Assembly: GCF_014639275.1 (NCBI RefSeq)
Contig: NZ_BMFW01000001.1
Span: 14,468-78,467 of the forward strand
From: Arthrobacter liuii
GTDB lineage: Bacteria > Actinomycetota > Actinomycetes > Actinomycetales > Micrococcaceae
DNA length: 64,000 nucleotides
Direction of reading: 5' to 3'
Shown piece after piece: positions 1-64,000 of the stretch. Numbering within the stretch: position 1 is the first letter of the stretch; each line of letters begins with the position of its first letter. Below the pieces are notes generated by a model, which had not been told where the DNA came from, ran no database searches, and saw nothing but the letters and a program-made list of their open reading frames with translations. The position numbers and the translations under genes are program-made.

Positions 1-610
1 CGCGGGGACCGGCTGGGCGGAAGCGGCCCCGGACCAGATGCTGGTTTCGGTAGGAGTGGAGTGCCGCGCGGAATCGGTGGACGAGGCGTACGAGGCCGCC
101 GGAGAGCGCCTGGCAGCGGTGGACGCGGTCCTCCGCAGCCGGGGTATTGCCCCCGCCGATATCCGTTCGGCCGGCCTGTCCGTCCGCGCCGACCTCGCCT
201 GGCGGGATGGCGAAGGCCAGAAACTCGTGGGCTATGTGGCTGCCAGCAACCTCACGGTCCGGCTGCGGGACATCGAACACGCGTCCACCGTCGTCTCCGA
301 GGCGGTCCGCGCCGCCGGGGACACCGTCCGGCTGAACAACTTTCAACTGGTCCTCTCCGACGAGTCCGCCGTCCGGGCAGAGGCCCGGGATGCCGCATGG
401 CAGGATGCGCTCCGGACCGCCGAACAGTACGGCGCCTTGGCATCGGCCACCCTGGGGCGGGTGCTGTCCATTGCAGACCAGCGCCCGGCGCCGGGGTCTG
501 TCCCGCTTGCCGGGCTGCAGCGGGCTTCCGCTGCGGAAGACCTGGCGGTTGAACCGGGCCAGAACCGGGTGGAGGCAGCCGTGACCGTCACCTGGGAGCT
601 GCGGCACTAG
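1..610 (+). CDS. SIMPL (DUF541) domain protein, 5' end outside window
   Basis: The frame is open from base 2, and the first in-window ATG (38) lies inside the domain, so the gene starts upstream of the window. About 202 residues are visible. They fit the SIMPL/DUF541 fold: an opening strand with an APDQM-LVSVGVE pattern, a helix, a central strand with YVAASNLTVRLRD, and a closing VEAAVTVTWEL strand. SIMPL proteins are widespread and mostly of unknown function; a signal peptide cannot be judged because the N-terminus is missing. The stop is 57 bases before the next gene on the same strand, which has its own promoter region with a LexA box, so co-transcription is possible but not required. The family is fairly certain; the role is not. 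Confidence 0.8.
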   Translation, partial: AGTGWAEAAPDQMLVSVGVECRAESVDEAYEAAGERLAAVDAVLRSRGIAPADIRSAGLSVRADLAWRDGEGQKLVGYVAASNLTVRLRDIEHASTVVSEAVRAAGDTVRLNNFQLVLSDESAVRAEARDAAWQDALRTAEQYGALASATLGRVLSIADQRPAPGSVPLAGLQRASAAEDLAVEPGQNRVEAAVTVTWELRH

Positions 611-640
611 CGCGGCTTGGGCGTTGCGGCCTTGACTTCC

Positions 641-660
641 ATTCGAACATGTTTTCGAAT
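641..660 (+). promoter_or_regulatory. LexA (SOS) box upstream of radical SAM gene
   Basis: The core at 643-658 reads TCGAAC-ATGT-TTTCGA, one mismatch from the actinobacterial LexA consensus TCGAAC-N4-GTTCGA. It is flanked so that 641-660 forms a palindrome with 7-bp arms (ATTCGAA / TTCGAAT). It ends 7 bases before the ATG at 668, a position from which bound LexA would block transcription. Confidence 0.8.
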
Positions 661-667
661 AGAGACC

Positions 668-1786
668 ATGAGATGGGAAGCGCAAGCACTCGTGCCGGCG
701 CCGGACGCTGCGGACGGAGGAGCAGGCCCGGCGTTGCTTCCGCTGGCAGGCCTGGTCCGCTCCGTGACCACCCCCGAGTTCGCCGGCATCACGTTCCACG
801 AGGTCACTGCCAAATCAGTGCTCAACCGGGTGCCGGCCGGGTCGAAGATGCCGTTCGAATGGACGGTGAATCCCTACCGTGGCTGCAGCCACGCCTGCGT
901 TTACTGCTTTGCCCGTAAAACGCACACTTATCTGGACTTCGACGCCGGCATGGACTTTGACAGCCAGGTGGTGGTGAAGGTGAACGCGGCGGAGGTCCTC
1001 CGCAAGGAACTGAACAAGGCATCCTGGACGCGGCAGCAGGTGGCACTGGGCACCAATACCGATCCCTACCAGCGGGCCGAGGGTCGGTACCGGCTCATGC
1101 CTGGAATCATTGCCGCCTTGGCGGAGTCCGGCACTCCCCTGTCCATCCTCACCAAGGGGACCCTGCTGGGGCGCGACATTCCGCTGCTCAAGAGCGCTGC
1201 CACGCAGGTGCCCTTGGGCCTGGGCATTTCGCTGGCCATGACGGACGAAGCCCTTTCGGAGGCGATCGAACCCGGCACCCCCGGCCCCCGGGCCCGGCTC
1301 AAACTGGTCTCCCGCTTGCGCGAGGCTGGACTGCCCTGCGGCGTGATGGCCATGCCCATCCTGCCGTGGCTGTCCGACGGCGACGAAGCCCTGGATGCGC
1401 TGTTCGGCTCGCTGGCGGCGGCCGGCGCAACGGGCGTGACCGCGGGTGCACTGTACCTGAAACCGGGTACCAGGGAATGGTTCATGAAGTGGATCGCGGC
1501 CAACCACCCCGAATTGGCAGGCCGCTACCGGCGGCTCTACGGGACCGGTTCCTATGCCTCCAAGGAGTACCGGACGTGGCTCGCGGCCAAGGTCCGCTAT
1601 TTCAAGGCACGCCATGGCTTTTCGCGTTCCTCCGGCTTCAGCCACCGCGACCTGGACAGCCCGGGCCTGGACGATCCACGGGCCGAGGAAGCGCAATACC
1701 CGGCCGGCAGCATTCCCGCCACCAGTAGAGATGGCGCCGCCACCGTTCCCGCCTCCCGGCCCTCGCAGCAGGACGCGCTCTTCTAG
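668..1786 (+). CDS. Rv2578c-family radical SAM protein (SplB-like)
   Basis: This 372-residue protein carries a radical SAM motif CX3CX2C at residues 73, 77 and 80 (RGCSHACVYC), which binds a 4Fe-4S cluster and S-adenosylmethionine. The region resembles spore photoproduct lyase-type enzymes and matches the Rv2578c family of Actinobacteria, whose substrate is not established. The ATG at 668 is chosen because the family begins with MRW-type sequence; an in-frame upstream start at 617 would place the coding region across the LexA box. The gene ends in a 4-base overlap with the stop of the convergent Nudix gene. The SOS box directly in front suggests expression after DNA damage, which would fit a DNA or nucleotide repair role; that role is inference. 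Confidence 0.88.
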   Translation: MRWEAQALVPAPDAADGGAGPALLPLAGLVRSVTTPEFAGITFHEVTAKSVLNRVPAGSKMPFEWTVNPYRGCSHACVYCFARKTHTYLDFDAGMDFDSQVVVKVNAAEVLRKELNKASWTRQQVALGTNTDPYQRAEGRYRLMPGIIAALAESGTPLSILTKGTLLGRDIPLLKSAATQVPLGLGISLAMTDEALSEAIEPGTPGPRARLKLVSRLREAGLPCGVMAMPILPWLSDGDEALDALFGSLAAAGATGVTAGALYLKPGTREWFMKWIAANHPELAGRYRRLYGTGSYASKEYRTWLAAKVRYFKARHGFSRSSGFSHRDLDSPGLDDPRAEEAQYPAGSIPATSRDGAATVPASRPSQQDALF

Positions 1787-2229
1787 CGGGTCCTGCCGGG
1801 AGCCACCACCACGGAACCCAGGAGCGCATGGACAATCGGATAATCGGCCGGGATCCACGGCAGGCCTAAGACCGCTTCCCGGTCCTGCAGATCAACCCAG
1901 CGCAGTTCGTCATGGTCTTCAAGGGGCAGTGGCTCGCCGCGGGTCACCTCGGCGAACCAGACCCTCATGCTGGCCCTGTCATTCAGGGGCCACCCGTCCG
2001 GTTTTTCCGCAGGGAGCTCCGATCCCAAGCGAACGCCGATTCCGAGTTCCTCTTCCAGCTCCCGCACCAGCGCCGTTTCGGGTTCCTCGCCCGGTTCCAC
2101 CTTGCCCCCTGGAAACTCCCACATCCCCGCCAAGTGCTCCGGCGCGCTCCGCCTTGCCACCAACAGGGCCGCCGGGCCGGCCAGGCTGTCCACCACGGCT
2201 CCGCCCACTACCTGAATCAGTCCAGTCAC
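1783..2229 (-). CDS. Nudix hydrolase, MutT/8-oxo-dGTPase-like
   Basis: The 148-residue protein has a complete Nudix box at about residues 42-64 (GKVEPGEEPETALVRELEEE then LGI), matching GX5EX7REUXEEXGU. This motif binds the metal and cleaves nucleoside diphosphate linkages. Length and the N-terminal VVGGAVV...LLVARRS...GMWEFPGG pattern match MutT-type enzymes that remove oxidised nucleotides such as 8-oxo-dGTP, though the substrate cannot be read from sequence. The start is GTG at 2229, with a TAGAAT hexamer six bases upstream and no Shine-Dalgarno sequence, which suggests a leaderless mRNA. It is convergent with the SOS-box radical SAM gene. Confidence 0.9.
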   Translation of the reverse strand: MTGLIQVVGGAVVDSLAGPAALLVARRSAPEHLAGMWEFPGGKVEPGEEPETALVRELEEELGIGVRLGSELPAEKPDGWPLNDRASMRVWFAEVTRGEPLPLEDHDELRWVDLQDREAVLGLPWIPADYPIVHALLGSVVVAPGRTR

Positions 2230-2235
2230 CTGCCC

Positions 2236-2241
2236 ATTCTA
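2236..2241 (-). promoter_or_regulatory. -10 element for leaderless Nudix mRNA
   Basis: On the minus strand TAGAAT is followed by GGGCAG and then the GTG start at 2229. A six-base gap from the -10 hexamer to the start codon places transcription initiation on the start codon itself. Confidence 0.6.
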
Positions 2242-2390
2242 TGGGCCACAATGGGAATGGCCCGGAACAGTATGTCCCGTCCGAGGGAATAGCGCCAGCC
2301 CGCCCAGGGTTTGCCACACTGTCCGGATCCTCCTGCCCCATTGCCGTGGCGTTCGTCCCATTTCCAGTTCCACCTTTGAGAAGCAGGCAT

Positions 2391-3599
2391 ATGAGCAGCG
2401 TTCTTTCCCCGTCCACGGCGGCCAGCACCAAGGCCCCCAACATCGGCATGGCCATCTTTGCCCTGGCCATGGGCGGTGTGGGCATCGGCGTCACCGAGTT
2501 CACCATGATGGGCCTGCTGAAGGAAGTGGAACAGGGCCTGGGGATCAGCACTCCCGAGGCCGGGCACCTGATTTCAGCCTATGCGCTGGGAGTGGTGGTA
2601 GGGGCTCCCCTCCTGGCCGCCGTCGGAGCCAAGCTTCCCCGCAAGAACCTGGCGCTGGGGCTCCTGCTGTTCTTCACTGTGGCCAACCTGACCTCGTTCA
2701 TCGCCCCCGACTACGGATCGATGCTTGTGTCCCGCTTTGCTGCCGGCCTTCCACACGGGGCATTCTTCGGGGTTGCGGCCGTGATCGCCGCCTCCCTGGT
2801 GCCGCCCACCCGGCGCGGCTGGGCGATCTCGATGGTCATGGCAGGACTCAGCGTCTCCAACGTGGTGGGAGTGCCGTTCGCCACGTGGCTGGGCCAGACG
2901 TTCGGCTGGCGCCTGCTGTTCGTCCTGGTGGGTGCCATCGGCGTGCTGGCGCTGGCAATGGTGTGGAAATTTGTCCCCTTCCAGCACGCCCACCCGGACG
3001 CCAGCATCCGGCGCGAACTCGGGGCCCTCAAGCGGCTCCAGGTGTGGCTTGCCCTCCTGGTGGGCATCGTCGGCTTCGGCGGCTTTTTCGCCACCTACAC
3101 CTACATCGCGCACACCATGACCGCCGTGGCAGGCATCCCCTCGGCAATGATCCCTCTGGTGGTGGCGCTCTACGGGCTGGGCATGGTGGCCGGGAACATC
3201 ATCGGCGGCAGGCTGGCCGACAAGTCGGTCATGGGCACGCTGTACCGGGTCCTCCCAGCCATTGCCGTGGCCCTGGTGGTCTACGCGGTGGCGGCGCACT
3301 GGCAGTGGAGCGCCTTGGTCATGGTGTTCGTGGTGGGAGCGTCCGGCTCCATGCTGATCCCGGCCCTGCAAACCCGGCTGCTTGACGCCTCGCCGGACGC
3401 ACCGTCGCTTGCATCCTCCCTTAACCATGCAGCGCTGAACGTCGCCAATGCCCTGGGTGCATTCCTCGGCGGCCTGGTCATCGCCCTCGGCTGGGGCTTC
3501 GTTGCCCCCGCCCTGGTCGGTGCCGTCCTCGCCGTCCTGGGTTTCGGCGTCGCCCTCCTCAGCGGCCTGCTGGAACGCAAAAGGCCGCTGGCTGCCTGA
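2391..3599 (+). CDS. MFS transporter, DHA1/AraJ-like drug or sugar exporter
   Basis: This is a 402-residue polytopic membrane protein with about twelve hydrophobic segments and no large soluble domain. The N-terminal GIGVTEFTMMGLL and the GISTPEAGHLISAYALGVVVGAPLL stretch match the DHA1 branch of the major facilitator superfamily (AraJ, YdhP, CmlA-like), proton-driven exporters of sugars or drugs. The substrate is not predictable. The ATG at 2391 follows GAGAAGCAGG, and the in-frame open reading upstream has poor coding character. The last codons and the stop lie inside a 53-bp direct repeat that is duplicated just downstream. Confidence 0.88.
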   Translation: MSSVLSPSTAASTKAPNIGMAIFALAMGGVGIGVTEFTMMGLLKEVEQGLGISTPEAGHLISAYALGVVVGAPLLAAVGAKLPRKNLALGLLLFFTVANLTSFIAPDYGSMLVSRFAAGLPHGAFFGVAAVIAASLVPPTRRGWAISMVMAGLSVSNVVGVPFATWLGQTFGWRLLFVLVGAIGVLALAMVWKFVPFQHAHPDASIRRELGALKRLQVWLALLVGIVGFGGFFATYTYIAHTMTAVAGIPSAMIPLVVALYGLGMVAGNIIGGRLADKSVMGTLYRVLPAIAVALVVYAVAAHWQWSALVMVFVVGASGSMLIPALQTRLLDASPDAPSLASSLNHAALNVANALGAFLGGLVIALGWGFVAPALVGAVLAVLGFGVALLSGLLERKRPLAA

Positions 3600-3686
3600 T
3601 CCGCACCGCCCGGGCCCGGAGCCTGCCTCCGGCAAGGCCGCTGGCTGCCTGATCCGCACCGCCCGGGCCCGGAGCCTGCCTCCGGC
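3581..3686. repeat. 53-bp perfect tandem duplication over the MFS stop codon
   Basis: Copy one (3581-3633) and copy two (3634-3686) are identical and begin AAGGCCGCTGGCTGCCTGAT. Copy one contains the last codons and stop of the MFS gene; copy two repeats them as non-coding DNA. Each copy contains an inverted repeat, CCGGAG-CCTGC-CTCCGG, that could form a hairpin between the convergent MFS and CDF genes, so a terminator-like hairpin has been doubled. Perfect identity suggests a recent event. Confidence 0.9.
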
Positions 3687-3708
3687 AAGCCCGCTCCCCG
3701 GCAGGCGC

Positions 3709-4668
3709 TCAGCTCCGCGGCGTTGCCGTGGAGGGCTCCTCCCCGGATCCGGCGGCTGCCGAACGGTGCAGGTCCGGCTCAAGGTAGATCACGCGGGCAA
3801 TGGGCACGGCAGCCCGGATCCGCTCCTCGGAGCGGTCAATGGCCCGGGCTATTTCCTCGCCGGTCGCGGAGCGGCTGACGGCTATCTTGGCCGCCACCAG
3901 CAGTTCCTCCGGCCCCAGGTGCAGCGTTTTGAGGTGGATGACGCGGCCGCCGTCCGATTCGATGGCGGCGCGGATGCGCTCCACGTCACCCTTCGTGGCG
4001 GACTCACCCAGCAGGAGCGACTTGGTTTCCAGTGCCAGCACCACGGCAATGGCCACCAGCAGAAGGCCGATCATCCCTGTGCCGGCGGCATCCCATGCAC
4101 CGTTGCCCGTGGCCAGCGTCAGGCTCACGCCGATCAGCGCGAACAGCAGGCCCAGGAGGGCGCCGACATCCTCAAGCAGGATCACCGGCAGTTCGGGCTG
4201 CTTGGCGCTGCGAACGAACTTGACCCAGGACTGCTTGCCGCGGGTGTGGTTGGATTCGCTGATGGCCGTCCGGAGGGAAAATGACTCGGCGATGATGGCA
4301 CCCACCAGCACAGCCAACGGAACCCACCAGAAACCGCCTTCGATGCCGTGCGGGTGCAGGAACTTCTCCCACGCTTCAAAAAGCGCAAACAAGCCGCCCA
4401 CCGTAAACAGCACAATCGACACAATGAACGCATAGATGTACCGCTCACGGCCGTACCCGAAGGGGTGCTCGGGACTGGCGGCACGCTGTGATTTCTTGCC
4501 GCCCACCAGGAGCAGCAGCTGGTTGCCGGAGTCCGCCAGGCTGTGGATGGCCTCCGCAAGCATTGATGAGGACAGCGTCAGGACGTACGCCAGGAATTTC
4601 AGGACCGCGATGCTCAGGTTGGCGGCGAGAGCCGCAATGATCGCCTTGGTACCGCCACTTGCAGCCAT
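3709..4668 (-). CDS. CDF family cation (Zn/Fe/Mn) efflux transporter
   Basis: The 319-residue protein has about six membrane segments followed by a soluble C-terminal domain, as in cation diffusion facilitators. The SMLAEAIHSLADSGNQLLLLVG segment carries the conserved histidine/aspartate metal site of TM2 (HSLAD), and a second site lies in the ILLEDVGALLGLL segment. The C-terminal part (VIHLKTLHLGPEELLVAAKI) is the ferredoxin-like regulatory domain. Such proteins export divalent metals in exchange for protons. The ATG at 4668 is preferred over the upstream one at 4740 because GAGGTGAGG precedes it at good spacing. It is convergent with the MFS gene and divergent from the GlsB-type gene. Confidence 0.88.
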   Translation of the reverse strand: MAASGGTKAIIAALAANLSIAVLKFLAYVLTLSSSMLAEAIHSLADSGNQLLLLVGGKKSQRAASPEHPFGYGRERYIYAFIVSIVLFTVGGLFALFEAWEKFLHPHGIEGGFWWVPLAVLVGAIIAESFSLRTAISESNHTRGKQSWVKFVRSAKQPELPVILLEDVGALLGLLFALIGVSLTLATGNGAWDAAGTGMIGLLLVAIAVVLALETKSLLLGESATKGDVERIRAAIESDGGRVIHLKTLHLGPEELLVAAKIAVSRSATGEEIARAIDRSEERIRAAVPIARVIYLEPDLHRSAAAGSGEEPSTATPRS

Positions 4669-4864
4669 TGGGACCTCACCTCTTTGCCGGTTGTGGAAAG
4701 TCGGTTCTTGCGGAGGCGGGCCATGATCCCGCCCAGTCATTACCGTACCCGGACCGGCTTTAACGATGCAGCAACGCTGCTCCCCGGGCTACTGACTTTG
4801 CGGGGTGCTTATGTTAGCTTGAGCCTCATCGGGACTATTTTTCCCGGTCACAATAGGAGGAGAC

Positions 4865-5140
4865 ATGGGTTTTCTTGCTTGGATTATTTTGGGCCTGATT
4901 GTCGGGGCCATCGTTAAAGCCGTTATGCCCGGACGGGTCGGCGGCGGCTGGGTAACCAGCCTTATCCTCGGTGTCGTTGGAGCCATTGTTGGCGGCTGGA
5001 TTGGAAGCCTCCTGTTCAACAAGGGCGATCTTTCCTTCTTCGACCTCGGCACCTGGATCCTCGCAATCGTCGGCGGCCTTCTTGTTGCCGGCATCTACGG
5101 AGCCGTTACCGGTCGTGGAAAGGCTACCCGCGCACCCTGA
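4865..5140 (+). CDS. GlsB/YeaQ/YmgE family stress-response membrane protein
   Basis: This 91-residue very hydrophobic protein has three predicted membrane helices and Gly-rich turns (GLIVGAIVKAVMPGR, LILGVVGAIVGGWIGSLLF), the signature of the transglycosylase-associated/GlsB family. Members are small membrane proteins induced by general or acid stress; the molecular role is unknown. A strong ribosome site (AGGAGGAGAC) precedes the ATG. It is a single-gene unit, closed by a strong terminator at 5166. Confidence 0.88.
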   Translation: MGFLAWIILGLIVGAIVKAVMPGRVGGGWVTSLILGVVGAIVGGWIGSLLFNKGDLSFFDLGTWILAIVGGLLVAGIYGAVTGRGKATRAP

Positions 5141-5165
5141 CCGCTCTGTCATCCAATAACCAGCG

Positions 5166-5194
5166 GGCCCCGGAGTTTCCGGGGCCTTTCTTTG
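5166..5194 (+). terminator. Rho-independent terminator after GlsB-type gene
   Basis: GGCCCCGG-AGTTT-CCGGGGCC gives an 8-bp perfect stem and is followed directly by TTTCTTT. It lies 25 bases after the stop codon at 5140. Confidence 0.9.
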
Positions 5195-5348
5195 TGCCCG
5201 GGTTTTCGTGTGCCCAGGTTTTCGTGTGCCCGTGCATGTCTGTGCAGCCATGCGGCGCTGGCGTTGCCTGCACAAGAGCAGTGCGCAAAAGGCAGGACCT
5301 GGGAACGTCGCTGCCGGGCCGCCGTCGTACTCCCTGTACCGGACGCTC

Positions 5349-6275
5349 CTAAACTGCTTGTTCCTGCCCCGCCGTTGCCGCAGCGCGGCGCTGGGAGCGG
5401 GCGCTGGCGTAGAGGCAGACGGTGGCCGCAGTCCCAAGGTTGAGGCTTTCGGCGGCGCCATAGACGGGAACTGCCACCCGGTGGTCCGCAAGTTCCAGCT
5501 CCTCCTCTGAAAGCCCCTGTGCTTCATTCCCGAAGAACCAGGCGGTAGGTTTGGCCAGGTCGTACACCGAGTCCGGCCCGGCTCCGGTGAGCCTGCGGCG
5601 CGCGTTCTCGTCCTGCAGGACATCCAGGTTCAGATGCCCGTGGCCGTCGGCAGCGAGGATACCGATGCCTTGGGCCTTGCAGGCCGTGGCCAGTTCGGCG
5701 GGGTCAGCGGCCAGGACGACCGGAAGGTGGAACAGCGATCCCGCGGTGGAACGGACCGCCTTGGGGTTGTAGATATCGACGCTGGACGCGGTGAAAACCA
5801 CGGCATCGGCACCGGCGGAATCGGCCGCCCGCAGGACAGTCCCGGCGTTCCCCGGATCCCTGACCTGGCACAGCACAGCAAGCAGGCGGGGGCCGGCGTC
5901 GAGCACGTCCGCCAAGGCCGCGTCGACGAAACGGCAGACGGCGACTATCCCCTGCGGGTTGACGGTGTCGGCCATGGCCGCCAGGACCTCATCGGTGGCC
6001 AGCCGCGCATTGGTGCCTTCGGCAAGCTCTTCGAATTCGGGAAAACGGTCAAGGCAGCTTTCACTGGCGAAGACCTCGGTGACCACTCCGGGGGCTCCGG
6101 CCGCAAGGCGCCGCTGGTGGAGTTTGAGTGCTTCGCGGACGGCCTGCGGCCCCTCGGCCAGGAACTGTCCGCGCTTTAAACGGGCCGGGCGCCCTGCAAG
6201 CTTTGCCACGTCCCTGACCCGATCGGCTCGGGGGTTGGACAGTGGAAAATCTTGCGGGCGCCCGGTTTCGTTCAT
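5349..6275 (-). CDS. TrmH/SpoU family RNA 2'-O-methyltransferase
   Basis: The 308-residue protein belongs to the SPOUT class. Motif 1 (VRDPGNAGTVLRAAD, about 138-152), motif 2 (FFGNEAQGL, about 248-255) and motif 3 (VPVYGAAESLNLGTAA, about 269-284) build the knotted SAM site and carry the catalytic Arg and Asn. The N-terminal ~100 residues form the L30e-like substrate domain (FLAEGPQAVREAL). These enzymes methylate ribose 2'-OH in rRNA or tRNA; the position in the infC-rpmI-rplT locus is typical of the actinobacterial rRNA methylase (tsnR-like). A TACAGT hexamer six bases before the ATG suggests its own leaderless transcript in addition to operon read-through. Confidence 0.9.
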   Translation of the reverse strand: MNETGRPQDFPLSNPRADRVRDVAKLAGRPARLKRGQFLAEGPQAVREALKLHQRRLAAGAPGVVTEVFASESCLDRFPEFEELAEGTNARLATDEVLAAMADTVNPQGIVAVCRFVDAALADVLDAGPRLLAVLCQVRDPGNAGTVLRAADSAGADAVVFTASSVDIYNPKAVRSTAGSLFHLPVVLAADPAELATACKAQGIGILAADGHGHLNLDVLQDENARRRLTGAGPDSVYDLAKPTAWFFGNEAQGLSEEELELADHRVAVPVYGAAESLNLGTAATVCLYASARSQRRAAATAGQEQAV

Positions 6276-6281
6276 ACAAGA

Positions 6282-6287
6282 ACTGTA
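6282..6287 (-). promoter_or_regulatory. -10 element for leaderless rRNA methylase mRNA
   Basis: TACAGT on the minus strand, then TCTTGT, then the ATG at 6275. No ribosome binding site fits in the six bases between. Confidence 0.5.
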
Positions 6288-6344
6288 GTAGCTGCTGCTA
6301 CATGTTCCGGAACGGGCCCCTCAGTCGAGGGGCGGCAGCGGCTG

Positions 6345-6734
6345 CTAGGCTGCGGCAACCTTCTTGGCGGAGGTGTCTGCCGGCAGGGAATCCTTGGCCA
6401 CCTGGACCAGTGCGGCGAAGGCGTTGGCGTCAGAGACGGCAAGCTCGGCCAGCATACGGCGGTCAACCTCGACCTCAGCGGCCTTCAGGCCCTGGATGAG
6501 GCGGTTGTAGGTGAGGCCGTTGGCGCGGGAAGCAGCGTTGATGCGCTGGATCCACAGGCGCCGGAAGTCGCCCTTCTTCTTCTTGCGGTCGCCGTAGCTG
6601 TACACAAACGAGTGCAGCAGCTGCTCTTTGGCCTTGCGGTACAGGCGCGAACGCTGTCCGCGGTAGCCCTTCGCCCGTTCAAGAACAACCCGGCGCTTCT
6701 TGTGGGCGTTAACCGCCCTCTTCACACGTGCCAC
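6345..6734 (-). CDS. rplT: 50S ribosomal protein L20
   Basis: The 129-residue basic protein begins [15 protein letters not shown] and continues with the [18 protein letters not shown] and [14 protein letters not shown] blocks diagnostic of bL20, which binds 23S rRNA early in large-subunit assembly. The GTG at 6734 is the start: GGAG lies at proper distance and the family begins there, although an ATG ten codons upstream (6764) is in frame. It is third in the infC-rpmI-rplT operon. A short Ala/Lys tail extends the C-terminus. Confidence 0.97.
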
Positions 6735-6852
6735 GTGCGTACTCCTTCGAAAATCTGATCCCAAGCATCTGTTGCCGGCGTTCCGGCGGCCTGAGAAGGC
6801 TGTTTGGCAGGTGACGGACTACCAGGAAGCGGTCCATCAATAAACTTGGAAA

Positions 6853-7047
6853 CTAGATGCCGAGCATCTTCCGGATGACCTTGGCGTCGCCCTTGAAGAC
6901 GATCTTGTCGCCGGCGAGGCGGCGGGTCAGGCGGCTGGACTTGTGCTCCAGGTAGTGGCGGCGGTTGGCCTGCTGGCGGCGCAGCTTGCCGCTGCCGGTC
7001 AGCTTGAAGCGCTTCTTAGCACCACTGTGGGTCTTCATCTTCGGCAT
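6853..7047 (-). CDS. rpmI: 50S ribosomal protein L35
   Basis: The 64-residue basic protein reads [20 protein letters not shown] at its start, the invariant opening of bL35. It sits between infC and rplT as in nearly all bacteria. A GGAGATC run precedes the ATG. Length matches the family. Confidence 0.98.
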
Positions 7048-7164
7048 GGGAACCGATCTCCTTACGTTTCTGCGGGCCCGGGGGCCGGCAGTTCTATCGC
7101 GCAGCCGCCCCTGCGGGCAGCATGCTGGTTGCTGACTACCGGGGCGGACCCCGGCAGCTGTGAA

Positions 7165-8202
7165 CTAGTTGGTCTTCTTACCGGCCGGCTTCGGCACTGC
7201 CTTGGGGGCAGGGCGGGCAGCAGGCTTCGGTGCAGCAGGCCTGGCGACCGGCTTCGGCGGTGCAGGCACACCGGCCGGCTTGGGCGCAGCCGGAGCGGCC
7301 GCTTCCGGCTTGGCGGCAACTGCAGGCTTGGGCGCCGGCGCAGCGGCCTTCGGTGCGGCAGCCTTGGGTGCCGCAGCAGCCTTCGGTGCTTCCTGCTTCG
7401 GAGCAGCAGCCTTGGGGGCTTCCTGCTTCGGAGCGGCGGCCTGGGGAGCCTCCTGCTGAGGAGCCTCAGCAGCAGGGACCTCAACGGGTGCCTCGGCCGG
7501 TGCGTTATCCGCGGCAGCAGCCTCCGGCTCGGTGGAAACCGTGAAGCCTTCCGGCAGGAGATCCGCCAGTGACTGCGTCATGGGGGTCTGGTCCTGGCCG
7601 GATGTGTCAACGCGTCCCGAGGCCTTGGCTTCGTTCTGGGCCTTGGCCTCGGCGCGCTGGGTGGCCCGCCGCGCTTCAGCCTTGGCCTCGGCCTTGTTCT
7701 TCAGCGGGCCAACCACCATGACCATGTTCCGGCCGTCAATACGGGGGCTGGACTCCACCACGCCAACTTCGGCGACGTCGTCCGCGAAGCGCTGGAGAAG
7801 GCGGATGCCCATCTCCGGACGCTGCTGCTCACGGCCACGGAACTGGATCATGGCCTTGACCTTGTCCCCGGCGCCGAGGAAGCGGAGGGCGTGGCCGCGC
7901 TTGGTCTCGTAGTCGTGGGTGTCGATCTTCAGGCGGAAACGGATTTCCTTCAGAACAGTGTTGGTCTGGTTCTTCCGGGCCTCACGTGCCTTGACCGCGG
8001 CCTCGTACTTGTACTTGCCGAAGTCCATCAGCTTGCACACCGGAGGCTTCGCCTGAGGTGCAACTTCAACGAGATCAAGGTCGGACTCGGCAGCCAGGCG
8101 CAGGGCATCCTCAATACGGACGATTCCTACCTGTTCACCTGCAGGGCCGACCAGCCGCACCTCGGGGACGCGGATACGCTCATTGATTCTTGGCTCGCTA
8201 AT
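7165..8202 (-). CDS. infC: Translation initiation factor IF-3 with long Ala/Pro/Lys tail, ATT start
   Basis: The first ~180 residues are a complete IF-3: N-domain [19 protein letters not shown], linker with [13 protein letters not shown], and a C-domain ending [22 protein letters not shown]-3 binds the 30S subunit and proofreads start codons. The start is ATT at 8202, preceded by AGGAG seven bases upstream; no ATG, GTG or TTG fits. A rare start lets IF-3 repress its own translation, as known in E. coli. Residues ~200-345 form an extension rich in Ala, Pro, Lys and Glu with repeats of the type [10 protein letters not shown], roughly doubling the usual length; it is probably disordered and its job is unknown. 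The gene heads the infC-rpmI-rplT-methylase operon. Confidence 0.96.
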
Positions 8203-8456
8203 GTTAAAGCTCCTGTGTTTGTTGTTGTGTCCGGCAAATGAAGAAGGCCCCCAATTGCCGGAGCAATCGAAGGCCTCAGATAGGTTGGCGCAGCAACCCC
8301 CTGTGGGGCTGCACGTGCACTGTTCCGGCAGCTGCCGGTCCGTGCCCAACCAGGTACCCGGCAACCTTGCGTCCCCTGCGGGTTCCAAAGGAACGCTTGG
8401 GACAACGGCTGACGCGGGTGGGAGAGAACTCCGCTTGCAAACTGCATGCCATTCTA
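8203..8456 (-). promoter_or_regulatory. infC promoter and ~240-base leader
   Basis: A TAGAAT -10 hexamer (8451-8456, minus strand) is the best promoter candidate and would give a leader of about 240 bases before the ATT start. The leader contains several inverted repeats, the strongest being the 14-bp stem at 8245-8276. The -35 region is weak. This stretch together with 8457-8561 is the gene-free divergent region between infC and the DUF1844 gene. Confidence 0.5.
8245..8276 (-). terminator. Attenuator-like hairpin in the infC leader
   Basis: In the infC transcript AGGCCUUCGAUUGC pairs with GCAAUUGGGGGCCU through all 14 positions (including G-U pairs) around a UCCG loop, and the stem is followed by UCUUCAUUU. 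It lies 43 bases before the ATT start, ahead of the ribosome site. It looks like an intrinsic terminator or attenuator; function is inferred. Confidence 0.6.
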
Positions 8457-8561
8457 CAGAGAAAATTCCCGCCACCGCCGCGAAGCGCTGTTGGGAACCT
8501 GATTGTTTGGGACAATCCCTGAAATAACGACATCCAGTCGGTCTGTGTCAAGCTTACCAGT

Positions 8562-8948
8562 ATGAGCACCCCAGACAGTAATTCGTACGTCTTCGAGCCC
8601 GGTGATGCGGGCGCGGACGTTTCCCAACAGATCCGGGACATCTCGGAGGTCCCCGCCATTGAGGTCATCACCACGGCCGCAGTCCACCTGATGAGCGCCG
8701 CCGCGGTAAAGCTTGGCCTTGCGGCAGAAGACAACGCGGCTGAATTGAAAGACCTGGACGAAGCCCGGAAACTGATCACCGCGCTGGCCGGCCTGGTCAC
8801 CGCCGCTGCTCCCGAAATCGGGTCCCAGCACGCCGGACCCTTGCGCGACGGCCTGCGCTCCCTCCAACTGGCCTTCCGCGAAGAGTCGCTGATTCCGGAC
8901 GCACCGGGCAAGGGCCCGGGCGAAAAGTACACCGGGGCAGTCAACTAA
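8562..8948 (+). CDS. DUF1844 family protein
   Basis: The 128-residue acidic protein has a central helical stretch (VITTAAVHLMSAAAVKLGL...DLDEARKLITALAGLV) that matches DUF1844, a small family commonly found beside infC in Actinobacteria. Its function is not known. It contains no signal peptide or membrane helix. It is divergent from infC and shares the 359-base region 8203-8561 with it. Confidence 0.85.
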   Translation: MSTPDSNSYVFEPGDAGADVSQQIRDISEVPAIEVITTAAVHLMSAAAVKLGLAAEDNAAELKDLDEARKLITALAGLVTAAAPEIGSQHAGPLRDGLRSLQLAFREESLIPDAPGKGPGEKYTGAVN

Positions 8949-8973
8949 GGACGCACTCCCCAAAGCAGTGTCC

Positions 8974-9010
8974 GACGGCGGGACGGCCCTTTCCAGGTCG
9001 TCCCGCCGTC
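8974..9010. terminator. Bidirectional terminator hairpin
   Basis: GACGGCGGGACG (8974-8985) and CGTCCCGCCGTC (8999-9010) form a 12-bp perfect stem with a 13-base loop, between the convergent DUF1844 and MFS genes. A real U-tract is missing on both sides, as is common for actinobacterial terminators. Confidence 0.7.
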
Positions 9011-9042
9011 GCGCTTTAACCCGTTTGGAGCCCGCGGCCTGC

Positions 9043-10341
9043 TTAGGCGGCCGCGCGGCGTCGGCGCTGCTGCAGGGCCAGGCCCACCAGGCACAGCAAT
9101 ACACCCGCTGCGCCGACGGAAACGAAACCGCCGGACGGCCCCATGACGTCGATGAAGATCCCGGCCAGCGGCGAGCCAAGCGCAACGCCTGCGGTCAGTG
9201 CCGAGCCATACCAGCCCATGGCCTCCCCGCGCCGCTCCTCCGAGACCAGGTCCGCGACCTTTTCGGAGGCCGCGGAGAGCACGGGAGCGCAGAGCAGGCC
9301 CGGCAGGAGTGAGATGAAGGCCAATGTCCAGGTGTCGTGCGCGAAGGCCATGGGCAGGGTCAGCGCGGCCATGCCCAGCAGCAGGATGACAGGCGGGATG
9401 GGCCGGTGCATGGCGCCGTAGACCAGTCCGCCCACTACGGAAGCCGCGCACCAGAAGACAAAGACGATCCCGATTTCGCTCTGGTGTCCGCCGGTTTCCA
9501 AGGCTGCGACGATGCCGACGTCGGTGCCGCTGAGGACCATTCCAGCGCCGGCGGCCACGGCAAAGAGAGCCGCAACCGTTGCAGTGAACCAGGAAAAGCC
9601 ACCTGCGAGCCTTTCCCGCCGGCCACCCTCCACAGCTCTGCCGGCTGCCCCCGCATGGGCCAGTTCCGCAGCAGCTTCCTGGAGATGGGCAGGAGCCGTG
9701 GAGACGACGGCGACTTCCGCGGCGTGCTGCTCATCCTCTGCGCATTCGACCGTCAGGCCCTCGCTGCGGGTGGGCGGGTTAAACCACATGAGGAACAGCC
9801 CGGAGAGGGACGTGGCCACGCCCACCACCGTCAGTCCGGCAACGGTGAACCCGCTGGTGGCCACGACGGCTCCCGCTGCCGGTCCGATCATGAACACCAC
9901 TTCCGTGGTAATGGCATCCAGGGCAAACGCCGTGCGGCGCTGGTCGCCCTCCGCCAGGACCCCCAGGGACTGCCGGACCACGCTGAAGATGGGCAGCGTG
10001 AGCAGGCCGCCCACGAAGACCAAAGGAAGGAGCCACGGGTAGGACACGTGCGGCACGACCGACCAGATCACCGTCTCCGAGATCACGGAGGGGATGAGCG
10101 CGGTCCGCAGTCCCACGGTGTCTACGCGCCTGCCCCGCCAGGGAGCGCCCAGGGCGATGCCGATGGTCATCACGGCCGCGGCAGCGCCGGCTGCCGCGTA
10201 GCCCTGGCCGAGGGTAAGGACGATGTGCAGGGTCAGCAGCACCCCGGCGGCCGAGTGCGGGATGCGGGCAACCATGCCCACCAGCAACAGCCGGCGGATT
10301 GGCCGGATGGCAAGCAACTCCCGGTAGAGAGCGAAATTCAC
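9043..10341 (-). CDS. MFS transporter
   Basis: The 432-residue protein has about twelve hydrophobic segments split by a soluble loop near residues 205-255 that is rich in Ala and Glu. The GQGYAAAGAAAAVMTIGIALGAPWRGRRVDTVGLR segment contains the MFS motif between TM2 and TM3. It most resembles putative drug-efflux MFS proteins; the substrate is unknown. The GTG at 10341 is preferred since GAAGGA precedes it by seven bases; an in-frame TTG at 10356 has no ribosome site. It is last in a same-strand run behind priA and the SseB-like gene and may be co-transcribed. Confidence 0.85.
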   Translation of the reverse strand: MNFALYRELLAIRPIRRLLLVGMVARIPHSAAGVLLTLHIVLTLGQGYAAAGAAAAVMTIGIALGAPWRGRRVDTVGLRTALIPSVISETVIWSVVPHVSYPWLLPLVFVGGLLTLPIFSVVRQSLGVLAEGDQRRTAFALDAITTEVVFMIGPAAGAVVATSGFTVAGLTVVGVATSLSGLFLMWFNPPTRSEGLTVECAEDEQHAAEVAVVSTAPAHLQEAAAELAHAGAAGRAVEGGRRERLAGGFSWFTATVAALFAVAAGAGMVLSGTDVGIVAALETGGHQSEIGIVFVFWCAASVVGGLVYGAMHRPIPPVILLLGMAALTLPMAFAHDTWTLAFISLLPGLLCAPVLSAASEKVADLVSEERRGEAMGWYGSALTAGVALGSPLAGIFIDVMGPSGGFVSVGAAGVLLCLVGLALQQRRRRAAA

Positions 10342-10399
10342 GTGGCGGTCCTTCAAGATGTGCCGCAGCCGTGGCGGGGATCACCCATCCGGCTGCCGG

Positions 10400-11284
10400 C
10401 TAGTCGGGAGCGCGCCTCAGTTTGATTTCAACGGAGTCGACGCGCTCCCCAAACAATACATTCCGCGACCACTCCGCCTGCAGGCCGGCCACCAGTTCCT
10501 GGACACCGGCAGCGTCCAGGCCGTCCTCGAGGTACAGCACCACCTGCAGCTCCGGCCCAGCGCCCCCGCCAGGAACAACCGAGCCATCGGCAGCACTGGC
10601 GGCCACTCCCCTGCCGGGCAAAAGTTCGATGCTCCTGATGGCCGCAAAGTGGGCAGTGGCGCGGCCCATCTCTTCGGCCAGTTCAGGGTCGTTGTAGGAG
10701 GGGATCCAGCCATGCTGCTTGGCCAGTGCCCAGACGCCGGGCCGGCGGACCACGAATGTCACGTCGGCTCCCGGGTCCAGGACCAGGAGTTCGGCGCCTT
10801 CGGCGACTGCCGAGAGCGCCGCCCGCGCGGCGTAGACGGCTACGGGCCGGGCCCCGGAATGCCAGGCTGCCAGCGCGGCAGCCGAGGTGAATACAGGGAG
10901 CGCGGTCCTTCCGTCGGCTGCCTTCAGGGTCACCAGCGCCATGTCCGCCTGTTTGTCAGCATGCAGCCCGTGGCCGGTTTCCGCCTCTTCGGCCAGTTGC
11001 GCCACGATCGGAATGAAGACGCGTGCTGTTGCCAGCGAGGCAACCACTGCCGCTTCGTCGCCGCGCCCCTCACGGAGCGCGGCAACCGCAGCGAGGTAGC
11101 CGGCGTCGGCTGTACCGTCGTCGTCCTCGAAGTTGTGGATCTTCGCGTCCTCACCGGTGAGGCTGCGCCCCGCCCACGGCTGTCCCGCGGAGTCCGTGGC
11201 ACCGCCGGCGCCGGCCAGCGCGGCCGCAATATGTCCGGGCAGTGGGCGGGCCGCCGGGCGCTCCGGCTCGTCGATGTCAGGCAT
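10400..11284 (-). CDS. SseB family protein
   Basis: The 294-residue soluble protein has a central region (ATARVFIPIVAQL... ALVTLKAADGRTALPVFTSAAALAAW) that matches the SseB N-terminal domain, and a C-terminal part with an LQVVLYLEDGLD...VEIKLRRA strand pattern like the SseB C-terminal domain. SseB-like proteins in Gram-positive bacteria have no established enzymatic role. The gene starts 20 bases after priA and is often found next to the histidine genes in this group, so it is probably in the his operon. Confidence 0.8.
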   Translation of the reverse strand: MPDIDEPERPAARPLPGHIAAALAGAGGATDSAGQPWAGRSLTGEDAKIHNFEDDDGTADAGYLAAVAALREGRGDEAAVVASLATARVFIPIVAQLAEEAETGHGLHADKQADMALVTLKAADGRTALPVFTSAAALAAWHSGARPVAVYAARAALSAVAEGAELLVLDPGADVTFVVRRPGVWALAKQHGWIPSYNDPELAEEMGRATAHFAAIRSIELLPGRGVAASAADGSVVPGGGAGPELQVVLYLEDGLDAAGVQELVAGLQAEWSRNVLFGERVDSVEIKLRRAPD

Positions 11285-11304
11285 GGGTGGATCTGCCGCC
11301 GCGC

Positions 11305-12051
11305 CTAACGGCGGCCGGCGACGTCGAGGGCTTCGGGCAGTGTAAAGGCTCCGGCATACAGGGCCTTGCCCACGATGGCACCTTCCACACCCAGCGGGAC
11401 CAGGGAGCGTAGGACCTTCAGGTCGTCCAGGCTGGAGATGCCGCCGGACGCCACCACGGGCTTGCCGGTCTTTTCCACCATCTGGCGGAGGAGTTCAACG
11501 TTGGGCCCCTGGAGGGTGCCGTCCTTGGTCACGTCCGTCACCACATAGCGGGAGCAGCCGGCCTCTTCGAGCCTGCCCAGCACGTCCCAGAGGTCGCCGC
11601 CTTCCTTGGTCCAGCCGCGGCCTGCGAGGGTGGTTCCGCGGACGTCGAGGCCGACGGCGATCTTGTCGCCGAAGCGCTCTATGGCCCGGCGGGTCCAGTC
11701 GGGGTTCTCCAGCGCGGCCGTTCCGAGGTTGACCCGGGTGACGCCCAGGGCAAGCGCTGCCTCCAGGGTCTCGTCATCACGAAGGCCGCCGGAGAGCTCC
11801 ACCTTGATGTCCAGCCGCCCCACCACGTCTCGGAGCAGGTCGGCGTTGGAGCCGCGGCCGAACGCTGCGTCAAGGTCGACCAGGTGTACCCATTCGGCGC
11901 CCTGCTGCTGCCAGTTCAGTGCCGCTTCGAGCGGGGTGCCGTAGCTGGTCTCGCTGCCCGCCTCACCCTGGACCAGCCGGACGGCCTGGCCGTTGACGAC
12001 GTCGACGGCTGGCAGCAGTTCAAGTACCGGCAGGTCATGTGCGGTGGTCAT
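11305..12051 (-). CDS. priA: Phosphoribosyl isomerase PriA (HisA, probably also TrpF)
   Basis: The 248-residue TIM barrel opens with [15 protein letters not shown], where Asp in AVDV is one catalytic acid/base, and [12 protein letters not shown] carries the second. In Actinobacteria PriA isomerises both ProFAR (histidine) and PRA (tryptophan) because a separate trpF is usually missing; the dual role here is by family knowledge. The ATG at 12051 is chosen because GGAGG lies six bases upstream; the ATG two codons earlier overlaps that site. It follows hisH and the 52-residue small gene on the same strand. Confidence 0.95.
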
Positions 12052-12144
12052 ACTCATCCTCCGTGGTGGTTCTTTGGTTCGGGGCAAAGGCGGGGGTGGT
12101 CCAAGGCGTTCCGGACGGCATAGCGGAGCGCCGCCCACTGGCGG

Positions 12145-12303
12145 TCAGTTGGCAGGCAGCGCGAGCAGGTACGCGGCGACCAGCGACATGGCGGCCAGCA
12201 CGTAGAAGGCCACCTGCGTCCAGAGGGGCTTGCGCTGCTGCCGGAACGAGATGCCGCCGCCTATCAATATTCCGGCAAGGCCCATCAGGAGTACGGACCA
12301 CAT
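12145..12303 (-). CDS. Small 52-residue membrane protein in his operon
   Basis: Translation from the ATG at 12303 gives 52 residues starting MWSVLLMGLAGILIGGGISF. There are two hydrophobic segments (about 3-19 and 32-50) joined by a basic turn (RQQRKP), as in a two-pass hairpin membrane protein. The ATG directly abuts the hisH stop (TAGATG), so translation is probably coupled. The stop at 12145 is 93 bases before priA. I do not recognise a family. The coupled start, hydrophobic pattern and intact frame argue that it is real; alternatives are a chance frame in the hisH-priA gap. Confidence 0.7.
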   Translation of the reverse strand: MWSVLLMGLAGILIGGGISFRQQRKPLWTQVAFYVLAAMSLVAAYLLALPAN

Positions 12304-13062
12304 CTAGGCGTCACTGCCGGCGCCGGCCGCTGCCCCGGGTTCACTTCCGGCTGGCTTGCGCAGGCCTTCCACCCAGTTTCGCAGGAGCCGCGCACCGGCA
12401 TCGCCGGACTTCTCGGGGTGGAACTGGGTTGCGCAGAGCGGGCCGTTTTCGACGGCGGCGATGAACGGACCGCCGTGCTCGGACCAGGTGACCAGGGGCG
12501 GCGCCATCCGTGGCTGGATGACGTCGAAGTTCCATTCCTGCACGCCGTACGAGTGCACGAAGTAGAACCGTTCATTCTCGACGCCGGCAAAGAGTTTGGA
12601 GCCTTCCGGCACCTTGACCGTGTTCCAGCCCATGTGCGGAACCACCTCCGCGGGGAGGGCCTCCACCTTGCCGGGCCACTCGCCAATGCCCTCGGCTTCG
12701 GTGCCGTGTTCCACACCGGCCTCGAACAGGACCTGAAGGCCCACGCAGATGCCCAGCACCGGACGTCCGCCTGCAACGCGCCTGCCGATGAGCCTGATCC
12801 CGTCCACGGCCTTGAGTTCGCGCATCACGGTCTCGAAGGCACCCACGCCGGGCACCACCAGGCCGTCTGCGTTGAGCACGTCCTCCGGCTTGGAGCTCAG
12901 GATGACTTCTGCGCCGGCACGTTCCAGTGCGCGCACAGCCGACCTGACGTTCCCGGAGCCGTAGTCCAGCACGGTCACCGTAGGCTTGCCCTCCGGTGAA
13001 GGAAGTTTTCGTGACGCTGTGGGATCGATGATGGCGCCGTCCTTGAGGACCTGCCCGCTCAC
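12304..13062 (-). CDS. hisH: Imidazole glycerol phosphate synthase, glutaminase subunit
   Basis: The 252-residue class I amidotransferase shows the nucleophile motif GICVGLQ (Cys about 117) and the His/Glu pair in [11 protein letters not shown]. It releases ammonia from glutamine and passes it to HisF to make IGP and AICAR. The synthase partner hisF is not in the window. The GTG start overlaps the hisB stop (GTGA), indicating translational coupling. An N-terminal extension of ~26 residues precedes the usual [13 protein letters not shown] start, so a later start is possible. Confidence 0.95.
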
Positions 13063-13685
13063 AGCGCACCCTTGGTGGAGGGGATGCCCTCCACGCGAGG
13101 ATCGGGTTCGACGGCGGCGCGCAGGGCGCGTGCGAAGGCTTTGAACTGTGCCTCGACGATGTGGTGCGGGTCCCGGCCTGCCAGGACGTTCATGTGCAGG
13201 CAGATGCCGGCGTGCAGCGTTATGGCTTCGAAGACGTGGCGGGTCAGGGACCCGGTGAAGTGGCCGCCGATCAGGTGGTACTCCTGGCCGGCCGGCTCAC
13301 CGCCGTGCACCAGGTATGGGCGGCCGGACACGTCCACCACGGCGTTGGCCAGGGCCTCGTCCAGCGGCACTGTGGCCTCGCCGAACCGGCGGATCCCCGC
13401 CTTGTTGCCCAGGGCAGTCCGCAGGACCTCGCCGAACGTGATGGCCACGTCCTCCACCGTGTGGTGGACATCGATATGGGTGTCTCCGGTGGCCTTGACC
13501 GTCATATCGATCAGGGAGTGCTTGCACAGTGCAGTAAGCATGTGGTCATAGAACGGCACGGAGGTATCGATGTCCGAAACGCCGGTTCCATCGAGGTTGA
13601 TCTCCACGAGTACGGAGGACTCGCTGGTGGCTCGCTCCATGCGTGCGGTCCGGGCCGCAGCCGTATTCGATCCGGTTGTACTCAT
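13059..13685 (-). CDS. hisB: Imidazoleglycerol-phosphate dehydratase
   Basis: The 208-residue protein has the metal-binding [15 protein letters not shown] and [12 protein letters not shown] motifs of the manganese-dependent dehydratase, plus the second repeat with [16 protein letters not shown]. It converts imidazole glycerol phosphate to imidazole acetol phosphate in histidine synthesis. It is monofunctional, without the N-terminal phosphatase found in enterobacterial HisB. The ATG is preceded by AAGGAT. Order hisC-hisB-hisH is the usual actinobacterial his operon. Confidence 0.97.
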
Positions 13686-13746
13686 GGTGAAGGATCCTTA
13701 GTGGGAGAAGAAGTGGTTCAAGGCGTCCAGCGCCGCACTATCAAGT

Positions 13747-14865
13747 CTAGGCGGGAAGCGCGGCCTGGCCCGCAAGGATGCGTTCCAGGGCGGTCAGGAA
13801 TGACGTGGTTTCCGCCTCAGTGCCTGCCGTGACCCTTAGGTGTCCGGGAATACCCACGTCACGGATGAGCACCCCGGCGTCCAGCAGCTCCTGCCATACC
13901 TGGTGGGGATTTTCGAGGCCGCCAAAGAACACGTAGTTGGAGTCCGACGCGGCAGGCTTGAGGCCCATCCTGGTCAGTTCAGCCACGATCCGGTCCCGCT
14001 GCGTCTTGATGTCCTGGACATCGGCCATCAGCGATTCACGGTGTTCCAGGGCTGCCAGGGCGGTCGCCTGGGTGATCGCGGACAGGTGGTAGGGGAGGCG
14101 CACAAGCCTCAGGGCGTCGGTAACTTCCGGCGCTGCGGCCATGTAGCCGAGCCGGGCGCCCGCCAGGGCGAAGGCCTTGCTCATGGTGCGGGAAACGATC
14201 AACCTCTCCCGGCCGGGCAGCAGGGTCAGTGCACTGGGCGTACCGTCATGGGCGAACTCGTGGTACGCCTCGTCGACGATCACGATGGTTTGGCTGTCCG
14301 CCCCGGCCTCATACACAGCCTCCACAACGTCCAGCCCAAGTCCCGTCCCCGTGGGGTTGTTGGGCGAGCAGAGAAACACGATGTTGGGCTGCAACTCCCT
14401 GACCTGGCGTGCAGCTGACGTTGCGCTCAGGTCGTAGCCTTCCGCGCGTTCCCCCGTGATGTACCGCGTGTCCGTTCCGCTGGCAAGCAGGGGATACATG
14501 GAGTACGTGGGCGGAAAGCCCAGGGCGGTGCGGCCGGGGCCGCCAAAGGCCTGCAGAATCTGCTGCAGGACTTCATTGGAACCGTTCGCTGCCCAAAGGT
14601 TGGTTTCATCGAGACCGTGCCCCAGGTACTCGGCCAAGGCTTTCCGCAGTGCGGTGAACTCCCGGTCCGGATAGCGGTTGAGCCCTGCAGCGGCCTCAGT
14701 AACTGCTGCGCTGATGGCCGCGCGTACGTCCGCAGGAACACCATGGGTGTTCTCATTGACGTTCAGGAGGATGGGGACGTCCAGTTGGGGCGCCCCGTAA
14801 GGGGTCAGCCCCCGAAGGTTGCTGCGGAGGGGAAGCCGGTTCAGACGTTCTAGCTGGTCGTTCAC
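13747..14865 (-). CDS. hisC: Histidinol-phosphate aminotransferase
   Basis: The 372-residue fold-type I PLP enzyme has LNVNENTHGVP near the N-terminus, the substrate/PLP region LCSPNNPTGTGL, the VDEAYHEF motif, and the PLP lysine in SRTMSKAFALAGARLGY. It transaminates imidazole acetol phosphate with glutamate. The GTG start at 14865 lacks a Shine-Dalgarno site but has TAAACT six bases ahead, so a leaderless transcript probably begins here and runs into hisB-hisH-priA. hisD, usually upstream, is not present. Confidence 0.96.
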   Translation of the reverse strand: MNDQLERLNRLPLRSNLRGLTPYGAPQLDVPILLNVNENTHGVPADVRAAISAAVTEAAAGLNRYPDREFTALRKALAEYLGHGLDETNLWAANGSNEVLQQILQAFGGPGRTALGFPPTYSMYPLLASGTDTRYITGERAEGYDLSATSAARQVRELQPNIVFLCSPNNPTGTGLGLDVVEAVYEAGADSQTIVIVDEAYHEFAHDGTPSALTLLPGRERLIVSRTMSKAFALAGARLGYMAAAPEVTDALRLVRLPYHLSAITQATALAALEHRESLMADVQDIKTQRDRIVAELTRMGLKPAASDSNYVFFGGLENPHQVWQELLDAGVLIRDVGIPGHLRVTAGTEAETTSFLTALERILAGQAALPA

Positions 14866-14871
14866 CTGAAC

Positions 14872-14877
14872 AGTTTA
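14872..14877 (-). promoter_or_regulatory. -10 element for leaderless hisC operon mRNA
   Basis: TAAACT (minus strand) then GTTCAG then the GTG start of hisC at 14865. Confidence 0.6.
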
Positions 14878-14993
14878 GTTGCCGCGGCAACTACCCAAAA
14901 ATGTGACAAGTTCTGTTCGCCATCGGCATGCCTTGCCATGAGGCAGTTTTCGCCAAGACCGCTCCCCGCACTGGGCCGGTCCCGGCAGCCTGC

Positions 14994-15494
14994 TCAGTGC
15001 GTGGGGACGAAGAGCTGCTGGCCCGGAAGCACGGTTGCAGCGGGGAGGTTGTTGAGCTGGACGATGTCCGCCACCACGTCCCGCGCATCCCGGTCCGAAG
15101 CCACAGCGCCCGCGATGGTCCACAGCGACTGGCCGGCCTGCACCGTCACCGTAACCGTTGGCGTCACTGCAAGATCGGCGGCGGAATCCGAGGCCTTCGC
15201 CGGCGAGTTGAAAAGTCCGGACAGCGACAGCAGGAAAACGGCGAGGAGTACGACCGGAACTCCGATCAGGACGATCCGACCCCGGCGGGTCAACCGAAGC
15301 GGCGCCGACGGCGGTGCAGCCGCTGCCGGACCGAACGTGCTGCCCCGTTCCGCCTTGGCCGCCCGTTGCTTTGAGGGTACGTGGTGTCCCGTTGACTCCC
15401 GCCGGCCACGTGCGGACACGCGCTTCGAAGGGTTACCTCGCTTCAGGGAAACGGGTTCCGACGGTGAAACCTGGTGAAGAGATAAAGCTGACAT
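14994..15494 (-). CDS. LysM membrane protein, probable SOS cell-division suppressor (Rv2719c/YneA-like)
   Basis: The 166-residue protein has a basic, Ser-rich cytoplasmic part (1-70), one membrane helix (about 73-92, IVLIGVPVVLLAVFLLSL) and an external LysM domain (about 110-164, TVTVQAGQSLWTIAGAV ... VLPGQQLFVPTH) that binds peptidoglycan. It is divergent from lexA, with two LexA boxes in between. The same arrangement and architecture occur in mycobacterial Rv2719c, and in function in YneA of Bacillus and DivS of Corynebacterium, which stop division after DNA damage. Here that role is inference from context. The ATG at 15494 follows AGGAGG nine bases upstream. Confidence 0.85.
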   Translation of the reverse strand: MSALSLHQVSPSEPVSLKRGNPSKRVSARGRRESTGHHVPSKQRAAKAERGSTFGPAAAAPPSAPLRLTRRGRIVLIGVPVVLLAVFLLSLSGLFNSPAKASDSAADLAVTPTVTVTVQAGQSLWTIAGAVASDRDARDVVADIVQLNNLPAATVLPGQQLFVPTH

Positions 15495-15612
15495 GAACTA
15501 AGCCCTCCTGGACCTGCCGTGCTGCCCGGGTGTCCGCCCGCCGCTGCCCCTGTCACTCACACCGTGTCCGGAACTTCTTCCGGCCACGCCTTCGAATGGG
15601 GCATCCACAGGT

Positions 15613-15628
15613 TAGAACACATGTTCGA
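15613..15628. promoter_or_regulatory. LexA box 1 (LysM side)
   Basis: TAGAAC-ACAT-GTTCGA, one mismatch from TCGAAC-N4-GTTCGA. Confidence 0.85.
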
Positions 15629-15679
15629 ACTTTGCTTGTTAAGTTTTAGCACCTATCAACGAACAATGTCGAGACTCGC

Positions 15680-15695
15680 TAGAACAAATGTTTGA
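15680..15695. promoter_or_regulatory. LexA box 2 (lexA side)
   Basis: TAGAAC-AAAT-GTTTGA, two mismatches from the consensus. It is 67 bases from box 1, so two LexA dimers could bind separately and control the two directions. Confidence 0.8.
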
Positions 15696-15849
15696 AAAAG
15701 CGATGTGGCTGGCCTAGCTTTGAAACCAAAGAACAACCACCAGTGAAGTTGAACAGCAGGGTCTGACAATGACAGTGGGAGTCTTCCCGGCGGCACTGTG
15801 AACAGTGGCTTGCGGGAGATCCGGCGGCAAGCGAAAGGCATTGGCGAAT

Positions 15850-16584
15850 ATGGCAGCAGCAGCCGCCGGGGGCAGGACCGCCCCGCAACCCAAGAGGACC
15901 GCCAAGGGCCTGACCCCCCGGCAAAAGAAAATCCTCGAGACAATCCAGCGGTCGGTCAATGAGAACGGCTACCCGCCCTCCATGCGCGAGATTGGCGACA
16001 CGGTGGGCCTCGCAAGCCTGTCCAGCGTGACCCACCAGCTCTCCCAGCTGGAGAAGCTGGGCTATCTTCGGCGCGATCCAAAACGGCCGCGCGCCATGGA
16101 AGTGCTCACGCCCCTGACGCTTGACGGCGGCGGCAAAGCCTCGGGCACCTCTCCTGCGCCGCAGGCCGCGGGCGGCGGCGCCACGGTTACAGAACTGCCC
16201 ACGGCACTTGATACGGCCATGGTTCCGCTGGTCGGCCGGATTGCTGCCGGCGGTCCCATCCTCGCTGAGCAGCTCGTGGAAGACATCATGCCGCTTCCCC
16301 GCCAACTGGTCGGGCAGGGCGAACTGTTCATGCTCAGGGTGGCCGGCGACTCCATGGTGGACGCCGCCATATGCGACGGAGACTGGGTGGTGGTGCGCCG
16401 CCAGGCGGACGCTGCGAACGGTGACATCGTCGCTGCACTGCTGGACGATGAAGCAACCGTCAAAACCTTCCGCCAGCGCGACGGCCACACCTGGCTGCTC
16501 CCCCAAAACACGCAGTACGAACCGATCCTGGGAGACCACGCCACCATCATGGGCAAGGTCGTCTCAGTCCTGCGTTCCCTCTGA
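15850..16584 (+). CDS. lexA: LexA repressor
   Basis: The 244-residue protein has a winged helix DNA-binding domain (about 21-85, [13 protein letters not shown] ... [15 protein letters not shown]), a linker, and an S24 peptidase domain. The self-cleavage bond is Ala133-Gly134 (VGRIAAGG), the nucleophile Ser168 (AGDSM) and the general base Lys205 (ATVKTF). RecA filaments trigger cleavage and open the SOS regulon. ATG at 15850 matches the family N-terminus; an in-frame GTG at 15805 would add 15 residues. Two LexA boxes upstream show autoregulation. Confidence 0.97.
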
Positions 16585-16645
16585 CCGGCCTTTCACACGG
16601 CTGGCTTCCACGGGTATACCCGGACTGATCCCGCAGCTTCCCCGG

Positions 16646-18706
16646 TTATTGGGAAGCGTCAGCACCCAGCCTGGCGAGGGCGGCCAGCGCCTTGCTGCGG
16701 TCGGTGGTGGCCCAGAACGGCGGCAGGGCCCCGCGGAGGAAACCGGCATAGCGTTCGGTCGCCAACCGCGAATCCAGTACGGCCACGACGCCCTTGTCTC
16801 CCGTCGACCTGATCAGCCGGCCCGCGCCCTGGGCCAGCCGGATCGCAGCGTGGGTGGCTGAAACGGACATGAAGCCATTCCCGCCCGCCTGCGCCACTGC
16901 CCGCGAACGCGCCGTCATCAGTGGGTCGTCCGGCCGCGGGAACGGAATGCGGTCAATCACCACCAGCCGGCAGGAGCCTCCCGGAACGTCAACCCCCTGC
17001 CACAGGGACATGGTTCCGAAGAGGCATGTGTCCGGTTCATCGGCGAACTGCTTGACCAGGCCGGTCATGGTCGATTCACCCTGGCAAAGGACCGTCACAT
17101 CGAGCTTGGGCCGGAGGGCGTCGGCAGCCTCTTCGGCAGCCCGCCGCGAGGAGAACAGGCAGAGGGCTCCCCCACCCGAGGCCTTGATCAGTGCTTCCAA
17201 TTCCTCCAGCGCTTCCGGGGAAACACCACGGCCGGGCTTGGGCAGGTGGCCGGCAATGTAGAGGATGCCCTGTTTGGGATAGTCGAAAGGCGAGCCTACG
17301 TCCACCCCCGTCCAGCTGGGCGCACCGTCGCCGCCAAGGCCCAGTCCGCCGGCCGCGGGTTCGAAAGCCGAGCCAATGGCCAGGGTAGCGGAGGTCAGCA
17401 CCACCGTATGCCCGGCGAAGAGCCCTTCCCGCAGCCTGCCGGCCACGGACAGCGGTGCGACGTTGATCAGCACCGGCGCATTGTCATCGGGCTGGGAGTA
17501 GCCCTGGCCGGGGTCGAACGTGCTGGCGCGGGAAAACCACACCACTTCCCGGTTTTCACGGGCGGCGATCAGCCGCTCGCACAGTTCCAGGATGAGCATG
17601 AGGCGGGACCGGGCCAGCTGCCGCCCGCCGTCGGCCGTGGTGTTGCTGTCCCCCTTGGAATCGGAGAGCGCTGCCCGGCACGCCTCACGCAACTGGTCCA
17701 CGCAGTCCAGCTGTTCGTCGTTCAAGCCGTTGGGCAGCAGTCCGTTCTGCGCCCCGGCGAGGGCCAGTTCAAGGTTGGCAGCTGCGGAGTTCAGGGCATC
17801 AACGGTGATGGCCGTATGTTTCCGGGCGCCGGAAGCGGCAGCATGGATCATGGCCACGGACAACTGCCCGGACACGGCTCCAGTGACCCGGTCCTGCAGT
17901 TCGTGCGCTTCGTCCACTACCACGACGTCGTATTCCGGCAGGACCGCGAGTCCCTCGAAGGCACTGACGGCAAGCATGGCGTGGTTGGTCACCACGACGT
18001 CGGCCTCGGCCGCGTCCTGCCGGGCGAGCTCGCTGAAACACTCGGCGGCCATAGGGCATTTTTGGGCCCCGAGGCACTCCATGGACGTCACGGAAACCTG
18101 GCGCCAGGCACGGTCGGTCACGCCCGGCAGGAGCTCGTCCCGGTCGCCGGTGGCTGTTGTCTCCGCCCACTCGCGGAGCCGCACCACTTCCTTGCCAAGC
18201 TGCGAGGAGGGCCCGCCAACAGCAGCTGCGAAGTGCGGCACGCTGGTGTCCTCGCCCAGGAAGAAGAGCTGGCCTTCGGACGGCTCTTCGGAGGGGAACC
18301 CGCCCTCGAGCTTGTGGCGGCAGACGTAGTTGGACCGGCCCTTGACCAGGGCAACCTTGACCGGCCGTTCCAGGGCCGGGGTGATGTTTTTCAGGAGCCG
18401 GGGCAGGTCCCTGCCCACAATCTGGGTCTGCAGTGCCAACGTGGCCGTAGAGACCAGCGCGGGCTTGTTGCTTTCCAGCGCATGGGCGATGAGCGGCACC
18501 AGGTAGGCCAGCGACTTACCGGTGCCGGTGCCTGCCTGCACCAACAGATGATTGCCCGTTTCGATGGCACGGGCCACCTGCTTGGCCATTTCGTGTTGTC
18601 CGGTGCGGCTTTGTCCGCCCATGCCGGCGACGGCGCGGTCGAGCAGTTCAATAACGAACTGCTCGCCCGCCGTCTGCGCAGCTTCGCCGGCGGCGGGGTC
18701 AGTCAT
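16646..18706 (-). CDS. DinG/XPD-like ATP-dependent DNA helicase with Fe-S cluster
   Basis: The 686-residue superfamily 2 helicase has Walker A at about 58-65 (AGTGTGKS), the DEAH box at 265-268 (VVDEAHEL), and a C-terminal helicase half ending with the QGAGRLIRS arginine-finger motif. Four cysteines, at about 129, 211, 217 and 223, match the 4Fe-4S cluster site of XPD/DinG enzymes. These unwind forked or R-loop DNA 5' to 3'. The start overlaps the hflX stop by 8 bases, so translation is coupled. No LexA box lies in front of it; despite the DinG name, SOS control is not seen. Confidence 0.93.
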   Translation of the reverse strand: MTDPAAGEAAQTAGEQFVIELLDRAVAGMGGQSRTGQHEMAKQVARAIETGNHLLVQAGTGTGKSLAYLVPLIAHALESNKPALVSTATLALQTQIVGRDLPRLLKNITPALERPVKVALVKGRSNYVCRHKLEGGFPSEEPSEGQLFFLGEDTSVPHFAAAVGGPSSQLGKEVVRLREWAETTATGDRDELLPGVTDRAWRQVSVTSMECLGAQKCPMAAECFSELARQDAAEADVVVTNHAMLAVSAFEGLAVLPEYDVVVVDEAHELQDRVTGAVSGQLSVAMIHAAASGARKHTAITVDALNSAAANLELALAGAQNGLLPNGLNDEQLDCVDQLREACRAALSDSKGDSNTTADGGRQLARSRLMLILELCERLIAARENREVVWFSRASTFDPGQGYSQPDDNAPVLINVAPLSVAGRLREGLFAGHTVVLTSATLAIGSAFEPAAGGLGLGGDGAPSWTGVDVGSPFDYPKQGILYIAGHLPKPGRGVSPEALEELEALIKASGGGALCLFSSRRAAEEAADALRPKLDVTVLCQGESTMTGLVKQFADEPDTCLFGTMSLWQGVDVPGGSCRLVVIDRIPFPRPDDPLMTARSRAVAQAGGNGFMSVSATHAAIRLAQGAGRLIRSTGDKGVVAVLDSRLATERYAGFLRGALPPFWATTDRSKALAALARLGADASQ

Positions 18707-20279
18707 TGACGACGAATGGTTCCAGTTCGGACGCCAGGCCCTCCCGGACCATCACTGCAGCCCTGGTACCGGCCTCAACATGGTCCAAGCTGAGGATTTC
18801 GGCATCGGACTCATGGAGCTTGCTGATCAGGTCTCCGCGGTCGTACGGAATGAGCAGCTCCATCTTGACGGAGGGCCGCGGGATGGACTCGCTGATGACC
18901 TTCAGCAGGTCCGGGATGCCCTCCCCCGTCCGGGCCGAGACCACCACGTGCCGCGGCTCGCGCTGCTTCAGCCGCTCCACCACGAAGGGGTCGGCCGCAT
19001 CGGCCTTGTTCAGCACTATGATCTCGGGCACCTTGCGGGCATCGACTTCGCTGAAGACCTTCCGGACCGCAGCGATCTGTCCTTCGGGATCGGGGTGCGA
19101 AACGTCTACCACGTGCAGGATCAGGTCCGAGTCCGCCACCTCCTCAAGGGTTGAGCGGAAGGCTTCCACCAGCTGGGTGGGCAGCGACCGGACGAACCCG
19201 ACGGTGTCTGCCAGGGTGTACCCCAGGCCGTCCGCGGTTTCCGCCTTGCGGACGGTGGGATCCAGGGTGGCGAACAGCGCGTTCTCCACGAGGACCCCGG
19301 CGTCGGTAAGCCGGTTGAGCAACGAGGACTTGCCGGCGTTGGTGTACCCGGCAATTGCCACGGAGGGCACTTCATTACGACGGCGGTTGGCCCGCTTGGT
19401 CTCCCGTGCTGGCTTCATCGCGGCGATTTCGCGCCGCAGCTTGGCCATGCGCGTACGGATCCGGCGCCGGTCCAGCTCAATCTTTGTCTCACCGGGGCCA
19501 CGGGAGCCCATACCGGCAGCAGCGCCGCCCACCTGGCCACCCGCCTGGCGGGACATCGACTCACCCCAACCGCGGAGGCGGGGAAGCAGGTATTCCAGCT
19601 GCGCCAGCTCCACCTGGGCCTTGCCTTCGCGGCTCTTGGCGTGCTGGGCGAAGATGTCCAGGATCAGGGCCGTCCGGTCGATGACCTTGACCTTGACGAT
19701 GTCTTCAAGGCCACGGCGCTGGGAAGGTGCCAGTTCGGCGTCCACAACCACAGTGTCAGCGCCCGTGGACGCGACAATGTCCTTGAGCTCAAGCGCCTTG
19801 CCGGAGCCCAGGAAGGTGCCGGGGTCCGGCTTGTCACGGCGCTGGACCAGCCCGTCGAGGACCTCTGAACCGGCAGTCTCGGCCAGGGCGGCGAGCTCGC
19901 GCAGGGAGTTTTCGGCATCGGCAAGGGTTCCCTCGGACCAAAGCCCCGCCAGGACAACGCGCTCCAGGCGCAGCTGGCGGTATTCAACTTCGGTGACGTC
20001 TTCGAGTTCGGTGGACAGGCCTGCCCTGCGTCGCAGGGCGCGGCGCTCCTCGAGGTCCTGCTGGTCGCCGTCGTACGTTGAGTGTTCTTCGTCAAGGCGG
20101 GAAATGGCCTGCGCCTTGCCGAGCACGGCTTTTCCGCTGGCGCCGCCATCACCACCGGACGTGCTGACATCCTTGGCCGGTACGTCCTTGGCGAGGATCC
20201 GGTCGATGACAGCCTGGATCTCCTGCGGACTCATGGCCTGGGCGGCTGGATCGGAACCGGTGTTGGGCTGGCTGGTCAT
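18699..20279 (-). CDS. hflX: GTPase HflX (ribosome-splitting factor)
   Basis: The 526-residue protein has the N-terminal HflX domain (about 105-300, GSGKALELKDIV, GPGETKIELDRRRI) and a GTPase domain with G1 GYTNAGKS (about 311-318), G3 DTVGF and G4 NKAD. HflX splits stalled 70S ribosomes under heat or antibiotic stress and is linked to macrolide resistance in mycobacteria and Listeria. ATG at 20279 is preferred: AAGGAG precedes it and a TATTCT hexamer (20307-20312) could start a short leader. An upstream in-frame ATG at 20369 with AGGAG six bases ahead is a serious alternative that would add 30 residues. A possible leader peptide lies at 20623-20643. Confidence 0.95.
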   Translation of the reverse strand: MTSQPNTGSDPAAQAMSPQEIQAVIDRILAKDVPAKDVSTSGGDGGASGKAVLGKAQAISRLDEEHSTYDGDQQDLEERRALRRRAGLSTELEDVTEVEYRQLRLERVVLAGLWSEGTLADAENSLRELAALAETAGSEVLDGLVQRRDKPDPGTFLGSGKALELKDIVASTGADTVVVDAELAPSQRRGLEDIVKVKVIDRTALILDIFAQHAKSREGKAQVELAQLEYLLPRLRGWGESMSRQAGGQVGGAAAGMGSRGPGETKIELDRRRIRTRMAKLRREIAAMKPARETKRANRRRNEVPSVAIAGYTNAGKSSLLNRLTDAGVLVENALFATLDPTVRKAETADGLGYTLADTVGFVRSLPTQLVEAFRSTLEEVADSDLILHVVDVSHPDPEGQIAAVRKVFSEVDARKVPEIIVLNKADAADPFVVERLKQREPRHVVVSARTGEGIPDLLKVISESIPRPSVKMELLIPYDRGDLISKLHESDAEILSLDHVEAGTRAAVMVREGLASELEPFVVND

Positions 20280-20715
20280 GGTCTCCTTTGAAGATTCGGC
20301 AATTCCAGAATAGTGCTGATTGGCTGGAAGGTGGAAAGTATTCGCGCTGGGCTGACGGCCTGCGGTCATGCAGTTCTCCTGGTTGTTTCGCCGCCGGCTG
20401 CGATGCCGGGGCCGGGGATGCCGCGTCAGGACGGCGGCAGGGCGGAAAAGGGCCGGAGACATGGCGGGAAGTGCAGCAGGGGGCTGACTTTCGAGTACTG
20501 TCCGGCTACCGGGAAGACCGAATGGTCCGGCCGGTGCACAAGCGGAAGGTGTGGAAACCTGCGTCGCTGCGGGACGGGCTGTCACTGGTGGACAGGCTGC
20601 GGACGGGCGTGGCCCGTGCCGGCTACTCAAAGATCAGGAACATGCGTTCCAGCGTATCAGAGGGCCTCCTGCACGGTTTCCCTTTACGCTGCCAGGGGAA
20701 CTACTCTGGCCAATT
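20280..20715. other. 436-base gene-free region between hflX and a methyltransferase gene
   Basis: It holds promoters for both divergent genes, a TATTCT hexamer near hflX, an alternative hflX start (20369) and a possible six-codon leader peptide with its own -10 element (20623-20656). Open frames on the plus strand here have no ribosome site and poor coding character. Confidence 0.6.
20623..20643 (-). CDS. Putative leaderless leader peptide upstream of hflX (MFLIFE)
   Basis: The minus strand reads TACGCT, seven bases, then ATG TTC CTG ATC TTT GAG TAG. The spacing from the TACGCT hexamer (20651-20656) to the ATG is the same as for confirmed genes in this window. An ACGGGC-CAC-GCCCGT hairpin follows shortly after the stop. 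Upstream reading frames regulate hflX-type genes in response to ribosome-targeting drugs in Listeria, so a similar role is possible. A frame this short could also be chance. Confidence 0.35.
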   Translation of the reverse strand: MFLIFE

Positions 20716-21339
20716 ATGGAGTCCGCACACTATTTCAGCACGTCCCCCGCCGGCCCCTTTACCCGTAAGCCCCTGACGGTGGACTTGGCCGGTCAGACGC
20801 GCAGGCTCCAGACCTCTTCGGGCATCTTCAGCCCGGACGGGATCGATAAGGGCACCGCGGTGCTCCTGGCCGAAGTTCCGGCCCCGCACCCCCAGGGCAA
20901 CCTGTTGGATATTGGGTGCGGATGGGGCCCCGTGGCGCTCACCATGGCGCTGCTGGCCCCCCAGTCAAAGGTCTACGCCGTGGACGTCAATGAACGCTGC
21001 ATCGCCCTGACCAACGAAAACGCGGCTGCACTGGGACTGTCCAATGTCGTCGCCAGCACGCCGGAGGCAGTGGACGCCGACGTTCGCTTCGACACCATCT
21101 GGTCCAACCCGCCCATCAGGATCGGCAAGGACGAGCTGCATGCCCTGCTCAAGCTGTGGCTGCCGCGCCTGGCAGATGGCGGCACGGCGTGGCTGGTGGT
21201 ACAGAAGAACCTGGGTTCTGATTCCCTTCAGCGCTGGCTGGTGGCCGAACTGGACAGCTCCTTCACCGTGACCCGCGAGTCCACGTCAAAGTCCTTCCGC
21301 GTCCTGAAAGTCAGGAAAGCGTCCCGCTCGCCACAATGA
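20716..21339 (+). CDS. Class I SAM methyltransferase, RsmC/small-domain (MTS) type
   Basis: The 207-residue Rossmann protein has motif I LLDIGCGWGPVALTMAL, motif II VYAVDVNERCI and the N-methyltransferase catalytic motif SNPPIR (about residue 125). This combination marks the MTS family that includes RsmC and RlmG, which methylate guanine N2 in rRNA. The duplicated non-catalytic half of RsmC is missing, so it corresponds to the single-domain form common in Gram-positives. Its 3' end overlaps the 3' end of dapF by 29 bases. Confidence 0.88.
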   Translation: MESAHYFSTSPAGPFTRKPLTVDLAGQTRRLQTSSGIFSPDGIDKGTAVLLAEVPAPHPQGNLLDIGCGWGPVALTMALLAPQSKVYAVDVNERCIALTNENAAALGLSNVVASTPEAVDADVRFDTIWSNPPIRIGKDELHALLKLWLPRLADGGTAWLVVQKNLGSDSLQRWLVAELDSSFTVTRESTSKSFRVLKVRKASRSPQ

Positions 21340-22255
21340 CGGCAGGGCCGCTGAGTTCCACATGCTCATGCCCGCCGGGGCCGGCGAAGAACTTCACGCC
21401 CACCACTCCTCCGGGAACGTGGACACGCCAGGCATCAGGGGCTTCCGCACCGGCCCAGTGCCGGATGGCGACGGCGGCAGCACAGGCACCCGTTCCGCAG
21501 GACTGGGTCTCCCCCACACCACGCTCGTGGACCCGCATGGTCACGGAGCCGACCCCGCCATGGACCAGCGGCTCCGCGGGAACAACGAATTCGACGTTGG
21601 TCCCGTTCACCGGTACCGGGTTGACTTTCGGCACTGTGAAGAGCCGGGTACCGGCGAGCTCCCCAAGTTCAGCGAGGGCCACCACCGTGTGCGGATTGCC
21701 CATGCTCACGGAGAGGGCCGGCCTGGGAACTTCCAGCCCGTCGGCAGTTACAAGGGAATCCATGGCCTTGGCGCTGGCTTCCCCAGGGAATATGAACTCC
21801 CAGGGTCCCATGTCCACCGCATAACCGTCCCCGGTACGGACCACGGTCTTGACCCCGCCGCGGGTGCCGATGGTGAGCGATCCGCCGTCGGGCAGGTCGA
21901 TCAGGCCCTCGGCCCGCAGGAAGTGGACGAAAACCCTGACCCCGTTGCCGCACATCTCTGAGAGCGAGCCGTCGGCATTGCGGTAATCCATGAACCATTC
22001 CGCGTCCGGGGCACCGGCGAGCAGTTCCCGGCCCTCGGGCAGGAAACGTGACGGGACGGCCCTGATCAGGCCATCGGCTCCGATCCCGCGGTGCCGGTCG
22101 CAGAGCGCGGCTGCCTGGCCCGCACCGATGGCGTGGTTCCCCTCCGGATCGGCCACCAGGACGAAGTCATTGCCGGTGCCGTGCCCCTTGGAAAAGCGGA
22201 GTCCGCTCAGCGTGCTCAGGGCGGGCTCGGTGGTTTCCGTGGGGTTATCATTCAT
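21311..22255 (-). CDS. dapF: Diaminopimelate epimerase
   Basis: The 314-residue protein has two similar halves with the catalytic cysteines in EMCGNGVRVF and QSCGTGACAAAV. It interconverts LL- and meso-diaminopimelate, the precursor of lysine and, in many bacteria, the cross-linking residue of peptidoglycan. The N-terminal KGHGTGNDFVLV matches the family. ATG at 22255 has no ribosome site but a TACGCT hexamer seven bases ahead, so it is probably leaderless and separate from miaA, 45 bases upstream. Confidence 0.96.
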   Translation of the reverse strand: MNDNPTETTEPALSTLSGLRFSKGHGTGNDFVLVADPEGNHAIGAGQAAALCDRHRGIGADGLIRAVPSRFLPEGRELLAGAPDAEWFMDYRNADGSLSEMCGNGVRVFVHFLRAEGLIDLPDGGSLTIGTRGGVKTVVRTGDGYAVDMGPWEFIFPGEASAKAMDSLVTADGLEVPRPALSVSMGNPHTVVALAELGELAGTRLFTVPKVNPVPVNGTNVEFVVPAEPLVHGGVGSVTMRVHERGVGETQSCGTGACAAAVAIRHWAGAEAPDAWRVHVPGGVVGVKFFAGPGGHEHVELSGPAVIVASGTLS

Positions 22256-22262
22256 GGTCCCA

Positions 22263-22268
22263 AGCGTA
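22263..22268 (-). promoter_or_regulatory. -10 element for leaderless dapF mRNA
   Basis: TACGCT (minus strand), then TGGGACC, then the ATG at 22255. Confidence 0.5.
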
Positions 22269-22299
22269 GCGGCGGATGATCCCGGTGCCGAAACCGCGG

Positions 22300-23196
22300 C
22301 TACCGGCACAACTGCGCGGCCCTGCCAACGAGCTCAGGATCCCGCCAGTCCAGCCAGCCGATACGGGGGTCGGCGCGGAACCAGGTCAGCTGGCGGCGGG
22401 CAAACTGCCGGGTGGCCGCGATGGTCTCCGCCTCGGCGTCTTCAACGGTTGACTCACCGTCGATAACCCGCAGGAACTGGGAATAGCCGAGTGCCCGGGA
22501 CGCAGTTTTGCCCCGGCGCAGGCCCCGGGCGTCGAGCAGCCGGACCTCGTCCAGCAATCCGTCGTCCACCATCCGGTGCACCCGTGCTGCCAGCCGCTCC
22601 CGCAGGACCTCCCGGTCCACGCTGAGGCCCACCTGGACCGCCGGCTGGTAGTACTCGCGGCGGGGCATGAAGGAGCTGAATGGCCGGCCGGTTAGCTCCT
22701 GGACCTCCAGCGCACGGATGATCCGCCGGGCATCCGAGACCCTGCCAGCAGATACGGGATCCACCGCTTCGAGCCTGGCCAGCAGGGCCTCGGTGCCACA
22801 TTCGGCGTGCTCCGCCTCCAGCCGCGCACGCAGCCCGGGGTCCGTGCCGGGGAACTCCAGCACGTCCAGCGCTGCGCGCACGTACAGCCCGGAGCCGCCG
22901 GCCAGGATGGCGCGCTTGCCGCGGGCATGGATGGCATCGATGGTTGCGCGGGCCTGGTGCTGGAAGTCCGAAACACTGGCTTCCTGGGTCACGTCCAGGA
23001 TGTCGAGGAGGTGGTGCGGCACTCCCTTGCGCTCGGCCATCGTGATTTTGGCGGTGCCGATGTCCATGCCGCGGTAGAACTGCATGGCGTCGGCGTTGAC
23101 CACCTCGCCGTCCAGTTCGAGGGCGAGGTTGACTGCGAGGTCGGACTTGCCGGAGCCGGTGGGGCCCACGACGGCGATGACGGGCGGGGCAGCCAC
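22300..23196 (-). CDS. miaA: tRNA dimethylallyltransferase
   Basis: The 298-residue P-loop enzyme has Walker [19 protein letters not shown] near the N-terminus, [16 protein letters not shown] (catalytic Asp region) and the [10 protein letters not shown] motif. It transfers a dimethylallyl group to N6 of A37 in tRNAs reading UNN codons, giving i6A, the substrate of MiaB encoded directly upstream. The GTG start lies three bases after the miaB stop, so the two are one unit. Confidence 0.96.
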
Positions 23197-23199
23197 CTG

Positions 23200-24759
23200 T
23201 CAGCGGGTGCGCAGGGGCAGTGAGGGCATGCCGAGCGAGACGCCCTTCCGACCCCCTCCGGAACCGGGGGCCGGCGCTCCGCAGGAGGCGGCCTGGGACC
23301 GGTCCCATGCGTCCCCCGCCCGTGACCGCCGCAGGCTGTAGTCCTCCAGCGTTGGATCGGCCACCAGGTGGAATGCCGCGGCTTCTGTGATGGTGACGGT
23401 GACGAGGTCGCCCGGCCGCGGTGCGGGTGCGCCCTCCGGGACGGAGAAGTGGACCAGCCGCTGGTCCTGGGAGCGGCCGGACAGACGGTGGGTTTCTTCC
23501 GACTTCCGCCCCGACTGGGCCGTAACCATGACCTCGAGCCTGCGGCCGAGTTGCTTCCGGTTTTCCTCCGCGGCGATCCTGTCCTGCAGGGCGGTGAGGC
23601 GTTCGAAGCGTTCCTGCACCACAGCTTTTGGCAGCTGCTGGGGCAGGTCGGCGGCGGGTGTGCCGGGGCGCTTTGAATACTGGAATGTGAAGGCCGTGGC
23701 AAAGCGGGACTTCTCCACCACGTCAAGTGTTGCCTGGAAATCCTCTTCCGTTTCGCCCGGGAACCCCACGATGATGTCCGTGGAAATGGCTGCGTGCGGG
23801 ATTTTCTCCCGGACCTTGTCGAGAATGCCCAGGAATTTGGTGGACCGGTAGGAGCGCTTCATGGCCCGGAGGATGGTGTCCGAACCGGACTGCAGCGGCA
23901 TGTGGAGCTGCGGCATCACGTTGTGTGTCTCTGCCATGGCGTCGATGACGTCATCGGTGAAGGCCGCCGGGTGCGGGCTGGTGAACCGGACGCGTTCCAG
24001 CCCCTCGATATCGCCGCAGGCACGCAGGAGCTTGGAGAAGGCCTGGCGGTCCCCGAATTCCACCCCGTAGGAGTTGACGTTCTGGCCGAGCAGGGTGACT
24101 TCGATGGCACCGTCGTCCACGAGTGCCTGGATCTCGGCGAGGATGTCGCCGGGCCGGCGGTCTTTTTCCTTGCCGCGGAGCGCCGGCACGATGCAGAAAG
24201 TGCAGGTGTTGTTGCAGCCGACGGAGATGGATACCCACCCGGAGTAGACAGAGTCGCGTTTCGTGGGGAGCGTGGAGGGGAAGACATCCAGTGATTCCAG
24301 GATCTCCAGCTGCGCTTCGTTGTTGTGCCGTGCCCGGTCCAGGAGTGCGGGCAGGGCCCCGACGTTGTGGGTACCGAACACGGCGTCCACCCATGGCGCC
24401 TTCTTGAGGATGGTTTCGCGGTCTTTTTGCGCCAGGCAGCCGCCTACGGCGATCTGCATGCCGGGGTTGGCTGCCTTGACGGGGGCCAGGATGCCGAGGT
24501 TTCCGTACAGCTTGTTGTCGGCGTTTTCCCGGACGGCGCAGGTGTTGAACACCACGACGTCGGCCTGCTCGCCCTCCGCCGGAACGTAGCCGGCGTCCTC
24601 AAGCATGCCGGCCATCCGCTCCGAGTCGTGCACGTTCATCTGGCAGCCAAAGGTCCGCACCTGGTAGGTGCGGGGCTGCGGGCCACCGGATTGCGGGTCG
24701 GCCCCGCCTTCAGCGGAAGTCGTGGCGCCGGAACGGGGGAAAGGAATGGTCAAACTCAC
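23200..24759 (-). CDS. miaB: tRNA-2-methylthio-N6-dimethylallyladenosine synthase
   Basis: The 519-residue methylthiotransferase has the N-terminal UPF0004 domain with Cys39, Cys74 and Cys108 binding an auxiliary 4Fe-4S cluster, the radical SAM site Cys182-Cys186-Cys189 (GCNNTCTFC), and a C-terminal TRAM domain. It converts i6A37 into ms2i6A37 in tRNA. It is followed after three bases by miaA and lies three bases after recX, so recA-recX-miaB-miaA form a tight run. A poorly conserved Arg/Gly-rich tail of about 35 residues ends the protein. Confidence 0.96.
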
Positions 24760-24762
24760 CCG

Positions 24763-25392
24763 TTAAGGGTACCGGCTTTGCGGCGTGCCGCCGTCGGGAT
24801 CCTGCAGGGAATCGAGGACGTCGCTGACGATCCGGAACGCCTGGGAGGGCTGATAACCCTTTCGTGCCAGCATGGACGCCAGCCGCCGGACGGTCTTTTC
24901 ACGTTCCCCCGGAACGGACACATCCGTCCCGGGCCGCAGCTTGCGCTCAACCAGTGTGCGTGCGGCGGCTTCCTCGTCGGCGTCTGTCAGTTGTTCCAGG
25001 GCTGAAGCAGCGGTTTCCTGGTCAATGCCTTTTTCCGCGAGTTCGCGCCGAAGAGCGCCCTTGGCAAGTTTGCGGGACTGGGCTCGGCTCCTGACCCACA
25101 TGTCCGCAAACTCGGCGTCGTTGATCAGGCGGGCTTCCTGGAACTTATCCAGCACCGCTTCGGCGACGTGTTCCGGAATGTTCCGCTCCGCCAGCTTCCG
25201 GGCAAGCTGCAGCCGGCTTTTGGGCGATGCCGTGAGCTGCCGGTACACGATGGCTTGGGCAAGCGTGAAAGGATCCGGTTCGGCGTCCGCGGCCTGCTGG
25301 TCCGCAGGCACGGCGAAGCCGTCCGACGGCCCCGGTGAAGGGCTGCCGGAACGGGCCCGCCGTGAACGTGGTCCGGTCCGTGATCCAGTCAA
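24763..25392 (-). CDS. recX: Regulatory protein RecX
   Basis: The 209-residue mostly helical protein carries RecX repeats (VYRQLTASPKSRLQLARKLAERN; AEFADMWVRSRAQSRKLAKGALRRELAEKGI). RecX binds RecA filaments and limits recombinase and coprotease activity. The start is TTG at 25392, three bases after the recA stop, with no strong ribosome site, so translation is probably coupled to recA. The first ~35 residues are Arg/Ser/Gly-rich and not conserved. Confidence 0.93.
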   Translation of the reverse strand: MTGSRTGPRSRRARSGSPSPGPSDGFAVPADQQAADAEPDPFTLAQAIVYRQLTASPKSRLQLARKLAERNIPEHVAEAVLDKFQEARLINDAEFADMWVRSRAQSRKLAKGALRRELAEKGIDQETAASALEQLTDADEEAAARTLVERKLRPGTDVSVPGEREKTVRRLASMLARKGYQPSQAFRIVSDVLDSLQDPDGGTPQSRYP

Positions 25393-25395
25393 GGG

Positions 25396-26451
25396 CTAGA
25401 ACCCGTCGACGGCTTTCAGCTTTGGTGTGTCCTTGGACTCATCCTCGGCAGGCTTTACCCCGACGCCAAGCTTCTCCTTGATGAGGCGCTCCAGTTCCGC
25501 GGCGAGCTCGGGGTTGTCGCGGAGGAACCGGCGCGAATTCTCCATGCCCTGGCCCAACTGGTCACCGTCGTAGGTGAACCAGGAGCCCGACTTCTTGATG
25601 ATGCCGTGCTCCACGCCCATGTCGATGATCCCGCCTTCGCGGGAGATGCCCTGGCCGTAGATGATGTCGAACTCGGCGACCTTGAAGGGCGGAGCCATCT
25701 TGTTCTTGACGATCTTGGCCTTGGTCCGGTTGCCGACGGAATCGGCGCCCTCCTTGAGGGTCTGGATCCGTCGGACGTCGATGCGGACCGACGCGTAGAA
25801 CTTCAAGGCCTTGCCACCGGTGGTGGTTTCGGGGGAACCGAAGAAGACACCGATCTTTTCACGGAGCTGGTTGATGAAGATGGCCGTGGTCTTGGTCTGG
25901 CTCAGGCGGCCGGTGATCTTACGCAGGGCCTGGCTCATGAGCCGCGCCTGGAGACCCACGTGACTGTCGCCCATATCGCCTTCGATTTCGGCGCGCGGCA
26001 CAAGGGCGGCAACGGAGTCGATGACGACGACGTCCAGCGAACCGGAGCCCACCAGCATGTCCATGATCTCCAGGGCCTGCTCACCGGTATCCGGCTGCGA
26101 GACGAGGAGGGCATCGGTGTCCACGCCCAGCTTGGCGGCGTAGTCCGGGTCCAGGGCGTGCTCGGCGTCGATGAAGGCGGCGATACCGCCGGCGCGCTGG
26201 GCATTCGCCACAGCGTGCAGGGCAACGGTGGTCTTACCCGAGGATTCAGGACCGTAGATCTCGATGACGCGGCCGCGCGGAAGCCCGCCAATACCGAGGG
26301 CGACGTCCAGTGCGATGGAGCCGGTGGGGATGACTTCGATCGGGGCGCGGACTTCGTCGCCCAGGCGCATGACCGAGCCCTTGCCGAACTGCTTGTCAAT
26401 CTGGGCAAGCGCTGCTTCCAGCGCTTTTGCACGATCCGGGGCTGCCGCCAT
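25396..26451 (-). CDS. recA: Recombinase RecA
   Basis: The 351-residue protein opens [20 protein letters not shown] and has Walker [10 protein letters not shown] (67-74), the [18 protein letters not shown] Walker B region and the L2 loop [22 protein letters not shown]. It forms filaments on single-stranded DNA, drives strand exchange and activates LexA cleavage. No intein is present. ATG at 26451 is chosen because GAGGTG lies six bases ahead; the ATG at 26508 is also in frame. A LexA box lies 143 bases upstream of the start. Confidence 0.98.
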
Positions 26452-26593
26452 GGTTGACACCTCTAATGCTTTCTCGATGGTGGCCTTCGCGGCCGTTGTA
26501 TTGGTCATCTCTGACGCTAAGGGGACCCACTGACATTCCGGCCGGAGGACAACGCCTATGTGGATAAACCCGATAGAAAAAGCATAGCGTTAT

Positions 26594-26609
26594 CCGAACA
26601 GGTATTCGA
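26594..26609 (-). promoter_or_regulatory. LexA box of recA
   Basis: On the minus strand TCGAAT-ACCT-GTTCGG, two mismatches from the LexA consensus. A TATGCT hexamer follows about ten bases downstream and may be the -10 element of the recA promoter. Confidence 0.75.
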
Positions 26610-26680
26610 AGAGTGGCGCGCCTCCGGCGTGTCAGGCGGCAGGCGCCACCCGCCGGCTCAACCGGCTTTTGGGGCCGCTG

Positions 26681-26905
26681 TTAGTCACGGCGTGGGGCGA
26701 TATCGCGGCCAAGGCGCCGTTCCGCAGGTACGTCCTGGACATCGCAGACCGCAAGCCAGACCTTGCGCGGCTCAATGCCCGCCGCAAGGGCCTGGTCAGC
26801 GGTGCGCCCACCTACGCCCGCAAGGACCAGCGTGCTGCTCAGCACGCGGGAGTACCCCGCGCCGAACTCGTCATCCATGAGACGCCAGTAGTCGCTGATT
26901 CGCAT
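26681..26905 (-). CDS. DUF3046 protein
   Basis: The 74-residue protein (MRISDYWRLMDDEFGAGYSR ... DVPAERRLGRDIAPRRD) matches DUF3046, a small actinobacterial family of unknown function that is almost always next to recA/recX (Rv2738c in M. tuberculosis). Here it is upstream of recA, in the same direction, with the recA LexA box in between. It is divergent from the MarR gene. Confidence 0.88.
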   Translation of the reverse strand: MRISDYWRLMDDEFGAGYSRVLSSTLVLAGVGGRTADQALAAGIEPRKVWLAVCDVQDVPAERRLGRDIAPRRD

Positions 26906-26933
26906 CGGTAAATCCTCTCATGATCGTGGACCC

Positions 26934-26939
26934 TAGAAT
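26934..26939 (+). promoter_or_regulatory. -10 element for leaderless MarR mRNA
   Basis: TAGAAT, then TGTTGCC, then ATG at 26947. This also decides the start codon, since an in-frame ATG at 26920 lies upstream of the promoter element. Confidence 0.65.
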
Positions 26940-26946
26940 TGTTGCC

Positions 26947-27474
26947 ATGAGCAACTCCCCGGATCTCCCGCAGCAAGACGCAGGCAAAGATGCCGCCGAT
27001 AGCGCGCTGCAGAATGTCGAACACCAGATCAGCCTCTTTTGGCGGCGGGCCCGGGCCATCTCCAACCAGCTCTCACGCCAGGTCCACCCCGACATGGAAC
27101 CTGCCGCGTATGGTCTGCTGACGGTTATCCGCCGGGAAGGACCCATCCGGCTCACCGAGCTTGCCATGAACATCGGGGTGGGCAAGCCGTCGGTCAGCCG
27201 GCAGATTGCCTTCCTGGAAAGCCTGGGGCTGGTATCCAAGGAGGCGGATCCGTTGGACCGCCGGGCGCAGTCCATCCGGCTGACGCCGAAGGGCGAAGAG
27301 AAGATGCACCAGGTCCAGGACGCCCGGCGCCAGGTCTTCCAGGAGCGGCTGCGCGAGTGGCCGGTGGAGGACCTGCAGGAGCTTGCCCGCTACATGGCCA
27401 AATTGAACTCCACCTATGAGCGTGACGGGTTCCCCAGGGAAGCCGCCGGCGCATCCCAGGCAGAGGACGCATAG
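26947..27474 (+). CDS. MarR family transcriptional regulator
   Basis: The 175-residue protein has the MarR winged helix-turn-helix at about 60-125: IRLTELAMNIGVGKPSVSRQIAFLESLGLVSKEADPLDRRAQSIRLTPKG, including the DPxDRR wing. MarR proteins are dimeric repressors that respond to small aromatic ligands or oxidation. Neither neighbour is an obvious target, so the regulated genes are unknown. The start is fixed by the leaderless promoter element. It ends at a strong bidirectional terminator. Confidence 0.92.
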   Translation: MSNSPDLPQQDAGKDAADSALQNVEHQISLFWRRARAISNQLSRQVHPDMEPAAYGLLTVIRREGPIRLTELAMNIGVGKPSVSRQIAFLESLGLVSKEADPLDRRAQSIRLTPKGEEKMHQVQDARRQVFQERLREWPVEDLQELARYMAKLNSTYERDGFPREAAGASQAEDA

Positions 27475-27533
27475 GCGGCCGGGACACAGGCCCCGGGTCC
27501 CCGGCCGCACGGCGGAACGGGGAGCCCGGACAA

Positions 27534-27572
27534 AAGCAGGAAGCCCCCGGCCTGGCCGGGGGCTTCCTGCTT
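27534..27572. terminator. Bidirectional terminator between MarR and ClgR-type genes
   Basis: AAGCAGGAAGCCCCCGGCC (27534-27552) and its exact complement (27554-27572) form a 19-bp perfect inverted repeat around one base. AAAA precedes and TT follows, giving weak U-tracts in both directions. Confidence 0.85.
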
Positions 27573-27604
27573 ATCCAAGGCCCACCTACGGGTGGGGGCT
27601 GCCT

Positions 27605-27964
27605 TTACCGGGCGCCGGAGAGAAGGCCTGTGGAGAGTTCGTCGTTCAGCTCAGAGTTGAGGTCCCGTTCCAGGTCACGGCCGTAACGCTGGGAGAATTC
27701 CTGCGGAACGGTGTCCGGAACTGCGACGCCTTCGGCTACTGCCACGCGGTCGCTGACCTCACGGAGCATGCTTGACAGCGGAACATCCAGTGCCGAGCAG
27801 ATTGAGGACAGAAGCTCCGACGATGCTTCCTTCTGGCCGCGCTCCACTTCGCTGAGGTATCCCAGGGAGACACGGGCGCTGTGCGAAACTTCACGGAGCG
27901 TGCGCCCCTGACGCTGGCGGACATCGCGCAGGACATCACCAATTTCGTGACGAAGTACTACCAT
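27605..27964 (-). CDS. ClgR-type XRE family transcriptional regulator
   Basis: The protein from ATG 27964 has 119 residues and begins directly with an XRE helix-turn-helix (about 5-65, [49 protein letters not shown]), closely like actinobacterial ClgR. ClgR activates clp protease and other proteostasis genes. The C-terminus ([14 protein letters not shown]) ends with small hydrophobic/Ala residues, as in ClgR proteins degraded by ClpP. AAGGAG lies six bases before this ATG; an in-frame ATG at 28057 would add 31 residues and is also possible, given a candidate promoter at 28119. Confidence 0.85.
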
Positions 27965-28118
27965 CTTGCGCTCCTTCTGTTCGCTCTTAGCCTGTTCGGC
28001 GAGGCCCACATCCTTCCAGCGGACAACGCCGTTCACGGATACGGGCTGCTTTACCATCTGTATCGCCTTGCTCCCTCATTGGTCAGGTCCGCCGCCGGCG
28101 AACCATCGTGGTCATTTC

Positions 28119-28147
28119 ATCCTAGGCGCCTCCGCTCACCGGAAGCG
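28119..28147 (-). promoter_or_regulatory. Candidate promoter and inverted repeat upstream of ClgR-type gene
   Basis: TAGGAT (28119-28124, minus strand) looks like a -10 hexamer. Just upstream, CGCT-N7-AGCG (28133-28147) is an inverted repeat that could be an operator, possibly for autoregulation. Its spacing differs from the published ClgR box, so assignment is weak. Confidence 0.35.
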
Positions 28148-28224
28148 ACACAATGTAATAACTAATCGGTACCGGCTTTTGTTCCCGCCAACTTTACGCT
28201 CGGTAACTTCGTGGACCACTTAGG

Positions 28225-28704
28225 TCAGGCGGACAAGGCCTCAAGGAGCCTTTCAAGGGCGGCCCCGCAGGCAGCGGCACGGATGTCAGGCCTGCTGCCC
28301 GTAAAGGAATATTCGAAACCTGCGGTTCCGGCGACTGTGGCAATCCCGACGTAGACCCGCCCCACGGGCTTGCCGTCGTGGGCATCGGGACCTGCCACAC
28401 CGGTGGTGGAAAGTCCGACGTCGGCGCCAAGGACCGTCCGCGCCCCGGCTGCCATGGCCCGGGCGACGTCCGGGTCGACGGAGCCCACACGGGCCAGCAG
28501 ATCGGTGGGGACGTGCAGCACCGCGTCCTTCACGGAGTTCTGGTAAGCCACCACCCCACCCTGCAGCATGCCTGATGCGCCGGGCGTGTCGGCCAGGATT
28601 GCTGACACCATCCCGGCCGTCAGCGACTCGGCGGTAGCAACGGTCTGCCCGGACTCAAGCGCCGCGCGTACGGCCTGCGCGGCCAAATGGTGGAGGTTGC
28701 TCAC
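28225..28704 (-). CDS. CinA C-terminal family protein (nicotinamide-nucleotide amidase PncC)
   Basis: The 159-residue protein is the stand-alone CinA C-terminal domain: TVATAESLTAGMVSAILADTPGASGMLQGGVVAYQNSVK and GLSTTGVAGPDAHDGKPVGRVYVGIA. The Ser in AESLTAG and the GVAGP loop form the active site that deamidates NMN in pyridine nucleotide recycling. The N-terminal CinA domain is absent. The GTG start overlaps the pgsA stop as GTGA. The pgsA-cinA-regulator order is the standard actinobacterial arrangement. Confidence 0.92.
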   Translation of the reverse strand: MSNLHHLAAQAVRAALESGQTVATAESLTAGMVSAILADTPGASGMLQGGVVAYQNSVKDAVLHVPTDLLARVGSVDPDVARAMAAGARTVLGADVGLSTTGVAGPDAHDGKPVGRVYVGIATVAGTAGFEYSFTGSRPDIRAAACGAALERLLEALSA

Positions 28705-29345
28705 GCCTCTTCCTGTCCTTGTGCGGTTCCTGCCTGCCGCTTGCCCTCTGCCCGAAGGCGCAGGGCCAGCACAACATATTCGACGCCGGTCCACAGCGTG
28801 ATCACCACGGCAGCCATCATGACCGCGAACGCGACCCAGGACATCCAGGGCGCGAACGCCGCCAACGGCAGGAGGTAGAGGAAGATCGCCGCAGTTTGCA
28901 CAACGGTCTTGAGCTTGCCGCCGCGGGAGGCGGGGATGACCCCGTAGCGGATCACGAAGAAGCGCAGGGCGGTGATCCCCCATTCCCGCACCAGGATCAC
29001 GATGGTTGCCCACCAGGGCAGTTCGCCCAGCAGGGACAGCATCACCAGCGCGGAGCCGGTGAGGAGTTTGTCCGCGATGGGGTCGGCGATCTTGCCGAAG
29101 TCCGTGACGAGGTTCCGGCTCCTGGCGATGTCGCCGTCGAGCTTGTCCGTGTAGATGGCGACGGCGAACACCACCACCGCCGCCCAGCGCCACGGCCCCG
29201 AGACGCTGTGCAGCCCGGGCGCGTCCGCCACGAGGCACCACACGAAAAACGGGACCAGCGCGATGCGGATCATGGTCAGGACATTGGGAAGGTTCCAGAC
29301 CCCGGCACGGCCCTGGCCGGCGGCGGTTGCATCGGTGCTAGTCAC
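28701..29345 (-). CDS. pgsA: CDP-diacylglycerol--glycerol-3-phosphate 3-phosphatidyltransferase
   Basis: The 214-residue membrane enzyme has the CDP-alcohol phosphotransferase motif DGDIARSRNLVTDFGKIADPIADK (DG-X2-AR-X8-G-X3-D-X3-D) and about five membrane helices. It makes phosphatidylglycerol phosphate. A TAGCCT hexamer six bases before the GTG suggests a leaderless transcript in addition to read-through from ftsK, whose stop is 18 bases upstream. Confidence 0.93.
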   Translation of the reverse strand: MTSTDATAAGQGRAGVWNLPNVLTMIRIALVPFFVWCLVADAPGLHSVSGPWRWAAVVVFAVAIYTDKLDGDIARSRNLVTDFGKIADPIADKLLTGSALVMLSLLGELPWWATIVILVREWGITALRFFVIRYGVIPASRGGKLKTVVQTAAIFLYLLPLAAFAPWMSWVAFAVMMAAVVITLWTGVEYVVLALRLRAEGKRQAGTAQGQEEA

Positions 29346-29351
29346 GTTTCT

Positions 29352-29357
29352 AGGCTA
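29352..29357 (-). promoter_or_regulatory. Possible -10 element for leaderless pgsA mRNA
   Basis: TAGCCT (minus strand), then AGAAAC, then GTG at 29345, within the 17-base gap after ftsK. Confidence 0.4.
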
Positions 29358-29362
29358 CCGGG

Positions 29363-32257
29363 CTAGCGTCCGGTGAGGGACCAGGCGTCTTCGGAACCGT
29401 CCTCGTCATCGCCATGCCCGCCTGGAGCGGAATCCGAGCCGTCGTAATACTCGACGTTCTGCTTCCTGTTGTCCAGGTCGGCGGCCACCAGGTCCTCGGC
29501 GTAGCCGCCCTGGGCGATGTTGGCATTGGCGTTGTCGCTGAGCGCGGCCGTCTGCGAATCGGCAGCGGCGGGTGCCTCCTGGCCCTTCATGGCGGCCAGG
29601 ACGGCAGCGAGGTCGTCCGGCTTGACCAGCACATCGCGCGCCTTGGAGCCCTCGGAGGGTCCCACCACCCCGCGTGATTCGAGCAGGTCCATGAGGCGTC
29701 CGGCCTTGGCGAACCCTACGCGGAGCTTGCGCTGGAGCATCGAGGTGGACCCGAACTGCGTGGTCACCACCAGTTCCGTCGCCTGCAGCAGGACCTCGAG
29801 GTCGTCCCCGATGTCGTCGTCGATCTGCTTCTTGGGGGCCTCCGCGGCGACGTCGTCGCGGTAGGTCGCCTGGAGCTGCCCCTTGACGTGCTCCACCACC
29901 TTGTGGATCTCCGACTCGGTGACCCAGGCGCCCTGGACGCGCATGGCCTTGGACGCGCCCATGGGCAGGAAGAGCGCATCGCCCTGGCCGATGAGCTTTT
30001 CCGCGCCGGGCTGGTCCAGCACCACGCGGGAGTCGGTGACGGAGGACGTGGCAAAGGCCATGCGGGAGGGCACGTTGGCCTTGATGAGGCCGGTGACCAC
30101 GTCCACGGAGGGACGCTGGGTGGCCAGGACCAGGTGGATGCCGGCGGCGCGGGCGAGCTGGGTGATGCGGACGATCGAATCTTCGACGTCGCGCGGTGCC
30201 ACCATCATGAGGTCCGCGAGTTCGTCGACGATCACCAGGAGGTACGGGTAGGGCCGGATGACGCGCTTGGAATCCACGGGCGGCTGGACCTTGCCGGCCC
30301 GCACGGCCTTGTTGAAGTCGTCAATGTGCTTGAAGCCGTAGTTGGCGAGGTCGTCGTAGCGGGCGTCCATTTCCCGCACCACCCACTGCAGGGCTTCGGC
30401 AGCTTTTTTGGGGTTGGTGATGATGGGCGTGATCAGGTGCGGGACGCCTTCGTAGGCAGTGAGTTCCACGCGTTTCGGGTCCACCATCACCATGCGCACT
30501 TCGTCCGGGGTGGCACGCATGAGGATGGAGGTGATCATGGAGTTCACGAAGGATGACTTGCCGGCGCCCGTTGCACCGGCCACCAGGAGGTGCGGCATCT
30601 TGGCCAGGTTGGCCACCACGTAGCCGCCCTCCACGTCCTTCCCCACGCCCATGACCATGGGGTGGTCCGTGCGCCGCGCGTTCTGGCTGCGCAGTACATC
30701 GCCCAGGGAAACGGTCTCACGGTCGGTATTGGGGATCTCGATGCCGATGGCGGACTTGCCTGGGATGGGGCTGAGGATGCGGACGTCGCTGGAGGCCACG
30801 GCGTAGGAGATGTTCTTGGACAGCGCGGTGACGCGCTCCACCTTGGTGCCGGGCGAGAGCTCGATCTCGTAGCGGGTGACAGTGGGCCCGCGGCTGAAGC
30901 CGGTCACGGTGGCATCGACGTTGAACTGGGTCAGGGTGTCGGTCAGGGCGGCGACGACGGCGTCATTGGCTTCGGTGCGCTCCTTCGGGATGGAGCCAGG
31001 GGTCAGGTAGTCCGAGGCAGGCAGGGTGTACGTGACGTCGCCGGCGAGCGAGAGCTGCTCGGTCCGCTGCGGGATGGGAACGGGCGGCGGGGCGGGCGCC
31101 ACCGGGTTGGAGGGAACGGTGGGCGCAGCGGCGCCTGGTTTGCCCGGGGCAGCGGCGCCGGGGATGACGAGCGGGATGGCCTCGGTGGCGTTCTCGGGCG
31201 GCGATGCCTGCGGGGCGGGGCCCAGGCCCTGGGCCGCCTTGATCTTTTCGACGGCGATCTCGGCCTGGGTGGGCCGCCGCACGCCGGGAGCGGGCCGCGC
31301 AGGTTCGCGCTCGTCGTCGTCAATGACGGCGTGCTCGAAGGCTTCATCGCCCACGTAGCCCTCAAGGCCGGCCTCGGACTCCCCGTTCTTGCCAAAGAGC
31401 TTGCGCTTCTTCTTTTTCGGTGCGGCGGGGGCCGGGCGTTCGAGGTAGCTGCGGTCGTGGGCGTCCCCGGAGTGCTCCTGGTCCATCAGGTCGATGCCCA
31501 TGAGGTGCTCGTAGGCTCCGCGGAGGCGGCGCGGGATGGCGGTGAACGGGGTGGCCGTGATGATCAGCAGTGAAATGAAGGCGAGCAGGCCGTAGAGGCC
31601 CGCGGGCACGGCGGGATGGATGGCGGCCAGCGGCGCGGCGGCCAGGAAGCCGAGCATGCCGCCGGCTTTGCGGAGGCCGTCGAAGCCGTCGGCGACAGTG
31701 GGCTGGCCACCCAGGATGTGCGCCAGGCCGCAGCCGGCGAACGTCATGATCAGGAAGCCGATGCCCACCCTGTTGTTGCCCCGGCCGTCGGAAGGCTGCC
31801 GGAACAGCCGGAAGGCGCAGACGAAAAGCATGAGCGGGAGCAGCAGGGAAATCCAGCCGAAGGTGCCGTTCACCACGGCGTAGACGGCGTCGGGGAACCA
31901 CCCCGTCAGCCCCCACCAGGCGAAAGTGGCGATGAAGATGCCCAGCGCCAGGTTGAACAGGGCGGCACCATCGCGGCGATCCTCGGCGGGGAGGTCGCTG
32001 ACGTCATGGCCGATGCGGCGCACTCCCCCGCCCACCAGGTGGCCCACCCCCAGCCATGCTCCGCCCACCACGCGCAGCAGCCAGGGCTGGTGGTGTTCGA
32101 CGGCGGGAAGCTGGCGGGTACGTGCGGTGCTGGACGAACCGCCGCGTGCTGCCTTGCTGGCGGTGGAACCGGTTCCGCGGCCTGTGGAACTGCCCGCTTT
32201 GCTGCCGGAGCTGCCCCTGCCGGTACCTTTGGGCGCGGAAGTAGTACGTGTGGCCAT
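29363..32257 (-). CDS. ftsK: DNA translocase FtsK
   Basis: The 964-residue protein has a Ser/Gly-rich start, about four membrane helices (within about 85-260), a charged and Pro-rich linker, the alpha/beta motor (Walker A GATGAGKSS, LVIVDELADLMM) and the C-terminal gamma winged helix (STSMLQRKLRVGFAKAGRLMDLLESRGVVGPSEGSKAR) that reads KOPS sites. It pumps chromosome ends through the septum and activates XerCD. ATG at 32257 has TAGCGT seven bases ahead. Downstream of the gamma domain there is a ~60-residue acidic tail. Confidence 0.95.
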   Translation of the reverse strand: MATRTTSAPKGTGRGSSGSKAGSSTGRGTGSTASKAARGGSSSTARTRQLPAVEHHQPWLLRVVGGAWLGVGHLVGGGVRRIGHDVSDLPAEDRRDGAALFNLALGIFIATFAWWGLTGWFPDAVYAVVNGTFGWISLLLPLMLFVCAFRLFRQPSDGRGNNRVGIGFLIMTFAGCGLAHILGGQPTVADGFDGLRKAGGMLGFLAAAPLAAIHPAVPAGLYGLLAFISLLIITATPFTAIPRRLRGAYEHLMGIDLMDQEHSGDAHDRSYLERPAPAAPKKKKRKLFGKNGESEAGLEGYVGDEAFEHAVIDDDEREPARPAPGVRRPTQAEIAVEKIKAAQGLGPAPQASPPENATEAIPLVIPGAAAPGKPGAAAPTVPSNPVAPAPPPVPIPQRTEQLSLAGDVTYTLPASDYLTPGSIPKERTEANDAVVAALTDTLTQFNVDATVTGFSRGPTVTRYEIELSPGTKVERVTALSKNISYAVASSDVRILSPIPGKSAIGIEIPNTDRETVSLGDVLRSQNARRTDHPMVMGVGKDVEGGYVVANLAKMPHLLVAGATGAGKSSFVNSMITSILMRATPDEVRMVMVDPKRVELTAYEGVPHLITPIITNPKKAAEALQWVVREMDARYDDLANYGFKHIDDFNKAVRAGKVQPPVDSKRVIRPYPYLLVIVDELADLMMVAPRDVEDSIVRITQLARAAGIHLVLATQRPSVDVVTGLIKANVPSRMAFATSSVTDSRVVLDQPGAEKLIGQGDALFLPMGASKAMRVQGAWVTESEIHKVVEHVKGQLQATYRDDVAAEAPKKQIDDDIGDDLEVLLQATELVVTTQFGSTSMLQRKLRVGFAKAGRLMDLLESRGVVGPSEGSKARDVLVKPDDLAAVLAAMKGQEAPAAADSQTAALSDNANANIAQGGYAEDLVAADLDNRKQNVEYYDGSDSAPGGHGDDEDGSEDAWSLTGR

Positions 32258-32264
32258 GGTAGCC

Positions 32265-32270
32265 ACGCTA
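32265..32270 (-). promoter_or_regulatory. -10 element for leaderless ftsK mRNA
   Basis: TAGCGT (minus strand), then GGCTACC, then ATG at 32257. Confidence 0.55.
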
Positions 32271-32339
32271 CCGGAAGCATGCTGTGAATCCGGGGATATC
32301 GGGGCCGGGCACATCCCCGGCACCTGCCCTTAAATACCT

Positions 32340-32379
32340 CCGGCCCGCACCCCTGCCTGAAGCGGGGAGTGCGGGCCGG
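32340..32379 (-). terminator. Terminator hairpin after RNase J gene
   Basis: CCGGCCCGCAC (32340-32350) pairs with GTGCGGGCCGG (32369-32379), an 11-bp perfect outer stem, with further pairing inside. It lies 19 bases after the rnj stop on the minus strand; no long U-tract follows. Confidence 0.7.
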
Positions 32380-32397
32380 CGCCTGCGGCAGAGGCCG

Positions 32398-34089
32398 TCA
32401 GGCCTCGAGCACCACCGGAATGATCATGGGCTTGCGGCGCAGCTTCCGGTTGACCCACGTGCCCACAACCCGGCGCACCACTTGCTGGAGCTGGTGGCTC
32501 GTGTGGTCGGCGTGGTTTTGGACCGCTTCCTCCAGGGCCGCGTTGATCTTGGGGATGATGTCGTCGAAGACCGAATCGTCCTCGGCTACACCGCGGGCAT
32601 GGATCTCCGGACCGGACACCACCTTGCCGGTGGCACGGTGGACGACCGTGATGATGGAGATGAAGCCTTCGTCACCCAGGATCCGGCGGTCCTTGAGGTC
32701 TGCGTCGGTGATCTCGCCCACGCTGGAACCGTCCACGTAGACGAAGCCCACTTCAACCTGGCCCACGATGTCCGCCTGGTGGTCGCGCAGGTCGATGACG
32801 GTACCGTTGTCCGCGAGGATGACGCTGGCATCCGGTACGCCGGACTCGATGGCGATCTTGCCGTTGGCGATCAGGTGGCGGGTTTCGCCGTGCACGGGCA
32901 TGGCGTTGAGCGGCTCAAGGATGTTGTAGCAGTAGAGCAGCTCGCCCGCAGCGGCATGGCCGGACACATGGACCTTCGCGTTGCCCTTATGGATGACGTC
33001 GGCACCGAGCTTGAGGAGCCCGTTGATGATCCGGAACACGGCGTTTTCGTTGCCCGGGATGAGGCTGGAGGCCAGGATGACGGTATCGCCGTCGCCCACC
33101 ACCACCCGGTGGTCCCCGTTTGCCATCCGGGACAGCGCCGCCATGGGCTCGCCCTGGGAACCGGTGGACATGAGCACCACGCGGTTGTCCGGAAGGTTAT
33201 CGATGTTCTTGATATCGACGATCAGCCCGGCGGGAACGTCCAGGTAGCCCAGTTTCTCGGCGATGGCCATGTTGCGGACCATGGAGCGGCCCACGAAGGC
33301 CACCTTGCGGTTGTGCTTGGCTGCGGCGTCCAGGACCTGCTGCACGCGGTGGACGTGGGAGGAAAAGGACGCCACGATGATGCGCTTGGTGGCCTGGCCA
33401 AAAAGCCGTTCCAGCGTGGGGCCGATTTCCTTCTCGGCCGTGGTGAATCCGGGGACGTCGGCGTTGGTGGAGTCGGACATGAAGAGGTCCACGCCCTCTT
33501 CGCCCAGCTTGGCGAAGTGCCGCAGGTCGGTGATGCGGCCGTCCAGGGGGAGCTGGTCCATCTTGAAGTCGCCGGTGTGCAGGACGGTGCCGCCCGCGGT
33601 GCGGATGAACACGGCCAAGGCGTCCGGGATGGAGTGGTTGACCGCCACAAACTCGCATTCGAAGGGCCCGAACTTCTCCACCTGGCCCTCTTCCACTGTC
33701 AGGGTGTAGGGCCGGATGCGGTGCTCCTGCAGTTTCGCCTCGATCAGGGCGAGGGTCAGCTGCGATCCCACCAGGGGGATGTCGTTGCGCAGGCGCAGGA
33801 GGTACGGCACAGCACCGATGTGGTCCTCGTGGCCGTGCGTGAGGATCACGGCAACGACGTCGTCAAGGCGGTCTTCGATGTAGGAGAAGTCCGGCAGGAT
33901 CAGGTCAACGCCGGGCTGGGTTTCCTCGGGAAAGAGGACGCCGCAGTCCACGATCAGCAGTTTGCCGTCGATTTCGAACACGGCCATGTTCCGGCCGATC
34001 TCCCCCAGTCCGCCAAGCGGAACGATCCGCAGCGTGCCCTGGGGCAGGCGCGGCGGGGTGACGAGGCCGGTAAGGGCAGTTTGGGTCAT
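32398..34089 (-). CDS. rnj: Ribonuclease J
   Basis: The 563-residue protein has the metallo-beta-lactamase zinc motif THGHEDHIG (His85, His87, Asp89, His90), the beta-CASP domain (VGRSMVRNMAIAEKLG, VSGHAAAGELL) and the C-terminal RNase J domain. It combines 5'-3' exonuclease and endonuclease activity in mRNA decay and rRNA maturation. ATG at 34089 matches the family; more upstream in-frame codons have no ribosome site. It follows dapA by 40 bases on the same strand, the usual dapA-rnj pair of Actinobacteria. Confidence 0.96.
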   Translation of the reverse strand: MTQTALTGLVTPPRLPQGTLRIVPLGGLGEIGRNMAVFEIDGKLLIVDCGVLFPEETQPGVDLILPDFSYIEDRLDDVVAVILTHGHEDHIGAVPYLLRLRNDIPLVGSQLTLALIEAKLQEHRIRPYTLTVEEGQVEKFGPFECEFVAVNHSIPDALAVFIRTAGGTVLHTGDFKMDQLPLDGRITDLRHFAKLGEEGVDLFMSDSTNADVPGFTTAEKEIGPTLERLFGQATKRIIVASFSSHVHRVQQVLDAAAKHNRKVAFVGRSMVRNMAIAEKLGYLDVPAGLIVDIKNIDNLPDNRVVLMSTGSQGEPMAALSRMANGDHRVVVGDGDTVILASSLIPGNENAVFRIINGLLKLGADVIHKGNAKVHVSGHAAAGELLYCYNILEPLNAMPVHGETRHLIANGKIAIESGVPDASVILADNGTVIDLRDHQADIVGQVEVGFVYVDGSSVGEITDADLKDRRILGDEGFISIITVVHRATGKVVSGPEIHARGVAEDDSVFDDIIPKINAALEEAVQNHADHTSHQLQQVVRRVVGTWVNRKLRRKPMIIPVVLEA

Positions 34090-34129
34090 AGTGCACTTCT
34101 TTCCAGGCGGAAGGGTGCCGGTCTTAGCC

Positions 34130-35038
34130 TCAGGAGAAGACCAGCCCCGCTTCCGCCAAATCCCCGCGGATGGTTTCGATCTCGGTTTCGTCCGGCTCCA
34201 CGAGGGGCAAACGGACAATCGAGTTGGGCAGGACTCCCTGCCATTTAAGAATCTGTTTGGCCGCTACGGCCCCCTGGACACGGGTCATCGTTGCGCGGAC
34301 CACCGGCTGCAGCTCGAAGTTGATCTTGCGGGCAGTGCCAAGGTCGTTGGCGTTGACGGCGTCAATGAGTTCGCGGAAGCGGCGGGTGGCCACGTGCGTG
34401 GTGACACCCACCAGGCCGACGGCGCCCAGCGCCATCCAGGGAAGGGTCAGTCCGTCATCGCCCGAGTAGAAGAGGAGGTCGGTTTCCGCCATGACACGGG
34501 TAGCTGCGGTGAAATCGGCCTTGGCGTCCTTGACGGCGACGATGTTGGGGTGCTGGGCCAGGCGGATCATGGTGTCCGGCTCGATGGGGATGGATGACCG
34601 GCCGGGAATGTCGTACAGCATGACGGGGACGTCCACGGCGGAGGCGATGGTCTCGAAGTGGGCGCGGACACCGGCCTGGCTGGGCTTGTTGTAGTAAGGG
34701 GTCACCAGGAGGAGTCCGTCGACGCCGAGGGCAGCAGCCTGCTGGGAGAGGTGGACTGAGTGCGCCGTGTCATTGGTGCCGGTACCGGCAATGATGGCCG
34801 CCCGGCCGCCTACGGCGTCCTTCACGGCGCGGAACATGCCGAGGTTTTCTTCGTCCGTGAGTGTGGACGTTTCGCCGGTGGTGCCGGTCACCACCAGGCC
34901 GTCGCAGCCGTCGTCGACCAGCTTGCTGGCCAGCGCTGCCGCCTGGTCGTAATCCACGGCGCCGTCCTTGGTGAACGGCGTGACCATGGCGGTCAGGAGG
35001 GTACCGAGGGCAGGGATGTGCGCGGAAGAATCAGCCAT
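34130..35038 (-). CDS. dapA: 4-hydroxy-tetrahydrodipicolinate synthase
   Basis: The 302-residue TIM barrel has VVTGTTGETSTLT, TPYYNKPSQAG, the Tyr region LYDIPGRSSI and the Schiff-base lysine in IVAVKDAKAD. It condenses pyruvate with aspartate semialdehyde, the first committed step of lysine/DAP synthesis; dapB and dapF are in the same window. ATG at 35038 follows a TAACGT hexamer at seven bases, so the mRNA is probably leaderless. Confidence 0.96.
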   Translation of the reverse strand: MADSSAHIPALGTLLTAMVTPFTKDGAVDYDQAAALASKLVDDGCDGLVVTGTTGETSTLTDEENLGMFRAVKDAVGGRAAIIAGTGTNDTAHSVHLSQQAAALGVDGLLLVTPYYNKPSQAGVRAHFETIASAVDVPVMLYDIPGRSSIPIEPDTMIRLAQHPNIVAVKDAKADFTAATRVMAETDLLFYSGDDGLTLPWMALGAVGLVGVTTHVATRRFRELIDAVNANDLGTARKINFELQPVVRATMTRVQGAVAAKQILKWQGVLPNSIVRLPLVEPDETEIETIRGDLAEAGLVFS

Positions 35039-35045
35039 GGAAAAA

Positions 35046-35051
35046 ACGTTA
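35046..35051 (-). promoter_or_regulatory. -10 element for leaderless dapA mRNA
   Basis: TAACGT (minus strand), then TTTTTCC, then ATG at 35038. Confidence 0.6.
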
Positions 35052-35096
35052 CCCTGTCCCCCGCGGGTTAGGACAATGCCACGGGCGTGACAAGCG

Positions 35097-35630
35097 TCAA
35101 ATACGTCGCTGCCCGGGCCGCGGCGCATCTGCTCCGGCATGGCAATAGCGGCCGACGGCGGCCTGCCGGAGGTCCTCAGCCCAGGAAGCGAGCCGTTGGG
35201 CAGCCCGCACGTAGTGGAACAGCTCCGTGGGCGTCAGGGCGTCGATATCCGTTTCCGCCAGCCGGCGGGCCAGCTCCGCCCCCTCCGGCTGCGCAGCCAG
35301 GCTGACGCCTTCGCGTTCCCACGTGACGTCCTCGGCCGGGCGCCCGGAGACCAGTTGGCGGAACAGGTAGTCCACTACTCCCGGGCTCAGCGCTTTCAGC
35401 GGCCCGCCCCCGGCGTCCGCACCTCCAGGCGGCGGGCCTGCCGGACGGGAACCTGCCGACTTGCTCCTGGGCTGCGGGTTTCCCGATAGCAGGCTTCCTG
35501 GCCGCGCAGTGGTTCCTGGCTGGACAGTGGCTGGCTGCACAGCGGCTGGGGGCTGCACAGTTGCCGAGGGCTGGCGTTCCCGCCCCTGCGGTGCGGGGGC
35601 TCCGAATGATCGCATCTCCATGGCAGCCAT
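35097..35630 (-). CDS. Unknown 177-residue protein with a LexA box at its start
   Basis: I do not recognise this gene with certainty. The first ~75 residues are low-complexity, rich in Pro, Gln, Ala, Gly and Ser (for example VQPPAAVQPATVQPG). Residues ~78-165 look folded and helical: ALSPGVVDYLFRQLVSGRP and DIDALTPTELFHYVRAAQRL followed by ASWAEDLRQAAVGRY. The last helix resembles the N-terminal helix of DUF222 proteins, but there is no HNH motif. No signal peptide or membrane helix. ATG at 35630 is two bases after a LexA palindrome; the mRNA would be leaderless or start within the box. ATGs at 35621 and 35615 are alternatives. SOS-controlled expression is likely; function is unknown. Confidence 0.7.
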   Translation of the reverse strand: MAAMEMRSFGAPAPQGRERQPSATVQPPAAVQPATVQPGTTARPGSLLSGNPQPRSKSAGSRPAGPPPGGADAGGGPLKALSPGVVDYLFRQLVSGRPAEDVTWEREGVSLAAQPEGAELARRLAETDIDALTPTELFHYVRAAQRLASWAEDLRQAAVGRYCHAGADAPRPGQRRI

Positions 35631-35632
35631 AT

Positions 35633-35654
35633 TATTCGAACATATATTCGAATA
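35633..35654 (-). promoter_or_regulatory. LexA box overlapping start of unknown gene
   Basis: The core 35636-35651 reads TCGAAC-ATAT-ATTCGA on the plus strand, one mismatch from the consensus, in a palindrome with 8-bp arms (TATTCGAA / TTCGAATA). It is the most symmetric LexA box in the window. It lies between the unknown gene and the divergent acyltransferase-like gene at 35725. Confidence 0.8.
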
Positions 35655-35724
35655 CAAGGGTTGGCCGGCGGAGGTGCCTCGCCTTGACAAGCCAGCCCGC
35701 GAGGCCATGTGAGACGATCTGGTC

Positions 35725-36960
35725 GTGACGTCCCGAACCCCGGCCACCCGGTCCCGGAAGACCCCAAACCGGCAGGAACCGGGGCGCCTTCGGGGCATCG
35801 ATGCCGCCCGGGGCCTGGCATTACTCGGGATGATGGCAACCCACCTGCTGCCGACGTTCGAATCAAATGCCGATCTCACGCCAACCTGGATAGGCCTCAC
35901 GTTCTCCGGGCGGGCGGCCGCCCTCTTCGCCGTCCTTGCCGGTGTGGGACTTGCCCTGTCCACTGGAAAGGACAAGCCGCTGGAAGGCGCCGAACTCTCC
36001 GCGGCACGGCGCGGCGTGGCGCTGCGCGCCCTGGTGATTGCCGCCGTCGGGTTTACCCTGGGCGGCCTGGAAGTGAACGTGGCCATTATCCTGGTCCACT
36101 ACGCGGTGCTGTTCCTTTGCATCCTCCCCTTCCTGGGATTGGGAGCGAAGCGGCTGTGGGCGTGGGCGGCCGGGTGGATTTTAGCGTCTCCCCTCCTGGC
36201 GTACCTGCTGCGGCCTTGGCTCCTTGCCCCGGAACCGCCGCTCAAGCTGGGCCACAATCCGGGCTGGGAGGACCTCGGAACGCCTGCCCGGTTGCTCGCC
36301 GATGTGTTCCTCACGGGCTACTACCCCGTCCTGCAGTGGCTTTCGTATTTGCTGGTGGGGCTGGCAATCGGCCGCCTGGTCCTCGCCAAAGCCCTGGTTC
36401 CCGTGCTGCTGGTGGCGGGCGGAACCGTGGTGGCCGTTGCGGCGAAGACCTTGGGTGTGGCGGCCATGGAGGATTGGGGCGGCCGGGCGGCGCTGGAGAA
36501 GGTGCTCAATTCGCCGGGTTACCCGCTGGGCAGTGTGCTGCAGGTGAACCTCACAGGGATCCCGCAGGAAGGCTCGTGGTGGTGGCTGGCGTCGGCCGCA
36601 CCGCACTCGGGCACCCCGCTTGACCTGCTGCACACGTCGGGAGTGGCGGCGGCTGTCATTGGTGCCTGCCTGCTCCTGGGGCGCCTCGCCGAATGGGTGG
36701 ACCTGGACCTGCTGCTGCCGCTGCGGGGGGCCGGTGCCATGACGCTGACCCTGTACACCGTCCACGTCTGGGTGGTCTCCGGCTTCTACCTGAAACCCCT
36801 GCCGGGAGGCTGGACCGAGGACGGGATGTACTTTGTCCAGGCGGCCACTGCCATCACTGTCGGCATTGTGTTCGCACGGCTGCAGTGGCGCGGCCCGCTG
36901 GAATGGGCAGCCCATGCGGCGAGCCTGGTGGGGCGCGGGGGCTTCAAAGCCGTGCCCTGA
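35725..36960 (+). CDS. Polytopic membrane protein, DUF1624/DUF418 acyltransferase-like
   Basis: The 411-residue protein has about ten membrane helices and begins, after a basic tail, with RLRGIDAARGLALLGMMATHLLP, the motif of heparan-alpha-glucosaminide N-acetyltransferase-like (DUF1624) and YeiB-like (DUF418) proteins. These are thought to transfer acyl groups across the membrane; the His in MATHLLP is the likely catalytic residue. The second half contains GAGAMTLTLYTVHVW, typical of DUF418. Substrate unknown. The GTG start is the best available, without a clear ribosome site. It is divergent from the SOS-box gene, whose LexA box is 71 bases away. Confidence 0.8.
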   Translation: MTSRTPATRSRKTPNRQEPGRLRGIDAARGLALLGMMATHLLPTFESNADLTPTWIGLTFSGRAAALFAVLAGVGLALSTGKDKPLEGAELSAARRGVALRALVIAAVGFTLGGLEVNVAIILVHYAVLFLCILPFLGLGAKRLWAWAAGWILASPLLAYLLRPWLLAPEPPLKLGHNPGWEDLGTPARLLADVFLTGYYPVLQWLSYLLVGLAIGRLVLAKALVPVLLVAGGTVVAVAAKTLGVAAMEDWGGRAALEKVLNSPGYPLGSVLQVNLTGIPQEGSWWWLASAAPHSGTPLDLLHTSGVAAAVIGACLLLGRLAEWVDLDLLLPLRGAGAMTLTLYTVHVWVVSGFYLKPLPGGWTEDGMYFVQAATAITVGIVFARLQWRGPLEWAAHAASLVGRGGFKAVP

Positions 36961-37239
36961 CCTGCCGGTTTCACAGCAAATCAAACAGGAATCCGCCGCG
37001 TTGCCACAGGACGGCGCCACGGGTTCCGTTCTGACCGGCTATTGCGGGGTCAGGGTGAATGTGGCGGCTTTGTCGCCGTAGTCATCGTTCACAACCACCT
37101 GCACCGGGCCCTTCTTGCCTATGGCGCGCAGGAATCGGCAGCCTCATGCTTTTCCCCAAAGCTAAAGAGTGTTTACTAAGCCAACCTACCGAGGGCAGCA
37201 GTTCATCAGCGGGTCCGTAATGGGACGCGGCAGCGGGCG
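36961..37239. other. 279-base gap with a short C-terminal gene relic
   Basis: Between two convergent genes. On the minus strand 37039-37143 is an open stretch of 34 codons that ends in a stop and reads like a beta-rich protein C-terminus, but has no start and is preceded by an in-frame stop at 37144-37146. No clear terminator hairpin is visible. Confidence 0.5.
37039..37143 (-). pseudogene. C-terminal gene remnant
   Basis: The frame encodes KKGPVQVVVNDDYGDK and AATFTLTPQ followed by TAG. The alternating hydrophobic pattern and normal GC third-position bias look like real coding sequence. No start codon precedes the conserved-looking part and the frame is closed upstream. I do not recognise the parent family. 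Chance open frame is the alternative. Confidence 0.35.
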
Positions 37240-37713
37240 CTAGGACGCCGTGGTGAAGAGCCTGACGGCGTCGCGCATGGATGCGCGCGCACGTTTGCGG
37301 TCGCCGGCGGCGTCGTAGGCGCAGCTCAGCCGGAACCAGGAACGCCAGTCGCCGGGAGCGGCCTCGGCTTCGGCACGGTACTTTTCGAACTCCGCGTCCG
37401 CCGCGGCCCGGACAATCCGGCCGCCGGGCGTGCGTGGCAGCTCATCCACCGGTAGCCCCCCTTCGGCCTCCAGGAGCTTGGCCATCTGTTCGGTGCGGGC
37501 ACCGAACATCAGTTCGCGGATGAGGGCCCATGCCCCGACGATGGGCAGCACCAGGTAGGCGGCGCCAATGGCCTTGGCTGTCAGGTTGCTGTCCGCCAGG
37601 AGCAGGAGGGAACGCTGGAAGGACACCACCAGGTAGAAGACCAGCAGGAGCGTAACCGCCCCCACCCAGATCTTGGTGCGGTTCTTCCGGAAGCCGGCGG
37701 CCAATCCGTTCAT
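37240..37713 (-). CDS. Membrane protein with TPR-like C-terminus
   Basis: The 157-residue protein has two membrane helices (about 14-32, IWVGAVTLLLVFYLVV, and 44-66, AIGAAYLVLPIVGAWALI) and a C-terminal helical pair, EFEKYRAEAEAAPGDWRSW followed by FRLSCAYDAAGDRKRARASM, that resembles a tetratricopeptide repeat. No enzymatic motif is seen. The ATG lies 3 bases after the dapB stop, so it is probably co-transcribed with dapB; a link to lysine synthesis is not implied. Confidence 0.8.
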   Translation of the reverse strand: MNGLAAGFRKNRTKIWVGAVTLLLVFYLVVSFQRSLLLLADSNLTAKAIGAAYLVLPIVGAWALIRELMFGARTEQMAKLLEAEGGLPVDELPRTPGGRIVRAAADAEFEKYRAEAEAAPGDWRSWFRLSCAYDAAGDRKRARASMRDAVRLFTTAS

Positions 37714-37716
37714 CGC

Positions 37717-38487
37717 CTAGAGCCCCATGTCCAGGTAACCGTCCAGGCCGACGGTCAGGCCCGGGTGCGCCGCGACATTGCGCACGCCCAGGAGTACGCC
37801 GGGCATGAACGACGCGCGGTCGAAGGAGTCATGGCGGAGGGTCAGCTGCTCACCGGGACCGCCAAGGAGCACTTCTTGGTGTGCCACGAGGCCGCGGAGC
37901 CGGACGCTGTGCACCCGGATGCCGTCCACCTCGCAGCCGCGTGCGCCCGCGAGTTCGCTGGTGGTGGCATCCGGGCTGGGCGGAACCTGCGCGGCGTTTC
38001 GTTCCCCGGCTATGAGCTGTGCGGTGCGGACCGCGGTGCCGGACGGAGCATCCACCTTGTCCGGGTGGTGCAGCTCGATGATCTCCACCGATTCGAAGTA
38101 CTTGGACGCTTTCGCGGCGAAGGCAGACGCGAGCACCGAACCCAGCGCGAAGTTCGGTGCGATGAGGACGCCCGTGTCCGGGTGCCCTGCCAGCAGGGAC
38201 TCCAGCGCGGACAGGCGCCCCGCGTCCCAGCCCGTGGTGCCAACTACCGCATGGATCCCATGCTCGACGGCGAAGCGGACGTTCGCTTCGGTGCTTTCAG
38301 GAACCGTCAGGTCCACCAGGCACTGGGCACCTGAGGATGCCAGCTGCTCCAGCGAGTCACCCCGTCCCAGGGCTGCAACGAGCTTCATGTCGGGTGCTGC
38401 CTCAATGGCCTTTGCGGCCTCGGCACCCATGCGGCCATTGGCACCAAGGACGGCCACCAGCTTGGGAACGGAGTGTTGTTCGGTCAT
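37717..38487 (-). CDS. dapB: 4-hydroxy-tetrahydrodipicolinate reductase
   Basis: The 256-residue protein has the N-terminal NAD(P)-binding GANGRMG motif, TVPESTEANVRFAVEHGIHAVVGTTGW, and the catalytic IELHHPDKVDAPSGTA region (His-His and Lys). It reduces the DapA product on the way to DAP and lysine. ATG at 38487 follows a TAGGGT hexamer at seven bases. In related genomes dapB normally lies close to pnp and the M16 peptidase gene; here the molybdenum block separates them. Confidence 0.96.
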   Translation of the reverse strand: MTEQHSVPKLVAVLGANGRMGAEAAKAIEAAPDMKLVAALGRGDSLEQLASSGAQCLVDLTVPESTEANVRFAVEHGIHAVVGTTGWDAGRLSALESLLAGHPDTGVLIAPNFALGSVLASAFAAKASKYFESVEIIELHHPDKVDAPSGTAVRTAQLIAGERNAAQVPPSPDATTSELAGARGCEVDGIRVHSVRLRGLVAHQEVLLGGPGEQLTLRHDSFDRASFMPGVLLGVRNVAAHPGLTVGLDGYLDMGL

Positions 38488-38494
38488 GGCGTTA

Positions 38495-38500
38495 ACCCTA
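38495..38500 (-). promoter_or_regulatory. -10 element for leaderless dapB mRNA
   Basis: TAGGGT (minus strand), then TAACGCC, then ATG at 38487. Confidence 0.6.
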
Positions 38501-38610
38501 CCGGCGGGACGGTTGGCGCTGGAACCGGGCTGCGTGCGTTACCTCGCAGCTTGGGGCCAGTCGGAGCAATGTTGGGTGCCGGACGGGCAGCCGCCCGGGC
38601 CGCTGCAGCA

Positions 38611-39099
38611 TCAGCTGCCGGCGCCGACCCATTCCACGGTGCCGTCGGAGAAGAACTGTTCCTTCCAGATGGGCACCTGTTCCTTGATCCGGTCCACCAG
38701 TTCCGAGCAGACGGCGAATGCCTGGCCGCGGTGCGCCGCGGAGACCGCGCACACCAGCGCCGGATCCCCGATCTCCAGCATCCCGATCCGGTGCGCAGCC
38801 CAGATGCGGACCGGCTGCCTCTGCGCACCACCGGAGGTGCCCCCGGCGGCGTCATCCCCCGCAGCGTCTTGCTCGGCAACCAACTGCGCCACGACGTCGG
38901 CCATCACCTGGTGTGCTGTGGGGTGCGCGCTGTAGCTGAGGCGCTCGACGGCCTTGCCGCCGTCGTGGTTGCGCACCACCCCGCTGAAGCTGACCACGGC
39001 GCCGGCGGTGTCGCTTTCCACCGCCGCGATGGCCTGGTCCACGGAAATGGGGTCCGCGCTGAGGACCGCCCGCACTACCTCGAATGCTTCAGTGCCCAT
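38611..39099 (-). CDS. moaE: Molybdopterin synthase catalytic subunit
   Basis: The 162-residue protein matches MoaE: GAVVSFSGVVRNHDGGKAVERLSYSAHPTA near the N-terminus and AAHRIGMLEIGDPALVCAVSAAHRGQAF with VPIWKEQFFSDGTVEWVG at the C-terminus (catalytic Lys in IWKKE-type motif). It uses MoaD thiocarboxylate to convert cPMP into molybdopterin. An Ala/Gly-rich insert at about 78-95 is not conserved. The start overlaps the mogA stop by 11 bases. Confidence 0.95.
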   Translation of the reverse strand: MGTEAFEVVRAVLSADPISVDQAIAAVESDTAGAVVSFSGVVRNHDGGKAVERLSYSAHPTAHQVMADVVAQLVAEQDAAGDDAAGGTSGGAQRQPVRIWAAHRIGMLEIGDPALVCAVSAAHRGQAFAVCSELVDRIKEQVPIWKEQFFSDGTVEWVGAGS

Positions 39100-39619
39100 G
39101 TCCGCCTTCCAGTTGGTCGCAGAGGTGCCCGATCACGGGGTCCAGGACGCTCAGCCCATCCATGACCCCCTTGGGTGACCCGGGCAGGTTCACGATAAAG
39201 GTCTGCCCCGCGGCTCCGGCGTAGCCCCGGCTCAGGGCGGCGAGCGGAGTTTTGGCAGCGCCGGCCCGCCTGATGGCCTCCATGATCCCCGGGATCTCCC
39301 TGTCCAGCAGCGGCAGGGTGACGTCCGGCGTCTGGTCGTCCGGGCTCAGGCCCGTACCGCCGCTGGTAATCACGACGGCGGGGCGCTGGGTGAGGAGCGC
39401 CCGGATGGCAGCCCCCACGGGCCCGCCGTCAGGGACCACCATGGGCGGGAACACGTCGAAGCCGTGCTCGGTAAGCCAATCGGTGATCACGGGACCGGTT
39501 TCGTCGTCGTAGATGCCGGCGGCGGCGCGGGTGGAGGCGATCACGACGCCGGCCTTCCGCCCCTGCACGTCGCCGTGCCGGTGGGGTTCGGGGACGTTGA
39601 GGATGCTTGGGGTGGTCAC
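39089..39619 (-). CDS. mogA: MogA/MoaB family molybdopterin adenylyltransferase
   Basis: The 176-residue protein has the substrate motif [30 protein letters not shown] and the [12 protein letters not shown] motif of the MogA/MoaB fold. It adenylylates molybdopterin before metal insertion by MoeA. The symbol mogA is by function; moaB is the alternative. It overlaps moaC by 4 bases at its start and moaE by 11 at its end. Confidence 0.93.
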
Positions 39620-40107
39620 AGTGCCCAGTCTCCGCTCTTGCCGCCGCTCTTGGCCAGCACTTTGATGTCCGTCAGGACTGCGTGCTTGTCCACCGCCTTG
39701 ATCATGTCGTAGACGCTGAGGGCTGCCACGGAGGCGGCCGTCAGGGCCTCCATTTCCACTCCGGTGACGCCCCGGGTCTTGACGGTGGAGCTGATGGTCA
39801 CGGCGGCCGCGCCCAGTTCGAAATCGACGGTGACCTTTGACAGCGGCAACGGATGGCAGAGCGGAATCAGGTCCGGCGTCCTCTTGGCGGCCATGATGCC
39901 CGCCACACGGGCGACGGCGAGCGCGTCCCCCTTGGGCAGTCCGCCGGTACCCAGGAGCTGCATGACTTCGGTGGTGGTCCGGACTGTGGCCGTTGCCGTG
40001 GCCTCACGGGTGGTCTCGGCCTTGCCGGAGACATCCACCATCTGGGCGCTGCCGTCCTGGCGCAGGTGCGTCAGTGCGGGGGTCTGTTCTGCGTTCACAG
40101 CATCCAT
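39616..40107 (-). CDS. moaC: Cyclic pyranopterin monophosphate synthase
   Basis: The 163-residue protein shows [40 protein letters not shown] and [30 protein letters not shown], the hallmark blocks of MoaC, with the catalytic Asp/Lys in the last. It forms cPMP from the MoaA product. It overlaps moeA at its start (13 bases) and mogA at its end. Confidence 0.97.
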
Positions 40108-41345
40108 ACTTCCACCTCGTGGCCGGCGGCGAGTTCCGTTACGCCGGCAGGGACGTGGACCAGGACGTTCGAGCCCGCCAGGGCGTGCATCAAATGCGAG
40201 CTCTCGCCACCCTCCAGCCGCACCGTCCCGTCCGGCTGCAGGCTTCCGCGCCGGACCTGATGCTTGCGCCCGGGGGACGTCAGCGGCTGGCCCAGGCGGG
40301 CACGCAGCGGCAGCCGGGGCGCCGGCGCCCCCAGCAATGCTGACAGGGCGGGGCGGAGGAACATCTCGAAGGACACCAGGCAGCTGACCGGATTGCCGGG
40401 AAACCCAAGGAAGGGGACGCCGTCGAACGTCCCTATTCCCTGCGGGCCACCCGGCTGCATGGCCACGTGCAGGAATTCGACGGGCTGGTCCGCCATGGCC
40501 TGCCGCACCACCTCGTAGGCCCCCTTGCTGACCCCGCCGGTGGTGACGATCAAGTCGGCGCCCTGGCTTTGGGCGCGCAGCAGGTCCTGGAGTTCCGCCG
40601 GGTTGTCATTGGCGATTCCGGCGCGGCGGACGCTGAGGCCTGCCTGCTTCATGGCGGTTTCCAGGAGCGTGCCATTGGAGTCGTAGATCCTGCCCGGAGT
40701 CAGTGTCCCCCCGGGTTCAACCACCTCGTCCCCCGTGGTGACGAGCAGGACGGTCACGGCCTTGTGCACCGCCACCTCCGGAATACCCAGGGCGGCAAGC
40801 AGCCCCAACTGGGCCGGGCCCAGGCAGGTTCCGGCGGCAAGGGCCCGCTCCCCCGCCGCGATGTCGCTGCCGGCAATGCGCACGTACGTTCCGGGCGCGG
40901 TGGCAGGCAGCCGCACTGTGCCTCCGTGACCAGGCGCCAGGAAGTGGTCAGGCACCGCCTTTTCAATGGGGACGACGGCGTCAGCCCCCGCCGGCACCAT
41001 GGCACCGGTCATGATGGGCGCCGCGGTCCCCGGCTCGAGTGCCTGCGGGCTTGACCCGGCGGGAACCGGCGGCATGATGCGCAGGTCCGTGCCGCCGTCG
41101 TCAATGTCAGCGGAACGGACCGCATAGCCGTCCATCTGGGAATTGGCGAAAGGGGGAAGGCTGAGCGGCGCGGCGACATCGTGCACCAGGCCTCGGCCCA
41201 GCGCCCGGCTGAGCGGCAGGGTCTCTTCGCGGTCCGCGGAACGGAGCGGCCGGAGGAGTTCCGCGACGGCGGCGGCATGGCCGGCGACGGACCGCGCGTT
41301 CTCCGCTCCGTGCTGGGCATGGCCGTGCGGGGGGTGGCTGGTCAT
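40095..41345 (-). CDS. moeA: Molybdopterin molybdotransferase
   Basis: The 416-residue protein has the MoeA layout: N-terminal domain with [19 protein letters not shown], the MPT-binding domain with [34 protein letters not shown] and [17 protein letters not shown], and a C-terminal beta domain. It inserts molybdate into adenylylated MPT. It is the first gene of a moeA-moaC-mogA-moaE overlapping run, following the oxidoreductase gene by 23 bases. Confidence 0.96.
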
Positions 41346-41368
41346 GGGTACGCCTTTGGTCGAGGCCG

Positions 41369-43048
41369 TCAGGATTTCACGTCCACTCTAACGGTGTGGA
41401 ATCCCGTGGCTCCGTCCGGTGCCGGCGGCCGCGCGGTTTCGTCCTGCGGCTGGCCCTTGAGGTCGGTGGCGCGGACCTGGACTTCGTACTGCCCGGGGGT
41501 GAGGTCAACGGCCAGCTTCCACTGGTACCAGGTGTCAAGCGAGATGCCCTCCGCCAGTTCCGCCTCCCGCCACGGTCCCCGGTTGATCCGCAGCTCCACC
41601 TTCTGGATGCCCGTGTGCTGGGCCCAGGCAACGCCTGCGAAAACCACCGTCCCTGCACTGACCGGGCGGCCGCTGCGGGGCACGTCGATGCGGGACGACG
41701 CCTTGATGGGGCCGCGTTCGGACCAGCCCCGCGGGGTCCAGTATCCGGCGTCGTCGGCAAACCTGGTGACCTTGAGTTCGGTGACCCACTTGGTGGCCGA
41801 CACATAGCCGTAAAGGCCCGGGACCACCAGGCGCACCGGAAAGCCGTGCTCAATCGGCAGTGGTTCGCCGTTCATGCCTACGGCAAGCAGGGCGTCCCTG
41901 TTATCGGTGAGGACATCCAACGGCGTCCCTGCGGTCCAGCCGTCGGCGCTGCGGGAGAGGACCATGTCCGCACCTGGCGCGGGACCGGCCTGGGCCAGCA
42001 GTTCGCGGACCGGCCAACCCAGCCAGCGGGCGTTGCCGATCAGGTCCCCGCCCACATCGTTGGAGACGCAGGCAATGGTGATGTGCCGTTCGGTTAAGGG
42101 CTTTGCCAGGAGGTCGGCGAAGGAAAGCTGAACTTCGCGGGCCACCATTCCCGTGACTTTCAGGACCCAGGTGTCCGGGTTGACCGCGGGGACTGACAGG
42201 GCTGTGTCGATGCGGTAGAAGTCCCGGTTGGGGGTGACCAACGGCGGCGTTCCGGCCGCGCCGGCTTCCGCGGCAGCCGGGACGGGCGGCGCCGGTGACG
42301 CCGGCGTTGGCAGGGTGGTCCTGGCCCTGGCTTCGCTGACTGCGCTGGTGGCACCGCGCCAGATCCCGGCCAGCACTCCTCCTACGCCTGACAGTATCCC
42401 CGTGACCGCGAGGGACTGGAGGAAGCTGCGGCGTGAGCGGGCGGATGCGGGGTCATGGGTGGTTTCGCCAGCGGCTGGAGGGCCGGCGGCTGCGTGGCTG
42501 GCAGCAGCCTCATCCCATGCCTGGAGCATGCCAACCAGGAACCGCAACAGCACGACGGCGACCACCGCGGCCAGGAGCGGGAGTGCCAGCGCCGTCGGTG
42601 TCATCTGGGAGCGCGTCAGGACGGCGGCCGTTCCGGCAAGCCCGAAGATGACCATCACCGCAACACCGCTGAAGCGGCGGCGGTACTCAAGGACTCCGGC
42701 AAGGGCGGCCAGCGCTGCGATGACCAGTGCCATGCCCGCCAGCAGTGCGGCTTTGTCGGCCGTGCCGAAGATGGAAATGGCCCAGTCCTTGACGCCGGGA
42801 GGGACGGCGTCGATGACGGCACCGCCCACGGCGGTCAGCGGAGACAGGGAGGGGCTGGCAAAACCGGCCAGCAGCTCCCCCGCTGCCACACCGCCGACCG
42901 CGGAAACCACGCCAGACACGGCAGCCCAACCGCCCTCGGCGCGTTGGACTGCCTGTTGCCAGACAGAACTGACCGCACGCGGATCCAGGCCGGCACCGTC
43001 GTCGTCCGCCCCGTCCTTATGCCGGGAACTCTTCACAACTTCAAGCAT
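41369..43048 (-). CDS. Membrane molybdopterin-dependent oxidoreductase, sulfite oxidase family
   Basis: The 559-residue protein has about four to five N-terminal membrane helices (to about 190), a twin-arginine-like ARSRRSFLQSLAVTG near 215, then the sulfite oxidase Mo-domain: YRIDTALSVPAVNPDTW, the cysteine ligand in TIACVSNDVGGDLIG, and RLVVPGLYGYVSATKWV, followed by a dimerisation Ig-like domain (AWAQHTGIQKVELRINRGPW). It is the likely client of the cofactor genes around it. The electron partner and substrate are unknown. The ATG at 43048 is chosen for family fit; an in-frame GTG at 43084 is possible. Confidence 0.88.
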   Translation of the reverse strand: MLEVVKSSRHKDGADDDGAGLDPRAVSSVWQQAVQRAEGGWAAVSGVVSAVGGVAAGELLAGFASPSLSPLTAVGGAVIDAVPPGVKDWAISIFGTADKAALLAGMALVIAALAALAGVLEYRRRFSGVAVMVIFGLAGTAAVLTRSQMTPTALALPLLAAVVAVVLLRFLVGMLQAWDEAAASHAAAGPPAAGETTHDPASARSRRSFLQSLAVTGILSGVGGVLAGIWRGATSAVSEARARTTLPTPASPAPPVPAAAEAGAAGTPPLVTPNRDFYRIDTALSVPAVNPDTWVLKVTGMVAREVQLSFADLLAKPLTERHITIACVSNDVGGDLIGNARWLGWPVRELLAQAGPAPGADMVLSRSADGWTAGTPLDVLTDNRDALLAVGMNGEPLPIEHGFPVRLVVPGLYGYVSATKWVTELKVTRFADDAGYWTPRGWSERGPIKASSRIDVPRSGRPVSAGTVVFAGVAWAQHTGIQKVELRINRGPWREAELAEGISLDTWYQWKLAVDLTPGQYEVQVRATDLKGQPQDETARPPAPDGATGFHTVRVDVKS

Positions 43049-43110
43049 AGGTTCGCGGCACCCGGATGGTTCTGCGCCGGTCACGGTGTGATGCGCGGCC
43101 CGAGGTGGCG

Positions 43111-43116
43111 TAGCCT
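43111..43116 (+). promoter_or_regulatory. -10 element for leaderless moaA mRNA
   Basis: TAGCCT, then GATTTC, then ATG at 43123. It lies in the 74-base divergent region between the oxidoreductase and moaA. Confidence 0.6.
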
Positions 43117-43122
43117 GATTTC

Positions 43123-44250
43123 ATGAGTGTCCAGCTAGGCATGCCCCAGCCGCGGGAGGAAGCAGCATCGGCGCTGCCGGCCGTGCCCGGGCGACGGCCC
43201 GCGGATGCCCCGGCCGGGCTGACGGACCGGTACGGCCGCCGCGCCACGGACATGAGGCTGTCCCTGACGGACAAGTGCAATCTCCGCTGTACCTATTGCA
43301 TGCCGGCAGAAGGCCTGGAATGGCTCGCAAAGCAGGCGGTGATGTCCGCCGATGAAATCGTGCGGATTGTCCGGGTGGGCGTGGAGCAGCTGGGGGTCCG
43401 GGAACTGCGGCTGACGGGTGGTGAGCCGCTGGTCCGGCACGATCTCGTGGAGATCATCGCGGCCCTGCGGGCAAACCATCCGGACCTGCCGATTTCGATG
43501 ACTACCAACGGCGTTGGCCTGGCGAAGAAGGCGGCGGCGCTCAAGGCCGCCGGGCTGACGCGCATCAATGTGTCGCTTGATTCGCTGCACGAGGAAACAT
43601 TCACCAAGCTGACCCGCCGGCCGTTCCTGGACCAGGTCCTGGCCGGGGTGGACGCTGCCTGGGCTGCCGGCCTGGGCCCGGTCAAGCTGAACGCGGTCCT
43701 GATGCGGGGCATCAACGACGCCGAGTCCCCGCAACTGCTGTCCTGGGCGCTGGAGCGCGGGTATGAACTGCGGTTCATTGAGCAGATGCCGCTCGACGCC
43801 GACCACGGCTGGACGCGCCGCAACATGATCACGGCCGCGGAGATCCGCGGGCTGCTGTCCCGGGACTTTTTCCTCAGCCCCGATCCCCGGGCCCGTGACG
43901 GCGCGCCGGCGGAGCGCTTTGAAGTTCGACGGCGCGCGGCTGGTTCTCCGGATCCGGAGAGTCCGATGCTGGGAACCGTGGGGATCATCGCCTCCGTCAC
44001 CGAGCCGTTCTGCTCTGACTGCCGGCGCACCAGGATCACTGCGGAGGGCAAGATCATGAGCTGCTTGTTCTCACGAGAGGAGTTTGATCTGCTCGGTCTG
44101 CTCCGCGCTGGTGCCAGTGACGATGAGCTGGCAGAGCGGTGGCAGGACGCCATGTGGATCAAGCCAAAGGCCCACGGCATGGACCACGTGGGACTGGACG
44201 CTCCTGACTTCGTCCAGCCGGACCGCAGCATGAGCGCTATCGGGGGCTGA
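43123..44250 (+). CDS. moaA: GTP 3',8-cyclase
   Basis: The 375-residue radical SAM enzyme has the N-terminal cluster Cys52-Cys56-Cys59 (KCNLRCTYCM) and a C-terminal cluster starting EPFCSDCRRTRIT. It makes the first intermediate of molybdenum cofactor from GTP. The usual C-terminal GG pair is present (SAIGG). moaD follows after five bases. It is divergent from the oxidoreductase. Confidence 0.97.
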   Translation: MSVQLGMPQPREEAASALPAVPGRRPADAPAGLTDRYGRRATDMRLSLTDKCNLRCTYCMPAEGLEWLAKQAVMSADEIVRIVRVGVEQLGVRELRLTGGEPLVRHDLVEIIAALRANHPDLPISMTTNGVGLAKKAAALKAAGLTRINVSLDSLHEETFTKLTRRPFLDQVLAGVDAAWAAGLGPVKLNAVLMRGINDAESPQLLSWALERGYELRFIEQMPLDADHGWTRRNMITAAEIRGLLSRDFFLSPDPRARDGAPAERFEVRRRAAGSPDPESPMLGTVGIIASVTEPFCSDCRRTRITAEGKIMSCLFSREEFDLLGLLRAGASDDELAERWQDAMWIKPKAHGMDHVGLDAPDFVQPDRSMSAIGG

Positions 44251-44255
44251 CAGGA

Positions 44256-44522
44256 ATGCTTGTACGTTACTTTGCCGCCGCCCGCGCTGCCGCAGGTTTT
44301 GACGAAGAGAAGTTCGACCTGCCTCACGGCGCCACCGTTGCTGACCTGCTGGCAGCCGTTGTCGCCGTGGAGCGTGCTGATTCGCCCGCGGGGACCCCGC
44401 CGCTTCACCGAATCCTCTCGCGGAGCAGCTTCCTGCTCAATGAGGTTGCCGTGCGGGACCAGTCAACGGTTCTGGGCCCCGACGACGTCGTGGACGTGCT
44501 GCCCCCGTTCGCCGGCGGGTAG
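44256..44522 (+). CDS. moaD: Molybdopterin synthase sulfur carrier subunit
   Basis: The 88-residue ubiquitin-like protein begins MLVRYFAAARAAAGFDEEKF and ends VVDVLPPFAGG; the terminal Gly-Gly is thiocarboxylated and gives sulfur to MoaE. It lies five bases after moaA with AGGA ahead of the ATG. The adenylating enzyme (MoeB) is not in the window. Confidence 0.95.
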   Translation: MLVRYFAAARAAAGFDEEKFDLPHGATVADLLAAVVAVERADSPAGTPPLHRILSRSSFLLNEVAVRDQSTVLGPDDVVDVLPPFAGG

Positions 44523-44593
44523 GCGTTCGGGCGGCGCAGCATGTGGAGCTGCCTTGGGGTTTGAATGTCAGTGCCCCGTTGGATGATGTCCTT

Positions 44594-46228
44594 ATGGGAA
44601 TCAGCAGCGGTGTCGGGGTAGCAACGGAAGGTGCTCACGCCTGCGTTGCTGCCCTTGATGCGCTGGACCGTGAGGATAATTTCCTGGCTGCGGGGGTTGG
44701 TGCTGATGTTGATGTGTTGCAGCGGCGGTATGGGATCCGGCTGGAACGGTTGGAGCTCGTATCCCGACTGGAAGCGCAGTTGGCCGCGGTGAAAGCCCGC
44801 GACGCGGCCGACGCCATCGAATTCCAGCAGGCGATGATCGCCCCGGACTCCCCAGCCCATGAGCGTGCCTACGCGGAGATGTCCACTGTGGAGGAAATCG
44901 CCGGGGTCCTCACGCTCAGTTCCCCGGCGGCAGGGGCGTTCGTGGACCAGGCACAGCGGATCTGCTCCCAGCCTCCGGCCTTCGAAGCGCTGTCCACCGG
45001 CGCCATGTCCTGGCAGCACGCCCGCATCCTCGCCGACGAAACCGAAGGCCTCACCGAAGCCGGCGCCGCCGCCCTGGTGGCACACTTCTTCGACCCCCAC
45101 GCCCCCAACGCTGCCCGCGGCGCCACCCCCGGCGAACTCGTCCCCTCCCGGTTCCGGGCCAAGATCCGGGGGTGGCGGGAGCGCCACCACCCCGAATCCA
45201 TCCAAAAACGCCACGCCAAGAGCGTTGCCGACCGGAGGATGGAATACAGGCCGGACCGGGACGGCATGGCCTGGATCTCCCTCTGCCTTCCCGGAGACAA
45301 AGCCTGCGCCATCTGGAACCGCACCACCGCCACCGCCCGCGGCCTCCAAGGACCCGACGAACCACGCACCATCACCCAACTCCGCCCCGACATCGCAGCC
45401 AGCCTCCTCCTCGGCACCCAGGGCAGCACCGCCGACGGCACCGACGCCGAAACTGACGGTCAGGGGAACCACACCGAAATCGGGAAAGTCCCCACCCCTC
45501 GGGCCGATGTCCTGGTCATGGTCCCGGTATTCTCCCTCCTCGGGGCCACCGACGAGCCGGCGATGCTGGACGGTCTCGGTCCAATCCCGGCCTCGATGGC
45601 CCGCAAGCTCGTCGCCGACGGGGCGGAATCGTTCTACCGCGTCCTGGTCGACCCGAGAGACGGCGCACCACTGGAAATCGGCCGGAAGAACTACCGGCTC
45701 ACCCAAACCATCAAAAAATGGATCCGCATGCGCGACGGAAAATGCACCTTCCCCGGCTGCACCAACCACACCCCAGACAACGAAACCGACCACCTCAAAG
45801 CCTGGGAACACGGCGGCACCACCGGAACCAGCAACCTGGCACAACTCTGCCCAAAACACCACCGCCTGAAACACGCACGGCCCTGGACCCCCGATGCCGC
45901 AACGAAAAACGAACCACCCGGCTGGACCTCACCAACCGGCCGCCACTATAGAAGCGAACTCCCGGACTCGGAGCCGCCATTCTGGCCTGCCCTCATGACA
46001 GAGGAATGGCCGGAATTGGGGTCGACAGCGGATGGCACGGGGCCGGGCCTACCCCAAGACGTGGCCCGGAACGACACAGCGGAGGCGGTGCGCTTTGCGG
46101 ACCCGCCCGATTTCGACATCCCCGAAGACCCAGGGGTTCCTGAGAGTGAGCTGCCCCGGGACCGGTTCGCCGAGTTCTACCTGATGCTGGCGCTGGCTGA
46201 TCACACCTTCCCGGGGACACCTGCGTAA
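44594..46228 (+). CDS. DUF222 domain HNH endonuclease-like protein (REP13E12-type)
   Basis: The 544-residue protein has an N-terminal helical DUF222 region (to about 330) and a C-terminal HNH nuclease fold at about 395-450: RDGKCTFPGCTNHTPDNETDHLKAW followed by LAQLCPKHHRLKH, with the Cys pairs and His residues intact. The same family is the multi-copy 13E12 repeat of mycobacteria, which serves as an integration target for phiRv1; Arthrobacter genomes carry many copies. Cellular role unknown. ATG at 44594 is the likely start; GTG at 44543 is in frame. Bases about 45000-45800 are strikingly C-rich on the coding strand. Its end overlaps the next, convergent gene by 28 bases. Confidence 0.85.
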   Translation: MGISSGVGVATEGAHACVAALDALDREDNFLAAGVGADVDVLQRRYGIRLERLELVSRLEAQLAAVKARDAADAIEFQQAMIAPDSPAHERAYAEMSTVEEIAGVLTLSSPAAGAFVDQAQRICSQPPAFEALSTGAMSWQHARILADETEGLTEAGAAALVAHFFDPHAPNAARGATPGELVPSRFRAKIRGWRERHHPESIQKRHAKSVADRRMEYRPDRDGMAWISLCLPGDKACAIWNRTTATARGLQGPDEPRTITQLRPDIAASLLLGTQGSTADGTDAETDGQGNHTEIGKVPTPRADVLVMVPVFSLLGATDEPAMLDGLGPIPASMARKLVADGAESFYRVLVDPRDGAPLEIGRKNYRLTQTIKKWIRMRDGKCTFPGCTNHTPDNETDHLKAWEHGGTTGTSNLAQLCPKHHRLKHARPWTPDAATKNEPPGWTSPTGRHYRSELPDSEPPFWPALMTEEWPELGSTADGTGPGLPQDVARNDTAEAVRFADPPDFDIPEDPGVPESELPRDRFAEFYLMLALADHTFPGTPA

Positions 46229-46746
46229 GCAGGGAGCGATCGGTGGAAGACCGAGCGCATAAACGGCTGGTAAGCCGGACCTTTGCCGTCCTGGCCGGAA
46301 CCTGGTGCGTGCCCGCCGTCAGCCTTGGCCCCGGAACGCAGCTCGGTGACGTGGGTCAGCGCATCGTCCTCGACCCTGATGGAGTGATGCGTCCAGCCGG
46401 CAGCGCTGTGCCGTTCAACGCGGAGGATGCCGTCACGCCAGGTGCAGCGGGCAGCGGTACCGGGCGGCACGCCGGTGCTGTCGACGTAGTACCACAGCAC
46501 GTCATCGCGGACCGGATCCACGGTGAATATGCCGTGGCCTTCGAAGTGGCTGCCGTCCGGTTCAACGTGGCGGTAGCTCTGCACCACGCCGAGGCCGTTG
46601 GCAACCTGGCTGTAGGACACTTCGGCATCCACTCGGCGTTCCGGTCCCCAAGGACCTGCGGCCACATGCGTCTGGCCCCGCCAGTGACCCAGCAAGGCTG
46701 ATAAGGCCGGATGCCCATGCTCCAGTCCCGGCTCCTGCACCGTCAC
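46201..46746 (-). CDS. DUF1579-like beta-barrel protein
   Basis: The 181-residue soluble protein has a pattern of ALLGHWRGQTHV, VDAEVSYSQVANGLGVVQSYRHV and GHGIFTVDPVRDDVLWYYVDSTG that fits a lipocalin-like DUF1579 barrel. Function is unknown. The GTG start at 46746 follows AGGGGG. Its 3' end overlaps the convergent DUF222-HNH gene by 28 bases, so the last codons of both genes share DNA; one of the stops may have been moved by later insertion. Confidence 0.7.
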   Translation of the reverse strand: MTVQEPGLEHGHPALSALLGHWRGQTHVAAGPWGPERRVDAEVSYSQVANGLGVVQSYRHVEPDGSHFEGHGIFTVDPVRDDVLWYYVDSTGVPPGTAARCTWRDGILRVERHSAAGWTHHSIRVEDDALTHVTELRSGAKADGGHAPGSGQDGKGPAYQPFMRSVFHRSLPAYAGVPGKV

Positions 46747-46823
46747 GCGACCCCCTGCCGAAGATTCCTATCACTCAGGATGGACTCTGCAGGGCCTCGC
46801 CGCCAGCGTCCGTGGGGAAAAGG

Positions 46824-48167
46824 CTACAGCCCGAAGGTTTCCGTCTCGTCGAACGGGCCCACCACGGTGACGGTCCTCGGGGCGGCAGCAAGTTCGGCGG
46901 CCAGCTCCTGGACCTGTTCTGCCGTGACGGCTTTGATCAGGCGCAGGGTCTCATCGATGTCCTGGTATTCACCGGAGACCAGTTCAGCCCGGCCCAGCCG
47001 GGACATCCGGGATCCCGTGTCCTCCAGCGCCAGGACAATACCGCCCCCGAGCTGGCCCACGGCCTTGCGAAGTTCGTCCTCGGAGATGCCGTCTTCGGCG
47101 AGCTTGTCCAGCTCCACAGCCAGCAGGTCCAGCACCTGCCTGACCTTCGACGGCGTGCAGCCCGCGTACATCCCGAAGTAGCCGGCGTCGGCATAGGACG
47201 ATGCGAACGAGTAGGTGGAGTAGACCAGGCCGCGCTTCTCGCGGACTTCCTGGAACAGCCTTGAAGACATGCCGCCGCCCAGGACCGCGTTCAGCACGCT
47301 CATGACGTAGCGGCGTTCGTCGGTGGCAACGATGGTTGGGCATCCCATGATGATGTTGGCCTGCTCCACCGCGCGCTTGACCACGTGCAGTCCGGCCGTC
47401 CCGGTGATCAGGGCGCGTTCGGTGGAGCGCCGCTGCACCGGCGCCGCATCGTGCTCCAGCGACCACCCGGCGGTCTCGAGGGCGTCCACCACAAGTCCGC
47501 AGACGACGTCGTGGTCCAGCCCGCCGGCAGCGGTGATGACCAGTTCCTCGGGCTTGTAATACCTGCGGTAGTGCTCCCATACGGAGTCCCGCGCCACTGC
47601 CTTGATGGCGGCGGGCGTACCGCCGATGGGGCGGCCGAGCGGATGGCTGCCCAGGACCGCGGACACGAAGTGCTCGTGGGCAACATCGGTAGGGTCATCG
47701 CTGTCCATGGCGATTTCTTCGAGGATGACGTCCCGTTCCTGCTCCATCTCGTCAGGATCCAGCACGGCGCCCGTGATCATGTCCGCAATCACGTCGATGG
47801 CCATGGGCAGGTCCGTGTCCAGGACCCTGGCAAAGTAGCAGGTGCTTTCCTTGGCGGTTGCGGCGTTCGATTCGCCGCCCACCTGGTCAAACGCGGAAGC
47901 GATCTCAAGGGCCGTGCGGCGCTTGGTGCCCTTGAACAGCAGGTGCTCCAGGAAGTGCGTTGACCCGTGCTGGCCGGGTGCCTCGTCGCGGGACCCGACG
48001 CCCACCCAGAACCCGATGGTGGCTGACCGTTGGCCCGGCATCGCTTCCGTCAGTACCCGCACTCCCCCTGGCAGCACGGAACGCCGGACCTCGGACCCTC
48101 CGTCAGAGCCATGGACCAGGGTGTCGCCGGCGTGGTTCTGCTCAAGCGGCAGGGGTACAACAGTCAT
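46824..48167 (-). CDS. M16 family zinc metallopeptidase
   Basis: The 447-residue protein has the inverted zinc motif HFLEH at 71-75 with the downstream Glu (ESNAATAKESTCYF), and the two-lobed M16 layout. Such peptidases degrade short peptides and are conserved next to pnp in Actinobacteria (often called pepR). ATG at 48167 follows AAAGG. A hairpin lies between it and pnp, and a TACGAT hexamer near 48207 may be its own promoter. Confidence 0.94.
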   Translation of the reverse strand: MTVVPLPLEQNHAGDTLVHGSDGGSEVRRSVLPGGVRVLTEAMPGQRSATIGFWVGVGSRDEAPGQHGSTHFLEHLLFKGTKRRTALEIASAFDQVGGESNAATAKESTCYFARVLDTDLPMAIDVIADMITGAVLDPDEMEQERDVILEEIAMDSDDPTDVAHEHFVSAVLGSHPLGRPIGGTPAAIKAVARDSVWEHYRRYYKPEELVITAAGGLDHDVVCGLVVDALETAGWSLEHDAAPVQRRSTERALITGTAGLHVVKRAVEQANIIMGCPTIVATDERRYVMSVLNAVLGGGMSSRLFQEVREKRGLVYSTYSFASSYADAGYFGMYAGCTPSKVRQVLDLLAVELDKLAEDGISEDELRKAVGQLGGGIVLALEDTGSRMSRLGRAELVSGEYQDIDETLRLIKAVTAEQVQELAAELAAAPRTVTVVGPFDETETFGL

Positions 48168-48215
48168 TGATGCCTTTCAGGACGGGCAGCCGGATCTGGC
48201 TGCCATCGTAACAGC

Positions 48216-48248
48216 GGCGGGACCGGTGGATCATCCACCGGTCCCGCC
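48216..48248 (-). terminator. Perfect 16-bp inverted repeat after pnp
   Basis: GGCGGGACCGGTGGAT (48216-48231) and its exact complement (48233-48248) flank one base. It lies 33 bases after the pnp stop. No U-tract follows (GCTGTTACG), so it may be a U-less terminator or an RNA-stabilising structure. Confidence 0.7.
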
Positions 48249-48280
48249 GATTCATGCTTGTATTCCGGAAACCGGAACTG

Positions 48281-50539
48281 CTAGACCTCAGCGCCTTCTG
48301 CAGGCTCCGTGGCGTGGGCACGTTCGGTGTCGGCCGGAGCTTCTTCCTCGGCCACTACCGGGGAGAGCGAAAGCTTTCCACGGTCGTCGATCTTGGTGAT
48401 CTCGACCTGGATCTTCTGGCCAACGGAGACGACGTCATCAACGTTGTCCACCCGCTTGCCGCCTGCGATCTTGCGCAGTTCGGAGATGTGCAGGAGGCCG
48501 TCCTTGCCCGGGGTCAGCGACACGAAGGCACCGAAGGTGGTGGTCTTGACGACCGTACCCAGGTAGCGTTCGCCGATTTCCGGGACCTGCGGGTTCGCGA
48601 TGGCGTTGATGGCGGAGCGCGCTGCGTCGGCAGACGGACCGTTGGTGGCGCCAATGTAGACCGTGCCGTCATCCTCGATCGAGATGTCCGCGCCGGTGTC
48701 CTCCTGGATCTGGTTGATCATCTTGCCCTTGGGGCCGATGACCTCGCCGATCTTGTCCACGGGGATCTTCACGGCGATGACGCGCGGTGCGAACTCGGAA
48801 AGCTCGTCCGGGGTGTCGATCGCGGAGTTGATGACATCCAGGATGTGCAGGCGTGCTTCGCGGGCCTGCTTCAGTGCTGCTGCCAGCACGGAGGCGGGGA
48901 TGCCGTCGAGCTTGGTGTCCAGCTGGATGGCCGTGACGAACTCGGCGGTACCGGCAACCTTGAAGTCCATGTCACCGAAGGCATCTTCGGCGCCGAGGAT
49001 ATCGGTCAGGGCTGCGTAGCGGGTCTGACCGTCCACCTGGTCGGAGACCAGGCCCATGGCGATACCTGCGACGGCGGCCTTCAGGGGCACGCCGGCGTTC
49101 AGCATCGACAGGGTGGAGGCGCAGACGGAACCCATCGACGTCGAACCGTTGGAGCCGAGGGCCTCGGACACCTGGCGGATGGCGTACGGGAACTCCTCGC
49201 GGGACGGCAGTACGGGCACCAGGGCGCGTTCCGCCAGGGCACCGTGGCCGATTTCGCGGCGCTTGGGCGAACCCACGCGGCCGGTCTCACCGGTGGAGTA
49301 CGGCGGGAAGTTGTAGTTGTGCATGTAGCGCTTGCGCGTCACCGGGGACAGCGAGTCGATCTGCTGTTCCATCTTGAGCATGTTCAGCGTGGTGACACCC
49401 ATGATCTGGGTCTCGCCGCGTTCGAAGATGGCGGATCCGTGGACGCGGGGCAGGACCTCAACCTCGGCGGTGAGCTGGCGGATGTCCGTCAGGCCGCGGC
49501 CGTCGATGCGGATCTGGTCCTTGAGGATACGCTGGCGCACCACGTGCTTGGTGACGGAGCGGAAAGCTGCGGACAGTTCCTTCTCGCGGCCTTCGAACTG
49601 GCCTGCCAGGGAAGAGGTGACCTCGTCCTTGAGCGCGTCGGAGGCGTTGTCGCGTTCCTGCTTGTCGGCGATCTGGAAGACTGCGGCAAGCTTTTCGGCC
49701 GCAGCGGACTCGACGGCGGCGTACACGTCGTCCTCGTAGTCCAGGAAGACCGGGAACTCAACGGTGGGCTTTGCGGCGCGTGCGGCGAGATCGGCCTGGG
49801 CATCGCAGAGTGCCTTGATGAACGGCTTGGCAGCCTCGAGGCCCTCGGAAACGACCTCTTCGGTGGGGGCGGTGGCGCCCTGTTCCTTGATGAGGTTCCA
49901 GGAGTTGTCGGTGGCTTCGGCTTCGACCATCATGATGGCGACGTCGTCACCGGCAACGCGGCCTGCGACCACCATGTTGAAGACCGAGTTTTCCAGCTGG
50001 GAGTGCTTGGGGAACGCAACCCACTTGGATCCGTTTTCGTCCGCAACCAGGGCAACGCGCACGCCGCCGATGGGGCCGGAGAACGGCAGGCCGGAGAGCT
50101 GGGTGGACATGGAGGAAGCGTTGATGGCCACGACGTCGTACAGCTCGTCGGGGTTGATGGCCAGGACGGTCACCACGATCTGGACCTCGTTGCGCAGGCC
50201 CTTGATGAAGGCGGGGCGCAGCGGGCGGTCCATCAGGCGGCAGGCCAGGATGGCTTCGGTGGACGGGCGGCCTTCACGGCGGAAGAACGAGCCCGGGATG
50301 CGGCCGGCAGCGTACATGCGCTCTTCGACGTCGACCGTCAGCGGGAAGAAGTCAAAACCTTCACGCGGGTGCTTGCCGGCGGTGGTGGCGGACAGCAGTG
50401 CGGTGTCATCGTCGATGTACACCATGGCTGCGCCGGCGGCCTGCTTGGCGAGGCGGCCGGTTTCGAAGCGGATTACGCGCTTGCCAAAACGGCCATTGTC
50501 AATGACCGCTTCCGAGAACTGGATTTCGGGACCCTCCAA
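48281..50539 (-). CDS. pnp: Polyribonucleotide nucleotidyltransferase (PNPase)
   Basis: The 752-residue protein has two RNase PH-like domains (first about 10-150, second with [24 protein letters not shown] around 470), a linker helical domain, a KH domain ([21 protein letters not shown]) and a C-terminal S1 domain ([20 protein letters not shown]). It degrades RNA 3'-5' with phosphate and in Actinobacteria also adds tails. The start is TTG at 50539, decided by GGAGGTGA five bases upstream and by the family start at [15 protein letters not shown]; an upstream ATG at 50566 is in frame but lacks a site. Confidence 0.96.
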
Positions 50540-50739
50540 GAGAGTCACCTCCGTTTCATGGTTTACGGAGTCAAGCCGCATCAACCCAGCCAGCATCTGT
50601 CTACTGGCCCTGCACCCGGTCATCGATCGAGACCCACGGGCCGCCGGCTTCAGTCAACGAAGCCGTTCCCGGGGATCACTACCGAGGACCGCGAATGCGT
50701 GATGCGGTTGATCCTCCTGTTTAGTTTTCATTTGAAGAA

Positions 50740-50769
50740 GGCGGCCCGTTCCGGAAGGAAAGGGCCGCC
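50740..50769 (-). terminator. rpsO-pnp intergenic hairpin
   Basis: GGCGGCCC and GGGCCGCC form an 8-bp perfect stem around a 14-base loop and are followed on the minus strand by TTCTTC. It begins 12 bases after the rpsO stop. It may end rpsO transcripts or serve as an RNase processing site that controls pnp, as known in E. coli. Confidence 0.75.
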
Positions 50770-50780
50770 CCAAAGCCAGA

Positions 50781-51050
50781 CTAGCGGCGCAGGCCGAGGC
50801 GCTCGATGAGCGAACGGTAGCGGGCGATGTCAGTCTTCTTGAGGTAGCCAAGCATGCGCTTGCGGCGACCGACCATGCCCAGCAGACCGCGCTGGGTGTG
50901 GTAATCGTGCTTGTGCTCCTTCATGTGCTCAGTCAGATCCTTGATCCGCTGGGTCAGGACTGCAACCTGGACCTCGGGTGAACCGGTGTCGCCTTCTACG
51001 GTTGCGTATTCCTTGATGATGGACTGCTTTACAGCGGCGTCAAGTGCCAC
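50781..51050 (-). CDS. rpsO: 30S ribosomal protein S15
   Basis: The 89-residue protein matches uS15 throughout ([42 protein letters not shown]). It binds the 16S rRNA central domain. The GTG start follows AAGGAG at five bases. rpsO-pnp is a conserved pair. Confidence 0.98.
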
Positions 51051-51192
51051 AATAACTCCTTGGGATGTGCCGTGAGGGCCCAGGTCAGTAACTCACCGCC
51101 GGGTCTGCCGCGTACGTCGCAATCCGGTAAACCGGAAGAGACCGCCAGCAGCAGGAACCAGCCGCCACGGACTGCAGCCGGATCCATCGCTA

Positions 51193-51222
51193 AGTTTACC
51201 GGCCCCGGCCTAACCTTGTCGA
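51193..51222 (-). promoter_or_regulatory. rpsO promoter
   Basis: On the minus strand TCGACA (51217-51222), an 18-base spacer and TAAACT (51193-51198). Transcription from about 51186 would give a leader of ~136 bases, long enough for an S15 autoregulatory structure; a TCCGG-TTTA-CCGGA hairpin is inside it. Confidence 0.6.
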
Positions 51223-51249
51223 AACAGTGCGGTCCAACCGGCGCCCCGG

Positions 51250-52509
51250 TCAGCCCTGCAGCCGTTCCCGGATGGCCGCCATGCCCTGAAGCACTTCGGA
51301 GAAACTGGTGCTCAGCGGCGAGAGCCCCACCCGGATGCCGTGCGGCGAGCGGAAGTCCGGGATGACGTCCCCTTCCCAGAGTGCTTCCACGGTGGCTTTG
51401 GTGAAGTCCGGGTGGTCCACCGTGATGTGGCCGCCCCGCTCCCCCGGATCCCGGGGTGATGCCAGGTCCGCGCCCAGCGGGGCCAGCCAGGCATCGAAGA
51501 CCTCCACGGCGAAGGCCGTCAGTGCCAGGGACTTCTCCCGGATGGCAGCCATCGAAGCCTCTTCAATGAGGTCCAGGGTCCCCTGCATGGCGAGCATCCC
51601 GAAGATGGCGGGGGTGCCGCTGAGGAAACCGCGAATGCCGGAGGCGGGCTGGTACCCGGCCGCCATTTCGAAGGCGTCCTTGCGGCCCATCCATCCCCAG
51701 ATGGGCTGGTTCAGCGAGGGCAGGTGCCGGGCGTTGACGTAGGCGAAGGCGGGCGAGCCCGGGCCGCCGTTGAGGTATTTGTAGGTGCAACCCGCAGCGA
51801 AGTCCACGTCCGGGCCGTCCAGGTCGATCTCCACCGACCCCGCCGAATGGCAAAGGTCCCACACCACCAGGGCGCCGGCGTCGTGCACTGCTGCGGTGAT
51901 GCCCGGCAGGTCGGCCAGATGGCCGGACCGGTAGGCGATCTGGCTGAGAAGGACGACGGCGGTGCGCGGCCCGGCGGCCTGGCGCACCTGTTCAACGGTC
52001 ACCCCGGCAGCCGGGTCAGGTTCGATCCAGCGGAGGGTCAGGCCCTCCTCGAGGGCGATGCCCTCCACCAGGTAGCGGTCGGTGGGAAAGTTCTCGGTGT
52101 CCAGCACGAGCTCATTGCGGTCCGGATCCTGCACGGCGGCCAGGGCTGCGCGGACCAGCTTGTAGAGCACCACGGTGGTGGAATCAGCGATGATGGTCTG
52201 TCCGGGAGCCGCCCCCAGGACGGCACGGCCCAGCTGGTCCCCAATGGCCTGCGGCATGTTCAGCCACTGTTCGTCCCAGCCGCGGATGAGGCGGCCGCCC
52301 CACTCATCCCGGATGAAGGCGGCGACGTCGCCGGCGGTCCGTTTGAGGGGCCGGCCCAGGGAGTTGCCGTCCAGGTAGGACAGGGGTGTGTCGGTGCCGA
52401 TGAAGGCGTCCCGGTAGTGTGCCAGGGCATCCCGGCGGTCCAGCTCGTCGGCCCGCCGGCGGAGCTGTTCGGCGGTCACGCCGGTGTGGTTTTCCTGGTG
52501 GATGCTCAT
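51250..52509 (-). CDS. kynU: Kynureninase
   Basis: The 419-residue fold-type I PLP enzyme has YLDGNSLGRPL near the N-terminus, DLCHSAGSVEIDL (PLP Asp) and the PLP lysine in AGCTYKYLNGGPGSPAF. It cleaves kynurenine to anthranilate and alanine. It overlaps kynA by 4 bases (ATGA), so the two are coupled. The intervening kynurenine formamidase is not here. Confidence 0.95.
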   Translation of the reverse strand: MSIHQENHTGVTAEQLRRRADELDRRDALAHYRDAFIGTDTPLSYLDGNSLGRPLKRTAGDVAAFIRDEWGGRLIRGWDEQWLNMPQAIGDQLGRAVLGAAPGQTIIADSTTVVLYKLVRAALAAVQDPDRNELVLDTENFPTDRYLVEGIALEEGLTLRWIEPDPAAGVTVEQVRQAAGPRTAVVLLSQIAYRSGHLADLPGITAAVHDAGALVVWDLCHSAGSVEIDLDGPDVDFAAGCTYKYLNGGPGSPAFAYVNARHLPSLNQPIWGWMGRKDAFEMAAGYQPASGIRGFLSGTPAIFGMLAMQGTLDLIEEASMAAIREKSLALTAFAVEVFDAWLAPLGADLASPRDPGERGGHITVDHPDFTKATVEALWEGDVIPDFRSPHGIRVGLSPLSTSFSEVLQGMAAIRERLQG

Positions 52510-53366
52510 TGTCCGATCTCCGTCCTGACAGCGAATAGTTCGGGGAAGAACGTCAGCTCCAGTGCCTTTTGCAGGAAGGTCACACCGCTGGATCCGCCGG
52601 TGCCAGTCTTCATGCCGATGGTCCGCTGGACGGTGCGGAGGTGCCGGAACCGCCAGAGCTGGAAGTTGTCCTCCAGGTCCACCAGTTCCTCGCAGGCCTC
52701 GTAGGCCGCCCAGTTCTCTGCCGCGTTTTCGTAAATGTGCTTGAACAGCGGCACGAGTTCCGGGGCGAACTCATGGGCCCGGGTGACATCCCGGTCCAGG
52801 ACGGAACGGGGAACATCGAACCCCTGCCGGGCGAGGTAGGCGAGGAACTCGTCGTAGATGCTGGGGGCGGCCAGCAGCTCCGCCAGCATGGCGTGGGCCT
52901 GCGGGTCGGATTCGAAGATAGGCAGCATCTTGCTGTTCTTGTTGCCCAGGACGAACTCCACCGCGCGGTACTGGGCAGACTGGAAGCCGGAGGAGTTGCC
53001 CAGGAAGCCCCGGAACTGGGAGTACTCGGTGGGCGTCAGGGTGGCCAGGACGGACCACTGCTCGGTGAGGGTCTTCTGGATGTGCTTGACGCGGGCGATG
53101 CCTTTCAGCGCCGAGCCCAGGTCGTCCTCCCGGAGCCAGGCGGCGGCGCTGCGCAGTTCATGCAGGACCAGTTTCAGCCACAGCTCCGTGGTCTGGTGCT
53201 GGATGATGAACAGCAGCTCGTCGTGGTGTTCAGGCTGACTGACCGGCTGCTGGGCACTGAGCAGCGTGGGAAGCTGCAGGTAGGCGGCATAGCTCATCCG
53301 CGAGCTGAAGTCGCTGACAATCCCCTTGTCCAGCTTGCGGGTGTTCTTCTCGACGGACACGCACAC
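52506..53366 (-). CDS. kynA: Tryptophan 2,3-dioxygenase
   Basis: The 286-residue haem protein shows the family blocks DELLFIIQHQTTELWLKLVLHELRSA, FRGFLGNSSGFQSAQYRAVEFVLG and WRFRHLRTVQRTIGMKTGTGGSSGV, with the haem-ligand His in RFRHLRTV. It opens the indole ring of tryptophan to N-formylkynurenine. The GTG start at 53366 is preceded by AAAGG. kynA-kynU form a two-gene catabolic unit inserted between ribF and rpsO. Confidence 0.95.
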   Translation of the reverse strand: MCVSVEKNTRKLDKGIVSDFSSRMSYAAYLQLPTLLSAQQPVSQPEHHDELLFIIQHQTTELWLKLVLHELRSAAAWLREDDLGSALKGIARVKHIQKTLTEQWSVLATLTPTEYSQFRGFLGNSSGFQSAQYRAVEFVLGNKNSKMLPIFESDPQAHAMLAELLAAPSIYDEFLAYLARQGFDVPRSVLDRDVTRAHEFAPELVPLFKHIYENAAENWAAYEACEELVDLEDNFQLWRFRHLRTVQRTIGMKTGTGGSSGVTFLQKALELTFFPELFAVRTEIGQ

Positions 53367-53416
53367 TGCCTTTCGTTGTTGTCGCCCGGTTGCTGCAGCA
53401 CCGCCGGCCGCTGCAG

Positions 53417-54400
53417 TCAGTGGCCGCCCAGGAGCTGGTGGGCCTGGGCCACGTCCAGCCGCATTTGATCCACCAAGGCCTCAGGGCCACGGTAGGCCAC
53501 CATGCCGCGAAGCCGCCGCACAAATTCAACGATGACTGTCTGGCCGTAAAGATCGAAGTCCTCCACGGCTTCCTTTGGCCTGTCGATCACGTGCGCCTCG
53601 ACTTGGCGGCTGACGCCGTCGAACGTGGGATTGGAACCCACCGAGATGGCTGCCGGCCAGCGCTTGCCGGCCTGGTCCACCAGCCACCCGGCGTAGATGC
53701 CATCAGCGGGAATCAGCCCAGTGGCATTGGAGGCGAGGTTCGCAGTGGGGAAACCGAGCGCCCTGCCGCGGGCCGCTCCGTGGACCACTTCGCCGCGCAT
53801 CCGGTGCGGGCGGCCCAGGACGGAGGCGGCGGTGGCGACATCGCCCTCCTGCAGGGCTTCGCGCACCCAGGTGGAGGAACAGCGGCGGTCCATGCCGTCG
53901 TCGTCATGCAGGGGGTAGCCCTCCGCGCCGAACTCGCTGATGACCTGGACTGCGAAGCCGAACTTGTCGCCCAGGGCCTTCATGGTGTCCAGGTCGCCGG
54001 AGTTGCCCCGTCCGAAGCGGGCGTCATGGCCTATGACCACGTGGCTGGCGTGCAGGCAGTCCACCAGGTACTGCTCCACGAACTCTTCAGCCGTGAGGCT
54101 GGCCAGGTCCAGCGAGTACTTGATCACCAGGATGGCGTCCAGGCCCAGTTCTCCCAGCGCTTCCAGCTTGTCGTCCAGGCCCATGATGAGCTCCGGCGCG
54201 GCTTCGGGCCGGTGGATCACGGCCGGATGGGGATCAAAGGTGACAGCCACCGCCTTGGCCTGGGTGAGCCGGGCGGAACGGATCAGCTGGGACAGCACCT
54301 GCTGGTGGCCGCGGTGAACGCCGTCGAAGTTGCCGAAAGTGACAACAGATGGGCCGAAGTCCGCCGGGACATCGGACGGATCGTTCCAGATGTAGACCAT
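53417..54400 (-). CDS. ribF: Bifunctional riboflavin kinase / FAD synthetase
   Basis: The 327-residue protein has the N-terminal nucleotidyltransferase domain (VVTFGNFDGVHRGHQQVL, later CSSTWVREALQEGDV) and the C-terminal riboflavin kinase domain (GRALGFPTANLA, PADGIYAGWLV, VEFVRRLRGM). It makes FMN and then FAD. ATG at 54400 is used; a GTG one codon earlier is possible. The gene belongs to the truB-ribF-rpsO neighbourhood of Actinobacteria. Confidence 0.96.
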   Translation of the reverse strand: MVYIWNDPSDVPADFGPSVVTFGNFDGVHRGHQQVLSQLIRSARLTQAKAVAVTFDPHPAVIHRPEAAPELIMGLDDKLEALGELGLDAILVIKYSLDLASLTAEEFVEQYLVDCLHASHVVIGHDARFGRGNSGDLDTMKALGDKFGFAVQVISEFGAEGYPLHDDDGMDRRCSSTWVREALQEGDVATAASVLGRPHRMRGEVVHGAARGRALGFPTANLASNATGLIPADGIYAGWLVDQAGKRWPAAISVGSNPTFDGVSRQVEAHVIDRPKEAVEDFDLYGQTVIVEFVRRLRGMVAYRGPEALVDQMRLDVAQAHQLLGGH

Positions 54401-54499
54401 CACCCTCGCCTTATGCTGCCTGCAAGTATCGACGTTCCGGAACCATGCCGGCCGCGGAACTCTCTAAGGTTACCCGGATTCACTGCGCGGCTTTTGCCG

Positions 54500-54958
54500 T
54501 CACTCCGCAGCCTTGGCCTGTGCTGCCGCAGCCGCGGATGGGCGGCGCCGGTACAGCCACACCAGGCCCAGGATGGGCAGCAGCAGGGGAATGAAACCGT
54601 AGCCGCGGCCAAACAGGGACCAGACGGTCTCGTGCGGGAACTGCACGGAGTCCAGGACGCTCAGGGTCCCCACCACCAGGACACCTGCGAGTTCAACCAG
54701 CACGGCGGCAACGGAGACTTTGAACCACGTGGTGCCTGCCTTCGCCAGCGACACGGTGGCCAGGATGTACACCAGGGCGGCAAAGGCCGAAAGCAGGTAG
54801 GCCAGGGGCGCGTCCGAGAACTTGGTGAGGATCTGGTACCCGGCACGGGCAGTGGCCGAGATAGCGAAAACCCCGTACACCGCAATCAGGAGGCGGCCGG
54901 GTCCGGTGTTGCGGGTATTGCGGACGGGGGCGTGGCCGGTGGCCTGCTGGTCTTTCAT
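54500..54958 (-). CDS. Integral membrane protein, four helices
   Basis: The 152-residue protein has four hydrophobic segments (LLIAVYGVFAISATARAG, LAYLLSAFAALVYILATVSL, VSVAAVLVELAGVLVVGTL, GYGFIPLLLPILGLVWLYRR) after a polar N-terminus and ends in an Ala-rich tail. I do not recognise a function; similar proteins are found beside ribF/truB in this group. ATG at 54958 follows GGAAGAAG; a GTG at 54976 is in frame. It is close behind the next small membrane gene. Confidence 0.75.
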   Translation of the reverse strand: MKDQQATGHAPVRNTRNTGPGRLLIAVYGVFAISATARAGYQILTKFSDAPLAYLLSAFAALVYILATVSLAKAGTTWFKVSVAAVLVELAGVLVVGTLSVLDSVQFPHETVWSLFGRGYGFIPLLLPILGLVWLYRRRPSAAAAAQAKAAE

Positions 54959-54977
54959 TCTTGGTGCTTCTTCCACT

Positions 54978-55331
54978 TCAGTACCAGATCTGGTTCATTC
55001 GGGCAGCCATCACCAGCGCCGTGACGCCCACTGCGGCCAGGACAAAGTTGCTCCACCGCGTACGCTCCAGGATGGACCAGTAGATGGCGGCGGGCGGCAG
55101 GAGCATGGCCGTGGCCATGTAGCCCCAGAATTCCCACGCCTCGCCGGCGATGGGTTCGCCGGCGATGACGCGGACGATGGATCCCACCAGGTAGACCACC
55201 AGGGCCGCTTCCACGGCCGCGACGGAGAGGATGGTGATGTCGTTCGGCGCCTTTTTCAGGATCCCGGCCCCCAGGCACACCACCGTGGACACCAGGCCGG
55301 TGACAAGGATAATCCAGAAATATGCGTCCAC
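54978..55331 (-). CDS. Integral membrane protein, four helices
   Basis: The 117-residue protein has four hydrophobic segments (FWIILVTGLVSTVVCLGAGI, ITILSVAAVEAALVVYLVGSIV, WGYMATAMLLPPAAIYWSIL, NFVLAAVGVTALVMAA). No motif identifies its function. It starts two bases after the truB stop and is followed by the other small membrane protein, so both are probably translated from the truB transcript and may act together. Confidence 0.78.
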   Translation of the reverse strand: MDAYFWIILVTGLVSTVVCLGAGILKKAPNDITILSVAAVEAALVVYLVGSIVRVIAGEPIAGEAWEFWGYMATAMLLPPAAIYWSILERTRWSNFVLAAVGVTALVMAARMNQIWY

Positions 55332-55333
55332 GC

Positions 55334-56263
55334 TTATGCTCCCGCAGCTGCGGTCGGAGCCCCGTTGCCCGGGGCGAAGACGAGGACCGGCTTGGCGTAG
55401 CTGCCCGCGTCCGCGAGCAGGGCCACCAGGCTGCCATCGGGCGCGAAGGCCGCGGCCGGGTGTTCCGCCGTGGCGGCGCCGGGGCCGGGGGCCGTGCCGG
55501 CCGGGATCCGCCGTCCAAAGGAGATCTCCGTGGTTTCCTCGGGGCTTAGCTCACGGTTGGGCATCAGGGCCCTGGCGGCCAGGGCCATGTCCAGGACGTT
55601 GAGCTCCTCGGCCAGCTGTTCGAGGGTCCTCGCCTGGTCAAGGGAGTACGGACCCACCTGGGTCCGCCGGAGCGCTGTGAGGTGACCGCCGACGCCAAGG
55701 GCATTGCCCAGGTCCCGGGCCAGGGCACGGATGTAGGTGCCGGAGGAGCACTCCACCGTCACGTCCAGGTCCACGATCCCCGCCGCCGCGTCCCGCCGGA
55801 CACCATGGACCTCGAACCGGTGGATGGTGACAGGCCGCGCGGCGAGCTTGACGTCCTCGCCCGACCGCACGCGTGCGTAGGCGCGCTCCCCATTGACCTT
55901 GATCGCGCTGACGCTGCTGGGCACCTGCTGGATCTCACCCGTGAGCGCCGCGACGGCGTCGTAAATCATTTCGTCGGTGACGCCGGCGGCGCTGGCGGTG
56001 GCCGTCACCTCGCCTTCCGCATCATCCGTCACCGTGGACTGGCCCAGCCGGATGGTGGCCGTGTAGGTCTTGGAGGTGCCCACGATGTAGGTCAGCAGCC
56101 GCGTGGCTTTGTTGATGCCCAGCACCAGCACACCGGTGGCCATGGGATCAAGGGTGCCTGCATGGCCCACTTTCCGGGTACCTGCGAGGCGCCGCATCCG
56201 GCCAACCACGTCATGGCTGGTCCATCCCTGCGGCTTGTCCACTATCACCAGTCCAGAAAGCAC
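55334..56263 (-). CDS. truB: tRNA pseudouridine55 synthase
   Basis: The 309-residue protein starts MLSGLVIVDKPQGWTSHDVV and has the catalytic Asp39 in HAGTLDPMATGVL, then RLGQSTVTDDAEG and SGTYIRALARDLG. It makes pseudouridine 55 in the T-loop of tRNAs. The start is GTG at 56263, with the near-perfect hexamer TATACT seven bases ahead (leaderless). A poorly conserved C-terminal extension of ~60 residues contains PUA-like strands. Confidence 0.95.
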   Translation of the reverse strand: MLSGLVIVDKPQGWTSHDVVGRMRRLAGTRKVGHAGTLDPMATGVLVLGINKATRLLTYIVGTSKTYTATIRLGQSTVTDDAEGEVTATASAAGVTDEMIYDAVAALTGEIQQVPSSVSAIKVNGERAYARVRSGEDVKLAARPVTIHRFEVHGVRRDAAAGIVDLDVTVECSSGTYIRALARDLGNALGVGGHLTALRRTQVGPYSLDQARTLEQLAEELNVLDMALAARALMPNRELSPEETTEISFGRRIPAGTAPGPGAATAEHPAAAFAPDGSLVALLADAGSYAKPVLVFAPGNGAPTAAAGA

Positions 56264-56270
56264 GCCTCCC

Positions 56271-56276
56271 AGTATA
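56271..56276 (-). promoter_or_regulatory. -10 element for leaderless truB mRNA
   Basis: TATACT (minus strand), then GGGAGGC, then GTG at 56263. Confidence 0.65.
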
Positions 56277-56344
56277 TCGGCGCAGGTTGGCGCCCCGGCA
56301 CGGAGCCCCGCGCGGACGCTGGGTGGCAGCCCCACGCAGGCGGC

Positions 56345-56350
56345 TAGGAT
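56345..56350 (+). promoter_or_regulatory. -10 element for leaderless aminotransferase mRNA
   Basis: TAGGAT, then GGCTGGC, then ATG at 56358. With the truB element it forms a divergent leaderless promoter pair 69 bases apart. Confidence 0.65.
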
Positions 56351-56357
56351 GGCTGGC

Positions 56358-57515
56358 ATGCCTGAGCTTGCCGCCCATGTCCGCGACGTGCCCGTCAACC
56401 AGATCCGCGAGATCACCGAGGCTGCCTGGCGCACTCCCGGCGCCGTCGTGCTGAGCATCGGCGAGCCGGGCTTCCCGCTCCCCCGCCACGTCCTGGACGC
56501 GGGCATTGCCTGCCTGGACCGCGATGAGACAAACTACACGCCCAACGCCGGGATCCCCGCTCTCCGCGAGGCGTTCGCCGCAAGGTTCCGGGAAGAGCAG
56601 GGCGTCGACGTCGGCGCCGACCGCGTCTACGTGGTGTCCGGGGCGCAGCAGGGGCTGCACTTCGCCATGAGCCTCCTGCTCGCCCCCGGCGATGAGGTCC
56701 TGATCCCCAACCCTGGCTACCCCACCTTCGCCATGACCAGCCGACTGCTGAACGCCGTTCCGGTGGGCTATGCCCTGCACCCGGAGCACGGCTTCCAGCC
56801 ACGGGTTGCCGATGTGGAGGCCCTCATCACCAGCCGCACCCGGGTGCTGGTGCTCAACTCCCCCTCCAACCCGCTTGGTGCCGTGCTCAGTGAAGAACTG
56901 GTCCGGGAACTGGTGGACCTTGCCCGTCGGCACGACATCTGGGTGATCTCGGACGAGTGTTACGAGGCATTCACTTACGATGTGCCCCACGTCAGCCCGG
57001 CACGGTTCGACGGCGGCACGCCGGCGGATTCGCAAGTGTTCACTTCGCTGACACTGTCCAAAACCTACGGCCTGACGGGGCTGCGGATCGGCGCGCTGGT
57101 TTGCCCCCCGGGGCTTAAACAGAAGATGGACAACGTCATGGAATCGATCGTCTCCTGCGTGGCGTCTGCCCCGCAGTACGCGGCGCTCGCGGCCCTGACC
57201 GGTCCGCAGGACTACGTCCGGCACGCGCACCAGCACTACCGGGAGAACCGGGATGCGGCCTCGGCGGTCCTGGTGGGGAAAGGGATCCGCTACCTCCCGG
57301 CCCAGGGGGCGTTCTATCTGTGGGCTGATATGTCCCACGTGAGCGGCGGGGATGTGCGGGCCTGGGTACGGCGGTTCCTCGCGGACTCCGGGGTGGCGCT
57401 GGCCCCGGGGACGGCGTTCGGCTCCATCGGCGAGGGGTGGGTCCGGATCGCGCTGTGCGGCCGGAAGCAGGACCTGCTGGAGGGACTGTCCCGGCTGCCG
57501 GGCACCGGGCTGTAA
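56358..57515 (+). CDS. PLP-dependent class I/II aminotransferase
   Basis: The 385-residue fold-type I enzyme has LSIGEPGFPLP (substrate loop), NYTPNAGIPALREA, SGAQQGLHFAM, NSPSNPLGAVLS, ISDECYEAFTYD and the PLP lysine in LTLSKTYGLTGLRIG. It belongs to the aspartate/aromatic aminotransferase subgroup; the substrate is not clear. The start is fixed by the leaderless promoter element; upstream in-frame ATGs precede it. It is convergent with the thioredoxin gene. Confidence 0.9.
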   Translation: MPELAAHVRDVPVNQIREITEAAWRTPGAVVLSIGEPGFPLPRHVLDAGIACLDRDETNYTPNAGIPALREAFAARFREEQGVDVGADRVYVVSGAQQGLHFAMSLLLAPGDEVLIPNPGYPTFAMTSRLLNAVPVGYALHPEHGFQPRVADVEALITSRTRVLVLNSPSNPLGAVLSEELVRELVDLARRHDIWVISDECYEAFTYDVPHVSPARFDGGTPADSQVFTSLTLSKTYGLTGLRIGALVCPPGLKQKMDNVMESIVSCVASAPQYAALAALTGPQDYVRHAHQHYRENRDAASAVLVGKGIRYLPAQGAFYLWADMSHVSGGDVRAWVRRFLADSGVALAPGTAFGSIGEGWVRIALCGRKQDLLEGLSRLPGTGL

Positions 57516-57537
57516 CAGGCCGGGCAGGCCGCGCCCG

Positions 57538-57975
57538 TCAGTTCCGCGCGCTGGCGAGTGCCCTGTCCAGCCAGGTCCGGAGGGCCTCCCCCGGCGCGGC
57601 CCCTGCCTGGCGCGCCGCGACTTTCCCGTCGACGAGCACCATCAGAGTGGGAATGGCCTGGATGTCGAACCGCCGTGACAGGCCGGGCGACTTATCAACG
57701 TCCACCTTCACCAACTTGATTTTCCCTGGCCGTTCCCGGGCCAGCTTGTCCAGGACAGGGCTGACCATTCGGCACGGGCCGCACCAGGCGGCCCAGAAAT
57801 CAACCAGCACGGGAACTGGCGATTGCTCCGCCACCGCAGCGAAATCGCCGTCGCCGGCGGCTACGATCCACGGCAGGTCTGCCTTGCAGTTGCCGCAGCG
57901 GGGATGGCCGGCAGCCTGGGCAGGCACCCGGTTGGTCTTCCCGCAGGCGGGGCAGGTAACAAGTGAGGGCTCCAC
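57538..57975 (-). CDS. Thioredoxin 2-like protein with N-terminal zinc site
   Basis: The 145-residue protein has a zinc ribbon CPAC...CGNC (Cys8, 11, 27, 30) followed by a thioredoxin domain with the redox site WCGPC (Cys65, Cys68) and the cis-Pro in IQAIPTLMV. This is the layout of thioredoxin 2 (TrxC), a zinc-regulated disulfide reductase active under oxidative stress. The GTG start is two bases after the deaminase stop, so both form one unit. Confidence 0.92.
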   Translation of the reverse strand: MEPSLVTCPACGKTNRVPAQAAGHPRCGNCKADLPWIVAAGDGDFAAVAEQSPVPVLVDFWAAWCGPCRMVSPVLDKLARERPGKIKLVKVDVDKSPGLSRRFDIQAIPTLMVLVDGKVAARQAGAAPGEALRTWLDRALASARN

Positions 57976-57977
57976 GG

Positions 57978-58481
57978 CTAGTATTCCTTCCTGCTGTCAA
58001 AGGCGCGCCACGTTTGGAAAGGGACGTCCGACGTCGGGATGTCATCCCTGGTGACCGGCATCAGCTCCGGCGTGGCGCCGCTGAAGTAGTCGTAGAAGAG
58101 CGCGTCATCAAATCCTGCCGCGGCGGCGCCGTGGCGGTCCGCGGCGAAGTAGACGCGGCCGATCCTGGCCCACAAGGCCGAAGCCAGGCACATCGGGCAC
58201 GGCTCACAGCTGGCGTAGAGGACCGAGCCACTGAGGTCGAAGTCTGCCGTTGCCGCGGCCGCTGCCCGGATGGCCACCACCTCCGCGTGGGCGGTGGGAT
58301 CGTTGTCCCTGGTCACCCTGTTGACGCCGGCGTGGACGCGCCCGTCCGGCGTCACCACCACCGCCCCGAAGGGGCCGCCGCCCTGCCCGACGTTCTGCGT
58401 GGCCAGGTCCACGGCTTGTTCAAGATACTTTGCCTGTTCAAGGTGCCCAAAGGATCTGTTGGCGTTGTCCGCGGAGGTCAT
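57978..58481 (-). CDS. Nucleoside/guanine deaminase, CDA superfamily
   Basis: The 167-residue protein has the zinc-dependent deaminase motifs TAHAEVVAIRAA (HAE) and YASCEPCPMCLASALWARI (PCxxC), plus a C-terminal FYDYFSGATPELMPV typical of guanine deaminase GuaD of the Bacillus type. It probably deaminates guanine to xanthine; tRNA adenosine deaminase is less likely because of the C-terminus. ATG at 58481 follows TAGGAT at six bases. Confidence 0.88.
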   Translation of the reverse strand: MTSADNANRSFGHLEQAKYLEQAVDLATQNVGQGGGPFGAVVVTPDGRVHAGVNRVTRDNDPTAHAEVVAIRAAAAATADFDLSGSVLYASCEPCPMCLASALWARIGRVYFAADRHGAAAAGFDDALFYDYFSGATPELMPVTRDDIPTSDVPFQTWRAFDSRKEY

Positions 58482-58487
58482 ATCACG

Positions 58488-58493
58488 ATCCTA
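58488..58493 (-). promoter_or_regulatory. -10 element for leaderless deaminase-thioredoxin mRNA
   Basis: TAGGAT (minus strand), then CGTGAT, then ATG at 58481. Confidence 0.65.
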
Positions 58494-58515
58494 GCCACGC
58501 GTGCCCCGTTGGGGG

Positions 58516-58566
58516 ATGGAAAGGGGTTTAAACAGGGGGATGCCCCCAACCACTACCGGCCGGTAG
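58516..58566 (+). promoter_or_regulatory. Inverted repeats upstream of ScyD/ScyE-like gene
   Basis: CTACCGGCCGGTAG (58553-58566) is a perfect 14-base palindrome, preceded by a GGGGG-AT-GCCCCC type repeat at about 58536-58548. They lie about 90-120 bases before the ATG at 58658, a good position for operator sites; no regulator is known. Confidence 0.45.
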
Positions 58567-58657
58567 GGGCCTACGCTTGCGCCCGGGGGAATACATTTGG
58601 CCTCTGCCGAGGCTTCGTATCCAGCCCGCAAGGGCCTCTCGCACCCCGGAGTACCCA

Positions 58658-59785
58658 ATGAAGAAAACACTCGCCCTCTTAGCCTGTATCACCGTCTCGG
58701 CCGCTGCCTTAGCGTCCGCAGGCCCTACCGCTGCTTCCACCGACACACCGGATTACGAGGTGCTTGCAGGCGGCCTCGTGTCGCCGCTGCACGTCACGGC
58801 AGGACCCGGAAAATCGGTCCTGGTGTCCCAGGATTTTGCCGGGAAACTCACCCGGATCGATCGTGATGGCTCCACCGGGGATCTTGCCACCGACACTCCC
58901 CAGGGCTGGGAGGTGGCCGGAGCCGAAACGCGCGGCAACACGACGTATTTCCTGGAGAGCGTGGGCGCCGGCCAGGGAGACCCCGCGGCACTCCAGGGCT
59001 ACCTGAAGTCCATTGACCGTAAGGGAGACGTGGACACCATTGCCAACTTCGCGGACTACGAGCGTCGCCACAACCCGGATGGGGACCAGCACTACGGATT
59101 CGGCGGCGACGTCAGCGCGCAGTGCCTCGCCGGCTGGCCGAACTTCCCGCCCGCCACCTACAAAGGCCTGGTGGATTCACACCCGTACGCCCTGGCGGTC
59201 CGCGGTGACACCGCCTATGTTGCGGATGCGGGCATGAACGCCGTCCTCAAGGTCGACCTGAAGAGTGGCGATATTGACACTGTCGCTGTCCTGCCCCCTC
59301 GACCTGCCGTGATTCCGGCGGGCCTGCGGATTCCCACTGACATGGTGGGCAGCACCGTTGAGGTGCCCGCCTGTGCGGTGGGCCATGAATATGCCTTTGA
59401 GCGTGTACCGACCGACGTGGGGATCGGACCTGACGGCATGCTTTATGTGACGTCGCTGCCTGGCGGCCCGGAAGGACCTGAACTGGGTGCCCGTGGTGCG
59501 ATCTTCAGGATCAATCCGTGGAACGGCGACACTGACCTCTGGGCAGAGGACATCCTCAGCCCCACGGGCGTGGCGGTGGCCGGCAATGGTGATGTCTACG
59601 TTGCGTCGCTGTTCGGCGGCGAAATCCTGAAGTTCAGCTGCGACGGCCACCGGTCCCAGTTCCTGGCAGTTAAGATGCCGGCGGACGTCGACATCAGCGG
59701 CCAAACCCTGTACGCCACGATCGACGCCCTGGGCGACCCGTCCCAGCCTCCTGCGGGCAAGGTGATCGAGGCAGACCTGCGGTAG
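58658..59785 (+). CDS. Secreted ScyD/ScyE family beta-propeller protein
   Basis: The 375-residue protein begins with a Sec signal peptide (MKKTLALLACITVSAAALASAG, cleavage near residue 22-27). The mature part reads as repeated propeller blades: YEVLAGGLVSPLHVTAGPGKSVLVS, YALAVRGDTAYVADAGMNAVLKVDL, PTDVGIGPDGMLYVTSLPG, SPTGVAVAGNGDVYVASLFGGEILKF. This matches the ScyD/ScyE family, named from scytonemin clusters but common in Actinobacteria, where the function is unknown. It is a single-gene unit, convergent with rbfA. Confidence 0.85.
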   Translation: MKKTLALLACITVSAAALASAGPTAASTDTPDYEVLAGGLVSPLHVTAGPGKSVLVSQDFAGKLTRIDRDGSTGDLATDTPQGWEVAGAETRGNTTYFLESVGAGQGDPAALQGYLKSIDRKGDVDTIANFADYERRHNPDGDQHYGFGGDVSAQCLAGWPNFPPATYKGLVDSHPYALAVRGDTAYVADAGMNAVLKVDLKSGDIDTVAVLPPRPAVIPAGLRIPTDMVGSTVEVPACAVGHEYAFERVPTDVGIGPDGMLYVTSLPGGPEGPELGARGAIFRINPWNGDTDLWAEDILSPTGVAVAGNGDVYVASLFGGEILKFSCDGHRSQFLAVKMPADVDISGQTLYATIDALGDPSQPPAGKVIEADLR

Positions 59786-59813
59786 CGGATACAGCATTGA
59801 TGAGTTAAAAAGC

Positions 59814-59842
59814 CAGGGCCCGGGATCAGCTCCCGGGCCCTG
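59814..59842 (-). terminator. Terminator of the infB-rbfA operon, shared with ScyD/ScyE-like gene
   Basis: CAGGGCCCGGGA and TCCCGGGCCCTG form a 12-bp perfect stem with loop TCAGC. On the minus strand GCTTTTTAAC follows, a good U-tract for rbfA; the plus strand has only TTG after it. Confidence 0.88.
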
Positions 59843-59865
59843 TTGCCGTCTTACTTGTGAACGTC

Positions 59866-60375
59866 CTACTTGTTGCCGTCTTCGTCGGGTTCGTCGCCGC
59901 TGCCGAGGTCGAGGTCCTCTTCGTCGAAGTCGTCTTCGTCGATGTCCACATCGGCGGACGCATCGGACTTGTACGGGTCCGCGTCACCGGCGTGTTTGGC
60001 CTGGGCTGCAAGCGCAGCAACCTCGGCGTCACGCTTCTTCGCCTCCCGCAGCAGCTCCTCCAGGTTGGACGCGTTGACCGGAATCTGGTCAGCCACGAAC
60101 TCAAGGGTGGGGGTCAGGCGGACGGTGATGTTCCGGCCAACCTCCTGCCGGAGCACCCCTTTGGCCTTCTCCAGCCCCTTGGCAGCATCAGCCTGGACGG
60201 CCTGGTCGCCGAAGACGGTGTAGTAAACAGTGGCGTGCTGCAGATCATTGGTCACGCGGGCATCGGTAACAGTAATGCCCTCCAGCCGGGGATCCTTGAC
60301 CTTCCGGCCCAGAGCCTCAGCAACAACAACCTTAATCCGCTGCGCCAATTTGGCAGCACGTGCCGGATCAGCCAT
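59866..60375 (-). CDS. rbfA: Ribosome-binding factor A
   Basis: The 169-residue protein has the KH-like RbfA fold: RAAKLAQRIKVVVAEALGRKVKDPRLEGITVTDARVTNDLQHATVYYTV and LRQEVGRNITVRLTPTLEFVAD. It acts in late maturation of the 30S subunit. A ~40-residue acidic Asp/Glu tail follows, longer than in most RbfA. ATG at 60375 has AGGAG six bases ahead. It lies 290 bases after infB. Confidence 0.96.
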   Translation of the reverse strand: MADPARAAKLAQRIKVVVAEALGRKVKDPRLEGITVTDARVTNDLQHATVYYTVFGDQAVQADAAKGLEKAKGVLRQEVGRNITVRLTPTLEFVADQIPVNASNLEELLREAKKRDAEVAALAAQAKHAGDADPYKSDASADVDIDEDDFDEEDLDLGSGDEPDEDGNK

Positions 60376-60599
60376 GAACAACTCCTATAAGAAGAAAAAA
60401 TTAGGGACGAACGACGGCGGCGAAAGAGGCCGCGTCGCACGTTTCAGTTATCTGCCACGCACCTCGGGCCGGGATGCCACGCACTATGGCGAGTGTACGA
60501 CGGACCTGCGTTGGGTTTTTCCGGCGGCCTGGGAGTGGCATCGGGCCTGTCGGAGCCGGGCGGCTTCGATCGAAAGATCGAAAGACGTCCGGCGAAGGG

Positions 60600-60631
60600 G
60601 CGGGGCCGCCGGAAAAATCCAACGGCCCCGC
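60600..60631 (-). terminator. Hairpin after infB
   Basis: GCGGGGCCG (60600-60608) pairs with CGGCCCCGC (60623-60631), a 9-bp perfect stem, 35 bases after the infB stop. No U-tract follows on the minus strand, so it may be partial termination or RNA processing between infB and rbfA. The rest of the 60376-60665 gap shows only a short GATCGAAA direct repeat (60568-60583). Confidence 0.55.
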
Positions 60632-60665
60632 ACCTGGCACTTCTGACTGCCCGAAGGCTGGCCAG

Positions 60666-63569
60666 CTAGACGCGCGGCTTCTCGCGCATCTCGAAGGTCT
60701 CGATGATGTCGCCTTCGGTGATGTCGTTGTACGAGCCAAGACCGATACCACATTCGAAGTCCGTGCGGACTTCAGTGGCGTCGTCCTTGAAGCGCTTGAG
60801 CGACTCAACGGTGAGGTTGTCACCGATGATCTTGCCGTCGCGGGTGACGCGTGCCTTGGCGTTGCGTCGAATGATGCCCGAGCGGACGATCGAGCCGGCG
60901 ATGTTTCCGAACTTGGAGGAGCGGAAGACTTCGCGGACCTCGGCGGTGCCGAGCTGGACTTCTTCGTATTCCGGCTTGAGCATGCCCTTGAGCGCTGCCT
61001 CGATGTCATCGATTGCTGCGTAGATGACGGAGTAGAAGCGCATGTCCACGCCTTCGCGGTCTGCCAGTTCGGCAACCCGCTCGGCGGGCTTGACGTTGAA
61101 GCCGATGATGACGGCGGAGTCGACCGTTGCCAGGTTGACGTCGTTCTGGGTGATGGCACCCACACCGCGGTGGATGACGCGCAGCTGCACGCCTTCGCCG
61201 ACGTCGATCTTGAGCAGCGCGTCTTCGAGGGCTTCCACGGCACCGGACACGTCACCCTTGAGGATGAGGTTGAGGGTGTCGATCTTGCCTTCGGCGACGG
61301 CCTGGTCGAAGTCTTCCAGGCTGATGCGCTTGCGGCGCTTGGCCAGGGCGGCGTTGCGGTCGGCGGCTTCGCGCTTCTCGGCGATCTGGCGGGCGGTGCG
61401 CTCGTCAGCGGTCACGAAGAAGGTGTCACCGGCGCGCGGGACGTTGGACAGGCCCAGCACCTGGACGGGGCGGGACGGGCCGGCCTCGGTCAGGGCGCTG
61501 CCGTCGTCGTCGAACATCGCACGGACGCGGCCGTGGGCCGTGCCTGCCACGATGGTGTCGCCGACGCGGAGCGTGCCGGACTGCACCAGGACGGTGGCAA
61601 CAGCACCGCGGCCCTTGTCCAGGTTGGCTTCGATCGCGATGCCTCGGGCGTCCTTGTTCGGGTTGGCGCGCATGTCCAAAGCGGCGTCCGCGGTGAGCAG
61701 GACGGCCTCGAGCAGCTCGTCGATGTTGAGGTTCTGGCGGGCAGAGACCTCGACGAACATGGTGTCGCCGCCGTATTCCTCGGGAACCAGGCCGTATTCG
61801 GTCAGCTGGCCGCGGACCTTCTCCGGGTTGGCGCCTTCCTTGTCGATCTTGTTCACTGCCACGACGATCGGCACGTTGGCCGCCTGGGCGTGGTTGAGTG
61901 CTTCAACGGTCTGCGGCATTACGCCGTCGTCCGCTGCGACCACCAGGATGGCGATGTCGGTGACCTTGGCACCACGGGCACGCATGGCGGTGAACGCCTC
62001 GTGGCCCGGGGTATCGATGAAGGTGATCTTGCGATCGGTGCCTTCGTGGTTGTGCGTGACCTGGTAGGCACCGATGTGCTGGGTGATGCCGCCGTGTTCG
62101 CCGGCCATGACGTCGGACTTGCGGATGGCATCGAGCAGGCGGGTCTTACCGTGGTCGACGTGGCCCATGACGGTGACGACCGGAGGACGTGCCTCAAGTT
62201 CCTCGTCGCCTTCGGCTTCGAGTTCGGCGTCAAAGTCGATGTCGAAGCTGGAGAGCAGCTCGCGCTCCTCGTCCTCCGGGGAAACGACCTGGAGCTTGTA
62301 GCCCAGTTCCTCGCCGAGCAGGGCGAAGGTGTCCTCGTCCAGCGACTGGGTTGCCGTGGCCATTTCACCAAGGTGGAACAGCACGGTCACCAGGGCGGCG
62401 GGGTTTGCCTCGATCTTGTCGGCGAAGTCCGTGATGGACGAGCCGCGGCGAAGCCGGATGACGGTGTTGCCGTCGCCGCGGGGCACGCTCACGCCACCCA
62501 GCGACGGGGCACTCATCTGCTCGAGTTCCTGGCGCTTGGCGCGCTTGGACTTGCGCTGCTTGCCACGGCCTGCGCCGCCCTTGCCGAAGGCACCCTGGGT
62601 GCCGCCGCGGCCGCGGCCGCCCTTGCCGAAGCCACCGCCTGCGGGAGCACCGCTGCCGGCACCGGGTCCGCCGGTGCCCGGAGCGCCGCCGGGACGCCCG
62701 GGACCACGGCCGCCGCCGGGACGGCCGCCTGCACCTGCCGGTGCGGGACGTTCGGTGCGGTTGGGCATCATGCCGGGAGTAGGACGGGGACCGCCGGGAC
62801 GCGGCGCACCGGGACGGGGCCCGCCTGCACCAGCCGCGGGGCGGGGACCACCGGCACCGGCTGCGGGACGCGGCCCACCGGGGCGCGGTCCGCCTGCACC
62901 AGCTGCGGGACGGGGACCACCGGGCCGGTCACCGTCGTTGCGGCTGCCGCCCGGGCGGGGCATGCCCTGCGATGTGGCGAACGGGTTGTTGCCCGGACGG
63001 GGGGCGCGCTCACCGTCTCCGCCACGGCCGCGGGGCATGCCCTGCGATGTGGCAAAGGGGTTGTTTCCGGGACGGGGGCCGCCGGGACGGGGGCCCGACG
63101 CACCGGGCGTGGATCCACCTGGACGTGCCGAGGGAGCCGGGGTTTCGGCCTTGGGCGCCGGACGTGCACCGGGCTTGGCGCCAGCGGACGGAGCCGCAGG
63201 GGCGGCAGGCGTGGAAGCGGCGGGCGCTGACGGTGTTGCTGCCTGCACGGGTGCGGCGGGAGCAGCCGGAGCCGGGGCCTGTGACTTGGGGGCCGGAGCC
63301 TTGGGCGCAGCGGGGCCGGGGGCCGGGGCTGAAGGACGTGATTCTGCTGCGGGCGCTGGCGCTTTGGCGGCGGCGGCGGAAGCCGCAGCCGGTGCCGCTG
63401 ATTTGGCAGCGGCGTCGGGGAAGGCATTGCGCAGTTTCCGCACAACGGGGGCCTCAATGGTTGACGAGGCGGAGCGAACGAATTCGCCCAGTTCCTGCAG
63501 TTTTGTCACTGCATCTTTGGAAGTTATACCGAGCTCTTTGGCGAGCTCATGTACGCGGACCTTGGCCAC
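60666..63569 (-). CDS. infB: Translation initiation factor IF-2
   Basis: The 967-residue GTPase has an N-terminal IF2-N domain ([20 protein letters not shown]), a very long Ala/Pro then Gly/Arg/Pro-rich linker (about 60-360), and the conserved core with G1 [13 protein letters not shown]3 DTPGHE and G4 NKID, then domains II-IV. It brings initiator tRNA to the 30S subunit. The linker contains a direct repeat [15 protein letters not shown] (twice, DNA near 62960 and 63030) and several [10 protein letters not shown] units. GTG start follows AGGAGAAAT. ylxR lies upstream, as in most bacteria. Confidence 0.96.
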
Positions 63570-63721
63570 ATTTCTCCTGTCTCGGTCCGCACCGAGCCAG
63601 GCACGAACCGTCTACTTCTTACTGCGGACCCCAGCCGCTTTTGGTGCGAAGGGGCCCATTGCAGAGCGCAACAAAGTTGTCATCGTTACGCACTCATCGC
63701 TGGGAACTCATCGGGTTTCCA

Positions 63722-64000
63722 TCAGATTTCTGACCCGCTTTCAGGTTGGACGGTTGGTGTTGCAGCCACCGGGGCGGCGTCAACGTTCGGGCCTGACGTG
63801 ATCCGGTGTTCGACGGCGGCGGTCCCGATTGCGCCCGGAAGGGCACGCCCGAATGCTCGCCGCTTGACCGCCAGAGCCAGGCACGATGCGCTGGGGTGCA
63901 GCCATGCACCCCGGCCAGCCATCCGGCGTCGTTCATCCACCAGGACAGCGGGTGAACCGCTGCCGTCGGCGACGAGCCGGAGCAACTGCGACCGCGGGCC
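63722..64000 (-). CDS. YlxR (DUF448) family protein, 5' end outside window
   Basis: The frame is open to the window end. The visible ~92 residues contain SQLLRLVADGSGSPAVLVD and GRGAWLHPSASCLALAVKRRAFGRAL, the central part of YlxR, an RNA-binding-like protein between nusA and infB. The N-terminal C-x-x-C region would be just outside the window. A variable tail of ~25 residues (TSGPNVDAAPVAATPT) follows the domain. It precedes infB by 152 bases on the same strand. Confidence 0.9.
   Translation of the reverse strand, partial: GPRSQLLRLVADGSGSPAVLVDERRRMAGRGAWLHPSASCLALAVKRRAFGRALPGAIGTAAVEHRITSGPNVDAAPVAATPTVQPESGSEI

Follow-up and report, generated by a model that had tools for sequence, protein, structure and literature searches.

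SulA, YneA, ChiZ (Rv2719c) and DivS are small division inhibitors that are induced in the SOS response. DUF222/13E12 HNH proteins (PF02720, PF01844) are common in actinobacteria, sometimes have SOS boxes and are functionally obscure. In the available part of an earlier report, 13E12 HNH genes were among the LexA targets of Mycobacterium tuberculosis (PMC4181829), and in that of another, the HNH nuclease MSMEG_1275 of M. smegmatis was described to cleave DNA and to kill cells (PMC9416677); the latter text, as far as it was available, mentions neither "DUF222" nor "13E12". Among the papers listed on LexA or the SOS response with Arthrobacter, 13E12, DUF222-HNH or leaderless promoters, the titles and the opening parts of the abstracts name no gene such as the one described here.

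This gene lies in a 64,000-nucleotide stretch of Arthrobacter liuii DNA, which was analysed as a whole and is called the window. Like the recA, lexA and dnaE2 genes of the actinobacterial LexA regulon, it has a near-consensus SOS box, but here the space between the hexamers of a probable leaderless promoter is taken up exactly by the box, and no known repair protein matches the product. As with SulA, YneA, ChiZ and DivS, the product is small, an SOS box is present and the gene is free-standing, but the protein has no LysM or other domain match. With DUF222/13E12 HNH proteins it has an N-terminal head in common, as judged by profile comparison, and its promoter layout is also found on two DUF222 genes of a sister genus; the small protein has no DUF222 body, HNH domain or Pfam match, and it is 99–239 aa long within the genus, whereas DUF222 open frames are mostly 450–850 aa long. 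The locus adds a probable core SOS gene to those of Arthrobacter/Pseudarthrobacter and offers a handle on the DUF222/13E12 HNH proteins; its probable leaderless promoter is unusually clean, the LexA box forming the -35/-10 spacer. The features of the locus are as follows.

34130..35038, minus strand: dapA, the downstream neighbour (Pfam DHDPS), detected in 85/90 loci
35100..35621, minus strand: small protein of 174 aa (stop codon 35097-35099), its leaderless ATG kept in 90/90 loci and its core in frame in 88/90
35142..35402, minus strand: conserved 87-aa core, dN/dS ~0.11
35142..35342, minus strand: DUF222-head-like part of the core by profile comparison, with two helices at residues 113-123 and 131-161 of the model
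35403..35621, minus strand: disordered N-terminal part, unconserved in both sequence and length
35629..35634, minus strand: -10 hexamer TAATAT, at 17-bp spacing to the -35 hexamer; TANNAT in 89/90 loci, TATCCT in one
35633..35654, minus strand: LexA-type palindrome that fills the promoter spacer, 13/14 against the LexA consensus, its 16-bp core the same in 83/90 loci of the genus
35652..35657, minus strand: probable -35 hexamer TTGTAT; TTGTNT in 88/90 loci, matching 3/6 positions of the E. coli consensus
35725..36960, plus strand: HGSNAT-like membrane acyltransferase, the divergent neighbour (Pfam HGSNAT_cat), in 75/90 loci within ~1.5 kb

LexA-type box and promoter

The initial annotation had singled out the 22-mer at 35633-35654, TATTCGAACATATATTCGAATA, as the most symmetric LexA-type box in the window. 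Its LexA-type character was upheld, since the 18-bp core agrees at 13/14 positions with the actinobacterial LexA consensus TTCGAACNNNNGTTCGAA, a score that is the best in the window and is reached there by two other sites, the lexA upstream box (15612) and one at a radical-SAM gene (642). Its symmetry (10/11 palindromic pairs) is by itself not above chance: two 22-mers of such symmetry were found in the window (35633 and 37487), versus a Markov mean of 1.75, and the palindrome at 37487 is not LexA-like. In 20 window-sized Markov replicates, no site of at least 12/14 was found, and CGAACN4GTTCG with up to two mismatches was weakly enriched in the window (55 sites versus 36 expected). The box also fits the refined M. 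tuberculosis LexA motif core TCGAAMRYWTGTTCGA, as given in the available part of PMC4181829, except at one position (T for M), with a misfit at two of the four flanking positions. Such a near-consensus box is a feature of the LexA/SOS regulon, of which the gene is a probable member.

Among the best LexA-like sites of the window, the small gene accounts for one and lexA or recA for three. Sites of 12/14 are located at 26593, ~85 bp upstream of recA, and at 60565-60582 (TTCGATCGAAAGATCGAA), and sites of 11/14 at 15679, the second lexA box, and 18275. The two lexA boxes lie at 15612-15696, in the gap that separates lexA from the divergent LysM gene (14994-15494). The 13/14 box at 642-659 falls within the longest frame of the radical-SAM gene (617-1786, plus strand), with TAGAGA and an ATG 2 nt on. 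Elsewhere in the same genome, a LexA-type box, TTCGAATATGTATTCGAA (L002:1501-1518), lies between a DUF6504/dnaE2 region and a 141-aa frame for which no Pfam match was found; dnaE2 and recA were recognised by eye.

Across the 90 fetched loci of the genus, the box is part of a nearly fixed 30-nt block, C-TTGTNT-TCGAATATATGTTCGAA-TANNAT, whose information content is 54.3 bits versus 3.6 bits in an equal length of flank. The -35 and -10 hexamers are spaced by 17 bp and this spacer is the LexA box, in keeping with the earlier claim that the box is placed to control the gene. All 90 loci have an ATG 6-7 nt past the -10 hexamer, and 88 of them have the core in frame with it; counted from where the 16-bp box core begins, this ATG lies at 29 nt in 60 loci and at 30 nt in 30. 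Judged by sequence alone, the box overlaps the promoter, as in the LexA/SOS regulon, and the block reads as a leaderless promoter with a LexA site between its hexamers. The lexA gene of M. tuberculosis is leaderless, according to the available part of PMC2897130.

The open frame at 35097-35630 (minus strand), which had been taken as a 177-residue protein with its ATG two bases after the box, does exist. Translation probably starts at the genus-conserved ATG at 35621 rather than at 35630, giving 174 aa, because the ATG at 35628-35630 overlaps the conserved -10 hexamer. LexA binding to the box and induction of the gene by DNA damage are very probable.

A scan for consensus promoters reported no promoter on the minus strand, where the -35 hexamer is a poor one of the E. 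coli type (3/6), and one site on the plus strand, at 35620-35648, which overlaps the LexA box. This site, the only promoter-like one that the scan reported here, would suit a box that serves the divergent acyltransferase, with the small frame incidental, and so would the position of the palindrome between both genes, 70 bp from the acyltransferase start. Control of this kind is nevertheless very improbable, as it is on the minus strand that the hexamers and the ATG are conserved, 90/90 loci have the box versus 75 in which the acyltransferase was found, and purifying selection acts on the small frame.

Conservation and surroundings of the gene

When the proteins of 149 relatives were searched, 91 genomes matched, all of the same genus and one with a fragment, and 58 gave no match; among the matches listed, no genome of the genus was without the gene (91/91). 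In a family-wide draw of 395 genomes, the core profile matched 88, of which 76 belong to the genus and 12 are spread over three other genera, and one genome of the genus was listed without a match. Counts of loci refer to 90 of the 91 genus genomes, the one with the fragment being left out. The gene gives one strong match per genome, and within the genus it is free-standing and in a fixed place.

The initial annotation had proposed conservation of the box, synteny and selection on the frame as checks, and each was borne out. A LexA-type box precedes the gene in 90/90 loci of the genus and in 10/10 short orthologues of two other genera, and the exact layout pattern was found in 77 of 80 named loci, mostly from Arthrobacter/Pseudarthrobacter (76 in frame), the remaining three having variant boxes. 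The idea that this box is more conserved than any other LexA box was rejected: such strong fixation is not unique to the gene, because the proximal box of lexA is identical in 29/30 loci (the closest 30 of 61 genomes). The lexA boxes in these 30 loci have a motif identical in kind to that of the small-gene box.

The 87-aa core is under purifying selection, with a median dN/dS of 0.11 (270 usable of 400 random pairs) and a variability of 0.125/0.085/0.401 by codon position. These core statistics cover 86 of the 90 loci, the excluded ones being L018 and L019, which the core pattern missed, and the two broken frames, L049 and L090. In the latter two the promoter and core are present, and the frame is broken within the variable tail, by a true break or a sequencing error.

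These two broken frames out of 90, and the truncated look of the protein next to DUF222-HNH proteins, would be in line with a decaying, functionless relic of a DUF222-HNH gene. A relic is extremely improbable, however, in view of the dN/dS of ~0.11, the many invariant core residues, a nearly invariant promoter, and the occurrence of the gene in 91/91 genus genomes (one fragment) and in 76 of the family-wide draw with a single listed miss.

Pfam matches (DHDPS and HGSNAT_cat) agreed with the earlier placement of the gene between dapA and an acyltransferase-like gene, and both neighbours recur within ~1.5 kb in the 90 genus loci at the frequencies given above (85/90 and 75/90). Near the 10 short orthologues of other genera, dapA was found in 10 cases and the acyltransferase in nine. 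The gap to dapA measures 58 to 980 nt in 83 loci, and a nitrilase-like frame (by eye) lies between the gene and dapA in three inspected loci. An SOS-driven dapA operon was considered and rejected; dapA is probably not under the SOS promoter because the gap varies so widely, and the stretch before dapA looked alike in the loci inspected. A phage or plasmid origin was also rejected, as neither phages nor viral contigs yielded a match; one match was located on a 1.35-Mb Arthrobacter replicon classed as a plasmid. Membership in a known phage family was likewise set aside, PHROG models giving no match.

The neighbourhood also bears on whether the product is a DNA-repair accessory, for example of a dnaE2 mutasome or of RecA, in which the head fold would be a protein-binding module only. 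The same genome has LexA-type boxes at lexA, recA, the radical-SAM gene and the DUF6504/dnaE2 region, and LexA-controlled 13E12 HNH proteins of M. tuberculosis were proposed to act in a mismatch-repair-like system, according to the available part of PMC4181829. The gene is flanked, however, by dapA and the acyltransferase, or by the nitrilase-like frame, and by no repair genes, and such a role appears quite unlikely.

The small protein and its likeness to DUF222 heads

The core follows the pattern SPGVVD-LFR-LV ... W--EG ... GAELARRL ... LTP-ELF-YVRA-QRL--WAE ... YC. The part before it is rich in Gly, Pro, Ala and Ser and ranges from 13 to 141 residues among 86 proteins of the genus; the disordered Pro/Gln/Ala-rich half described earlier is real but variable in length. 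In an AlphaFold2 model built from 59 sequences (the window protein and those of 58 of 76 in-frame loci), the N-terminal part is disordered and three helices span residues 80-91, 113-123 and 131-161. The model is weak overall (pTM 0.37, mean pLDDT 65.9) and most reliable in its long final helix (block pLDDT 87-95).

Among solved structures, the best sequence match had an E value of 0.59 or worse, and no fold match was obtained at E<=0.001. The window protein matched no NCBIfam entry and no Pfam family at E<=10, DUF222 at its gathering score included, and four orthologues gave no Pfam match except for one weak match to another family. Pfam detected neither a C-terminal HNH domain, the protein ending after the head, nor a LysM domain of the kind expected for a ChiZ-type inhibitor. 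Known anti-phage defence proteins were set aside, as no PADLOC family matched at E<=1.

The initial annotation had noted that the last helix resembles DUF222 without HNH and had called for a DUF222 profile search. Pfam gave no match, as stated, but hhalign comparison with 15 DUF222 N-termini from Pfam-found loci gave a probability of 91.4 and an E value of 9e-7, these 15 having been picked after inspection from 29, with a similar-looking one placed first; the likeness extends over 66 columns, beyond a single helix. By profile comparison the protein is thus homologous to the N-terminal head of DUF222 proteins, many of which are HNH nucleases, despite its failure to reach the Pfam gathering score. 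Comparison with 12 heads picked by the profile gave a probability of 97.9 and an E value of 3e-13, which are biased because that alignment was built from matches of the profile itself. For the first helix of the core no clear equivalent is seen in DUF222, and a head of two helices makes convergence easier; both points count against descent from DUF222.

The 12 matches outside the genus comprise 10 short orthologues, nine in one genus, of which at least one genome is without the gene, and one in another, plus two matches in a third genus. The latter pair are parts of frames of 592-595 aa, both above the DUF222 cut-off, and the one that was scanned contains DUF222 (Pfam, 7e-22) and a sub-threshold HNH match. 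When a profile of 24 of 26 chosen representatives was run on 127 long frames from 36 DUF222 loci, this pair scored 1.4e-8 and 2.5e-5 and all others at least 0.04. A broader profile matched 43/396 genomes order-wide and 40/394 class-wide, genus members included, and its matches outside the family were weak (about 1e-9 to 0.01). Most of the 25 inspected loci are the N-terminal portions of long frames, or of frames that a contig end interrupts, and eight of the 10 matched frames that were scanned with Pfam are DUF222. Short heads outside the family were rejected, as the inspected ones were frames cut by contig ends, one antisense-looking chance match, and L290. In L290, a 185-aa frame with a DUF222-like head precedes what by eye resembles a tyrosine integrase, and it is probably a DUF222 gene cut by insertion of a mobile element.

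The promoter layout was compared in 16 further loci, consisting of four of the genus, 10 short orthologues and two full DUF222 genes. In 16/16, a box of 11-13/14 abuts TANNNT with an ATG 6-7 nt beyond it, and the -35 hexamer is unconserved outside the genus. The two full-length DUF222 genes, from a sister genus, have an identical arrangement of box, -10 hexamer and leaderless ATG. This likeness in promoter layout and head points to an SOS-controlled DUF222-HNH gene as the likely ancestor, whose body and nuclease would have been lost, and the small protein is most readily seen as an offshoot that consists of the head only.

Proposed role and LexA boxes at DUF222 genes

In the proposed mechanism, a LexA dimer would occupy the palindrome between the hexamers of a sigma-70-type promoter, where it fills the 17-bp spacer, and would exclude RNA polymerase. 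Upon DNA damage, RecA would trigger self-cleavage of LexA and free the promoter, and a leaderless mRNA would begin at or beside the ATG at 35621. The product would consist of a variable disordered tail and a helical core, the second part of which would be a stand-alone DUF222 (13E12) head, retained with the promoter from an ancestral SOS-controlled DUF222-HNH gene that dropped its body and HNH domain. The free head would dock, head-to-head or head-to-body, on full-length DUF222-HNH proteins and thereby restrain or direct them during the SOS response. From LexA-blocked promoter to docking, this is the best explanation as a whole, and a tentative one.

DUF222 matches were found in 150/150 genomes of the genus, at 1-20 each, and the simplest role for a free head would therefore be to bind these proteins as a brake or adaptor; a function as partner or brake of DUF222-HNH enzymes is possible, if rather unlikely. 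It is unlikely, too, that the gene encodes a genus-wide SOS factor, pared down from a DUF222-HNH gene to promoter and head, that controls the remaining full-length DUF222-HNH nucleases through heterotypic head contacts; such a factor would be a trans-acting brake or targeting subunit of the poorly understood 13E12 nuclease family and would be released only upon DNA damage. DUF222 is present in 27/32 genera of the family versus three for the short gene, and DUF222 proteins therefore do not need the short gene. If the head does restrain DUF222-HNH enzymes, the SOS response can induce a brake for that family. In any case, a head-only relative maintained by selection lends itself to a search for the binding partners of the head.

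Alternatively, the product may be an SOS-induced brake on growth or division, similar to SulA, ChiZ or DivS and acting via another protein, with a core that binds a target unrelated to DUF222. A near-fixed, near-consensus box with its promoter elements would be expected for a tightly controlled harmful product, and the gene is free-standing in a fixed place with one strong match per genome. Against this, the small protein has no LysM or other Pfam domain, and the profile link to DUF222 heads would be left unexplained. Moreover, the LysM gene adjoining lexA (14994-15494) already fits the position of ChiZ (Rv2719c) in M. tuberculosis. A division brake is regarded as an unlikely reading.

For the preferred reading, a head-only product acting on DUF222-HNH proteins, the control of DUF222 genes themselves is of interest. 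Sites of at least 12/14 were found in 3/29 Pfam-found DUF222 loci and in 6/25 profile-found loci, versus none in 544,359 positions of Markov versions of these loci. In five of the six profile-found loci the box precedes the head, and Pfam confirms DUF222 in three of those five. LexA boxes at DUF222 genes are thus real, yet a minority here. In the window's own genome, the five DUF222 genes have no strong LexA box in the stretches examined (best 10/14), and the proposed partners therefore do not look co-regulated there. In two DUF222 genes, L285 and L293, a LexA box overlaps the probable start, and its half-site ATGTTCGA would encode Met-Phe-Asp/Glu; it is possible that such a start is a mark of SOS-controlled 13E12 genes.
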